From the NCBI GenBank assembly GCA_021904315.1, contig CM038920.1, positions 14,818,001 to 14,882,000 on the forward strand: 64,000 nucleotides of DNA. The letters are read 5' to 3'. Of this stretch, positions 1 through 64,000 are shown piece by piece. The translations under genes were made by a program, and so were the position numbers. The notes under the pieces are model-generated. The model did no database searches, was not told where the DNA came from, and saw only the letters and a program-made list of their open reading frames with translations. Source of the stretch: Sphagnum magellanicum (Eukaryota > Streptophyta > Sphagnopsida > Sphagnales > Sphagnaceae). Position 1 is the first letter of the stretch. Each line of letters starts with the position of its first letter.

Positions 1-226
1 GGCAAGCCACTACTCAACACTATCATAGTATCTTGAATGGTCCAATTAAAGAATGCATCATCATCTTGAATGTTTCCTTGTTGAATATCCCTTGAAATAA
101 ACAAACACCCATTCTCGTGCACAAGGAGAAAAGCCCTGCTCATGAGAGTTTGTGACATATAATACAAGAGATATGTTAGTATTGAGCTTACACGGCCACA
201 TGAAGCCTAGGTGAAGTTTCAAAAAA
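1..226. other. No feature seen
   Basis: AT-rich sequence without a credible reading frame or repeat. Confidence 0.5.
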
Positions 227-549
227 GGTTACCATCACAAATTTTTAGGCTTCATGGGTTTGTTCTGAATTCATGTGAAATCTGTTATTTCATGGGTTCA
301 TATTATTTACACACGAATGTCATGCATTACTTAAAAATGAAAATCATGTGCACAACTTTTGTGTGTAAACAATATGAATAGACACACAACATTTGCGTTT
401 AAACAATGCATACAACATTGATGTTCAAACAGTACAAGTAGATGAATGACATTCGTGTCTATTCCATACGAACCTATGAAAAGCAAATTTTGCATGACTA
501 TTATTGCCAAATTGTGACCCATGAAGTTTGTGATGACCTTTTGTTACCT
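227..549. repeat. Foldback (inverted-repeat) element with tandem-repeat loop
   Basis: The left arm (about 227-325) and the right arm (about 444-549) are imperfect reverse complements. The left arm reads through 'catcacaaa', 'ttcatgggtt' and 'cacgaatgtcatgc'; the right arm, read on the minus strand, gives the same words in the same order. The roughly 115-bp loop holds degenerate direct repeats around 'acaacattTGtGTTtAAACA'. A short frame on the minus strand (331-522) is only a by-product. A non-autonomous foldback or MITE-type element is the likely origin; no target duplication was identified. Confidence 0.6.
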
Positions 550-604
550 AAATTTAACAATAGGTGACCTTATAGGTTGATGTTGAAGTGAGAAATATTT
601 TTGT

Positions 605-755
605 AATTGAAACCGATTTTATAACTGAATTTGATAGAATTTTAACTAAGGCAATGTCACCGAAACTAAATTTGGGTAACTGAAATCAGATTGTTGTAAC
701 CAAAATTAGATTTATGGAATCGAAACCAAATTTGTCTTAACTGAAATTAGATTTA
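605..755. repeat. Degenerate minisatellite, unit about 17-36 bp
   Basis: Variants of 'aaccgaaattaaattt' recur along this stretch, for example 'taactgaatttgata', 'cgaaactaaatttggg', 'aaccaaaattagattt', 'cgaaaccaaatttgtc' and 'aactgaaattagattt'. Spacing is irregular and the copies are old. Confidence 0.6.
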
Positions 756-1428
756 GAGATGGTTATTTCTAGCACCAAAAATCTAAAAATGATCAATTGG
801 ATTAATAATTATGACTTTTTAAAATATGGTTTGGAAGGTATATATCTAGGGGGGATTTTTAGGTTTTTTCTCTTTTGCAAAGGAAAAGATTGTACAAAGT
901 TTTTTCAAGACTAGTTGTGGAGAAAGTTCAAACCTTTTGAACTTTTTGCCTTCTTTTTGAGTAACTAGTGTTTTTTGCCAAATTGACATTTCTCCACAAG
1001 GTTTTATGTTTTCAAGTATGTTCATTCAATGTGTGTGTTTTTCCATGCTTATTTTATTGTTGTCACATGAATCTTAGGTTTGTGTTTTGATATCTAAGGT
1101 GGTTGCAGGTGTCTACCCCCATTTCAAATCCAATAATGTGATTCCCCTACCAAAAATTACAATACTCCGAAAATCTATTTGATTTACCAATAGTTGAATT
1201 TTGGTGGTTTCAAAGATCACCCCCCTTGGATAGGAATTTATTAAATTTTTGTTTCATTAACAAACCCCATTATTTACCAAGTGGCCTTAACATTTGGCGA
1301 CCATACCACCAATATAAAACTAGAATACCTGGTTCCCTGACTATAAGTTTGGCATAGGGATAAAGTTATTTGACTTTATTCAACATTAACCTTTTTGGTT
1401 TGATATCACTAAGTGTTTATGTTGGTTT

Positions 1429-1469
1429 TTTTTTTTTTTTTTTTTTTCCATTGAGTGTTTTTGTTTTAG

Positions 1470-1504
<35 letters not shown>
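1429..1504. repeat. Poly(T) run and (TA)n microsatellite
   Basis: A T run at about 1429-1448 is followed by an uninterrupted (TA)n tract at about 1472-1503. The flanking 756-1428 shows no gene; a possible retroelement primer-binding-like 'tttggcgacc' at about 1290 is too weak to call. Confidence 0.85.
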
Positions 1505-1506
<2 letters not shown>

Positions 1507-1612
1507 AAATTATCTACCATTTTTGTTTGGGTGTATTATGTCAATTGTTATGACTAGAGGTATGTAGAAGAAGTTAGATGACACTTTATAAGAAAGCGTA
1601 AGAAATGGCCAA

Positions 1613-2520
1613 TTGATTTTTGAATCGGATCTATTAAGAGTGGACGACAAAATTGTCATTACATTTCATAGCAATAATACGCTAGAAACAACAATTGAAC
1701 ACCAAAACAGTTTAATTACTAGAATTAGTGGGGGAGCTTTTCTCGAGGCTAGCACCTGCTACGTTACAACAAGGCATCTTTCGGGAACCCATGTGGGAAT
1801 TGACCAAAAATCCAGCTTTTTAGTACCATGAAGGAATGCAACCTACTTTGGCCATTATGGAGATCAATTTGAATCAAACTTGAGAGTGTTTGGGGGAGCT
1901 AAAACACTTTCAAGAGAAAGGTACCTTGGAAGATAACCATAGTGGCCGTTTGTTGAAAATGAACTTCACCCAATGAATTTGGTAACTTTTGTTTTCAATG
2001 TGGAAGTTTCCTTTCATGTGTGTTCATTTTGTCACGAGTTTGGGCATTTGTTACCCAACTATCCTTATAGATCTAGTAAAATTGAAGTTCAACTATGTTT
2101 GCCATTCGCACTTCCTCTAGGAAATCTTCCCATAACTTCAGTCTTTCACTACCCAAATATTATACTAAGAAATTTTAGTTCACACTTGGGTATTGCTGGA
2201 TATAGGGGTGAATTTCCAAGAGTTCCAAATCCCACAGGAAACTCTTTTCCTTCCCCAAAGGGCTATGGTTCCTATCCAACACCAACTTCCATGCAGCCTT
2301 ACTGGCCCATGATGGGACAACCTTATCAAGGGGGAAAATTGGTTACAACACTAGGATGGGGTTGGCCAAGTATGATGCCAGGAGATAACGTGGCTACACC
2401 CGTAATGACCATGGTTGAGGCTAGTAGGGAAAGCCCATTAGATGTAAATGAAGGATCTTTTAGACCTTCCAACAAAGGACAACGCAAAGGACCTAGTCAT
2501 TCAACCAAGGCACGCAAATG
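1613..2520 (+). pseudogene. Leader/gag-like segment with a broken zinc knuckle
   Basis: The longest open stretch (1973-2518) encodes CSFCHEFGHLLPNY near its N-terminus. This matches CX2CX4HX4C except that the last Cys is Tyr. It is followed by a Pro/Gly/Tyr-rich low-complexity segment (PTPTSMQPYWPMMGQPYQ) and a basic C-terminus. The segment lies directly upstream of the gypsy gag domain. The GH-x-L-x-x-N-(C/Y)-P context resembles the zinc fingers that follow DUF4283 in plant retroelement proteins, so it may come from a different element fused here. The region upstream (1613-1831) is open but not recognisable. Function is inferred only from the knuckle. Confidence 0.4.
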
Positions 2521-2589
2521 AGTGCCGCATGAAGCTTTGAATAATTTGAAAAGGGCGAAAGCGAGCGTCACCTCAGTGAAGGGTGGAGG

Positions 2590-3000
2590 AAAACCTCCAA
2601 GACAATCAACTCCAACCATGACCACACCCACAAGGGGACCTTGGATGGGCCCACTGTGGATGACGTGGTACCCTCCCTGGTACCCAATGGTACCCAGTTT
2701 ACCTCCAGTGGCACCTACCAATCGGAAATCATTCCTTACCCCATTTATAATGCAGGGACAGACCTCGATGCCCATGTCCAAGTGTTTCGGAAGGCCATCC
2801 AAGCCAATGGGGAGAGGAATGATCTAGACATACTAAACCTATTTTGTTTCATTTTGAAGGATGCAATTTCGAAATGGGGGGAAATTTTCATGCAATCTCA
2901 CCCCGGATGCACATTTGTTAAATTGAAAGCAACTTACTGCAAACGTTTTTGAAAGGTTTAAACAAACAAACATGTGTATATGGTTTTGAGAGTCATCAAA
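2590..3000 (+). pseudogene. Ty3/gypsy gag (capsid domain) relic
   Basis: The frame 2641-2949 encodes a retrotransposon gag capsid segment. The residues AHVQVFRKAIQANGE, then ILNLFCFILKDAISKWGE, then HPGCTF and CKRF, follow the order and spacing of the Retrotrans_gag family in plant gypsy elements (helix with VFxxAI, then LFxxxLxxxAxxW, then TFxxLxxxFxxRF). Gag forms the virus-like particle. The frame stops just after CKRF and downstream homologous sequence is broken by stops. It sits in the right order ahead of the zinc knuckle, protease and RT. Confidence 0.75.
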
Positions 3001-3289
3001 TAAGCACCAGACAAAAAAGTGGAGGTATATTATGAACATATATTGAAATTGGCAAATTGTTTGAATCATAAAGTGGACAATAATTTGCTTATGACATTCT
3101 TCCAAGTCGGGTTAGTACCCTATTTATAAGTAACCGTTGTTGGGATGAAACAAGATATTTTGTTTCTCCACAAATAAGCTACGATGACATGTGAAAAGAA
3201 CATGGGTGATGCCAATGAATACCAAAAATTACTAGAACTTCCACCAAAGTTGAAAAAAACCACATATTTCAAGAAAAGTGAGTTAGTAT

Positions 3290-3600
3290 GTAGTTAGTGC
3301 AAAAAATTAGGTCATACCAAAGAACGTTACCCATTGGAACCCTAAAATTGATAACATTGCCACTTAGTATTCATGTTTCATTTGTGGTGGTCATGATCAT
3401 AAGATTTTGGATTGTTTGCATTAGTAGGTGGCCTTGGAGATTTTCAAAAATAAGAAGGCAAACTCCAAACCGAAAAAGGAAAATGTGGCACTTAACATGG
3501 TGTTGGTTGTAACGACTAGAAATCAAGTCTTTGAAATCAACACATTCAAGGAAAAGAAGATGAAGCAAAACAAGATTGTGACAAATTAGCAAGAGGAAAA
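3290..3600 (+). pseudogene. Gag nucleocapsid zinc knuckle (gypsy relic)
   Basis: At about 3373-3421 one frame reads CFICGGHDHKILDC, a complete CX2CX4HX4C zinc knuckle. It is followed by Lys-rich sequence (FKNKKANSKPKKENVA). This is the expected RNA-binding nucleocapsid part of the polyprotein between capsid and protease. Stops and frame changes surround it. Confidence 0.7.
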
Positions 3601-3980
3601 ACAACTTTAGAAATCATTTGAAGATGTTATCAAACAACTACAAAAGGAGGAAAAACCATTACAACTCCCAACACTAGAGATCACTGAGGGACTCCTCATA
3701 GGAACACATAAATTCCAAGAAACGAAGGACACCATACCGGTCAATCCTAGTTCAAAAATCAAAATTGATGTGTTGAAAGCCATAGAGGAATCAGTTTTGG
3801 GTCAATAGGCTATTGGAGACCAATTACTTGAAAGTAGACCTTTGGGGAACTCATTCAACTTGCATCAAACTTAAAGCAATATGTTTTTTCTAAAATTTCT
3901 TGGGAACAAAAATCGGTTCCCACTTTACCACCGATTCCGATAGTGGTTTAAGTCACCATCGATCCTCACATAGTGGTTAT
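3601..3980 (+). pseudogene. Gag-protease linker of the gypsy relic
   Basis: Broken coding-like sequence rich in Lys/Glu (for example DVIKQLQKEEKPLQLPTLE) bridges the zinc knuckle and the protease. No domain is visible and several stops are present. Confidence 0.5.
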
Positions 3981-3984
3981 CCAA

Positions 3985-4466
3985 GTACATGTTGGGTGGA
4001 ATCTGGTGGATGATGTGTTTTAAATGGAGTATTTAGAACCAATATTATCACTGAGGATCTAAGGAAACATTTGGGGTTACCTTTCCCCAAGCCTGCTCCT
4101 TATATGCTTCAAATGGTGAATCAAAGTTTAATGAAACTAATGGAAATCATTCAAGACTTAAAATTAAATATACATGGAATTCCATGCATTGCGACTTTCA
4201 TTGTTATGTGGACCAATGTATTGGATGGCAATTATTCCATGCTCTTAGGTTGACTTTGGCTTAGGAATGCCAAGGTGATTTTCGATTAGGGAAAGACCTT
4301 GATCACCATAAAAGGCAATGGAGCTATTCAAACAATTCTAGTAACCAAACACCTAGATGCTAATACTAAGCAACCAAAAGTTCTTCTTTGCTATGATTTT
4401 GCCAATGGCATCATAGATGAAGAGGAGGAAATTCTCCTCCAAGCAAAACCAAAGTTGATCACCATT
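3985..4466 (+). pseudogene. Ty3/gypsy aspartic protease relic
   Basis: In frame from 4026 the sequence reads NIITEDLRKHLGLPFPKP, then LKLNIHGIPCIATF, NVLDGNYSMLLG and, after a stop, WLRNAKVIF and KGNGAIQTI. This is the order of plant gypsy retropepsins: flap region, then 'YSMLLGRPWLR'. The catalytic D-(S/T)-G region just upstream is scrambled (a TAA falls there), so no activity is expected. A further open stretch to 4508 (VLLCYDFANGIIDEEEEIL) is the usual acidic tail after the protease. The solo LTR at 4472 interrupts this tail. Confidence 0.75.
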
Positions 4467-5307
4467 GAAACTGACGCGCTCCCAAGTCACGGGGTGAAAA
4501 ACACTTGAGGGTTTCACAAAGTCAAGTTGCGGAAAGTTGAACTTGGTAGCACGCTCCCAGCTTCCAACTCTAGAAAGGGGTAGAGGGTCGAGTTGGGAGC
4601 CCCGAGATTAGACTAGGAAGAGGGACTAGCTTAGCTTGTGTGATTCTGCATCCAAAACCCAACCCCACGAGGTTAGTTTAGCATTCGGGACACCCTTCGG
4701 TGTTGGGACTTGCCACGGGCACTTGGACACACAAGACTCACCACGGCCCGGACTCGGGGGAAGCCACCACCTTCCCCCATATAGTATTCTCTGCAGCTCG
4801 CCACCGAGGCTACATCCAAATGGCACAAATTCCCGGGACTCCCAAGTTGGAGTCCCGAAATTGTCCCGAAATCGTCCCGGTTGGAGTCCCGGGACTTTGG
4901 GAGGTCATATCTTCTCGCCCTGACCTCCGATCGCGACGAGGTCTGAAGCAAAGTTGTAGCCCTCGTCGAGATCTTTCCAACGCCATGTCGCACGCTCAAA
5001 TCGGACGTCGGGAAGAGGTCGATTCCCGACTTTTAGTGGTCGGGAGTCAAACTGCCAATTCGACTCCCGGCCCTTCTTTTGCCCATAACTTGGGCTGCAG
5101 ATGTCCGAATTGCCAATGCGAGGGCATTTTCGATATCTACGTTTCAAGACCTTTGCAATGACACCAAGAACACCCCAATGCGAGGTGTTTTGCCCCTTGC
5201 TGTCGAGCTCTGAACATTCGGGAGTCCCGGGAGACTCCCAACCTCCAACTTTTCCAAGTGTTGGGCTTCACCCCCACACTTGGCCAAAGTGGGGTTGCGA
5301 CAGAAAC
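4467..5307 (+). mobile_element. Solo LTR (copy A) with 5-bp target duplication
   Basis: The insert spans 4472-5302, begins TGACGC and ends GCGACA, and is flanked by direct repeats GAAAC at 4467-4471 and 5303-5307. Removing the insert plus one GAAAC leaves the gypsy reading frame continuous between protease tail and RT linker, which independently supports the boundaries. The body is much richer in GC and CpG than its surroundings and contains several palindromic GGGAGTCCCGGGACT-type words. A TATA-like 'ccccatatagtatt' lies at about 4775. It matches the copies at 7466 and 57667 (reverse). No coding region is credible, so a solo LTR left by LTR-LTR recombination is the simplest reading. The surviving CpGs suggest it is the youngest copy. 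Confidence 0.85.
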
Positions 5308-6500
5308 GATTACCTTACCAAAATCAAGCATAGTGTTGAATGTGGTTCCAAAAATTGGTTTGGAGGAGTTAAAATTTGATTTCCCTCATACCCCGAAGGA
5401 TATTCCAATAGATGAAGTTCCTGCACACTTAAAGATGTAAGATTTGAAAATTGCAAGGTGAACGCTACAAAAAGATGTCCAGATCCATGATTTGAATCTA
5501 GGCATTATTACCAAACTGTAACCGGTGAAGCTCAACGCTAATCTAAACCTTTCAACAACTGCAAAAGTGGATTCTTTGCTCAAAGAATACAAGGATGTCT
5601 TCACATGGTCCTATAAGGATCTCAAAGGAATACCTCCCCACATTGCTCAACATTGGACTGAACTAGATACAATAATATCTCCTTCCCATCAAAACCGATA
5701 TCGGATGAATCCCAATTATGCAGTTGTGGTCAAATAAGATTTGGACAAGCTCTTGACTATAGGATTCATTGTTCTATTGCAAGAAGCAACTTGATTTTCA
5801 CCCATTGTGGTGGTCCTTAAGAAAAATGGTAAATTGCGCATTTGCATCAATTTTAAGAAACTAAATGCAACCACAAAAAAGGATCCATATCCTTTACAAT
5901 TTATGAAGGAGGTCTTGGATATGATAGCTAGGCACGAAGTATATTCATTTTTGGATGGATTTTCCGGTTACCATCAGATCATGATAGCACCATAAGATTG
6001 ATACAAAATAACCTTCATCATCAAATGGGGCATTTTCATGTGGTTAGTCATGCCTTTTGGGTTGAAGAATGCACCCCCAACCTACCAACGAGTTGTTAGT
6101 ATGTCTTTCAAGGAATATTTTGGTGTGTTCATGAAGTTGATTTTAAATGATTTTAGTGTCTTTAGTGATTTGAAAACACATTTGGTTAAACTCCAATTGT
6201 GTTTCAACAAATGTCAAAAATTTGGTGTTAGTCTCAACCCATAAAATTTATTTTTCTCATGTTTTCCAATGTCATACTCGGCTACATTGTGTTCAAGGAA
6301 AGGAAGCTACCAGATCCTAAGAAGATTGTAACCATAATCAACATGTCAAAACCAAAAACCCCCAAAGACATTCAAGTTTTCAACGACATGGCCCAGTTTT
6401 ATCATTGTTTCATTTGGAACTTTGCTTTCGTCATGGTCCTAATTATGAAATTGTTGCCAAAAATCAAAGTTTTTTAGTGGACTCTTGAATGTCAACATGT
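5308..6500 (+). pseudogene. Ty3/gypsy reverse transcriptase relic
   Basis: The linker and RT can be followed in segments: LLKEYKDVFTWSYKDLKGI, VVVLKKNGKLRICINFKKLN, KDPYPLQFMKEVLDMI, YSFLDGFSGYHQIMIAP, MWLVMPFGLKNAPPTYQRVV and LGYIVFKERKLPDPKK. These are the standard Ty3 RT blocks, in order. The first catalytic Asp (SFLDGFSGY) is kept. The second block, normally x-D-D, reads LNDF, so one Asp is replaced by Asn. In-frame stops occur at about 5735, 5790, 5995 and 6242, with at least one frame change. The copy is therefore inactive. RT would convert element RNA into cDNA inside gag particles. Confidence 0.9.
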
Positions 6501-6966
6501 GTGGGAGGCAATCAAGTAACAATATGTGGATGCACCGATCTTGACTACACCAAGGTCGGATTTAGAAATTCATGTCCACACTGATGTGTCCAATTTAGCA
6601 GTTGATGTTATGTTGGCTCAAAACCCAACTGGAAAATGTGACCAATTGATTACATATGTGTTTCAACTATTAAACAATGTAAAGAAAAACTACACCACAA
6701 CCGAAAGGGAAGTTCTAGCGATGGTGTATGCTCTTCACAAATACCACCACTACTTATTTGGCAATAAGTTTGTTTTTAATGTAGACCATATGGCCTTCCT
6801 TTACTTGGTCAAAAAACCCCAAGTTTTTGGGTTGATAGCTAGATGGCTTTTGATGTTTTTCAAATACAAATTTTCGATGGTATATAAACCCGAAAAATCA
6901 CATTTAGTTGCTAATGTATTATTTCGTTTACTGGCATCCAATGAACCAAATGGAGTGCTAGATTAA
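6501..6966 (+). pseudogene. Ty3/gypsy RNase H relic
   Basis: A single open frame (6526-6963) covers RNase H: DAPILTTPRSDLEI, then HTDVSNLAVDVMLAQ, TTEREVLAMVYALHKYHHYL, NVDHMAFLYLV and the connection RWLLMFFKYKFSMVYKPEKS. The catalytic Asp (HTD), Glu (EREVLA) and Asp (VDH) are all visible, so this is the best preserved domain of the relic. It degrades the RNA strand of the RNA/DNA hybrid during reverse transcription. Confidence 0.88.
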
Positions 6967-7149
6967 GTTGTTGATGCTCCATTGGTCCTACTCCAATTGG
7001 CGTGGTTGTAGGAAATTCACGATTATTTGCAAATAAAAGATTTTCTAGTTTCATACACATTGGAACACAAAGAGAAATGATTTTAAAGGCTTTACCTCAC
7101 ACATTGCAACAAGGCAAATTAACAAACAGGGCCAAGACCAAATTTTTTT

Positions 7150-7465
7150 ATGGTGCTTACACTAGGAAGAAATTCGAGTAATCCTTCGAAAAATGCACAA
7201 AGGGGTAGGTGGAGGTCATTTTTAGTAGATATCACCATCTGAAAAAATTTGGTTGCTAAATATTGGTGGCCAATGCCTCACAAGGATGTTATGGACCATT
7301 GCAAATCCTGTGATAATTGAAAGCAAACGAGGAATTTGGTTCACACCAATATAACTAAATTGATCACAATGCTCTTTGTCGAGCCTTTCACAAAATGGGG
7401 CACTGACTTCATAAGCCCCATCAAATCAATAGGTCATTACACAAGTAACCATTATGTTTTGGTGC
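7150..7465 (+). pseudogene. Ty3/gypsy integrase relic, cut within the catalytic core
   Basis: Traces of the His-His-Cys-Cys zinc domain (MHKGVGGGH, HHLKK and downstream Cys codons in shifting frames) precede PFTKWGTDFISPIKSIGHYT and NHYVLV. The last two are the start of the DDE core, with the first catalytic Asp in WGTDF. Homology stops at about 7465, where LTR copy B begins. The rest of the integrase is absent from the window. Confidence 0.8.
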
Positions 7466-7965
7466 TGACACATCCCCCAAACTCCTTGAAAGACTCAAAT
7501 GCAAGTCTAAAAGTGAAAATAATGAAAGGAGTTGGTGTATGTTCCCTAGCTCATAACATTTTGGAGGTAAGAGGGGCATGTTGGAGTTCTGCAATGGGGA
7601 CTAAAACAAGTGACAAGCGAGTCAATTATTCATATGGACTTGCATAACCCAAACAACAAGTTGGTTAATGCATAATTGGAGCACTTTTGGTGCATGGACG
7701 AACCACAAGCAAACACGAACTCACAAGATTCATCACAAGCCCAAACTTAGGAAAAGCCATCACCTTCCCCCTTATATATTATCTATGATTAGCCATGGGG
7801 GTTGCACTTTAATGTCATTTTTCCCGAAACTCCCAAGTTGGGAATCTCGAAATTGGGACTCTCACCACTTTGGAGGCCCGTAACTTCTTTTGTAGACCTT
7901 TAATTAATGTGAGGCTTAAAATTTTGTTAGCCTCATCCAAAGACAACATCCAAAGATTTTTTATT
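7466..7965 (+). mobile_element. Truncated LTR (copy B), same family as 4472 and 57667
   Basis: It starts TGACACATCCC at 7466, matching TGACGC starts of copies A and C, then follows copy C closely ('gaaagactcaaatg', 'catgttggagttctg', 'agcacttttggtgc', 'accttcccccttata'). The TATA-like 'cccttatatattat' lies at about 7770. Similarity fades near 7965 and the expected GCGACA end and target duplication are missing, so the 3' part was lost together with the remaining integrase. Most CpGs have become TpG/CpA, so this copy is older than A. Confidence 0.75.
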
Positions 7966-9500
7966 GCAAGCAATCACTCTTCTTTTCACACCTTTAAAAG
8001 GATTGTTGGCCTTTTTGTGCCAATTTTTTTTACCCTTTGAAAACAAAGACTAAGGAAAAAAAAATTCAAAATCATTACCATGGAGAAAAAGAAAATCCAA
8101 TTAGTTCATCAAAAGTTTTTAAGCATCAACCTTAGGTGGGGGAGCTTTTGTAAAAACTTTGGTAGGCACAACCATGGCAGTTGTAGTTACTGTGGCAAGA
8201 TTTACACTTGTTCAAGCTAATGATGTAAACCTTGGTTCTACTCTAACATCTGATAACATGGGTCCTTGTACTCACTACTTCATTGCCACTTACAAGTGAA
8301 GTTTTCAGTTTGATTGTTGTAACAACTTCAACACTAGGTGTTCATGGCCTCAAGATAGGTTTTGTTTGAGTTGTTAAGGAAGGAGGGGGTTGCAAAGGCA
8401 TAGGTCAGTTGTCAGTAGGTGCTCCATTACACTTGCGGAAAAAGAAAAAATGGTTGCTTCTATCTAACTTTTTCATGAGACATAAGGTCTTTCTTTTGCC
8501 AACAATGCTTGTATTCATTCAGCTTTGTTTATTAACTTCTTTCCAATTTTCCATGCACCTAGTTGTGTTGCTTATGGCTTAGGTCGCTCTTATCTATTGC
8601 TATGGCTTGCCTCAATTCTATTCCATGTTCCAAGCTTTTCAACTTTCTCCAAAGTTTACCCTAATGAGTCTATGGCACCATAATTTGCTGCAAAAACAAC
8701 AACATTACTTTTGCCTAAAGCAACTCTAGGAGGAGGAGGAATATTATCATCAAGTTTCAAGTTAGAATTGGTTGGAACATCATTTCGTGATTCGTTTACA
8801 CTACCCATGGTAGCTGCTACTTCTTGTTGTTGTTACATAGAAGAAGAAGGAGAGCCCTTTAAATGAAGGTTCAAAACTAGTTTAACAAAAGGTTTCAATG
8901 GGGGAGTGTCAATGTTGGCATCCTGAGACTTCCTGGGAGGTGGTTGCATTGTGAGAACGAGCTTTGAAGCTACTAAAAACGGCAAAGGACCTCTAGCATC
9001 CTCACCATCTCCTCCACCTCCTTCTATTGGTCTTGTAGAAACTTAGGCTTCCACCAAAGCATTGGGAGTCTACACACACTTGGTAGCATGTTGAGATCCT
9101 CTAGACCATCTAAAGGAAGAGGAGGAAGACCTTACCCCTCTCCTAAGTAAGTTGCATTGAGCCAAGATTTTACAAGAAACCCTCATATTGGAAAGAGAAG
9201 TAGCAACCAATCGAACAGTAGACGAAAAGAAAGAACAACAACATTTGCAAACTTCGCAAATAATATTTTTCACACGTCCAACTTCATGTTCCAATCTATC
9301 ACTACTGCAACGCATCACACCTTTACCAAATCCTTTCTTCTTTGCAAACATAAGTCTATGCATACATACATTAATCTGGCTTATAGACATCACTACTACA
9401 ACAAACAATGTAGCCATCACCATTTTGCCTCTTTTTTCTTCACCACCTCACTTCCTTTAAATTTCATTTGCAATAAAAATCACAATAGGAATATTTAAAT
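7966..9500 (-). pseudogene. Unrecognised coding-like debris
   Basis: The minus strand keeps protein-like stretches: an open frame 9423-9070 (AKKKGFGKGVMRCSSDRLE, then a Cys-rich VCKCCCSFF segment) and, further along in other frames, PPRKSQDANIDTPPLKPFV, NIPPPPRVALGKSNVVVF and NYGAIDSLG, broken by stops. Overlapping plus-strand frames at 9157-9498 look like shadows. I do not recognise the family; a decayed element gene is the likely source. There is no similarity to the gypsy relic. Confidence 0.3.
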
Positions 9501-9739
9501 CAAAATCTACAAAAGCTTAAGTCTTTATCTCACCTCATGTTCACCAATGTAGGGAAGATGAAACATGCAAGGCCCAAAGACAAGGAAAACAGAATGCACA
9601 ATAGCTAAAGACATTTTGAAAATAAAAATCAAACAATTATTTTTTCATACATAATAGTCAAAGATGTGTCCTTTTGTATCTAAAAAAATTTGAGTGCACG
9701 AATATACATGGCTTTAAGCCTTATACTTTGGATACATCC

Positions 9740-11445
9740 AAAGAATAATTTTAATCTTCAAAAATTAAAATATTAGCACTATAATTAAATGAATTAATTT
9801 AATTTCTAAATTTGTAAAAACTATATTTTAGTACTTTAGAATATTTAATTATCTATTTACAATATATAATTGTTACTACAACATAAAATTTTAAATAATT
9901 TTATTGCAAGTTACGTAATTATAATATATTGTTTTAATTAGTATTTATTACTTCTTATTTGAAATAAATAAATATTATTAGAACATAAAATTTCACAATA
10001 ACTAAAATAATAGTTCCCAATCATTAAAAATATTTTATTTATAATATTTATATTTTAATAATATTAATTAAATTTCATATCCATAATCAAAAAGTTGTGT
10101 CCTATAATTAAGATTTTATCTGAACGTTTTATAATAATTTTAAAATAATGATCAAACTTGAAGTAATTATTTTAATTTTAAGAAAATATATAATTTTATT
10201 TATACTAATTAGTCTATAGTAACATAAAATAATTCTAAAATAATTTTAATTGATTAATTTATTTGTAAGTTAGAATTATAATACTTGCATAATTAAATTA
10301 TGACCGAACTTAATTATTCATAATCTATAATATATATTTTAAAATCATTTAAGTTTATAAAAAATCATAATTTAATTAAAATAGATAATGTAATGACCAT
10401 AATTACACAAATGGTAATATAATAAATTAAATTTTTTATTTCTTGTAACTACTTATCCATATGTAATAAATAACTATTATATATAATTATAAATGATTAT
10501 ATTTATTAGTTATAAATTACATTAAATAATGACTATTAAAAATATATTTATATATTATATAATTTACATTCTTACAGTAAAAGAAATCCATTATTGTAAT
10601 TAATTTCACTTTTAAATCATTGTAATTATTTCAGATAAGAATTAATTATAATATATGCATAATTATTTTCTATTTGAACATAATTATTAACAATTTGTAA
10701 TTTATAACCTTAAATCCGAATAATGTTTTTGGAAAAATTATAATGTAGTTTAAATAAATATTATAATGATTATAGTTGTGGGTATTATTATGTAGTAATT
10801 TAAATATTTTTGAAATTTTATTATTACTTATCTATGGTAAAAAAAAATTTACAATAATTTGAAAAATTATTGTATGTTTAACATATCATTGTATTTATAG
10901 TTAATAATTATTTTTAAAAAACATTTATTTGAATGATAACAATTTTTACAATAATAAACATAATTATATATTAATTATTTTAATTATAATGGGTAATTAC
11001 TATAATTAGTGTAATATTAATTTTAAAATTAATAATTCATTTAGGAATTTTCTAATAACAATTTGTTAATTCGTTATTTATAATCTGGAAATCAAATTTT
11101 TAATATTTCAATTTTTAAAATATTATTATTTACATTAATTACATTATCTATAATTTGACAAGATTTTAAGACGTAAAAAAATATTTTAAATATTGTATTT
11201 ATTTATTTTTCTATCATGAGTTATGTATTGAGAATTTGTGAATAACTAGATAGCTAATTAGTTAAATATTAATAAATTACTAGTTATTTAAGTAGTTGAT
11301 AATGAATATTTGATATCTGTAATGTATAATTTATATTTTAAATGTATGTTAAATTTAATCATTATTAAATTAAATTATTATTTAATTATTTAGTGAGCCA
11401 TGTACTTGAATAATTGTATTGTTTAGAAATTTAAAAACTATGAAC
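9740..11445. other. Extremely AT-rich island
   Basis: About 1.7 kb is composed almost only of A and T, built from words such as 'taattataa', 'aattaattt' and 'atataattat', with sharp compositional edges. No reading frame and no long tandem unit are visible. CACTATAA at 9777 and TTATAGTG ending at 12285 could be the ends of one CACTA-type element covering the island, but the flanking triplets (tag, tta) do not match. Alternatives are a matrix-attachment region or a heavily deaminated repeat. Confidence 0.7.
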
Positions 11446-11641
11446 AAAAGGCATGAAGAAAGTTTTGGAATTGTGACTTCAAAACTTATCCCATATTGTT
11501 TGTTCTTCATTCTTATTTTGAATGTCATATAAACAAGGGGTGTGATCATTTGATTTCACATTAAAAAATTTGTGCATATTGGATGAACCAATCAAAAGGC
11601 TTAACCCAAAACAAAAAAAAAAATGCACAATTCTAGTTAAT

Positions 11642-11850
11642 TACCTACCTCCCCAACCTACTTATCTATTTAATTAGGTAGGTACCTAGTTTGACCTATG
11701 TACCTACATGCCTAAATACCTACCTATATGAGTAAATATTTAGCTTGGGAAGATAGGACTTACCTACCTACCTTTTTACTAAAATAGGTAGGTAAGTATG
11801 TAATTTAGGTTTGTAAGCACCTACTTACATACCTACCTAGGTACCTACCA
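11642..11850. repeat. TAGG/CCTA inverted cluster 1
   Basis: Runs of 'taggtaggta' alternate with 'cctacctac'. The clearest hairpin pairs 'taggtaggtaagtatgtaa' (11785-11803) with 'ttacatacctacctag' (11825-11840). It is one of several such clusters in the window. Confidence 0.8.
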
Positions 11851-11974
11851 ACATGATGTTAATATTTTGTATGAAATTCATTTTAAAAGTGCAATGTGGC
11901 ATATTTACATTGGGCCACATGTCATAATATAAAATCATCCAAGCATTTGAATTAAACATCCAAAATTATTTAAT

Positions 11975-12005
11975 AATAATAATAATAATCATCATCATCA
12001 TCATA
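11975..12005. repeat. (AAT)n/(ATC)n microsatellite
   Basis: 'aataataataataataa' is followed directly by 'tcatcatcatcatcat'. Confidence 0.9.
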
Positions 12006-12179
12006 TTTTAGACAATAAATATTGGGACACATGGTAGCACATCATTTACCTTCAATGTGACCAAAATAATCACATTTTAATTGCATATGACAATATGTAT
12101 ACAATGGAGTCAAAGGATGAACTTGCATTTGTTGATTTTTTCTTTCATCCAATATCTCTCGTATTTGTAACCAATATCA

Positions 12180-12520
12180 CATGTGACTTGTCTAAGGCGA
12201 CTAAAGGGATTTTAATCACAAATGTTGTTTGTGATTAAAATTTAGTTGCAAAGACTAGTTGAAAATACATGTTTTTCTTATAGTGTTAAATTGCATATTA
12301 CAACTATAAAAAAAACTAAAATAAGAAGTCAATGCACATTGACCAAAATTGTATAGCCAACCAAAATACATTCAAAATATTCCAAACCCTTGAAATTTCC
12401 CTGGAACTCATGTTGAACCAGTCATTTTCCTATGTTGCAACCTAGTTGTAATGTAGTTGGTATGGACATGTAGTTGTAAATTAGTGCAATTTCCGCGGAC
12501 ACAATTTTTTCATAGTGATA
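12180..12520 (-). mobile_element. Two CACTA-type right ends
   Basis: TTTTTCTTATAGTG ends at 12285 (minus strand CACTATAAGAAAAAC, close to classic plant CACTA termini) and TTTTTTCATAGTG ends at 12517 (minus strand CACTATGAAAAAA, identical to the ends of the 16424-18279 element). The segment between carries 'tagttgtaa' and 'tagttgca' subterminal words. No matching left ends were found, so these are remnants, probably nested. Confidence 0.55.
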
Positions 12521-15500
12521 GGGAGAATTGTCAATAACAATGGTTTGGATATTTCTAAAGCCCACTAATATTTAAGAATTTAGAGTAATGCAAGATGTGT
12601 GTTTTCCCACAAGAAGCATTAGCAACTTTGTTAGAATGTTAGTAACAACAAAAGTAACAACACAAATTTCCATAAGACAATTAAGAGAAAAAATCACATT
12701 TGCATCATAATCTTGATATGGTGTTGGAAATTTGTTTAAACATATCTATATGAAGATGTCATTAGATATTTGAATTTGCTAAATGTCTATGATGTGACAA
12801 TTTGGGACATTTTAATTTTGGGAATTGCATTTTGTGAATTTCAAAAAACAATTTGAACGGGGGTCCAAGGAAAACTATACAATATATTATGTGGGAAAAT
12901 AATTCCTCCTATAAGATTGTAGATTGTGATGAGTTAATGTAGTGAATTCATGATGATTTGTGGGTGTAAACACTATCATCATGAATCCACAAATATGAAA
13001 AAGTTTGGATTATTATTCATGATTATGTGATTTTTAATGCATTTCAAGTTAGTAAATTATAGAAAATGAAATCATTGGTTCCAATGTTTTAAAAGTTTTG
13101 AATACTTATATTCACTATATTCATTCCAAATTGTTGCACGTTTTTCATAATACATTAGAAACATTGTCATATTAATATAGTTTTGCAAAATTTGCAAAAT
13201 TAGTATAGTTATGGACACTATAACATGAAAATCAAACACTTGTTACATTTGCTACAATTTTTTACTACAACTACACCCTTGTGTATTTAGTTTTGTTCTT
13301 TACTACATTTTTAAAAGCTTATTGCAATTCATTTGACCGAGGCATATATGCAAAAGAATACGCCATTTTAATATCTTGATGATGTTGTTGCCACTTGGAC
13401 CAAGCACAAGGACCTTTTAAATGGTTCAAAGTTTCAACAATTTACATTGCCACATGAATTGAAAGATTAATGCTTATATTAGTTGACAACCATGAGAGTG
13501 CCTCATATGATGTATGTTATGTTGCATGTGCAATGTGAAGTCAACATAATCACAATGTTAACATTGTGAATTCTAGCACATTGGAAATGTAAGGATGTGA
13601 CATTAGATGATCATTAAATATATTGGGTCCAAACGACAAGAGATTGGGGAATGTAAGATTGCATCAAATGAATAAAAAAAATTGGATGGTGCAATTTGAA
13701 GCAAAACTAATCATGGCTTGACACAAACTTATACACAAACCTTATAGGAGGAACTATTCCTTCATGTCATACCATTAAAAACTTTCCATGGGCCTTTCAT
13801 AAATTTTCAATGTTCCCAAAATTCCACTTCCAAAATTAAAAGACCTTGGTCTTTTTGAACTTTGAAACCTTTTATTTCATGATAAACCTAATCAATTGGG
13901 ATTTTATTTCATGCACTTTGTAAAATTTTGCCATTCCAAATTGCACATTAAGTGGTTTGGGATTTTGATCGTGTCCTTTCAAATGAGCTTGTAATTATTA
14001 GGATTTTTAAAAAGGTATTTGAGCCTAACATGTTGCAATATTGCTCACAATTGAAAACTTTTCAATGGCATCAAAATCACATGTTTTAACATGTTTTGAC
14101 CCTTTAAACATCATTTTCAATCTAACATTTGGAACTTTTTGAAAGTTCTCACCTCAAAATGGGAATGCATGTTGTGAGTCTTGGTAATGCATAATTTGGC
14201 TTCTACACACTTTCCCTTTTATTTAGGTGGAAATTTCAATCTCTTTGGCCCATGCCATAATGCTTGTTTGACTTGATTATTTGTTTACCTTTGGCCTTGA
14301 TTATGAGCCCAAGGTTATGGTCCTAAGAAATTATAGTACTTATTATTGAAAACAATTTCAACCTTTATGATAAAATAACCAAATGTAATAAAGGATTGTA
14401 CATTGAATAATTTAATTAAACATTAAACACACCAAAACTAAACATATTTCAATAGTCTAGTAGGAAAATACATGAATATCATTAATTATAAAAACACAAA
14501 TGACTTAATTTAATAAATTAAAAATTTCCAAATGGCTTGCATTTAATTTTATGTTTTACAATTTGATGTTTCATGAAAAATATCAATACTCCTTTAACAT
14601 CAAGTGATTTGTCATAAGCATCGTTGAATCTATTTTAATGGAATAAACTTTTGTTTTAAATGCCATAAATTTCAATTCAAATTCCTTTTGTTTTTGTAAT
14701 TCAAAATTCCAAAACAATCTAACTATTTTATTTCAAATGATTTGTCTAACAATGGCGTCAAATATCTAGTTGCACATCGTATTTTCAACTCTTTTGGGCA
14801 ATAATATGTAGTTAGTGAACATGATAATTTTTTCTTTATGCCATAAATAATGTATCCTTTTGGGGGTAGACTTGATCTATTTATACATGTCACTATTAAC
14901 TTGGGATATTATGCATAACTTGAATTGTTTTCCAAATTAGGTTGATAATTAAACCATGATTAGTGTGTCCACCCCAATTACTCGAGTTAGGTCATACTTT
15001 TTTCAGGTCTATAAATATCACAAATATTAAAAAAATCTATTGATATATGAATACCCATGCTAGTTTGAAATGATACAATTTTTCTTGGAGTTTTGAAACT
15101 AATTGTCCAATCCATGTCCAAGATACATCTAAAGATCCAAACATCATATGTTTTGAAGTTTTGAGGAACGTAGAATTTTTGGCCCTTGATATGTATGATG
15201 AAATCAAAATGATTTCAATTGATTCCATACAAAGTGTTGCCTGCCAAAACCCAAATCAAAACATAACTTTAACCATGGTCAAATCCAAATCCTCCCACAT
15301 GAGAAATGAAATCAGCATATGATTAATTATATGTGGAAACACACAAATGTTAAACACAAAAGGATGTCACATAATACATTTTTGCATTTAAATTTTGAAT
15401 TGTAGTTCATTTCAATTTATGTATGCAAATGATGAAATAAAAGTCATATCAACAATGCCTTTAGGTATCAAAACACAATGTAAAAATTCCATGCCAAAAT

Positions 15501-16100
15501 ATCTGAAATTTAATTCATGAAAAAATTTAATAGGCATTACACAATTTTTTATATAATTCCCAAAATGCACCAAGTGGACTCATCAAAAGCATCACAAGAT
15601 ATGTTTATATTTTATAAAATTATACATATATAATGGATAGATGATTGAAACTGAAGATTGAATCTTTTTTTTTGTTTGGACAATTTTTTGCATTAGAAAG
15701 GTGAATTTCCTTGGAAATCCTTTATTTTTTGTGATTAGTGCATTTGGAAACTTTTTTTTAAAGAAATCAATAAAGGTCAAATATAAATTATAGCTACCCA
15801 AATTAGTTTATTATGAATGTTAATTATTATTTTTTGCCATCCATTTCCCTTTGACTTTGTCAAAACTAGTAAGAAATCCTTTGTATTCCCTTCAATTATG
15901 GACATTCATGAAATGCCACTTTTGTTCCAATATAGTGTGTTTTCACTTTTGCCTAGTCTTCAAAATCAAAATTTCATGGTCATTGCAAAAGCACTTTCAA
16001 CAAACAAATCAAAACATTTAGTTACAAATCAAAATAACCAAAAGGACTTGATTTGTGCAATGTTGGGGATCCATTGTTGGAATTAAAATGTTTGATGTCT
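12521..16100. other. No gene seen
   Basis: AT-rich interspersed DNA. The minus-strand frames near 15037-15228 and 15592-15801 and the plus frame 15817-16083 show no recognisable domain, and their composition matches the background. Confidence 0.4.
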
Positions 16101-16104
16101 AGAG

Positions 16105-16250
16105 ATGGGGGATCTTCCTATAAGATCTACATCAATGGAGGAGATTAGGTACATGGAAAAATTAATGAAATTTAAACATGACATGAAAAATATTAGCGAG
16201 GCACACTTGAAACACTTGGAAGACAAAAAATAGGAGCTCAAGGAGTGATT
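16105..16250 (+). pseudogene. Small charged coding-like shard
   Basis: One frame reads RSTSMEEIRYMEKLMKFKHD, then MKNISEAHLKHLEDKK before a stop. The heptad-like charge pattern suggests a coiled-coil exon fragment. Not recognised. Confidence 0.25.
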
Positions 16251-16810
16251 AAACATTGGTTTGCACTACTTATGGAGGATCAAAAGGATTTTTTTTAATA
16301 TCAAAATAATATGCATATATGCAATTGACACTTCATTTTTCAAAGTAAAAGTACAATAAAACCAATTACATGACCAAGTGATAATCTATACTAGTTTCTC
16401 AGCCCAAATATTTCCTTGACAATCACTATGAAAAAAGGAGTGTTTTCCAACTAGCCTTGCAACGCAATTTTTGAGTTGTAAAGTTGCAACTCATCGTATA
16501 TACAATGTAATTCATTGCAATTCATTTGCAACTTTGTTAAAACAATTTCTTTTCAACTATTATGCAACTCCATTATAGTTGCACCCATGATGTCATGTTG
16601 ATGTCATTAATTGTCATCCATATATTAAAACCTAACATGTGGCATTATAAAAAATGTTGGACATAATTTTTTGGAAATATTGATCTCCATTATTCATTAT
16701 GATTATTCATGATGGTTCGAGATTATGACATGTGGCACAATAATTTTTTTGTCGCATGGCATATTAATTATATATTGGAATAAATAAATAAATAAAAATA
16801 TTTATTTTAG

Positions 16811-16908
16811 TAGGTAGGTAAGTCATACATAACCATAGGTAGCTAGGTTGGTAGGTCTAGAGACCTACATACCTATGTATCTACTTATGACCTACCTACC
16901 TACATAGG
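16811..16908. repeat. TAGG/CCTA palindrome 2 (inside the CACTA element)
   Basis: The left arm 'taggtaggtaagtcata...' to 'gtaggtct' (16811-16858) is the near-complete reverse complement of 'agacctac...' to 'tatgacctacctaccta' (16861-16908), with a two-base centre. This is the most regular of the clusters and should extrude as a long hairpin. Confidence 0.85.
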
Positions 16909-17439
16909 TAGGTAGAAAAATAGAACCTACTTACCTAAGTAAGAAAACACAAGACTAAATGAACTAAAGAATAGCCATGAATTATTTTTAAAATTTTATG
17001 TTTTGCCTTTAGGTTAATCTCTTTTAAGTTCATCCGAAAATGACACTTGTATTTTAATGTGAAAATATAAGAGAATAAACCTTTTTTATATAGTTTGTAA
17101 CATGTTTTTTGAGGACAAAATATATGGGTTAAATTATCTTTTAGTTGTTCCTTAGTTGTAAATTAAGTTGCAATTGAATTACAACTATAACATTCAAATG
17201 TTCAAAGCAAGCAAGATTTAAGGTTTTGTTTTTGGTGTCTAAACAAAATTTGAGCCCTTCCTATTGGCGCATATGGGGCATTAAAAATCATCAAAAATGA
17301 AATAGAATTGAGAAAGTTATTGCCCCCCAAAATAGAAGGGGTCAAGAACTCAAAATAATAAACCACTAAACACTACAAAGGCTAGTTTTTGAACACCTAA
17401 AAAAATATTTATATGTTTTTCTATTGTTATTAAAATTGA

Positions 17440-17720
17440 AAGATGATTTGTATAACTTTAGGTGGTGTTCCTATAACACTTTAAATTGTTTAAAATGAAT
17501 AAGAAATAAAAAAGTTACAAGGTTTGAAAGTAGGAGGGGTCTAAAGAGGGAAAAAAAGGAAAAAAAACATGTTTTGTAAGTTGGAAAGCTTATTTATCTT
17601 CTTGTTATTTTTTCATTACTCCTTTTCCTTGGCACTTCAAGACAATTTCTAGAGCTCGAGGTAGCATTCCCATAACATTTTAAATCATTCAAAATGAAGC
17701 ACATATGATGAAGATATAAC
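17440..17720. repeat. Tandem pair of about 200 bp
   Basis: 'ggtgttcctataacacttta' at about 17463 recurs as 'ggtagcattcccataacatt' at about 17662, followed in both by 'taaattgtttaaaatgaa'-like sequence. The unit resembles the 63-kb array (see 62270-63850): 'caccCATAgCttTTTAgATCa', then 'aaaatgaaaaagatat'. Confidence 0.5.
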
Positions 17721-18282
17721 TAACTAATGAATATGTATCTTTATTAAATTATAAATAGTTGTTTATAGTTATAAAATAGTTGAATAGTAGTACTTTAGTA
17801 GTGATGCACTAATGGCCATATTAATTGTATTAATGAAAATCATAATAAAAAACTATTTGCAAATGTATCCCGTAATAGGTGGTGAAAATGTGAACATGTG
17901 ACATGATTGCATGTATGTACATTATACACTAATTACAACATAGTTATTACTTTAGGTGCACATTTACAACAATTTTATAGTTGTCACATGAAATTACAAT
18001 GTAACTTTTGAAAAAATCAAACATGGTTGACTACATATGTATATACGAGGTGTATAAATTATAATATAAGAGACCCATTTTCAACTCACTTATAACTATA
18101 ATACAATTAATTGATTTTCTAACGTGGTAATTTATTTATTAATACACTATATTTCTAGGGGGATAGTTGCACATTAATTGTAATACCCAAGGGATAATTA
18201 CATAATAGTTGTATATGAGTTGTTTTTGAGTTTTAGTTGCAGGGTTGTGTGGTTTCAATAGATGTGATTTTTCATAGTGAAT

Positions 18283-21200
18283 TTTCCTTTTAAGTCTTAT
18301 ATTCATCCTTCTTTAATGACAATGTACATTGAATTCTTCACATGGGTTGTAGGTGATTGTGCTGATATTGTTTTGTTTTTTGTTTTTTTTGGCATTGTGA
18401 ATTTGTTAAATGTGTCAATACATTTCATTTGCATGGATTGACACATGTTGAAATTGTAACAACTCTAGTTAGCATGTGTCATTAAAGTCACACACTATGT
18501 CATGAATTTTGAAAACTTCATTAGAGGATAAGTGACTTAATTTAAACAAATTTGGTCACTTATCCAAATTTTATGATAATCCTTTATATGAGATTATTAA
18601 CTTGAGCATGCATATGATGTAAATATTTGTTATGCATTTAACTTACTACATTAAAAGATATATGGGCTTGTAAACTATAATGTATGAACTTTAAAAATGT
18701 TATAATGATTGATATTATGATTATTAGGAACTTCATTTTAATTAGATAATATATCAATAAAATAAAAATTTAAAGATTTTGTAGCATGTCAGTTGTAGTT
18801 TATTCTTGATGGATTTAATTTTTATTTTGTTTTTTTGTTAATGTTACAAATTTGGGTAATCATTATAGAAAAATATTCATTTGATGTTGGGTTTGTGCAT
18901 GTACATATGTTATAAACAAATTTCTTTAGTTGGGCATACAAATGAATGAAAAACTATTACTTGGAATTGATGGACTTTGTTATTTAACCACTAGGTCCTT
19001 TTTGGGGTAAAAAGAAATACAAAGGAAATGGACTTTGGGTGATGTTTCCACATTTCACAAAGTGGGCCATCTTAGCTTACACTCATTTGAAATGAAAAGA
19101 GGTGCCTAACCATAATGTTTAGGCCACTTATGCACATTTTGTATTATGACAAACTTATGGATGAAAGTAGAAGAACAAATTCATCATTCTTTTGAACCAT
19201 GTGGATGCTATAATTAAGGGTTTCATTGCATGGATGTTGCTATCACAACTTGCAAACATACATTCCATCCTCTCTTGCCTTGGTGCAATGGTAAAATAAT
19301 CTAACAAAATTTGTTGTATCTATAATGTGAAACTACATCCTAAGTGGTGGACAAGTTGGGGATTTCAAAAATTGGACAAGGAATTGACTAAAATTGTAAA
19401 GAAAAAGAACATTGAACAAACTTGGGATGACATCATTAATGTTGAAAATTTTAAAAAATTTACAACTTCTAAACAATATTCAAGTCCAAAAGGTACATGT
19501 TATTCTTCACATTGGTTGCTTTTGTCTTTATGATGTCTTTATGATGAAGGTTGCAAATGTTTTTGGATTTCTATGCTATATAATTCAACTCATGATGTTT
19601 ATTTTAAAAATTAATGTTTGTGTCATTATTGTTACTTTTAAAAAATGAAGTATGATGAACAAAGTTTGGTCAAACACAATTTCCATTGGGTTCATGTTTT
19701 GCAAGCATCAATTGATAACACCTAAACATCAAGTTTGGCTACTTGCTTGCATTCAACATCACATGTGAAGAGATTGTTTCTCACTCTTTCACCTAGTAAA
19801 TCCACAACAAGTGTCATGTCACCATTTCATATGTGAGGTGATTTTTGTGTTAATGATAACAATTCCTTAATGATATGCAATCCAAAATCTCCTACTTTTG
19901 GAAAATGAAAGGGATACTGCTTGAAGAACCTTCAATGAAGAGGAGTATGCTTTTGGACTTATTTGATGGCCAACAATTAACACATTTGGAATCAAGAACA
20001 AATAGAACCTACTAGAAATGCGGAATCAAGTACGTCACTTATCTTATTCCATGGTGAAATGTGTGCTTTGACTCCCTCTTTTGATCAATCATGCTTATAG
20101 TTGATCTTGGTGTGCATTGTGTAAGTGTTGGTAATATGGTTGATGCACCAACATCACTAACACAAAAAGTTTTCAATACATCATTGTCATTGGGTTCAAA
20201 CAAAATACTAGGACTTATGGAAGGTGTAATGTTCAACTAATTAATTTTTGATGTTTTAAAGTGGTAAATAAGTTTATTTTGAAATTTATTGATGTGTTTT
20301 GCCAATAATGTTTCAAATAAATTATGGGAACATTTGTATAAGTTTGGAAAAAATCTAATGAATCTAAAGTACTCGAAAACACTTTTGAAGGAGTGCAAAC
20401 AATGTTTTCACTACTTAAATCATTATTTAAAAAGTGCTTATGGGTACTTTATATTAATTTCATTTATAAACATGTACACAATCTAGTATAATGTCACATT
20501 TTTTTAGGTCATGAGAATTTCATGTCAACTATAAATGATGAATCAAAAAATACTTTCATTAAATCTAATTCTACTACATCTTGATTGGTTAGCCCACTAC
20601 TTTAAAGCCAAACACTGAGGAGGTGGGGTTGGGTCCTAGTATTGTGTTTGCATTATTGGTGTGAGGATAATAGATGTGAAGGCAATTATTATTGTTAATC
20701 CTTTAAAAATATGCATGAAAAGCCTCCCCCAAAAACATTAGGCAAGGAAACCCTTGTGAGCAAGATGTTGCAACATTTATAATAAATAATTTTCTCATAA
20801 AAAATCCAAGAAAAGATAGTCACAAGTTATGAAAAGCTATTGAATCATTTGAATCATGGAATAAAAATGAGTGGGATGGTATAATTAGGCACATATGCCA
20901 AAGTTGTGTGATCCACCAAACCATAAAAAAGTTGCACTATTGTGCCAATCAAAAGGATTATGACGACTCATGGGAACAAACAAAGCAAACAAAATATTTG
21001 GCCTTTGTAATTTTGTACTTTCTTTGTTTCATTTAACTAATGAATAATTAGATTTTTTTTGTATATGTAGTTTAGCACTTGGCTTGATTGGAAAGCCCTT
21101 TAACAAGTTCATATATGGGTAGTGCCACTTTCAATATATTGTTGAATGCTTTAAGACACCATTATTTGGATTAAAAACCACAAATATAACTTTTGCATTT

Positions 21201-22355
21201 TGCTTGGCACATGGTTATTATACCCAATCTTCATTGTCTCATGTGGGAATACCATAAGGCAAGAAAATTCAAGGTATATGCAAGTTTTGATTGTAAGAGC
21301 ACATTTCCTTTATTTGTAGATTATGCAAATGTACAACAAAAAGTTCACAAAGGTATCAATAGTCAAAATGATGTTGTATGAACTTTTTGAAATTTGTTCA
21401 TTTTTGTTCATAACTTATATCTTCCTCCAAATTACATTTGGTACATATGAGGTTTCATCATATACGTTCAAATATTTAAAGCCCATAATTCATTGAACAT
21501 ATCATGTTCTTATTCAAATACAACATAAATTTTATTTTAAGTAATGGGGAACACAAGAAATTGTGCAATTAAAATGACATGAAAAATAGGATGCATGGTA
21601 GTTGTTAATATGTTGGCAAACTATAAAGGAACCCCAACAAAACAACACAACATAATGAAATTGCATGCCACTTGGGTTTGATGTTCATGATAAACTCTAG
21701 AATTTGTTCATGATTATAGTGTGGCATGCCCATGGCATGGGAAATTGTATTTCAACATGTTAGGGAAAATTATGAAAAACTTGTAACAAATTTGTTTACA
21801 ACATTTAGAATCATCATGAATTCAATTTCAAAATGAAATTTATAGTCCTTCACATTGACCCAATGACTGTAATATCTATAGCACAAGGAAACATACATAT
21901 TGCCAACCAAGCTATGATCAACGGGTTTTCCATTTTAAATCAATTGAAGTTGCTAAATCCTTTTTACCTTCTTGACATCAAAACATTATGCAACTATAAC
22001 AAAGAAACAAGACCTATTCAATTGCATTCAAAACCTAATGATTTCTTAAAACAAGAGAATTAAAAAATCTTACTTCATTAAATTCAAGCTATGCGGTTGT
22101 GTTTCAACACCAAGAAAACATGCACTTGGATAGATGTTATTGAAACCTATAGTTGTGTATGATATAAGGAAATAATTACATTTTAAAATATGGAATTCAA
22201 CAATATGCATTAGTTAGTATGAAAATAGGTTGATTTGACTTAGGAATCTAGTAAAAATATACCACTTTTGGACAAATGTCAAAAGGACCACCTCATCATT
22301 TTGGAAAAATCAATTTTGACAAGTTCAATATTAATTTAACTAGTGGTCATTTTGA
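18283..22355. other. Mostly featureless; scattered coding-like shards
   Basis: Three stretches look translated at some time: 19330-19533 (+; HPKWWTSWGFQKLDKELTK, IEQTWDDIINVENFKKF), 20236-20039 (-; a Ser/Thr/Pro-rich frame) and about 20800-21000 (+; SYEKLLNHLNHG in one frame, AIESFESWNKNEWDGIIRH in another). A further open frame lies at 21193-21378. None matches a family I can name and no exon structure can be drawn. Confidence 0.3.
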
Positions 22356-22400
22356 TTGCACTACTACAATTTGTGGTCTTTTATTAGGTTTTTCAGTAAA
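22356..22400 (+). mobile_element. CACTA-type left end
   Basis: CACTACTACAATTTGTGG starts at 22359 and is followed by repeated 'gtcaatttgga' and 'gtcaatttggac' words, a subterminal pattern shared with CACTACTACAAATCATG at about 40976. A right end with a matching TTG triplet was not found. Confidence 0.45.
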
Positions 22401-22609
22401 AAAACCCAAAATTATAGGCATAAAAAATACCACCTTATCAATTTGAACAAGTCAATTTGGACTTGTCAATGTGATTGGGTAGTCAATTTGGAGCTTGTTG
22501 TTTTGATTGATAAAGTGATTGATTATTTGACTAGTAAACAATGGACCATTTGATTGGATCAAATTTATACCTAATTTTTTAAAAATTGGATTATTATTAT
22601 TTTAATTAA

Positions 22610-22756
22610 TAGGTAGGTAGGTAATAAATAGGTGTAGGTAGGTCAAAAAAGACATTTAAATAGGTAAGTATTAGCTTATCCTATGTTACCTAATTCGACC
22701 TAAAACTTCACCGAATTAATTTAGTCGAAACTACTTGGGACCTACCTACCCTAGCT
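22610..22756. repeat. TAGG/CCTA inverted cluster 3
   Basis: 'taggtaggtaggtaa' and 'gtaggtaggtc' (22610-22645) face 'acctacctaccc' (22740-22752). The loop carries a second small inverted pair, 'aattcgacctaaaa' and 'tttagtcgaaac'. Confidence 0.75.
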
Positions 22757-22829
22757 TTCTAAGCATGCACATAAGTTGTAAGTATAAGGAATTAAACCCC
22801 AAATTTCCACAATGATAAACATGACCAAA

Positions 22830-24490
22830 TCTTTTTTAGAATATTATGTCCATGTCGATAAAATATTAAAATAATATTTTTTTGACACATAGGATATAAT
22901 ATTTGCTGACGTGAAGGAATATTTTGCCACGTGTCCATGGATGAATGTTCTTTACAGATGAAAAAAAGGATGAACTTTATTCTTAATGTTGCCAACAAAT
23001 GTTATTTTTGCAAAAAGTTGAACAAAAGAAATAAGGTTGAAATAATTTATGTTGGTTTTTTTCAAAACAAATTGACAAATGAAATGTTCAAGTCACAATT
23101 TAAAGCCATATTTCATATTTCTTCAACATGAAATATATTCAAGTTCTACAATATCTAAACCATATAGAATGTTAAATTAAATCCCATAGACACACTAAGA
23201 GGTATGTGCCAATCCAAGCACTAATTGTTCACCACCAAGAGCTCATTAGGAACAAAGACAATATGAAACAACCCACAAGACTTCACATTGCTCACACTAG
23301 TTCAAGTTATTTTTTATTTTCATTCACTTTTTCAACCTCTTATGTCTAACACCATTCTTGTTACTTGCATAATCAAATTGCATTTTTTTCCTATACTACT
23401 AATTTGCCCAATCTATACAACAAGCCTCTATTTTACAATGGCAAGAGGAAAATTGCCACCAATTTTCACACCAAACACATTGGAATCAATGATTGAATAT
23501 ATGCTAATCTCAAGCATATTAGATAGAATATGTGAAATGACAACAAAACCTTGGGAATGTCCAAGAGATGACACTCGATGATTCCCCCTCGAGCATTTGC
23601 TAGAAATCAAAACATGGGGAACATAATGGAAAAAAACAATTGACAAAACAAATGAATGGGTGGCCTAGCAATGGGTGAATGCGAAAATAGACAAAAAAAT
23701 TCTTGCAATACTTAACAAATTGTAAACATTTTGAAGGAGAATATGGAAGACTACCATTGGGCAATGTTCACATATGCCATGGATTTTTTTAAAGAGTGTG
23801 CAAGTTTGAAAAAGCCGATTCTAAAACATTTTTTCATAAGTTTACTCAATGATTTGTTGACAATGGATTTAATAACCCTTGAAAACTTGCTATCAACATA
23901 ATTATTAAAACCTCGAAGATGCAACTCCAAGCAAGTGAGCTTGGTTGCCATAGGATTTAAGGAACAAAGTTTTAAACAATCGATGAATCATTGGATGACA
24001 GGGCCAACCTCAAAACCACGAAACATGTATGATAGTTGAAAGAAACGATGAATCAACAACTGAAAAGAAGAATACCATTATTTGCAATAAATTGTGGAAC
24101 AATACAAGTGTTAAAATGAATAGTGGCTGAAGTTGAACATTGAAATTGATTATTGGAAAAATTGAATGAATTAATGTTGAAACAAAATTTCATAAAAAAT
24201 ATGATAAACAACTACTAACAACACTCATGAACACCACTAGATCTTAATATGTTTCCGATGGTAGAAAGAAGAAATTTCAAGACTATAGATGTAAAGATGC
24301 AAATAGTGATTGAATGATGGGGATATTCTAATTGCTTGTAGTATTATAAAATATATGGGATGGTGATGAAAATGTTTATGACAAAGTTTCTGAGCAACTA
24401 GCCACGAAAATTATGTACATGTATGGAGGATGTTCACAAGGAAATTCATTAGGCCAATAACCTAGCCACATGGCTTTCACAAGGTGAAAA
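22830..24490 (+). pseudogene. Unidentified coding-like repeat, copy 1 (family P)
   Basis: Aligned over its whole length, including non-coding flanks, with the minus-strand copy at 53734-56480. From an ATG at 23438 it encodes TPNTLESMIEYMLISSILD, then RICEMTTKPWE, LLEIKTWGT, WKKTIDKTNEWVA and, after a frame change, ENMEDYHWAMFTYAMDFFKE, CASLKKPILKHF and LLTMDLITLENLL. Stops at the third and later blocks make it a pseudogene. About 600 bp of conserved 5' flank precedes the ATG and contains GT/AG-like sites. I do not recognise the protein; because the copies share flanks, it is a mobile element, not a gene family. It follows a CACTA-type end and a TAGG cluster, which may belong to it. Confidence 0.6.
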
Positions 24491-24762
24491 ATGCAACAAA
24501 TTAAATACCTCCAATATGTGTAATCTCTAGTTTCAATATTTATAATACACATCAGTTAAAATATAAACATGTTTAGATTGTTCACACGATAGTTTAATTA
24601 TTCTCACTAGACATATTTAAAGATTTCTTGTACATCCAAATATCAATTGAAGGAGCTTTTGTTTAATTGAAACATGTTTATTATTATTCATTATGTCATA
24701 TTTTGGGGGTATTTTGCTTTAGCCACCTTGCTTGACCCAAAAGATGAACAAAAACGACCTTT

Positions 24763-25480
24763 GTGTATCAATATAAGAGAGTCATTGATGTAACCAAGTC
24801 AGAAAATTTCACCCAATGCCCTTGGATATTTGAGGCTAAGATCAAGGTAACCTTCAAACATTATCCAAGAACACCCAACGGTTGTGGGAGGAGCATTGCA
24901 ATAACATTAAAAGTCATCCTTTGCCAAAAATATATTGGAAATAAGGGTCAATCAATTGCAATTGGATGTTTGAAGGCAATGTATGGGATAGACCATAACA
25001 TTTCTTTCAAACATCCACTTGCCTTTGGTCGATCACTTAAAAGTTTTTACAATTGAACTTCCTTTTGATTATTAGAATTAAAAAAAAATATTTAAATACA
25101 AAAAACTAATTAAAAACATGGGTTTTGAAAACCTAGATCAAATGATTTTTGAATTTATCACGTGATTTGACAATTGAAACATGTGTATAAACAATAAATC
25201 TAGAAACATGTTGAAACATGTAACTTATACATGCTAGTGTAGTTGGCCATGTTTCAAATGTTAAATTCCATTGGATCACCTCACTTAACTAGAAACAAGA
25301 AGAAAAATCATGTAACTTTTATTTAGGAATGTTGTAAGTTCATTGAAAAGTTACATTTTTGCAAGACTTCCCAATGAATTTGGATGTTTGAAGATAACAT
25401 TGGGATAACCCCAAAACATTATCAAGGAACCCCCAAGAGCTATGGGAGGAGCACAACAAGATCATAACTTGTCACCCATA
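24763..25480. repeat. Diverged tandem duplication, offset about 555 bp
   Basis: 'ggatatttgaggctaagatc' at about 24823 and 'ggatgtttgaagataacatt' at about 25382 start matching blocks that both include 'attatccaagaacaccca'-like and 'tgtgggaggagca'-like words and end in 'gggtcaatcaa'. The open frame 24763-25053 spans the first block, but no domain is visible. Confidence 0.6.
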
Positions 25481-26540
25481 TTTTTTATAAATAGTTTCCT
25501 AAATGGGTCAATCAAATGTTGCTAAAAAATGTTAACCAAAAATAAACAAAAACATGTAATTTAGAAACTTTTTACTTCAACAAGAACATGTGCAAAAATG
25601 TTTGGATTCGCATTGTAATATATATTGTTGGAACATACAAGTGTGGTTAAAATTGGAAATTGAAACATGATAGAACCATTTTGTAGCATTTTATCTAGTT
25701 TTAACTTGATAATTTGTTTAGTTTTTGGAACACAAACCATAATCAAGTAAACTATTATGTTTAAACTTTACATCAAAAAAATTTAAACGATAATTTGTGA
25801 ATTCATATTGAATTCGGACTCAAGTAGCTTAAGTCAAAAACACAACGAGTAACATTTTTTGTATTTGTTTCTAAGAACTAGTTGTAGCTTAAAGTGAAAC
25901 AAATCGTAGTGTATAAAAAATTTGATTTCTATAGGAACCCATTACAAGCCTTGAGGAAGTTTTCTTACAAACGGAAACAAGACAATGCAACCCCAAACAA
26001 ACAATGCGAGAAATGAACACAATAAAAAAAGACAATTCATTTTTTTTGTGAGCAAATATTCAACGTGCAACTTTTCAACCTTTGGCACAACATGTGTCAA
26101 TCATTAGAAAACCATATATAAACCATTGTGAACCTGTAAACAACAAGAAGCTTCAACAAGTAAAACAAGACGTGCTACATGTTCTTAAGACTATTCATAC
26201 ATAAGAATGTTGTGTTTCAAAGGGAAAAATGAAAGAGAAGGAAACTACAGATAAAATAATGGGAGTGAAGATATAGAAGTTCTTCGGCACCGCAGGAAGC
26301 TACATATAAGACAATGGGAATGAAGATGTAAAGGTTCTCTAGCATTGCCATGAGCTCGTTTTGATATCAAAACCCTAAGTTAACATCTATGACAAAGGAA
26401 CAACAATGAATATAATAGTGGCAGATTTGAGTTTGGGAAAAAAAAACACAAGAATGATCGAAAGCCAAAAAATGTGTAATGTGCTATGAATGGGGCATGG
26501 ACGGGTTTTGCATGGAGCATGGGCACATGGCACCAAAACA
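25481..26540. other. No gene seen
   Basis: AT-rich sequence with many short 'catgtttcaa' words. The minus-strand frame at 25561-25746 is unremarkable. Two related segments lie at about 26238 and 26290 ('ggaaactacagataaaataa' and 'ggaagctacatataagacaa'). Confidence 0.35.
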
Positions 26541-26550
26541 TAGCTCCCAA

Positions 26551-26815
26551 AACTTTACATGTTTTGGTGGGTGATATGTTTTAGGGCTCAGGCTACCCGA
26601 GCATCAAAACTTGTGCTGGGCCACCCACCAAAACTTGACATGTTTCAGTGGGTGGTAGGTTTCAGGTGTCTCCTTGCTTGGGCATTGAAACATGTGGTGA
26701 TGGGCCTTGAAAGTTGTCATGTTTTAGTAGACACAATGTTTCAGTGAACAATGCTTTTGGGTGTCGAAACTAGCATTGGGCTGGCACCAAAACATGACAT
26801 CTTTTGGTGTCGGTC
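26551..26815. repeat. Minisatellite of about 80 bp, four copies
   Basis: Units start at about 26551, 26631, 26709 and 26789 with 'aaaactttacatgttttggt', 'aaaacttgacatgtttcagt', 'gaaagttgtcatgttttagt' and 'aaaacatgacatcttttggt'. Each also contains an inverted echo of the same words ('catcaaaacttgtg...gggccaccc'), so each unit can fold. The open frame 26559-26744 is a product of the repeat. Confidence 0.75.
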
Positions 26816-28190
26816 TGCTCAAGGACTTGCGTTGCCCACATGTCACACTAAACTGTCTCAAAACAAATGACAAATTTACAGTGTCACTGAAATAATGTTG
26901 AGGATTGGTATATGATAAATCATATGCTTGGCCAACACTATAATTAACAACTAATAAGCCAAATGGGGAACTATACCAATTGTTTGCTGATTATTATTGC
27001 TACTATAATATAATAAAGGCTTTTTTTTGTGCCAGATTGAACTAACAGCCACCAATGCAGCATTTATTGGAAGTGTGCTAATACTTAGTTTCAGGTGAAG
27101 CACCACGGCCTTAATGTCACCGTTTCACCCATCTTGTAAAGGATAGGTCATGAGGCAGGTAGGATAATAGGTGGTAGAGGATAGGCCATAAGGAAAGTGG
27201 ATAATAGGTGTATCGACGCATGGAGATTGTTAGTACATGGATAAGGGTTACTTGGTTGTTAGAAGGTAGGTAGTAAGACAGAAACTCATCTAACCACCAT
27301 GGTTAGTTAGGGGGGTGGAATCCTGTGAAAAACTGTTTCCTGCCCACCTACCATGCATACATCGCGCATGTTGCGTGTTGGCTGAGGGTACTCTGGATGT
27401 ATTTCTCAGGCACAAAGTTTTTGGGGGTTGATTCCCATGAAGTAAGCAGTCCTTACATAAAGTAAGTGCTCAAACCAAAAGGTGGGAATCCTTGCAAATT
27501 GTGGACCCAGTGTGATTACTAAAGCAAAATATTCTTCTGGATACTTGTTAAGTTTGTGGACAATAAATTCTGAATTCGTTCCTCGCTTACCTAGTAGTTA
27601 GTTACCTTTCAAATTTATCATGTCTGCTTCAAGTGCAATCTGGTGCCAACCCTGTTTCCATGAGAATCAGCACTGTTCCAACTTAAAAACTTGTCAGTGA
27701 TCTCCCCGCGTACCCACTTTCCTCTCAATGACATTCCTGCCGATGAGGGAGGAGAATTGATTAATATATATATTTGTTCCATCATTTCCTTTCATTGACA
27801 GAGTTTGTTTGCTGTCCTTTCTTATTATATTTTAACAACAATAATTAGAGAACACTAGTGTGCCCCAGTGATTTATTTTTCAATTTTCTGATGTTGCAAG
27901 ATTAGCTAGCATCCCAAGCAGTGACGCCTTTTCAATTCTCTGCTGTCATGTTATTGCATAGAATCCCAAGAGGGGTTTAGCATTAAATGGGTACAGGTTT
28001 TTAGAACCTATCTAAATCAAAGTTTCTTTCTTTTCAATTCTATGCTGTCGAAAATTTGATGAATTTTTTCCAAAAATTTAGCAATATTAGTCGAATTTAC
28101 ATTTTAAAAACGAAAACTTCCAAAATTTCCAATAACATTTCTTGTCACGTGACAAAAATCCACACCCCAAAAAATCACTCAACTAAAGAG
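26816..28190. other. Slightly GC-richer segment with short duplications
   Basis: No gene found. 'gaggataggccataaggaaa' at about 27177 repeats 'aaggataggtcatgaggcag' at about 27138 (offset about 39 bp). 'ttttcaattctctgctgtca' at about 27930 has relatives at about 27888 and 28032. These look like old local duplications. Confidence 0.45.
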
Positions 28191-28194
28191 TCTT

Positions 28195-28600
28195 TCTTTA
28201 AAAAATTTTAATGCTACCAAACTAAAATCAAAGTCTCAATGTGGGGAAAAAGGTTTCTTTTTTTGGGAATTTTGGTGATGTTTCCAGAAAAATATGAAGT
28301 TATGACAAAATACTCACTTTTTATTTTCAGCATTTTGGCAAAATTTGCACCAAAACTTGTTGATCTCAAAAAGGATTTAGTATCAAATGGCAATATGTTT
28401 TTAGTTTTTGCTTAAATAATAAGAAAATTGGTTTTAAAAATGCTACAAAACAAATATTAAAGTCCAAATGTGGTGAGAATTTTTCAAAAAAAATTTCCCA
28501 CAATTTGGAGACTTTTTTCCAAAAAAAAGAAGCATTGTAACAAAATATTCCTTTTTCACATTTTGGTGACAATTCGCACAAAAAAAGAGAGTTGGTGTGG
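28195..28600. repeat. Tandem duplication, offset about 227 bp
   Basis: 'tttaatgctaccaaactaaa' to 'attttggcaaaatttgcacc' (about 28207-28350) corresponds to 'ttaaaaatgctacaaaacaa' to 'attttggtgacaattcgcac' (about 28433-28577), in the same order. The minus-strand frame 28656-28366 lies over the second unit and is not a credible gene. Confidence 0.65.
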
Positions 28601-30990
28601 CATGTGCCACTAAACACATATTGTAATGTAGTTTTACAAAATATACATGTTTTCAAACCAATCTATTGATTTTCCAATTTAAAAAAATTTCGAAATTCAA
28701 TAACTCTTGCACCACGGGTTTAAAATATCTAAAACCATGACCTTTGTGCATTCATCCTCAAAGGATTTTCCAATGTTATCCAGACCACACCCTTAACTTC
28801 CTTCAAAATTAATTTTGAGTAGTTTTTAATGGTAAAAATATTCAAAATTCAATAACTATTGGAGGGCTAAACATTACAAATTTGCCTTGTTTCACCTCTT
28901 CTCATCAAGGGCTTCTGAATACCATGAATGTAGCTGAAGGCCTATCATTTGGGAAATCTTCATGTGAAAAAACAAAAAAACAATTCATCTTGTAATGACT
29001 TTGGTCTTTATGGCAAGTTCAAAATTCAACAAAATAATTCCCTTACTAGATGTAGAACTTGTCATAGATGCATGCACTTTTATGACACATGCCCATCCAT
29101 CATATGCACACATAGTTTCAAATGTCACTTACACATTGGGTGAAATTCGAACCAAAATTTATTGTTCAAATTCTATATCATGTGTGGCCTCTTCCATATG
29201 ACCAATGCCAACAACTACCTTGCTTAATAATAGGGATTGCCATAGTTGTTATTTCACAATTGCATTCCCTTCTAAAAATGTTTTATCAAATTAAGATGGT
29301 CCATTCACTAGGAAGATGTTAAATGCCAGTTAACAAACATTATCTAATATAAAAAATTGCCGATAATGTTCAAAACGTAATTTTTGTTACAAGGTTTGGT
29401 TGCTTTGCCTCGCAACATACGTTAAATATTATTTTTAAATGTTTGTTTTCAATGTTTTCAATGTACTGCTAGTTGGCATTTTCTTTCTCATGAAAGGTGT
29501 TGGGTTTGAATTCAACATAAAACATAACATGCATAACACATTAAATGATTTCCTTTTTGTAAAACATGAATAATCAAACAACATAGTTTTATGCAAAACC
29601 ATGCATGACATAAGACAAGCCTAAAGACATGCCTTATAAAAATCATTAAGGGGTATTTAACATTTCATTTCACTTCATTAATGAGCATGATGTTACGGGA
29701 CCAAAAGAAATTGATAAAAATTTGCTTTTTATTTCTTTTTTTGACCTCTTAGTAGAATTTTTTTCCTAACAATGACAACATGGTTGTTCATTTTTCATTT
29801 CATAAGATGTTAAATGTCTCCTAACAAATTTTATTTAGACATTAATGTAATGCCTTGTACAATTCTATGCAGGGTTTGATTAACGTTTGATAAAAATGTT
29901 TAATATAAATAAATGATCATACAATCCTATATAATTGAAAGTAGACTAATAATATTGATGGATTTTATGTCCTACTCCCTTAATTAGATTCTCAGTTCAA
30001 ACATAGTGAAGACAAAAAAATTGTACAAAATTTGTTTATTTTCAACATGACAAGTATTTTTCATGGAGGACTCAAATTGCACAATGTTCAAAAGTGTTCA
30101 AATAACCATATAAATATTCCCAAATAAATTTCATTAGGGGTATTTAATGTCCTCCCTTCTCTTTCCTTAAGGACCCTTGGAAACCACAAATTTTTTTCAA
30201 TTTTGCAAAGTACTTATCTTGGTTATAATCAACCAAACATATTGCATAATATGATTATTTGAATCACTTTGGAGATGAAAAAATTAACTAACAAGATTCT
30301 AAATAGTTATGTAATTGATTATCATGGTTTATCTCAAAGAATGTTTTTGGCAATTTTTCAAAGTTTTTTCTCCAAAGCACTTTGGTTATCTAAGCAAAGA
30401 CAAATGTGTACTTTAGGCATTAATGTCACCTTAAATATCAATGAACACATGGAAATCTTCACAAATGATTAACAAAAATCAACATGCAAATGAACATGCC
30501 AAAATCTAGATTTTTGAAACCTTTTAATTTCATTATAACTTTGAAAGTTGAATCATTGTTAAGGGCGTTGAACCCCAATTCAAAAGAGATTTTGCCCATG
30601 TGCAACAACAATTCTTGCACCCACAACCTCAAACCCAACCCCCAAATTCCAACAACAAGTATAACATTAAAAAAACAAGCCAAAGAGCTATACAAGTGCA
30701 AACTACACAATGCATATAAAAACATTGAAGCATGACCAAATTGCAATTTCAAAAAAAAATTTAGCAAACAAGTAGATACAATTCGTTCCATGCTTTAATA
30801 TATATTATTCCATAATTGAACAATAAACTTGCACACCAAGGATGATGGAGCTCATAAGTAGCAAAACAAATTTGAAACAAAAAGGATGACCATCAATAAG
30901 CTTGTGTGAACATTGACAAAAGAAAAAAATATTCAAAATAAATGTTGAAATTCTTCACATTAAGTTGAAATTGGGAAAACCTATAGAAAT
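28601..30990. other. No gene seen
   Basis: AT-rich DNA. 'aaattcaataactcttgc' (about 28695) and 'aaattcaataactattgg' (about 28849) mark a further small duplication. Open frames at 28949-29322 and at 30459-30791 on opposite strands overlap each other and carry no recognisable domain. Confidence 0.35.
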
Positions 30991-31015
30991 GCAACTTGCC
31001 CCATTAAAATGGGGA

Positions 31016-33000
31016 TTAAACAAAGAAAAAACTAATTACCTTCAAAATCCAAAATTCACCAACATGCCATTTGCTTAAAAATTCAACACAATATTGAACC
31101 TTTGTGCTCTTCCATTGGGAGATGGTTGTTTCAAAGGTGAAGTTATCAATGGTGTAAAATTGTTGCACATAAAATTGAATGTACAAATCCAAGTGGGTGG
31201 TTAAATAAAAAACCCAAGGACTTGAACATATGTTATCTAATCCAAGTTTATGAATTTTGAAAGCTTGTGCTTGAAGATGGTAAAAGAAGTGATTTAAAAC
31301 CACAATTAAATGATAGGATTAACAAAATAATGCCCCTTGGAAACATACTCATTATTTGTAGCTGTGGTCATCTTTAAAAAAAAAACACTACAAATTCAAA
31401 ACTGGTAATCAAGGAAAGCTTTCACCAAACCCAATGATTTCCCACCTTGTGTTTAAAACATATTATGTTACCCTGATGATAGGCAAATGCTAGTGGAAAA
31501 TATTTTTAACATTATTGGGATGATGAATTCAAAAATTAAGGTAAATCGCACCTAAAGCCAACATTAGGTCATGGTCCAAGAATCTACCTTGTAGTTTTTA
31601 AACCAAAGACTTTGCAAAATCCTCACAATAATTTTTCACATGAGCCTACACAACTCAAAAGTCTAACCTCAACATTAGGTTCACTTCATTTATTATAAGG
31701 CAATGTTGATTGATAGAATATTTGGGATCCACAAATTCAATCACAAGACAATTAGATTTTTCACTATTTAAGTTTGCACACCAATTCATGGGCAAATCAT
31801 TGTTAATGAATGTCTCAAGAATGTTTAGCTCATCAAAAGTTCAAAAGTTGGGTCATTGAATTTTGTGTAAAGATCAATGTGAAAAGATTAAGTTCAACTT
31901 GGTAAACCTTCATCACATTAATAAAATCACACATTAAAACATCCCAAGATTGAATAAACTTGATCAACATGCGCACACACCAAAGTGGCAAATGGCATGC
32001 AACCCCACAATCAACTCCAAATCACAAAAGAGGTTCAAATTTTCATTAGTGATGTTATTCTTTGCACAATTGACATGCGTCTTCATAATTTGAAGCCAAT
32101 ACTTTTCCATAACACATTTGGCAAGAAACAACATGTCAATCCACCTTGTCTTCACAACAATAATTTCTTTATAATGAACACATCACATGATTTTTGGAAT
32201 TCAAAAAAAAATTTGGGTGAAAGAGGAAAAAACCCATGCAAAGCCTAAAACAAAGCCTCCAAGTGAACCACCAAACTCAATTCCGATAACACTAGCACTA
32301 CCAAGTTTGTTCGATGAACAAAACAATGTACTCCAATCATAAATGAAGCTAATCAATAGTAGACACACCCACATAAGTGTCTCTTTTATTCAACATCAAC
32401 TAAAGCACAATATTGTAATGCCTTGTACACCCTCTTTTTCCACACAAACCAAAAGTTAAATCATTTTTCATCCTTAAATGACATACAAGCATAAACAAAT
32501 CCAAGAATTGTTGTTGATTAAAATGATCTCATTTGCACTAACATATAATTTTTTTTCCATGTTTACAACATTCCAAGTAGACTTCAACAACAATTCATTC
32601 ATGCACTTAGTAATTCTCAACTTGCAAAATCACTTCAATGTTTTTTAAGTGTGTGTTTGACCTCAAGCACCATGAATGAGTCTTTCAAACCTTCAAATTG
32701 TATCATTAATCAACCCCTAGATAAAAGATGGTAAATCATAACAAACTAGATAAACTTTTGTTTCTTCTCATGTAAAAGTTCATAAACAATCAATTTTCCA
32801 AAATGGAAGGACATTCAAACTTGTTGCAAATCCTTTCATTACATGTTTGTTGGCATTTGAGATCGAAGTAAAAATACCCAACTTCAAACACTTGGATGGT
32901 GACCTTGCCTTTGCACCTACTTATGTGCTTCAACAAATTATTAAGTTTGAGAATTAAGAGTTTTTCCTTGCCTTCAACCTCTAAGCAAATTGACATCACA
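31016..33000 (-). pseudogene. hAT-like transposase-family relic
   Basis: Read on the minus strand in shifting frames: GVHCFVHRTNLVVLVLSEL and VVHLEALF (about 32335-32240), then SPKFF and FEFQKS, KTRWIDMLFLAKCVMEKYW (about 32155-32090), NENLNLFCDLELIVGLHAI, and VHSLI/DVLMCDFIN/LNFDELNILETF further on. The order HC-x-x-HRTNL, EFQK, TRW-x-x-ML, then a long helical stretch matches the uncharacterised plant hAT-related proteins that often carry zinc-finger and dimerisation regions. There are many stops and at least four frame changes, so nothing is expressed. Frames at 32999-32790 (N-terminal side) and 31303-31016 (C-terminal side) may be further pieces. Assignment to hAT is from memory of family motifs. 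Confidence 0.5.
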
Positions 33001-33930
33001 ATTGGTGCACATTGCCCTTTGCATTTATTACTAATTTAGCTTGAAGGAAGGTGAACAACCTTGTTTTGGAAATGCCTTGAACCTTTGTGCTCACATTTTA
33101 TTTTATTTTATAGGCTCTTTTAGAGGTGGAATGTAGGTTATGAGCTTGCAATCAAGGATTGCCTTGGTCTAAACCTTAATGCACTCAACAACATTAAAAT
33201 GAAAAATAAGTTTGAACATGAATTTGCTAAGGAATCACAAAAGAAACATTTATAACCAAAATGCACATTACAAACCTTGGTGGTCATGCAATGCACATAG
33301 AAAAATATATATACCGTTACTTACCAAAAGGATTCAAGGAATTCAAGACATTACATTGAACATTACACACAACAGTGGACATTGTGTTCTTATGAAGTTA
33401 CACACCTAATGTTCATATGCCTTTGAACACACATTATAAAATTATGATGATCCATTGCAAATGCAAAGCCCCCAAATTCTAATCATGAGCTTTGTCCTTT
33501 AACACAAGATTGTGGAATCAATGTCAACCCCAAAAATCACACCAACTTGAACAAATCCAATCTTGTGAATGACCTCCTCCAATATCTAGATTCTACAAAT
33601 CTTGCAAGCCCTTAACGCTAAAGTACCTTGGCTACTTGAGTATAGGAACTAGTGCTTGATTCTAGCAATTCCTTTCTTGGTTCCCGCCCAAATGATAACG
33701 AAATATTGTAGAGACAATAACAGGATATTATTAATCACTACTACCCACCTAGGCAAGAAAATTTTGGTAGAGGATCAAAACTTCGGTTTACATTAAATCT
33801 TCTCAATTATTTGCATTTGCTAAATCAAGTGATAGCCCAAATGGGGTCCCTAACAATTGGATACAAAATCTAACAAATCCTACATCCAATTAAACTTTTG
33901 TGTTCATCATGGCCTTGTCTCACTCTTGGC
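33001..33930. other. No gene seen
   Basis: AT-rich sequence. The open frame 33212-33406 shows no domain. Confidence 0.35.
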
Positions 33931-33936
33931 CCCTGT

Positions 33937-34386
33937 TCAGAAGGCCACTAACTTTGTGTTAATTTCAAGCCCAGAAGCATAGCAAATGGAATCTAGCAAT
34001 AGGGCCAGTCTTTTAGTGGCAGCTCGCATAGCTTTGATTGTAAAGTTGGTATCGTGGGCATATTGAGCTATCGGCTATTGCTCCTTGAAAGCTTAATCCT
34101 TCGGAGCTCCCCTGCTGGTTGCTGAGCTTTAATCGTCATTCAGCAGTTCGTTTATAATAAAAAATAGGTAACGTTCCACTAGGCACCCTTGTCTCTCGAT
34201 GAAGAACTCCTGGGAAAGCTTGCCATTAACATTAACCCTAGCCTTATCACCGTCAAATAAAATTCTTGTAAACCTAGCCTTATCACCGTCAAATAAAATT
34301 CTTGTAAACCTAGCCTTATCACCATCAAATAAAATTCTTGTCACGGAGACGAACACCTCTGCGATACCTGAGCTCCAGTTAATCAA
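33937..34386 (-). pseudogene. LINE reverse transcriptase fragment
   Basis: The minus strand encodes, in order, VFVSVTRILFDGDKARVNV-type sequence, NGKLSQEFFIERQGCLVERY and LFFIINELLN (34386-34129), then AQYAHDTNFTIKAMRAATKR and LALLLDSICYASGLEINTK (about 34065-33940) with a stop at 33937-33939. This matches L1-type RT: 'NGKLS..F.I.RGVRQGCP...YLF', then the YADD block. The catalytic YADD reads YAHD, so the first Asp is lost. A 36-bp in-frame piece (RILFDGDKARFT) is present three times. The fragment is 5'- and 3'-truncated. It sits at the edge of the GC-richer island. Confidence 0.8.
34237..34344 (-). repeat. 36-bp in-frame triplication inside the LINE RT
   Basis: Units start at 34237, 34273 and 34309 ('cctagccttatcaccgtcaa' each time, the third with one change). 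The period, a multiple of three, keeps the RT frame. Near identity of the units shows the expansion is much younger than the element. Confidence 0.95.
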
Positions 34387-34595
34387 TTTGATTCACTCAA
34401 GCTTAGAAGCTACCTAAGTTAGATATCTATGTCTTTTTTCTTTAAAAAATGTTTGTTATTGGGAAATGAGGAAATTGTACCCTTGTGACTTTTTCTTGAA
34501 AAGCTTTCAACAGGGTAGGAGCAGAGAGGTAGTTGGTAGGTAGAAAGAAAGGACTTGTCGGGGGACGCAGGCGGGGAGGGGATGGGGAAAGGAGC

Positions 34596-34814
34596 TAAAT
34601 CAGCAACATGTCTTTATTGCAGGCATGTCTTTGTCTGCCCTTGGGCCGATGTAATGCTGTGTCTACCAGAGGCCCAAAAGCTGCATAACTGCACCCAAAG
34701 TGTCTCTGGGCAGCACCAGACACACCTTGTTCTGGAAAATGGGCAGTCAGGGAAAAAAGAAAGAAAGGCAGTACAAACGTATTGCCTGCAATAAAGAGAC
34801 ATGTGGCTAATTTA
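34596..34814. mobile_element. Small TIR element (MITE) with TA target duplication
   Basis: The 5' end AATCAGCAACATGTCTTTAT (from 34598) and the reverse complement of the 3' end, AATTAGCCACATGTCTCTTT (to 34812), match over about 28 bp with a 2-bp gap. Both are flanked by TA (34596-34597, 34813-34814), as for Tc1/mariner-type elements. No coding capacity; the short frames on both strands are by-products. Confidence 0.65.
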
Positions 34815-36640
34815 ACATCTTCCGGCCAGGGGGGCCGCGGGATTCCAACACTTGCCTGGTTGATTTCCCTGGAGGATGTGTCAGGTAAGAGCACCTTGTC
34901 TACTCATCTTTTTTACCTGTTAAAAATTGGGTTCGTCCACTAGACCAGAATCCAAGTATTTGTACTCTCAAGGCCACCACTTGTAGTCAATAGAAAACTT
35001 GGCAATATGTATATTACACAATAAGAATAAAATGGAAAGTAAGGTACTTAGCTTGTCCCCTCAATTGATGCCTTTGCAAATGGCCTAGGTAAAAAACAAT
35101 GACCTCTCCCACCCCCCCCCCCCCCCCGCCTCCCCCCCAAAAGAGGTGAGGGGCATTTTAGCGTCTTCCAGGCAACATGCTCTATTAGTTCAAGGCCGAC
35201 AATCAGAAACAAAAAGTTGGAGCCAAGCAAACAGCGTGGTAGGTAGAAGCTGAAAACCATCCAGAGATCAAAAGACCAAGTGACACCTGCAGGCAAAGAT
35301 TTTGGAGGTTGCAGTCAGGATGTGTGTGGCCCAACCCATCTTTTGGACGTGCATCTGAGTATTGCAACTGGTCCCAGGTCGGCCCCAGATTTATTCTTGC
35401 CAACCCTACTCCTTTTGTTCATAGGTCCAGTACCCCAGAATCTGGGCCATCCTTTGTCAACCTAGGTAGTCACTCTGATGGGCCCACTCTGAGGGGCCCA
35501 GGGCCACTGTAAGGGGCCCACTCTGATGCGGACACTCTGTTCCTAAGGAACCACCCACTCCCAGTTTAGAATATTGTGCCGGAGAGTCCACTACCCCACT
35601 TAGACTGGAAGGCGGGGGCAGGCACTCATGACCAGAGGCAATCGAGTTATACAGTAGTCCTGTTTTTGGACTTTGGACTTGGCAAAGCAGGCTATGTCAG
35701 AGGGTCCAACGGTTGGGTGTCGTTGTTGCAACCGCTGCTTGAAATTGGAGCCAGAGTCAGGAGATTTCGGTGGAAAATACATTACATACCAGGGGTGGGG
35801 ACCACCGGCCCACTTCGTGGTGTCACCCAGATGTCTGGTTAAATGTTAACTAGTGACAGGCGAGAATTTGTCAGTGTTCACCCTTCTGACTGGCGAAGGG
35901 TAGTCTTACGTGAGTGGAGAGAGAAATCTAGAAAGCTGTACATCTTTCTCTCTGTGCCCTGCTGCGAAACTGAGGTGTGTGGAAGCGGTGAGATTTCCTC
36001 CACTGCAGCAGTCCATTCAGGGAGAACAGACTGCATTTTAGCAATTCAAGGAGTCAAAATGGGGGATGACCAACGAAATTTCTGTCGCGACCAATATACC
36101 CACATTCCTTCTCCTTTAATGACCAGGTGGAGTTGTGCATAAACGGCTGTCGAATTCCATCACCTTTGCTCAGAAACTACAGGCTTTGACAATGATCAGT
36201 TCAATTGCTCCCTTGGACGGTTCCATGATTTAGGACCGCACACGTATAGAGAAATTAGGACATGTTTTTAGTTTTTACAGTCATAGTTTGGAACTTGGAA
36301 CTCCTCCAGACTACTTACTACACCTCCACCAATTTTGATTCTGGAAGGTTCCAGCAGACTTGTCTCTACTCTGTGCATATTGCATATCTTAAACCCTAAG
36401 CCCTGTTAGACGATGCCAATTACAACTTAGTTGTTGGTAACTCCTTTACATGACCACCAATACCTGTACCACAGAACTGCAGATATGCTGGGTATTGATG
36501 GTTTCTGGAGGCCACTTGTTGTTGCACCTGTGGAGCTTCAAGCAGAAGTACATTCTTGTGGCCCAATCCATGGTCGTCAATGATTTCGTGCCTAGCTGAG
36601 GGGGCTCTGCAAATGTTGATGAAGATATATTAATAATATA
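34815..36640. other. GC-richer island, no recognised gene
   Basis: Base composition is clearly higher in G+C than the surrounding DNA. A C-tract with one G and a few T/A (about 35108-35138) and a short 'ggcccactctgatg' repeat (about 35468-35535; copies near 35478, 35515) are visible. Open frames 35576-35839 and 35843-36139 (+) are adjacent in the same region, but the proteins match nothing I know and do not look conserved. This may be a relatively recent insertion or an old gene-flank segment. Confidence 0.4.
35108..35138. repeat. Poly(C) tract
   Basis: An almost pure C run interrupted by 'g' and 't'. Rare in an AT-rich plant background; length may be unreliable from sequencing. Confidence 0.9.
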
Positions 36641-36645
36641 ATCCC

Positions 36646-37045
36646 TGAAAGGTTGCCAAATGAGCTACAAAGCACAAACCAGCGTTGGTCTGGTATCAAC
36701 TTTTGAGCATACCAGCTGGTCCTGGTATTGGGTACTTTTAAAAAGCTTTTCATACTGCTGGTATTGGGTGGGTCCAAGACTGATTTTTGGCTGGCATGAG
36801 GCAGGTATATCCCTGGTATTGACATGCAAGCGTCCAATTGGTACAAGACTAGTATTTCCTCAGGTGCCTACCAGGCTGGTATTGGTATCAGGATGGTATC
36901 TCCTCATGTTGTACCAGTCTGGTAGGGTCCTTGCTACGAGTGTTGGCACTTGATACCATTGTTGATACCAGGTGTTGGCCTATATGCCAGACCAACACTG
37001 ATGTAAACCGTGAAAGATTGCCAGATGAGCTACAAACGTGGCTTT
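36646..37045. mobile_element. hAT-type MITE within a local direct repeat
   Basis: Terminal inverted repeats CAGCGTTGGTCTGG (from 36680) and CCAGACCAACACTG (to 37000) agree at 13 of 14 positions and begin CAG as hAT ends do. The flanking 8-mers gcacaaac (36672-36679) and atgtaaac (37001-37008) differ only by transitions, consistent with a decayed 8-bp target duplication. Internally 'ctggtattgg' occurs four times. Outside the element 'gttgccaaatgagctacaaa' (about 36653) recurs as 'attgccagatgagctacaaa' (about 37017). Confidence 0.6.
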
Positions 37046-37049
37046 CAAC

Positions 37050-38210
37050 TGAAGATTTACAGTAGCTTACTTGATCCCTACTAGAATATACAAGCAATCA
37101 CTTCAGTCAATTATGTAATTTATAATTGTTTTATTGGATCTTTGAACAGCCTAAATCTCTCAATCTGTTTCCATTTTGGTCGATTTCCTTTGATGTCCAC
37201 TGCATAACCAATTCTTACTACTTAGTTCCTTTGGTTTGTCAAATTTTATCCCTTGTTTTCTTGTTCTTCTACAAAGTATAATCAAACAAAAGGTTGCCAA
37301 AGTCAAGAATTTAAAACCATTATCAAGTGCTAAATTGTGAATGGCACATGGCACTACAAACCGTTGAATGTTGTTTGTAGCAATAAAGTAGATCCAAGCA
37401 TGGAAAAGAAGTTAACATGTTGTACTCCGGCATGTGCACCATAACAATTCCCAAGCCAAGGCTCAAGGAGAAGCACCAAACAAATGCAACAACTTCATTA
37501 TGTCAAGCTCAACATTCTTCGAGGACAAGTTGTCCAAAGCGAAAAGTTTTCCACATATCTTTTTTAATGCACTCATATTTGCAATACACTTTTCTATTTA
37601 TGCTTGAAATCTAATACTTTTCAATGGACATGTGGTGGACTAGTTCAAGATTGATCCTTTGAATGGGAGAAACAAGGTCCAAATATGATGGAGACCATTT
37701 TACAACTTTCTCATATTAGCGTCTATGGTAAATGCTTTTGAATTCTTGGAAAGGTTTGACAATGGATGAAACTAAAACTAGTTAAAATAGTTGGACAATA
37801 TAGTTGTAACACATGTCACGATAAGTGTAAGCATGGCTTCGTTTTTCATATTTTTTATTCAAATTTTGATTTTTTTTCAATATGTTAAACTTGTTTCAAT
37901 ATATGTGTTGCAAATATATCAAAATAATAGCACCTTGAACAATGTGACATAAAACCATATAAGATAAAGATTCATTAAAGTTGTGTAACCAATGCTTTGA
38001 AGGTTTATTTGTTATCTTTTGGAAGAAAAATGAAACAATTAAATGAATAATGATGCATGAACCTTAATCAACATACATCACAAAATTGATGGTTTGTGAT
38101 ATTTGTAAGTTGAATTGAAGAATTGTAATTGTCTTCTTAGAGGATTAATGAGCTTTTACTTCTCATCACCCATCAACATGTTTCCATTGCAAAGGTTTGG
38201 TTTGAGCTTT
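37050..38210. other. No gene seen
   Basis: Return to AT-rich background. Short frames (37160-37354 minus, 37417-37611 plus) have no recognisable domain. Confidence 0.35.
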
Positions 38211-38343
38211 GAGGCACTATGCCAAATGTAATATCCATGACTAGGACATTTTGCAATTAATGTCCAAACCTAATCATGGAGTCATATAGGTAGTCATACG
38301 TGATTTTAGTCATGATTATATGACTATGATATCACAACTACTA

Positions 38344-38460
38344 ATAGGTAAGTAAACTAGGTAGGCTTATCACCTAGGTAGATAGGCTAAATGCCCTACC
38401 AAACCTAAGCAAGTTAGGTATCTAGGTAGATAAGCTAAGAAAGTAAGCTAGGCAAGCTAT
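38344..38460. repeat. TAGG/CCTA cluster 4
   Basis: 'aataggtaagtaaactaggt', 'cacctaggtagataggc' and 'ctaggtagataagc' alternate with 'ccctaccaaacctaag'. Confidence 0.7.
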
Positions 38461-39439
38461 GGCATACACATTATTTTTGGGTATTGGTTTATTAAATATC
38501 AACATTACATTTTAAATACAATTTTTCCTTTTAAAATATAGTTGTTTTGATTTGATATTGACATGGAGGCCAAATATAACCCATACTGTAATAAAAGTTG
38601 GAATTTTTTGTGTCAAGGTCTACAATGTAATCAAATTTACAACTTTTCTTTCAACCATGACCATAAATTTTGAACTGTTATAGCCATTAAGAATGTTTTA
38701 AATTAAAATTAACAACATTGATGTACATGCACCTAAAAGGATCAACACATGTGGCCTTTTTTATGAAATATATTAGAGTTCACAATAGATTTGAAAACAA
38801 CTGGTGAAGGTTTAAGTAATAAAAAAACACGTTCAATTTTAAAGGTGTTGAAAAACATTATGTTAACAAATGCTTTGTGCATGAAAAAGAACTCTAAGAA
38901 CATAATGAAATGACTTCAAATTCATGGGATTCCAACTTCATGAGTAAACAAACACAATTCCTAAAGGTGGATAATTATTTCATTAAATACAACAATTTTT
39001 TTTTTCAAAGTAGTGTAGGTATGATTTTCACTACAATCAACAAATGTTTTTGGCTCATTTTATTATGATTGCACCCAATTGTAGTCATGTAGTTGCAAAA
39101 ATGATTAAAGATATATGATTAAGGACATATGATTATATGGTTCAATTAAGGCATAGTCCAAAAATGTTTTAGTCATGAAAGATAAATTTTGGTGTTGTGA
39201 AAACATTGGGGATTGATTGATGAAAAATCAAAAAGGCAATGAGGAGGGTTTAATGGGATATAGTTTATAATGTTTTTTAGATCAACTTAATGCAAACAAG
39301 CTATTGAAATGTTCTACTACAAGCAATGAAAGATGTCATTATAAATTAGTGGACCAAATAAACAATAATGTTTCCATAAAAAAAAATGTTGTGAAAAGGT
39401 GAATTGCTACCTATCTATTTACATGCATGCCTACTATAG

Positions 39440-39525
39440 CTAGGATGTCACAAGTTGAAGTTGAACCCCTCACCTCTTCAAAAAAAACCACTTGTCTTTA
39501 ACCAATGCACTACACTTTCATGAAT
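39440..39525 (-). ncRNA. tRNA-derived SINE-like promoter region
   Basis: On the minus strand, 'tagtgcattggttaaagaca' (box A-like, about 39513-39494) is followed about 40 bp later by 'ggggttcaacttcaac' (box B-like, about 39469-39454). Spacing and order suit a Pol III promoter of a tRNA-derived SINE. No tRNA cloverleaf is claimed. Confidence 0.45.
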
Positions 39526-39591
39526 GAGTATAATTTGTCAATATGTTATTATCAACACATGTTTATTTCACATCTTTTTATATTACTTATG

Positions 39592-39845
39592 TAGGTAGAA
39601 AGGTAGGTAATAAATAGGTAGATTGTAGGTAGATAGATGGTCAAAATTTTGATACACCTATTTACTATTACTAACCCCAAACCCACTTATCAAGTCTACC
39701 TACAACCTATACCTCTGCATGGTCTATGTTCCGGCTATTTTTTTGTTTTGTCCAATTGTGATGTTAGATTCAAATGGAAAGTTTAGGTTTTCAGAAATTA
39801 ATATTATTTTAAAAAAATTACCAATTTTAAGTAGGTAGGTGTCCA
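39592..39845. repeat. TAGG/CCTA inverted cluster 5
   Basis: 'gtaggtagaaaggtaggtaa' and 'gattgtaggtagatagat' (39592-39640) face 'caagtctacctacaacctat' (39690-39713), with one more 'gtaggtaggt' at about 39832. Confidence 0.75.
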
Positions 39846-40465
39846 ATAGTTTTTTTTTATTCAAACTCAAAACATGGTCTTCATGATGTTCACATGGCCA
39901 TTATGAATATGCAATGATGTAATTATGACTATGTTTAATCATGTAGTTGTAAAATGAACATGTTTTCGTAGTCCTATGGTCATAAACATGACTAAGTACA
40001 CATAGTTGTTGTGATGGCACAAACATGACTACATGACGAAAGCTTGAACACAATCACATGTGGCATTAGTTATGAAAGCTAGGTGTTGGCATAATGGATG
40101 CACACTTTGATTAAAGGCCTAATGCATGAATGGTCAATATTTTCTTTTACTAATGAACTTGAGTGGTGTGACTCATTTCACTATTCATCAAATGGGACAT
40201 ATAATTAAGAGACGTAAAAAAAATGACATCCGTAGTCAAGATGGCCAATGGGTTTTCTAATCAAATGGACAAATTTGTAGTCAAGATGGAAAAAAATGAA
40301 ATTCCTAATCAAGATGTCCAATGGTTTTTTGGTCAAATTGGGCATTTTATTGTGCCATTTTGGTTACGCTATTATTTTGGTTACCCTAATATCTATATTA
40401 GGTTAAGCTACTATAGGTCTAGGCTTAACTTGTAGTCTATCAATACTAGGTATGCTAGTCATTAA

Positions 40466-40695
40466 TATCTACCTACCTATTATTTTCTTATGTAATAAGT
40501 ACCTAGGTAGGTAATATATGTTGAACAAAATTTTTGGCAAGTATGTATGTAAATAGGCTATATTTACGCTAGGAAGGTAAATAAGTGTGGTAGGTAAGTA
40601 GATGGGCAATACACCTACCTACCCTCAACCTACAACCTAGGTCTAGGTCTATATACCTATTATTTAGCCTTCCTACAAGTATACCTACATAAGTA
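40466..40695. repeat. TAGG/CCTA inverted cluster 6
   Basis: CCTA words at 40470-40480, TAGG words at 40503-40605 ('acctaggtaggtaatatatg', 'gtggtaggtaagtagatggg') and a long CCTA arm at 40610-40690 ('acacctacctaccctcaacc'). Confidence 0.75.
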
Positions 40696-40749
40696 GTGTA
40701 CATAATGTAAGATGTGAAAAAAAATTAATTACAAAATTTATAATTTATA

Positions 40750-40830
40750 AAATTGTGGTCCATTGGTTAAGGACTTGATTTATCAAGATTAAGAAAATGA
40801 AAATTTCATCTCCTTATATTTATAGTTCTT
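40750..40830 (+). ncRNA. tRNA-derived SINE-like promoter region
   Basis: 'gtggtccattggttaaggac' (40755-40774) resembles a tRNA box A; a weak box B ('gaaaatttcatctcc') follows at about 40798. The arrangement matches the two minus-strand copies at 39440 and 41950. Confidence 0.4.
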
Positions 40831-41249
40831 AGATGTTGATGCCCAAGGGGCTAGCTAAGATTACAACTAGCCTACTTAGTTACTTTTTTTTTTACAACCT
40901 ACATGCACTTACCTACTACCTACCACAAAAATGTTATTTTTACCAATAAATGGTTTGTTGCTCAACCAACACTACTACAAATCATGATTTTTTAAGAGGT
41001 CCAAATTGATTAATCTGTCATTTTTTATTTATGAACATATACATTTCGATTAAAAGCCAAAGGCTTGAATGACACATGTATTTTTTGACTAATCAATTTG
41101 ACTATATTGGTTTATTTGATTAGATATATATAATCAAGTTGTACAACCTTAATCAAAATAGTCAGTGGACTTTAATCAAGTGGAACATTTAGTAAATATA
41201 GCCAACGATTTATAATCAAATGCAACATGGTTTGCTACCCTATGCGTCT

Positions 41250-41400
41250 ACCTCTTACCTACTCACCCACCTATTTACCTAACTAATTACTTACTTATCT
41301 ATTACCAACTTGCCCACCCACAACTTACCTACCTACTTACCTACTTATATGTTTTCACCTTCGTACAACCTACCTACTTACATATTACTTGCCTAAATTT
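41250..41400. repeat. CCTA-only cluster 7
   Basis: A long run of 'cttacctacc', 'acctatttacctaac' and 'acttacctacctacttacct' words without a TAGG partner arm; a smaller CCTA patch is at 40868-40923. Confidence 0.7.
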
Positions 41401-41695
41401 AACCACCAAATGTACACAAGAAGAAATATTGGGTTTTCCATTACCCAAATCCATTATTTTTTAATGAAATGGGACAAAGTTCACTAATATGCAACTTACA
41501 TGGTTTTGGTAAAAAAGGACTAGTTGATTAGGACATATTTAGTGAAATATTTTTTAATTGTTTTGGGTAATGACATGTTGCACTAGGTAATTTGTAATTT
41601 TAAAAAATTGGCATGGATATTATGAGGTCCCAAGGTAATATGACATGGATTGACATGCCACATCACCATGTAACACATTTAAAACTCTTGTATCG

Positions 41696-41765
41696 TTTTT
41701 CGTTTTTTTTGTTTTTTTGTTTTTTTTTTTTGTTTTTTTTTGTTTTTTTTTTTTTTTTTTTTCTT
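41696..41765. repeat. Poly(T) tract with G interruptions
   Basis: Long T runs separated by single G or C bases; on the minus strand an A-rich tail. It lies about 190 bp from the SINE-like box B and could mark a retroposon end, but the link is not shown. Confidence 0.9.
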
Positions 41766-41944
41766 CCAATCATGGATTGTAAATTTTTCACGGCATGTTG
41801 ACAAAAATACATGTCATGATTTAATATTAATATTTTTTTTCTAATAAAATATTTTGAAGATATTCAGTACCATCATACATGTTTCGTATATCATATTTAT
41901 ACATGATACATCAATGTATATACACATTAAATACATTAATGCAC

Positions 41945-42012
41945 ACATTCATCAAGGTTTGAACTCAAGACTTCAGGAGATACACCAAGCTCTTCACCAC
42001 TAAACCACTTAA
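41945..42012 (-). ncRNA. tRNA-derived SINE-like promoter region (best example)
   Basis: Minus strand: box A 'gtggtttagtggtgaagagc' (42009-41990) then box B 'gagttcaaacc' within 'cttgagttcaaaccttgatg' (about 41971-41952). Both boxes fit tRNA consensus well. A weaker relative is at about 56555-56573 ('gtggtttagtggtgtacaat' on the minus strand) and perhaps at 44285 (plus). Confidence 0.55.
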
Positions 42013-43640
42013 AGTATTTGATAAGATAAAATGAAAGTTTAATTTTATTATCTTCAACATGAAACTATTCAAAAAATTCAAACTTCAACATACTTTCTTT
42101 TTTTCAAAATTTATTCAAATGCTACAAATGAAAACATGATCTTGAAATTTAATCTATTCATGAAAATAATTATAATTTATAATTATGCAATATGAAGGGT
42201 TCCAAAAAAAAAAACTTAAAACATGTTATGAATAAAAAGAAATCTACAAATCTTTTTTGTGTAAATTCATCTATAGTATTCATAGATGGGATTGAATTCG
42301 ATGTGAATTCAAAAGTGCTTTCATTAAATCTTTAACAAAAATATTTTTATTGTATAAAATATATGTTCAATACCCTCCCCCACCCTTTAATCAACAATTT
42401 TTTCATTTTATCTTTGGTGGCAAATTTCCTAAAGTTGGTAGTTTTTTTTGGGGAGAATTTACAAAATAATGAAATTTCAAATAATTTTTTTGAGGGGGGG
42501 CATTCCTTTAAAAAATAAAAATATATGCGAGTAATAATATAAAGTGTCATATATTAATTATTGCGTAAAAGGTATTATTTATTCAAAAATATATTTATAA
42601 TTTATATAAATCGTGTAATAATTAATAATCATAACATATAATTAATACATGTTGGTTTAAATATGTGCATATTAAAAAAAATAGGCAAAAGGCGAGAAAC
42701 AAAAGGTTAAACAATCATATAATACATTCCAAAAAATGTTTTGTTTGATGCACATGGTTTAAAACTCGAACATTTAGTGACCCCCTATGAGAATAATGCA
42801 AGTTTAATGATTTTTTTAAAAACTTTGAGATCACAAATTTGAAAGAACAAAAAGATTATTCATAATGAGTAATGATTAATAATTTCAATATCAAAACCAT
42901 AAATAGTTCCAACATCAAACTTACTTTGAAGTTACATCAACATATAAATATATATAAGTTAAAATTTTATAATAGGTTCTAAGACTTGTACCCAAAATAT
43001 AGGTGTTTAGCAACCTAATATCTCCATATATTTTTTATAACCAAAACATAACTAAATATTTTTTTATCAATGACCATCATTTGAACAACACCATAAACTT
43101 GAAAATAATAATAATAACTCATTGATGTCATTATTATGATATCACCATTTTGAATGTTTAATTTTTTTAAAATAATTGAAAATTTTCATCTCTAAACACT
43201 TAGACATAATCTTGTAACAAAACAAGCCTAAAATAAATGTTAAATCATGGTAGAAATAAGAATAATAATATACCCCAAAAAAAAAATTAAAAATCTAACT
43301 AATACTTATATTTTTCATACATCAAGAGATCAAAATGGAGAAATAATTGAAGGATTGTTTAAATTGAGGTTTTGTTATTGTGGCATCATAAACATTGTAA
43401 TAAAAAAACTTGTCCAATAATGAACAAACAAGGGAAAAAAACATAACTTTAAATTATGTAAATGTCCAAGCTTGAACATTATTTTTAAAAAATATAAAGG
43501 TCTACATCAACCTTAGACTTTGGATATATGAACATATATAAACTTTTTCACTTGTTATTTGTGCACGATGATAATAAATCAAATAGTGGTCAAATTGGAT
43601 AAATAATTGCAATGGGTGGTAGTGAAAAAACCCAATATTT
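42013..43640. other. AT-rich, no gene seen
   Basis: Long A/T runs and no domain-bearing frame. The minus frame 42550-42347 is low complexity. Confidence 0.4.
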
Positions 43641-43650
43641 TTTCTTGTGG

Positions 43651-44241
43651 TAACCGCTATGTTTAACCACTAAGTTTATCCAAATTTTAACCATTAAATT
43701 TAACTTAGGTTTAGCCATTACATTTGACATTAAGTTTAGTTTAAGTTGAACCATTAAATTTGGCCACTAAATTTAACCATTAGATGTAACCTTGGTTAAA
43801 GCACTAGATTTACCCATTAGGTTTAGGCTACGTATAATCACTATGCTTAGCCATTAGGTTTAGCCTAAGTTTAACTACTATGTTTAGCTAATTTATAGTC
43901 ATTATGTTTAACCATTAAATTTAGGCATTAGGTTTATCAACTAGTTTTAGTCATTATGTTTAGTCAAGGTTCAATTATTATGTTTAACCATTAGATTTAA
44001 CCAATAGGTTTGACCATGAAATTTGGTCATTAGGTTTATTAACTAAATTTAACCATTATGTTTAACCACTAAATTTGATCATTAAATTTAACCAAGGTTT
44101 AGCCATTGGATTTTATCATTAAGTTTAGCCAAGGTTTAACCATTATGTTTAACCATTAGATTAAACCATTAAGTTTAGCCATTAGGTTTAACTTAATTTT
44201 AACCACTAGTTGTCACCTATTTTTAATCACTATGTTTAGTG
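43651..44241. repeat. 13-bp minisatellite, about 40 units
   Basis: Units are variants of AACCATTAGGTTT, for example 'aaccattatgttt', 'aaccactaaattt', 'gatcattaaattt', 'agccattaggttt' and 'aaccattaagttt', with a recurrent 11-bp short form 'aaccaaggttt'. Divergence between neighbours shows an old array. Confidence 0.9.
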
Positions 44242-44740
44242 ATGTGAAATAAATGTGTGAAACAAGTTAAACACCTTTGATGATGTAGTCCATTAGTAAA
44301 GACTTTACTTGCTCATGTTCATGCTCACAAGCTCGTGGACTAGCATCCTTCCCTTTTGTTTATAGGAGCCAAAGATTTCTTCGCCTTCCATATGTGCGAT
44401 TTTAATTATGCAAGCCAATCACAGGGAAAAAAAAAGATGGCAATAAAATTATATTTGATTCACTAAAAATCAACAACCATAATATAGAGGATGTTTTTAT
44501 GCAAGGACACGTAAACCAAAGAAGAAATGCACTAGCACGAAAAATATTTTGGAAAAGGGGGCAACAAGACATTTCAAGTAGAAGACAATTCTTACAAATA
44601 GGTTAACTCAAATTAGGCACAAGATAGTATACACAAAAAGGAAGGGCAATTTGTGGAAGAAAGTAATTAAAGACAACATAATAACGAATAACAAATTTGT
44701 GCATCATATAGAAACCACCATGTATATTGAAGGCCATGAA
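44242..44740. other. No gene seen; possible tRNA-like motif
   Basis: 'tagtccattagtaaagac' at about 44287 resembles a SINE box A, but no good box B follows. The remainder is featureless. Confidence 0.3.
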
Positions 44741-46100
44741 AGAAGATGCAGAAGAAATTGTATATGATTCAATAAAGGATATTATGGGTGGATACTATAG
44801 GTGCCTATGTGTAAATATGACACAAATGTCATAGTAGGACCATATGAATTACCATATATGTGTACATATAATCATAATGTATGACATGTATGGAGCTCTT
44901 ATATTAGCAATGTTTATTGAAAAATTATAGGTGTGATTCGTAAATATATGTGTATCATGCATATAGCATGTGCATGAGTTATGCAAGTGAATTTGTATGA
45001 TTAGTTATGTTTTATGCAAGTAATTGAAGTGATCCTAAAGATGTACATATTTTAAAATAGAAAATGTGTCAATATATGTCTACCATTGATATGTGAACCA
45101 TTTGCAAATATGGAAAAGGGGCATCATATGTACATACGAACCATATGTAAAAAATTTAACATTTGCAATATATGTACAATAAGTATTTGAATGATCCATT
45201 GACATGTACCATAAATATTTTGCAAAATTGATGTACCATCTAAAGTTGCCACATGTATTTACATCATCTATTGGTGATTTAGATGTAAAAATAATATATA
45301 TATTCCATACATTGAGAATCATGTGCAAGGGTTAGGTATTTGAAGTTGTACTTATTTTTGTGCACCATATACATGTATGGCACAAGTGTCATGACTACAA
45401 CATATGGAAAGCCAGATATCTGTGAGATATGCCATTCTAATGTGTGAGATTCATGAACCACCTAGGTTGTCCATTTTTTATTAAAACACATAGTTGTGTT
45501 CAAGAAATAAAAGTTTATTATAAATACATCATATGTATAAGCAATGTATATTCATTTGCATGTGATTTAATTAGATCCTAAACATGTGCATTAGAGTTGT
45601 ATTTATATTTGGACTACATTTGTAGACACATGTTTATATTCATTTGGAAGTCCATCCTAGGTCAATTGATATGTGAACCATATGCATATATGGCACATGT
45701 CTACCATATAGGTGCACCTCATGTCTCAAATGCAACATATGGAAGATATGAACAATATGTATAGATTAGAACATATTAACACATGTATCATATGTATTTT
45801 ATGTAACATTTGAAACATATGGACCACATGAATATGAATGATGCATGAAAGAGTACCATAAGTATTTGCAACATTGATGTGCCATCAAAATGTGTCAAAT
45901 GTGTGTACATCATGTCTTATGCATTTAGATGTAAGAATAGAATGTGTACTCCAAAAATAGATGAATGCCATACATACATGTGCATGTGCTATGTATATGA
46001 TAATGTGTGCATTTGTACAACTATGGGTTTGCATATGATTTCAATGGATTTCGGACATAAAAAATGCAAATACTTGATATGACCATTCGAAAATTTAGAC
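44741..46100. repeat. CATATG-rich, diverged tandem repeat of about 0.6 kb
   Basis: 'attgatatgtgaaccat' occurs at about 45084 and 45666. 'aatgatccattgacatgtac' (about 45191) corresponds to 'aatgatgcatgaaagagtac' (about 45836), and both are followed by 'attgatgtaccatc'-like, 'tacatcat' and 'tttagatgtaa' words. The array is saturated with 'accatatg', 'catatgtac' and 'acatgt' palindromes. Open frames on both strands (45080-45328, 45879-46079) follow from the repeat. Confidence 0.65.
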
Positions 46101-46293
46101 AAATTCTCAATACATTTTTAAATATATTTTTGGATGTGAATCCTAGCTCCATGTGCATGTGTAGGATTGATGAATATGACAAAATGTTGACAAGATTTAT
46201 TCATATGAATATCTTACAATTTTACATAGAAAATATACACCCATGGAATATTTTCACAAAATGAAATCAAACCAACACTTTTGCATAATGGAA

Positions 46294-46313
46294 TAGGGTT
46301 TAGGTTTAGGGTT
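46294..46313 (+). repeat. Short interstitial telomere-like repeat
   Basis: 'agggtttaggtttagggttt' contains plant TTTAGGG units with one 6-bp variant. Confidence 0.7.
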
Positions 46314-46711
46314 TGAATCGGTCAGTATATAGGTAATGTGTTTAGCTTATGCAATTGATATATTTCCAAAATCGGGCTTACATCACAAATTCCAATTGTT
46401 AGTTGTCTAATTTTCAGAGGAAGAAGCTATGGCAACATAGGAAAGGTGTGGCAATAGCTAGATGAGTTCAAAATAGAGGAGGTAGCATCTATCATTGTTA
46501 ATGATTGAAGAAGAGGAGAGTGGTGAGGATTTTTCAATGTGCGAAAAAGAGAAAAGTGCACGTCTCATGGACATGATGGTCATGTAATACACATCTTCCA
46601 CACCTTTTTCAACTTCAATTCTTGAAAGTATATCTTTTTATATGTGTAGTTGATGTTTGGTCTTCTTCTTTGTCAAGTTAAAATTTGAGTCCATTTCCTT
46701 TGTAGGGGGAA

Positions 46712-46732
46712 GGGTTTAGGGTTTAGGGTTTA
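46712..46732 (+). repeat. Interstitial plant telomere repeat (TTTAGGG)
   Basis: 'gggtttagggtttagggttt' carries nearly three TTTAGGG units. Such short runs may be telo-box promoter motifs or repair scars. Fits a land-plant origin. Confidence 0.85.
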
Positions 46733-46959
46733 GATCCACTTGGAGATGTGGATCAATAAGAGAGTGGTAAAGAATTTGAAGAGGAGAAGTAAGAGTTGGA
46801 GACACAAGTGGAACTTTCTCTAGTTTTTTCAACACACGACTTTGGAAGGTAGAACCTCCTTGAGAAGGTAAGTTCTCCTTTCCTTCTGTTCAAGCTTGAG
46901 CGAGAAGAAGAACTAGATCATTTTTTTTCTCATATGCAAGTTTCTTATTGAATTTTTTT

Positions 46960-48545
46960 CAATGGCCAAGCTTTTTTTTTCATTTTTTTTTAAACATAAC
47001 ACGGTTAATGTTGTTGAAAACTTGTAAAAAAATATGCCAAGCTTTTCTCAATGCCTAAAAAAGTTTGGCACATTTTTTTCTGTAATATTCATCATCTTCT
47101 TCCTCTTCATCTTCATCTTTTTTTGTGTCTTAATAATATGGTTGCAAAAAAAACGTTCATTGGGTTTCTCTCAATGCTAAGAAAAGCTTGGTCGGCGATT
47201 TTTTCCTCGTCTTCTTCATCTTTTATTTTGTAGAAAAAAATCTCACCAAGGTACTCTCAGTACCAAAAATACCTTGGCAGGATTTTTTCTACAAAACTTT
47301 TTTTCCCCTTCTTCTCTTTCTTTATCCACTTCTTTTTCTTTTTCTATTTTTCTTCCTTTTCTTCCTCTACCTCATTCATACAAGGTTTCTTCTTTGTAAG
47401 AGAACACCCACCAAGCTTCTCTTGGTACCAAGAGATGTTTGGTGGGAATTTCCTTTCATTATTTGCCGTCTCTCCTATGTGTCATGTTAGGAAAAAAACA
47501 TGTTGAGCTTTTCTTAGCACCGAGAGAAGCTTGGCAGACTATTTTTTCCCCAATTTTTCTTCTCCATTTTGTTTTTTGGTCTTTTCTTCTTCTCCTCCCT
47601 CTTCCTCTTCTTCTTCTTCTTCTTCCTCCTCTTCTTCCTTTTCCTCTTCCTCTTGCTTCTTCCTCTTCCTATTGTAACATCAAAGCCCATCGGGCTTTTC
47701 TCAGTGCCGAGAGAAATTAGGCAAGTTTTTTTTCCCCAAAACTTCTTCTTCTTCTTCTTTCTATAGCTTCTTCTTCTTCTTCATTGTCTACTTCCTCTTC
47801 TTCTCCATCATTTTCTTCTTCTTTGTTTTTTATGACTACATAAAAAATCTTGTCAAGGTATTCTTGGCACCAAAAGTACCTCGACGAGATTTTTTCCTAA
47901 AAGATCTTTTTGCTCCTTCTTCTTTTTCCTCTTCCTCCTCCTCTTCTTCTATCACTTCTCTTTTAAGTGTGGTTGCATGAAAAGAGTCGGTAGGGCTTCT
48001 TTCAACACTAACAGAAGCTCGACAAACTCTTTCCTTATCCAAACTTCTTCTCCTTCTTTTTTTTCTATATTTTCTTCTTTTTATTTTTCTTTTTCTTCCA
48101 CGTTTTCATCTTCTTCAACATCTTCTTCTTCTTCCTCTTCTTTCACTTCTTCACAACCTTGTTACAAGATTCAAGCCCATTGGGCTTCTCTCAACACCGA
48201 GAGAAGTTCGACATGTTTTTTCTTCCCTAAACTTGTTCTCCTTCTTCTTCCTCTTCTCCTTATGCTTTTTCTTCTTCTTTTATCATGTTTTTCTTCCTCT
48301 TCCTTTTCTGCTTCTTTTTCTTTTTCAATTCTTAAGGTTATAGAAAAATATCCCACTAAGGTAGTTTTGGCATCAAAAGTTCCTTAGTGGGATTTTTTTC
48401 CACAAGATTCTTCTTTTCCTTCTTCTTCATTGTTATTTTCTTTTGCATTCTCTTGATTTGATATTCAAGTAATCTTTGCAGAAAAAAAAACTTGTTAAGC
48501 TACCCTTAATGCTAAGAATATCTTGGTGGGTTTTTTTATAGTAAA
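46960..48545. repeat. Array of about 11 hairpins separated by polypyrimidine
   Basis: Each unit has an imperfect palindrome of about 30-40 nt followed by a T tract (usually ATTTTTTTCC), then a CTT-rich spacer. Palindromes begin near 47035, 47157, 47241, 47406, 47499, 47686, 47848, 47985, 48176, 48349 and 48490. Examples of facing arms: 'ccaaggtactc'/'taccttgg', 'ccaccaagcttctcttgg'/'ccaagagatgtttggtgg', 'gggcttctctc'/'gagagaagttcg'. Two unit types recur: one built on CCAAGGTA (47241, 47848, 48349, 48490) and one on AAGCTTCTC. Open frames coding for Ser/Phe/Leu-rich or (minus strand) Glu/Arg/Lys-rich peptides are consequences of the CTT spacers. Confidence 0.85.
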
Positions 48546-50796
48546 TAACATTATCTCTAAGTTTCGGTAATAAACCCAATATAAAATATAAATTTCACAT
48601 ATATCTCACATTAAAAAATGTTATTGTTTCATCATAATTGTTTTGTTTTATGTTCTAGCAGTTTTCAAGCTTGCTAATTCAAATGGAGGAGGATCAATTC
48701 TCATTCAACATGACAATTCGAGCAATGCAAAACCAAACAAATATTAACATAGGGGAAATTCTTAAGAAGTATAAGATCACCCCAAAGCACAAGGCCTAGA
48801 TGTATGTTCCATTGTGTAGGATGGTTCCCATGGCCATTATCAAGCCTACTTTCAATATTGATATTTTGAAGATGGAGCAAGCCTTTCACATGGGGTATAG
48901 GGAAGAAAAAATGTTAGGTTTTTTACTTTTCCAACTCCTTTTCAAAAAAGGGAAGGAGAAAAGGTTTTTTACTTCTACAACAAATGTTTTTTGTATGGAA
49001 TGGGAACCACCACATCTAGGCTTGGATGCCTTACATTATTAGATTGCATAATGATGATCCATCATGGCACATATTTGGTGATTTGATTTTACTTGACACA
49101 TCTCATGGGCTTGTGGAGTTGCTCATAGCCATGATTGATTTGAACAAGTAAGTCTTCCTCCTTTTATGATTTTTTTGTGAATATGCTACATTTCTACTTT
49201 GTCTCCAACGTTTCATTTTTCAAGTTTATGATTAGGGGCATTGAATTTGATCATGTCAAGCCAAGCCTTGTGCACGAATTCTTTCACATTCAAGGAATTG
49301 GAATCATTCCCTTGAAGTAATTCAAGGACATTTTGCCAACAAAAGTAGACAAAAAATGTGAAAGCAAATCAAGGAAGACTTGTCATTCCCTCACATTGGA
49401 GGCCTTTTCTTATTATATGTATAAGGTGATTTTTATTTTTTCCACATATTTTCATTTCGATCACAATTTATTTCTTCGCATATTCCATTTGACACCTCTT
49501 GAATTCTTGTGGTGCCAACAAAGGGAGCTTGCATATGCGGTAAATATGGATGTCAAGCTCTAGTGTAAAGAGGTCTCCTAGGAAGGTGACAATCTCTTAC
49601 AAAGCTGCAAGAATTGATGGAGAAGTTAATGGAATAGGTAAGAAAGGAGCACTACTCAACTTTCTACAAACATCTCCCTATTTGTGATCATGCTCTTGGG
49701 TCCAAATTTTTATAGGAAATTCAAGCCCACTATGACAACAACTCAAAGCCTGAGATGTTCAATGAAAAATTTCAGATGCTCATGTATTCTTCCATTAGCA
49801 AGGAACATAAAGTTACATGGTCAACAATGGAACAAGTTTGAAGTTTTGAAGGAAGCTAAGAAGTTCCCAAAGAAGGGTTTCTCAAATGTTCAATTTGATG
49901 AATGGGTTGCACAAGGCAACATTTTTGGCATTAGGTAATACTTCAAATATTTTTGTTTGACTTTCCATTTTCCATTTTCTATCCACATCTAATCTAATTT
50001 CGCTAACTTTGGATTTTGTAGCTTGAAGTTGAAGCACTTAAGCTCTACGATGCCACAATTTTTGACCTCAAGCTCATTGTAAGAGAGGTCCATGATTTAA
50101 TGACCTTGGAGGAATACATTTGCCACTAGAAACTTGAGGTGTGGGAGACATGTTTTTTCTGCAAATTCAAGCCCAAAGATGGGATTTGTCATAGCAAATC
50201 TTGGGAGTAATAATCCAAGGGAAAGGAGGCCTTCAAAAAGGGACCATTTCAAAACCTCATATTTGTATTTCTTTTATTTCTCTTGCTTCTTTTGCTTTTC
50301 AATATTCGTCATTCAATCTTGAAGATGAGGAGATGTTTTATTTGCATCTCTTGCCCATTTTTTCTTCCCCAAGGGTGTGATCGATGAGCTCCCCCATCTG
50401 TTATGGATTTGGCAAGATCCAAAGGCAGACAACACCATGTATTGCAAGGATCTTCTCAAGGATTGGTCCTTAGACCATTTTGAAGATTTCAACTGGTACA
50501 TTGAATGCCCCTGGGATTGTACCTTGCTATCTAAAATTACCTTCGAAGTGAGCCATGACCCTGACTTCCAAGAAAAACTTGCTAGCTTTGGGGGTTCAAA
50601 CATTCAGGTAAACAAGAAAGAGTATGTTGTAAAAGGGAATGGAAAAAGATAACTCCCCAAAAAATTGTCAAGGTTCTAAATGATGTGACCATGGTTGATT
50701 ATGAAGTCACAACCTTAAAGCAAGATTTTGTTGAGCTCCATGATGGATTTGAAAGGAGACATTTTAGTAGATGCCTTTACTTTTTGCCAAAAAGTT

Positions 50797-50945
50797 GTCA
50801 ACCATCTTCATCTCGACCCGATTTGTCTTTAGCTCGATTAAGGAGAACATTGGAATTCCATTTGCCACAAAATCATCAACCACCATCATTTTGACAAGAT
50901 TTTTCTTCGGCTCCATCAGGGAAAAGATTGGGATTCCATGAGAAG
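50797..50945. repeat. Tandem duplication of about 79 bp inside the gene relic
   Basis: 'gtcaaccatcttcatctcga' to 'aacattggaattccatttg' is repeated as 'atcaaccaccatcattttga' to 'aagattgggattccatgag'. Confidence 0.75.
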
Positions 50946-51802
50946 GTGATGTTCTTCTCATGGTTTTCTTTCATGTCCTCACGAATGACAACTAGGAAGT
51001 GGCCTCCCGAGCATGCCATTTTCATTGATTACCTATGTCAAGTGAACACAATTCAATATCTCAATAGTTTTTTATCAACAACAATTTTTTTCACTCATTT
51101 TCCACTCTCATTGACATAATGAAAATATATTTGTTAGGTGAATCCACTAGGGCTCGTTGATCTTGTCATTGGAGATGTTCCTCGAATTGTTAATGTTCCT
51201 ATGGTGTTTTAGTCTAGAGATGACATTCTAGAGTGGAATGCCAAGGTCCCCCACTATGTGGACCTTGTTTTCATTTTTGGTAACAAGTTCCTTTCACATA
51301 GTGGTGCCATCCTCCTTTTCCATTTAGATGATTTGTGAGTTTTTGGGCATATTAGAAATTTTTTAGATAATTACTCCTTGTCAATCCGAATGAAGAGGGT
51401 AGTTGTGAATAGTCTTCCATTGATTAGCACTAAGGATTTCGAGCTAAAGGTACTTATTTGTTCCCATATCCTGTTAATCTTGCTATGTTGTTGCAGGTTG
51501 TTTATTTCAATTTTCAATGCCATTTTATCCTCTTGTAAATTCTATTTAGTTGAACCACACTTTTGGTGAGGACCCCTAGACTTTTGAGTTCCAAGCACCT
51601 ATTTTTGGCATATTGGAGCAGGGATTAGGGTTCTAGAAGAAGACATTCTTTACAATTGGATTGATAGTAGCACTATGACACTCTCAAGTTCTGGGAAACC
51701 ATTCTATGTGGCCAAGGAGATGCATCCTTTCACACTAAAACATTGATTGGAATTTGTTCAAAGCTAGGATCATTTGTTCTTGACTTCGTAACATCACTTG
51801 GT

Positions 51803-52083
51803 ATGTGGGTCCAAATTCTTTAAGGTGCACCATTAAGGACAAAAAGGACCTAGTCCTTAATAGAATCGTTTTTTGTCCTATACTTTGATCCCCATTAATA
51901 TTAACGAGTCAAAATGTGTCCAATTATTTATAAGTACCATATGTTAGACCACTACAATTTTGAATTCCATCAATCTCATCCATTTTGTGTTTCTAGATGG
52001 TCAAATAGGACTATGCAAAGGAGTACAAAAAGGGTGATATTGTGACAATAATTTGGTAATCCTTAAAGAATTTGGACCCATGT
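51803..52083. mobile_element. MITE M1 (CTTTAAGG family)
   Basis: Perfect terminal inverted repeats GGGTCCAAATTCTTTAAGG (51807-51825) and its complement (52061-52079) are flanked by ATGT on both sides (51803-51806, 52080-52083). The interior is related, in opposite orientation, to MITE M2 ('gtccttaatagaatc', 'tactttgatccccatt'). It has no coding capacity. It interrupts the gene relic at 48683-52740 and therefore arrived after that gene. Confidence 0.85.
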
Positions 52084-52740
52084 AATGTTTTTAAGCCTTC
52101 TATTGTTGCATTGGATATTCAATATAAAATGTCTTCTAACATTTTATTTCTTGTAGGTAATAATGTGTTAACATGCCAAAATCTTGGCCAAGACTTATTG
52201 GAACTTGATGGAGGTCAAAAGGTCTTCAATGAGGCTTTTCATTTTCATTTTCAAGATGAAGGATCTTGAGGCGAAGAATTGCCAAAACACTCCCAAGATC
52301 ATGAATCCCCTATCCATAAACGCTCCAAGATTGATTTGGATTGTGAATAAGTTTGATTTTTCAATCTAATTTGCTTTATGTTTTTCTAGATTGAATTTGG
52401 ACAAATTAATGACACATCTTCCCATGTGCTGCAAAGGTGTGTTTCGCTCTTCAAGGCGTTTCCTTTTTTTGCTTGTGATGATTTTTTTCCTATCCCACCT
52501 TCAAGCCCCCAACTACCTTCATATGTTAAAGCTTATGCTTAGATATTGGCAACTTGCCTTTCTTCTTCCCCTTCGATTTTGCCCCAATCTTATGACAAGT
52601 CTACTATGCACTTACAAAATTTTAAAGCAATTGAGAGATATATTGGTGTGCCATGTACTTTTCTTCTATTTCAGTATAAGATTTGGATTTGGATTTCATT
52701 GTTCTTAAATTTTTTATATAACTTGTGTATTCAATAGATA

Positions 52741-53030
52741 CATCACCATTGAAATATTTTCATTCAGTGTATGTGTTTTTCATTTAAGTTGAATAAATTT
52801 TTTTCCCTCCCTTCTATTTCTTGCAAATTCACTATCTCCAAATGAATTATTGTTGGTCATAAAGAACCAATGACCATAGTTGCATCATCCACTACATGCC
52901 TATTAATACTCAGTCATGGATGATCCTTTATCCAATTAATATTTGATTTCATTTTTGTAACCAATTGTGTAAGTATATGGTTTATATTATTGATTATTTT
53001 TTCTCAGTCTATTTAACCCCAATCCCCCAT
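52741..53030. other. No feature seen
   Basis: AT-rich flank after the gene relic. Confidence 0.4.
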
Positions 53031-53560
53031 GCCATGGGTCCCCACCACTCTACATTCGTAAACAATATTTTTCACATGCAGGGAATTAAATTTAGAAAAT
53101 CATCCTTTATTAGAGAAATTTATGCTATCAACCAAATTAAATTTTTCTAACTCTAAACCGAATGAAATCTTGATAAATCTAACTTTAACTCTTAATTCAG
53201 GCTTGGAGGCAACAAGTTATCTTTTATTTTATTTTTATGTTTTTGTTAAAATTTGCATTTTTTTTCTCAAAAAATAATTTCCATACATTTACAAATTAAC
53301 CATTTTGATGTCCATTCATAAACAAATGTTCTCACATGTAGGGAATTGAACTAAAGAAACAGTCCTCCATTAAAAATATTTGTGTTATCAACGGAATTAA
53401 CTTTTACTAAAGTTTGTAGGCTTGGAAACAACATGTTTTTTATAAATTTATTTTTATGGTTACTTAAAAACCTCCATTCATTTCTTCAAAAGACAAGATC
53501 CATACATTGACAAATTAACCATTTTGATGTCCATTTTGAAACTCTTTGATGTTTGTAACC
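53031..53560. repeat. Diverged tandem duplication, offset about 230-260 bp
   Basis: 'cacatgcagggaattaaatt' (about 53074) is echoed by 'cacatgtagggaattgaact' (about 53334), each followed by a 'tatcaac' word. 'acaaattaaccattttgatg' occurs at about 53290 and 53511. Confidence 0.7.
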
Positions 53561-53733
53561 CTAGATTTTAGTGTTCAATCTATGTTAAATACTCACAAAA
53601 CCTAACTTTGTAGGTTCTAAAATTTATTCCTTCCAATCAATTAAGTTATACATCCAATTAAAGTGTTTCCCAACTGATTCAAGTGTCTTGGTTATACTTC
53701 TTCTAAACATCAATTGTATCATTTGTATTTATG

Positions 53734-56480
53734 TCAAATAGATTGAGCAGAGCCATATTCTCTGGGTGTGTTGTTCACATCGTTGGAACCCATTTGTGAC
53801 CTTAGTGTTGTCACTTTTGTGGCTTCTTGGTCCTTCGAATCTGTCATGGTATCTTTTGGGTATGTTGTCTTTGGCACCTCACTTTCATCTTCATCATCCG
53901 ACCCCGAAATGTCTTTTGTGTCCACCTCGTTGTTAATTGTGTTGGCCATTACTAGCTAGTCCATTGCCTTGTTGTAAGCAAATGTAGGTGTTTGGTATGG
54001 ATCATGCTTTGCATATGTATCATTTTTTGGCCATTTTTTTCCTAAAATTCAGCCGTTTTTCTTGCATGCTTGGAATCCTAGCAGGTAATCACACTTGCGA
54101 TGAAATTGTGTTCTAAATTTTTTGCTTCCCAGGTTTGTTGGCCATAGATTGTTTCAAGGTGGTTGTGACAAGTTGCTCAAAAACTCCAGGATGAATATTT
54201 TGATCATTGTTCCATATATCTTGTAATCCTACAAGTGATTAGTGGACACCCAATATCTAACCTCTACTTGGAATTCTACATTTACATTCTTGAGCTTTCT
54301 TTTCTTTATAAATAGATACAAATCCAAATTTGGTGGTGATTTATAAGAATGCCGTAGATATGGATATTGTGACTTGATGCAATTGAAAAAGCTTTGTTCT
54401 AAATTTCTTCAATGGAACCCTTCTACCTCAAAATAAAATAAAATTGAATGCACAACATAGTACACATTTGGGAAGATGTTTGCTTGGTGACATATTTATA
54501 GTTGTCCATTCTACATTTAAATCTTGCATCACAACCATTGGTTTTGATTAGACCATCTAGTGGGTACTAAAGAAAGTTTGGAGGAATTGCATATGCCAAA
54601 ACAACTCCAACTGGCAAAACAATTACATGTGTCATAACAACCACAACATCATGTATTTGTTTATCATTTACTACTTTAATATGATATTTTCATTGACTAT
54701 TTGTTTCAACAGTCACTACATATTTATTCAACAAAGAGCCACATTACTCAAATTCAACCATTATTTTATTTTGTTTCCTCATAATGAAATATTTCCTTTG
54801 GAGATCACATATTTTGAACAAATATTAATGTTCACAAGTCTATTGAACTACAATTCAATCTAAAGAATGGGATTTTGATCTCTCATTCAATTTTTGATTC
54901 ATTGTTTTTTTTTTATTATCATACATGTCTCGTGGTTTTGAGGTTGGCCTTATCATCCAACAATTAACCGGTTGTTTTCACAATTTGTTCCTCAATTCTT
55001 GTGGCACCTAGGCTTGCTTGCCTAAAGTTGCATAAAGTTGTTGTGGTTTCATGAATTCTATGGATAACAAGTTTTCAACTATTACCAAGTCCTTTGTCGA
55101 CAAATCGTTGAATAAGCTAATGGCAAAATGCTTTGGAACTGGCTTTTTTTAAACTCGCACATTTTCTGAAGAAGTCCATTGCATGTGTAAACATAGCCAA
55201 ATTGTAGTCCTCCATATCCTCCTATGAAATGTTTACAATTTGTTTGAGTATAGAAATACTTTCTATGTCTATTTTCGCATTTGCTGCCATGCTACATGTT
55301 CATTTGTTTTGTCAATTACCTTTTTCCAGTATGTTCCCCATGTTTTGATTTTGAGCAAATGTTGTAAGGGGTTTAGTCTAATAACATTTCTTGGATATTC
55401 CAATAATTTTTTTGTCATCTCACATATTTTATCTAGTATGTTTGATATTAACATGTATTCAATCATAGTTTCCAAGGTGTTTGGTGTGACAATTGGTGAC
55501 AAATGTTTTATTGCCATTGTAATAGAGAGGCTTTATAATTGCAAGCATGCGGTTGAAGAAAAAGGGTGCAAGTAGGAAGTATGCATGCAAAGAATGCAAA
55601 TTGAAATATTCAACACACAAATTACTAGTGGAGGGGGAAATAATGCAATTTCATTGTGCAAGTAACCTAGGGGTTGAGAGGGTGAATGAAAATTATAAAA
55701 GAGCTTGAAAAGGTGCAAATTCTTTAAGGTGTACCAAAATCTTGTCATAGTGTCACCCTTTTTTGTCTTTTTTACTTAGGATTTTTTACCATGTAAAAAC
55801 ACATTTATGGATGACTATGATGGAATCTAGAATTGTAATAGTCTAAGATATATTCCTTCTAAAAAAATTGACAACTTTTGATTCATTATTTTCTATGGGG
55901 ATCAAAATATAGGGTAAAAAAGGATTACAATAAGGACTAAGCCCTTTTCGTCATGTGTGATACACCTTAAAGGATTTTCACCCAAAATGGTAATGTGTCA
56001 TGGGCTACTTCATATTGTCTCAATTTTGAATGGGCACATACCTCTTTATTGTGAATAGATAGTGTTCAAATTGGCACATATTTCTTGGTGGGACAACATG
56101 TTTATGTGCCACTAAATTTGATTTAATTTCAAATTCTGTATGGTTTGGATGCTGCAAAGTTGGAATATACTTGGTATTAAAGAAATAAGAAATATTGGTT
56201 GAAATATGACTTCAACATTTCATGTGACAATTTTTTCTAAATAAACCAACATAATTTTTTTCCATCATGTTTCTTTTATTCAATTTTTGCAAAGAAAAAC
56301 TTGTTGCTAATGTTCACGAAAAGGTTCATCCATTGTCATTTGTCATCCACATTTTCATCCATTAATCCATGAACACATGGTAGAATATTCCTCCACGCCA
56401 CTAAATATTTTGTTTTAAGTCTCAAAAAAATATTTTTCAAATATTTCATTGACGTGGGAAGAATATTCTAAAAAAAATTA
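53734..56480 (-). pseudogene. Unidentified coding-like repeat, copy 2 (family P)
   Basis: Inverted relative of 22830-24490. From an ATG at 55517 (minus strand) it encodes TPNTLETMIEYMLISNILDK, ICEMTKKLLEYPRN, HLLKIKTWGTYWKKVIDKTN and, after stops, PVPKHFAISLFNDLSTKDLV. This copy keeps an uninterrupted frame further than copy 1 (to 55269). Matching non-coding sequence extends from about 56480 through the MITE M2 insertion to at least 54190. A further frame at 53949-53734 begins MANTINNEVDTKDISGSDDE and is acidic, Ser/Asp/Thr-rich; whether it belongs to the same unit is unknown. No family recognised. Confidence 0.55.
55712..55983. mobile_element. MITE M2 (CTTTAAGG family), nested in family P copy 2
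   Basis: Terminal inverted repeats 'ggtgcaaattctttaaggtg' (from 55712) and, at the other end, the complement of 'gggtgaaaatcctttaaggt' (to 55983). Short A-runs flank both sides. Copy 1 of family P (near 23311) is continuous where this element sits, so it is an empty-site comparison within the window and confirms insertion. The interior matches MITE M1 in reverse. Confidence 0.8.
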
Positions 56481-56605
56481 ATTCATGGTTCCTTGCTCAT
56501 GTTCACTTACTCACACTCATGTTCGTAGGTTCATGACATAACATCCATGTATTGTACACCACTAAACCACACAGGTGTTAGAACCTATGCGTTTGGAGGA
56601 AAATA

Positions 56606-57010
56606 ATGCAGGAGAAGATTGCCCAATGGGGCGTTAGAAACCTCCACAATACGAACAAGTTAGGAAACACATTAGTCTTCCCATACAATGAGAAGAGCCA
56701 CTAGTCTTTCTTCATATTGGAACCCCACCACACATTGCACTTTGATTCCATTATGGGATATCACATCACTCGCAAGGCAAATCAATTTGTGAAATGTACA
56801 ACATTTTTTGGGTGGTCTTACACAAAAGGCATTCTGCATAATTCCAATGAATGTTTGGTTATTGGCACAAGGTCGATTGTACATGTCTTAGTGCCTAAAC
56901 AAAATGGAGCTTGGGAATTTGGATACTTAGTTGTAAAATATTTTAGTCGGTACCTAAACAAACATGGTGATAGGGAACATTGTCATGGTGTGGAAGTGAA
57001 TTTTGTAACT
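56606..57010 (+). pseudogene. Ulp1-like (C48) cysteine protease relic
   Basis: From ATG 56606 the frame reads QWGVRNLHN, then NTLVFPYNEKSH, a TAG at 56702-56704 where the family has Trp, then SFFILEPHHTLHFDSIMGYH. Further on, VLVPKQNGAWEFGYLVVKYF. The order H-(W), then I-x-x-L-H-F-D-S, then P-x-Q-x-G-x-x-x-C-G matches the catalytic His, Asp and Gln of Ulp1 peptidases. His (56699-56701), Asp (56744-56746) and Gln (56900-56902) remain, but the catalytic Cys codon is TTT, Phe (56918-56920). Such proteases remove SUMO-type modifiers and are often carried by plant CACTA and MULE elements. The frame stays open to 57202, but the tail looks like random sequence. Confidence 0.65.
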
Positions 57011-57210
57011 TGCAACCACCTTTTTTTCACAACTATTTTAAACATGTTCCAACATCATATTCTAATTCCCAATGTTTCATCTTTCAAAAAAACACCATGT
57101 AATGCCTATTTTTGTATGTTTATGTTTCAATTGCATTTTTTGCTTCATTTACATCTATTCAATTTGTGTAGATTCCATTGTTTTATATCATGTTACGATT
57201 ATTAGAGTCC

Positions 57211-57660
57211 TTGTTTCAAAACCATATTATGGTTTTTCTAGAGTCCATATTTTTAGATGATGTTACGGCTTTATTTTTAATTCATGGCCCTTTTGTTTGT
57301 TTCTAGGGTTTCAATGTTCCATGTTTTTAGGGATTTAAGGGTTTTAGTTGAATTAAAAAAATTCATCCAATAAGCCTCTTCTAGGTTTTTATGTTTTGTC
57401 AATCTTGCATTTTTCACATGTGTCACATTCCCATTGCTCAATGTTCCTCTATGTATCATGTTTCGAGGTGTTTTTTTGGAGTACTCATAAATTCTTTTGT
57501 TTTTTGTAGAGTGGTTGGGAGGCATTTAAAGTGAAGCACCTTTAAATGAAAGTGTTGAAATCCTTGCATCAAGAGTTGATTCATCCAAGCCCGAGTTAAT
57601 TGGTTTTTTATTGCCTTAAATGGAAATTTGATTTTGATGATGAAATTATTATTGTTTTGC
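57211..57660. other. No gene seen
   Basis: T-rich sequence with repeated 'atgttttta' and 'gggtttc' words; minus-strand frame 57525-57277 has no domain. Confidence 0.35.
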
Positions 57661-57661
57661 C

Positions 57662-58653
57662 AACAATGTCGCAACCCTAGTTTTGGGTTCGTGACCAAAG
57701 CAAAAGGGTTACAAGGTTGCGAGCCAAAAGGAAGTCTGGGAGTCAAGGCAAAAAGGTCACAAGGGTGTGGGCCAAGAAGAAGCCCGATAGTCACATCACA
57801 TACTCCCGGGAGTGTAAGAAAGTATGAAGGAGTATGAGGGAATATGAGGGAGTGAACCTTCACACTCCCAAGGCAACTCTCACTTTGGGAAATGAAGTCC
57901 CGGTGGATTCCCAAAGCTTCAGAGAGTGATTTCAGGGGTCAAAACTCAATGGCTTGTAGCATTCTTTATATCATTGGAAATTTCTTTGAACATAAATTTC
58001 TAAAATGGGCTTGCATTACTCATTTGAAAATCTGAAACACAAGTTATGGCCAAAAGAAGGGTCAGGAGTCAAATTGTCAGTTTGATTCCCAACCAGAAAA
58101 AGTCAGGAATCAACCCGATTTACTTAGCTACAGAGGGCGTGCAACATACCATTGGAAAACTCTCGATGAGAGCTATAACTTTGCTTTAGACTGCATTTCG
58201 ATCCGAGGTCTGCTCACAAAGTTATGGGGCTCCAAAGTCGCGGGAGTCCGAATTGGCGTGATTTCGGGACTCCCATTCGGGAGTCCCGGGAGAGAAAAGC
58301 CATTTGGATGTAAGCTCCATGGCCAGCCACAGAATATACTATAAGGGGGAAGGTGGTGGCTTCCCCCAAGTCTGGGCAGTGGTAAGTCTACTATGTCCAT
58401 GTTGCCCGTGGTTCGTCCTAGCACCAAAAGTGCTCTAACTATGCACTAACCACTTTGTGTGGGTTGTGTGTAGGCCCGTGTGAGTGAGTGAAGCTTGTCA
58501 ACTCTTCCTAATCCCATCCCAGAACTCCAACATGCCCATCTACCCCTTAAAGTGTTGTGAACTAGGGAGTGTGCCTCGACTTTTCTCTTTTCCGTTGTCT
58601 TCTACTTGGACTCACATTTGAGTCTTTCGAGGAGTTGGGATTGCGTCAAATAA
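57662..58653 (-). mobile_element. Solo LTR (copy C), minus strand
   Basis: Spans 57667-58648. On the minus strand it begins TGACGCAATCCC and ends GTTGCGACA, matching copy A at both ends. Flanks AACAA (57662-57666) and AATAA (58649-58653) are a 5-bp target duplication with one transition. It is longer than copy A because of an extra segment rich in 'tccctcatactcc' words near its 3' side. A TATA-like 'tatagtatattc' lies near 58340. The frame 57914-57456 that crosses it is spurious. Confidence 0.85.
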
Positions 58654-60180
58654 CATCTAAGAGAATTAATTCTATTTTGGAAGGTATGATGAGGGCATAT
58701 TCCATTAGTTGACAACTTCCACAAATGCTGAAGAACCCACTTATAAACAGCAAAAACAAGATTAGTGTACAAAAGAAATCCCTAAAGGTGGCCCCAAGAA
58801 AGTGGGGTCAGAAAGTTGAATCAAAGTCACCAAATGCCCCATCGAAGAGATAGAATGGAAACTACACATGTCAAGCAAAACTTGAAATCTAATTATTTGG
58901 TTTCATGTTCAAAACCTAAGATACATAATAAAATGTAGAGATTCTTTTCACATTTCTTTTCTTCAATTGGTGTTGAGTCTTTTTGTAAGGGTTCTTTAGC
59001 TTTTTATCTTTGTGTTCACCATTCTTTTGAATCGAAGATATTCTTTCTATTCAACATTGCCTTGAATCCATGATATTCTTTGTGTTCAACATTACCTTGA
59101 ATCCATGTTTTCAATTTGATCATGTTTTGAAACTAACCACAACATTTGAAATTGGTAGTTTCGTTTAGTTTATCCTATTTTGATTGTTTCATTTGTTGCG
59201 ATTTGGTTGATTGCTTTGGTTTTTCTTAGTTCACTATTTGCACACCATTCCTATGGAAAAATGATTATTAGACTAGTATATTTTTATGTGCGTACTTGAC
59301 TTAAATGCACTTCAATCACCTTTGGTTTTGATCTTTCACAATAAACCAAATGATTATCCCCTCCCTATTTTAGGAAGACAAAACTACCATGTTTCATAGA
59401 CACCAAATTGGAAAAAGTGTGTGTTTGATACATGATCAAAGAATAAACGAAAACAAGATTGTTAGGTCTTTTGTTGAAAATATGTTTTGGTGTTCTTTGC
59501 CTATGTTTCAATGGAAATATGTTGGGACTATGTTTTGGTTTTGATATGTTTGTGTGAATAGGTTTCTATGTAAATTGTAATTTTTTTGGTGTAAATATGT
59601 TTATCTTATTCAATATGTTTTGACCATGTAAAGTTTTTAGGTTTTTGGATAGTTCGTTTGTTTTGGAAACTTCATATGTTTTGGATTGTTTCCTAGCTTT
59701 TGGATGAATGAATTTTATGTTTCGAGAAATTGCTTAATTTTTTGTGGGTTTCTTATGTTTCAGGTTGTGTTTTGAGTGTTTCAGACATTTTTATTTCTTA
59801 CTATCAATATTTCGGATCAATGTTTTGCTTGCATGGTGTGAGTTTCATTTGATGGAAATTTCATTATTATGTTAGGGATGTTACCATGTTTCAAGATGTG
59901 TTCTTTTATAGTTCAATAGTCTAGATAATTAAAAAATGCAACATACTTAATGTGCATGACAACCAATGATTTATTTTTTTGAAACCTATCAAAACCCTAA
60001 TATAGATTTCACATGTCCCCATGTATCCTTGATGAACATTTATGATGGTTTTACGATCGATTTGATGAACGATTGATTGATTTGAACAATTATCCTTTTC
60101 ATCAATTGCCATTTCCAATTTTCTCATTTTAGTTTCAATTTTTGCTTTTGATGAATGCACATTTGGATCAACCTAGAACC
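58654..60180. other. No gene seen
   Basis: AT-rich sequence. From about 59440 onward short words 'tatgttt(c/t)' and 'gttttgg' are over-represented and resemble the 80-bp minisatellite at 26551, but no unit could be defined. Confidence 0.35.
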
Positions 60181-61345
60181 AAGAAAGCATGGGATGCCTA
60201 GTGAAGGTTGTATTTGAACATGAACAAACAACTTTTGCAAGGAATCCAATGCATAGTGCAATATCCACATCTAGGAATTTTTACACATATGGAATTGATA
60301 TGGAATGTTAATTTTAGATTTGGGGGGCACAAAGTCAAGACAACATATATCCCCTCAAACCAATTCCAAGATTTTATTAACGAGGAACATCACAATGACA
60401 TTCAACAACTTAGAAGAAATGAAAGAAGGAGATTGTTGTTCCCATGTTGGGATAATTATAGTGAATTCTCCAGGATTTGAATTTTCACGCATCTGGTTTC
60501 TTGCAAAGTCACATTTTTTTGCAAATTCAAAGTTTCTTGCACAACATTATTTTCTTTCACAATCCTAAGTTTTCTTTACATGTTTTATTTCTTGCATAAT
60601 ATGAGTTATTTTGAATTCTCGTGTTACAAGTATAATTGTAGTTATGGTTTGGAGGACAAAAAACAAATAATTTGTTGGCGTTAACAAAAGAAGTGGTTTT
60701 CATAAATAAGGCTTTTAATAAAAAAGGTAAAACAATCCCAAAAGGAAAAACAAAAACTTGAGTTACAACCGAGAATAATGGAAGGTCCCATAAAGGTTGT
60801 TGATGTATTTTTACCATCAAAACATTATATCTCCTCCCTATAGTTATAAAAATACATGTTATTTTGAAAAAGAACACATAAATGCCATGGGAACATTTTA
60901 CAAGGGGAAAAATTTGCATTTGTAGCACATGTTTCAAGAGCTTTAAAGGACTTCATACTAGAGATTTTGTGATTAGGCCTTTTTGTTTCACAAGTGATGG
61001 CAAAACATTGTTTAAATGTGCAACATCTTGTTGAGACTAATGTTTATTTCACCAAGGACACCTTTCTATGTGAACAAGACATATGTAACATAGCTAGAAA
61101 GTTAACAAAAGAAACATACAAGAAACATGATAACGATGCTAAAAGTGTTTGCACGTGGGTTTGAGAAAACATGTACCTTTTGTTTTGTTATCAAGAGAGT
61201 GGGTTGGAAGTTGGTGGAAAGCTAATTGGTACAAATATCGCGTTCACAATTGGAATTTAGAGTCCTTGGTAGTCAATGATGATGCAACATTATGGTCATT
61301 AAAATGCAATTGTAATCAATGTTACATTTGGAACAAATGAAAACA
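60181..61345. pseudogene. Coding-like shards, family unknown
   Basis: Plus-strand open frames 60208-60477 and 60305-60565 overlap in different frames (YIPSNQFQDFINEEHHNDIQ; LTRNITMTFNNLEEMKEGDC), and 61149-61337 is Trp-rich (REWVGSWWKANWYKYRVHNW). A minus frame 60937-60557 overlaps a low-complexity zone. I cannot assign any of them and see no exon joins. Confidence 0.25.
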
Positions 61346-62260
61346 AGGTAAATTTTCTTTTTGTAAATTTATTACATGTTTCAAAGTAATTCAAACCAAC
61401 AAAACATGGTGAACTATGATAATCACGATGGAAAAATGTTGAAACATTTTGATCTAAGGTTAATTTCCATGTTTCAATTTCCATTGTATACAATGATGGT
61501 GTTTGATGATTAGAAGAATGGTTGTTTAGATGCAAGGATCAAAACTAGATTGGAAACCAAATGTTTTCATTATTGATGATGTTGATGTGAAAAATAATAG
61601 TCAAAGGTAACATTTGAAATGTTTTATAGGTTGGCTCGCCAATATTTCAATGTAACTTATGTTTCTTTGTTATGTTTTAGGTTAGAACTTGTCTATGTTT
61701 CATTCGTAATTGTTTATGTTTCATTCATATTTTGTCTATGTTTCATCTAGTGACCTCAATATCAAACTGGGTTACGTTTCGAAGCTCTTCGATTTTGGGT
61801 ACCATTAAGATCTTTTGAACCCACTATGTTTCAATCAACTTAGCTTAGAACTAACTACAATTTAACATTTAAAAATATTAATGTCATTATATTAATGTAT
61901 GCATTTGTCCCAATCTTTATGGTTAATGCAATCTTTAAATAGTAAATATTATTAAATTTCTATTTAAAAAAAAATTCATCACAATAAATTAAATATTTTA
62001 ATGAAGATTATTCCCTATTAATTATTATTATATATAATAATGAATAGGTAGACTAAATTAGTTAATTATTATAGGTAGTTATTATTTTAATCTAATTAAT
62101 AATTGGATATTAAATACCTGGAACCACCCAACATTGACCATAAGCGTAAGAATCATTGCAAATTTTAATATTTTCTTCATTATTTAACCAAATCAATAAC
62201 GATCTTTATGTCATTAAAAATGTAAATTCAATTTTTTTTATAAACACCAAAAACAAGGAG
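61346..62260. other. No gene seen
   Basis: Short 'tatgtttcat' repeats at about 61690-61750, then very AT-rich DNA with an isolated 'aataggtaga'/'ataggtagtt' pair at about 62043-62080, a weak relative of the TAGG clusters. Confidence 0.35.
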
Positions 62261-62269
62261 CAAGGAAGA

Positions 62270-63850
62270 AAACATGAAGAGGAAAAATAATACATTTGTG
62301 ATATTTTGTCTCAATTTTTTGAAAAAAAATTGAACCTTCTGTATTTTCAAACCCCATATCTTTCTCATTTTTAGTCCATTTTAAGTGATTAAAAAACCTA
62401 TGACTAGGGATATACAAGACCTTTTTATCTTCCAAATGCAACAAAACAACAACAACAAAATTGTGATATTTTGTTTCAAATGTTTTGAAAAAAAAAAAAG
62501 TAACCTATGGCGCATTACAATTGCACTATAGTTGATCTTAGACATTTATTTAACTTCAAATGGTTAGCCTTAGTTTAGTGAAGCCTAAACACCATGTAAT
62601 AAAAAATTTAGTTGTAATTTAATTGATATTGTGTCTCAAATGTTTTGAAGAAAAAATTAAAAACCTTCTCTAGTTGCAAACCCCATATCTTTATCATTTT
62701 TAATCTCTTTCGAATTATCTAAAAACCTATGGGTGTATCAACTAAATATTTGCAAAACCTCTTTCAAATCCAAATGCGACAAAGTAATGACAAAAGAACT
62801 TAATCTCAAAATCCAAAATTACAACTTAATTTCAATTAGGGTAAATAGGCCTACTACCATACATTTAAGATTTCAAAGGAATTTGACTTCTTACACATTT
62901 TTTTTCTTTTTTTCTTAAAATAAATTTTGTAACCTTCGATTTAACACTTCCAATGTTACAAAAAATGCTCAATTTGGTTAAAGAACGAAGAAAATATGGG
63001 TTGTTTTGTGTAAAAGGGTTCATGTTTGATGATATATTTGTTAAAATAGTTTCAAATTTTGAAATTAAATTGTATTGTTATTGTTTAGTTGCATTTATAG
63101 CTCAAAGAAGTCTTGTAAATTGCTAATCGACACACCTATGGTTTTTTAAATCACTAAAAACAAACTTAAAAAGAAAAAAATACAGGGTTTCAAACTAAAG
63201 ATATTTAAAGTTTTTTTTTCAAAACATTTCAAATAAAATATCACAATTTTGGATTTTGAGATTAAGTTATTTTCTCATTGCTTTGATGCATTTGAAATTC
63301 CGAAAGTTTTTGTAGATCCTTAGTTGATGCACCCATAGCTTTTTAAATTACTCAAAATAAACTTACAATGAAAAAGATATGGGGTTTCAAACTAGAGAGG
63401 TTTAAAGTTTTTTTTCAAAACATTTGAAACAAAATATCACACTTTTGAAAATTGAGATTATATTCTTTCATTACTTTGTCGCATTTAAAGATCAAAAAAA
63501 TATTTTAGATTGTTAATTGTTGCACCCATAGCTTTTTAGATCGTTCAAAATAGACCTAAAATGAAAAAGATATGGGGTTTCAAACTAGAAAGGTTTTTAA
63601 GTTTTATGTTCAAAACGTTTGAAACAAAATATCATAGTTTCAAATGTTGATATTGAACTATTTTCCCACTAATTTGTTACATTTGGAGTTCAAAGAAATC
63701 CTTTAAATCATTAGTTGGTGCACCCATAGCTTTTTAGATCACTCAAAACAAACTTAAAATGAAAAAGATATGGGGTTTCAAACTAGAGAAGGTTAAAAAA
63801 AAATTCTTCAAAACATTTGAAACAAAATTTCAACTGGAATGCAACTATAA
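62270..63850. repeat. Tandem array of about 197 bp with inverted left arm
   Basis: On the right, four direct units are marked by 'gcacccatagctttttagat'-type sequence at about 63130, 63329, 63522 and 63720, each followed by 'aatgaaaaagatatggggtt' and 'tcaaaacatttgaaac'. On the left, the same unit is present in reverse orientation ('aaccccatatctttctcatt' at about 62350, 'aaccccatatctttatcatt' at about 62680). The two orientations face each other across about 62830-63020, so the block can fold back on itself. The array runs close to the window end; its limit is not visible. Similar units occur at 17440-17720. Confidence 0.8.
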
Positions 63851-64000
63851 TTTTTATCCCATATTGTTTGTCATAACTTCCAAGTTTGTAAACTACATAA
63901 TGAAATTGGTGCACCAAGTGTTTTGAAAAGGTGAAGTTGGCACCTAGGACAAACTAATAGGAAAGGTTTGACCTTAAAGGCCATGTGGTGAAAAAAGGAT

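Follow-up and report, generated by a model that had tools for sequence, protein, structure and literature searches.

The window, i.e. the whole stretch of 64,000 nucleotides analysed, contains at 47025-48538 eleven homologous palindromes of about 56 bp (M2-M12), whose starts lie 86-190 bp apart and which are separated by pyrimidine-rich spacers. The reading that we favour, with a probability of roughly 0.6, is that they form an old, presumably local tandem array of palindromes, which has decayed neutrally and in which arm-templated copying has sometimes reset both arms of a palindrome.

The alignment of the eleven modules is nearly gap-free. A profile built from it matched 11 sites on the + strand of the 64-kb window (47025-48537), and all eleven matched on the - strand too, as expected of palindromes. 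The profile is circular for its eleven source modules and informative only for the remaining window, in which a twelfth module above noise was not found (next match E=0.28). The module ends listed here are those of the palindrome scan and lie at most 2 bases from the profile matches; the strand is given as a dot for the palindromes.

47025..47080, strand. : M2, palindrome (profile E=3.1e-11; fold z -4.35)
47148..47203, strand. : M3, worn palindrome (profile E=3.5e-12; fold z -0.87)
47234..47289, strand. : M4, palindrome of type A, AAGGTA...TACCTT (profile E=3e-14; fold z -6.10)
47401..47456, strand. : M5, palindrome outside the three-module unit (profile E=9.7e-13; fold z -6.36)
47491..47546, strand. 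: M6, palindrome (profile E=9.9e-15; fold z -5.36)
47679..47734, strand. : M7, worn palindrome of the same type as M10, 78% identity (profile E=9.5e-14; fold z -1.59)
47842..47897, strand. : M8, palindrome of type A (profile E=5.9e-13; fold z -7.18)
47979..48034, strand. : M9, palindrome (profile E=8.4e-11; fold z -2.22)
48169..48224, strand. : M10, palindrome (profile E=2.6e-13; fold z -3.47)
48344..48399, strand. : M11, type A, the palindrome with the most pairs in the window-wide scan, 23/26 pairs (profile E=4.7e-10; fold z -7.80)
48483..48538, strand. : M12, worn palindrome that closes the array (profile E=9.4e-12; fold z -0.85)
47081..48482, + strand: ten inter-module spacers of 30-134 bp, 68-92% pyrimidine, rich in TTC/CTT (composition, Tandem Repeats Finder)
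47507-47924 and 47995-48427 (span 47507..48427), + strand: three-module unit in two collinear copies, 69% identical including the spacers (self comparison)

Taken together, the ten spacers are 81% pyrimidine, compared to 52% for the modules. All ten are pyrimidine-rich on the + strand, and because the modules themselves are palindromic, their common orientation is read from the spacers; the eleven aligned modules constitute a head-to-tail tandem array in a single orientation. Both the number of modules and the polypyrimidine spacing reported in the preliminary description were thus recovered. Its interval began at 46960, and there the first 65 bases contain no more than half a worn module. A candidate M1 (46950-47010) folded no better than its shuffles, gave no profile match and was removed before all pair counts; the palindrome scan has a palindrome centred at 47002 with 18/26 pairs. 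The observed/expected ratio of CpG was 0.60 in the modules and 0.30 in the window, despite the transition-rich decay.

Columns i and 75-i of the module alignment pair with each other around a centre at columns 37-38. The T tract (columns 59-64), earlier described as following the hairpin, is not a separate element but the outer part of the 3' arm, opposite an A tract in the 5' arm (columns 11-16), with A-T in 7 to 10 of the 11 modules at each pair. Transcription terminators were rejected, the T tract being the partner of the 5' A tract. The palindrome scan used 26-base arms and 60 dinucleotide shuffles as control. Six palindromes in the array and four in the remaining window (10 in total) had at least 19/26 pairs, compared to 0 in 60 shuffles; eight had at least 17 pairs (shuffled mean 0.15) and 12 at least 15 pairs (shuffled mean 1.28), nine of the latter being modules and three non-modules, with M7 and M10 below 15 pairs. 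Folding against shuffles, proposed earlier as a check, favoured eight of the 11 modules (z -2.2 to -7.8) and gave no clear advantage for M3 (-0.87), M7 (-1.59) and M12 (-0.85). In 66-nt windows the mean folding energy was not lower in the array (-8.3) than elsewhere (-8.5), and the share below -12 was 0.27 in the array and 0.19 elsewhere.

The surroundings look like gene-poor eukaryotic DNA, with repeated pieces that are 67-81% alike and, at 6002-6963, disrupted frames for reverse transcriptase and RNase H. A relic reading frame in the orientation of the array (+ strand) begins at 48683, about 145 bp past the last module, and is interrupted by stops and frame shifts; it covers 48683-49148, with pieces to about 50900, in several frames (MEEDQFSFNMTIRAMQ..., FFVWNGNHH, AWMPYIIRLHNDDPSWH...). 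A GNHRLQAW-like motif occurs in hypothetical proteins of land plants, which serves as a lead only. A different tandem array, with periods of 13, 24-26, 36-37 and 50 bases, lies at 43651-44240. Inverted copies of a repeated element are present at 23422-24122 and 54823-55533 (76% identity over 715 columns) and are accompanied by additional pieces that match at 22817-23183/56120-56490 and 24269-24405/54165-54301, and a 198-base unit is repeated in 3.5 tandem copies at 63056-63832, with inverted relatives between 62297 and 62820. TTTAGGG occurs at 8 sites on both strands of the 64 kb, which is about chance level and gives no indication of a plant; the decayed elements, by their look, may suggest a plant host.

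It is against this background that the array could be regarded as the tandem-repeat region of a decayed transposable element, such as the subterminal part of an element, where transposase-binding sites are paired, or the hypervariable non-coding part of an LTR retrotransposon. The same-orientation relic frame that follows the array and the old broken elements in the window would fit such an origin, and satellites are known to arise from short tandem arrays within plant LTR retrotransposons (PMC7004042). However, self comparison at E<=1e-8 did not reveal a direct or inverted repeat flanking the array in the window, a search that could miss LTRs that are very old or lie beyond the window, and the profile gave no second copy in the window. 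Seven of eight relic pieces had no Pfam match at E<=1, and the eighth matched a leucine zipper only weakly (E=0.067), short of the cut-off. Furthermore, arms serving as binding sites should have one common motif rather than change jointly type by type. We consider the transposable-element origin rather unlikely.

When viral contigs and the genomes of bacteria and archaea, collections not expected to hold the host, were scanned for exact patterns, 0 copies of the array were found, and of two pattern matches to the relic piece 48800-49042 in viral contigs none was confirmed. Among titles and the beginnings of abstracts on palindromic tandem arrays or satellites and on CACTA subterminal repeats, the layout was not found; it could still be in print. 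An Epstein-Barr virus study matching an arm string was taken, from its title and the start of its abstract, for a chance string match.

The two collinear copies at 47507-47924 and 47995-48427 set M6, M7 and M8 against M9, M10 and M11, and they demonstrate repetition of a multi-monomer unit. The three-module unit is about 490-500 bp long and has two clear copies plus a third that is partial: in the first unit (M2-M4), M2 matches M6 (72% over 54) and M4 matches M8, flanks included (73% over 135), while a collinear match of M3 to M7 was not found. An alternation of two module types, as suggested previously, was not seen; a higher-order unit does exist, but one of loose threes, with M5 outside it. 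Identity between modules ranges from 43 to 78%. M4/M8/M11 (0.72-0.78) and M7/M10 (0.78) are clear groups, whereas the grouping of X (50-72% identity) and of M3 within C (59-61% to M7 and M10) is weakly supported. The types used here were X (M2, M6, M9, M12), C (M3, M7, M10) and A (M4, M8, M11), with M5 alone; as they were set by eye from arm sequence and position, the type-level statistics are partly circular. With a length of about 1.5 kb and this range of identity, the array differs from satellite DNA in the sense of long arrays of near-identical monomers.

Over all modules the two arms covary. Cells changed on both sides numbered 36, compared to 18.8 +/- 3.6 in shuffles (0 of 500), the covariation score was 0.399 compared to 0.264 (0 of 500) and paired cells made up 80.7% compared to 72.9% (0 of 500); further pair types, one of the five measures, were not above shuffles (32 compared to 29.4, 74 of 500). 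These shuffles ignore relatedness among the modules. When the 3' arm was slid by 1-3 columns, pairing fell to 41-54%. The RNAalifold consensus had a double change in 10 of 15 predicted pairs.

The coupling of the arms is seen between types more than within them. Watson-Crick match between 5' and 3' arms was 0.678 in the same module, 0.633 in the same type and 0.562 in another type. Permutation of the 3' arms gave P=0.0002 across all modules and was not significant within types (P=0.148 over 864 exact arrangements); for the inner columns alone the values were P 0.0016-0.0041 and 0.25-0.28, and with transition-type states alone P=0.0158 and 0.293, respectively. The covariation that had been claimed earlier was hence found over all modules, and the outcome named as speaking against it, compensation no greater than chance, was what the permutations gave within types and not what was seen between types. 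We conclude that the covariation is mostly the difference between module types, multiplied by tandem duplication. The array is in this respect a warning case, as covariation over all copies resembled selection on RNA and was not significant by permutation once types were allowed for.

A simulation of independent arms descending from one founder palindrome (300 runs x 8 settings) gave P=0.007-0.043 for the excess of same module over same type and P=0.000-0.023 for that of same type over other types; the excess of same module over other types was reached in 0 of 300 runs in every setting. As the simulation assumes equal site rates and a simple tree that is fixed, and reaches a mean pairing of 0.48-0.55, less than observed, we trust the permutations above it; together the two may leave room for weak within-type coupling. 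Across the three pairs of collinear modules, arms matched their own partners at 104/156 positions and the crossed partners at 97/156, an excess coming wholly from M8/M11 (44 compared to 36), with 34 compared to 35 for M6/M9 and 26 compared to 26 for M7/M10. M8 and M11 differ by four neighbouring double changes that preserve pairing (columns 19, 21, 22 and 23; overlap P=0.101, chosen post hoc).

The clearest joint change of both arms is that of type A. Compared with the majority of the other eight modules, M4, M8 and M11 have transversions at the 5' columns 17, 27 and 29 and also at the exact partner columns in the 3' arm, every pair being complementary. If placed at random, the changes would fall on these three columns with a chance of 3.9e-4, a value for position alone with the columns found post hoc. 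The pattern is not clean: the change at column 29 occurs also in M12, and the majority base at column 17 is present in only 4/8 of the other modules. Without the three pairs the contrast between types was smaller (match 0.664, 0.625 and 0.595 for same module, same type and other type), and the excess of same module over other type gave P=0.003-0.020 in the simulation, in which all 26 pairs were simulated. Because the excess persists after their removal, the three transversion pairs are not the whole contrast between the types. Most simply, one arm would have been copied from its partner, which explains the paired transversions better than six independent changes would; the alternative is an independent palindromic origin. 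According to two reports (PMC8794818, PMC8604942), template switching creates and restores the arms of inverted repeats, and these three paired transversions are candidate products of it. The earlier suggestion that a folded form is copied may hold in the narrower sense of arm-to-arm copying of DNA that founded at least one type.

Hairpin-templated repair could also have been recurrent and kept the two arms of each palindrome coupled throughout, including the time after duplication, a concerted evolution within the single palindrome. The within-type simulation (P=0.007-0.043), the clustered double changes of M8/M11 and the type A transversions are in favour of this, but the within-type permutations were not significant and the arms of group C matched their own partners slightly worse (0.513) than the arms of other C modules (0.532), and we hold continuous coupling to be highly improbable. 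A two-way concert, in which copies are homogenised by unequal exchange and arms by recurrent hairpin-templated copying, giving compensatory change of DNA without RNA function, is in our opinion clearly unlikely.

The mismatches point to an array that decays as DNA, with neither strand preferred. The 25 pairs in 11 modules give 275 cells, of which 189 are Watson-Crick, 33 G-U, 32 A-C and 21 other; 65 of the 86 non-Watson-Crick cells are thus of the transition types G-U or A-C. In a conserved structured RNA, single changes should leave more G-U pairs than A-C mismatches on the transcribed strand, and no such excess was present. As G-U equals A-C, there is no sign of selection on RNA, and this equality is the main evidence for strand-neutral decay of DNA, within a test of 65 cells from related modules that a small bias could escape. 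Selection on a folded RNA, one of the options put forward in the preliminary description, is accordingly disfavoured. Rfam gave 0 matches at the gathering score in the 64-kb window and, when relaxed, 22 matches in 46900-48700 (E 0.089-4.9), all far under the family cut-offs; no tRNA was found in the window. That the hairpins act as RNA, as small-RNA precursors or structured parts of a transcript with stems kept by selection, would agree with the covariation across all modules, the RNAalifold double changes and several strong hairpins, but is the least credible of the explanations given the equal G-U and A-C counts, the three modules without a clear fold advantage, the Rfam result and the non-significant within-type compensation. 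A coding function was judged unlikely as well: the frames that run across the array (up to 183 aa, + strand, 47836-48387) translate the TTC-rich spacers into low-complexity sequence, with no conserved product seen by eye, and other frames are broken by many stops.

In the history of neutral decay that we prefer, the monomer would have consisted of a DNA palindrome of about 56 bp, in which an A tract and a T tract enclose two arms around a small centre, and of a pyrimidine-rich spacer after it, and the arms would still be complementary within a module because they started as inverted copies. The types probably diverged before the tandem duplication of a unit of about three modules, which would account for part of the arm differences among modules, and all copies would later have decayed, mainly by transitions. 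At least in type A both arms would have changed jointly; template switching, with one hairpin arm serving as template for the other, is the simplest route, and a palindrome of independent origin is possible for this type. The array presumably has no cellular function.

The array can be compared with three known systems. Subterminal repeats of CACTA-type elements are short motifs in both orientations, arrayed near the element end; the present array is similar in having short motifs in both orientations, but element ends and transposase were not found at it. With local tandem repeats and satellites that have higher-order units, as described in PMC7004042, the array has in common tandem monomers, a higher-order period and duplication followed by decay. 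It differs in being only about 1.5 kb long, with 11 modules of 43-78% identity and a palindromic monomer, and a link to a retrotransposon was not seen in the window. Template-switch (quasi-palindrome) mutation, as described in PMC8794818 and PMC8604942, concerns RNA genes and coding DNA of yeast, whereas here it is proposed from one type in an undated array; the two would have in common coordinated changes of several bases in both arms without selection. If the within-type coupling is true, arrays such as this one would be natural places to study template switching away from genes.
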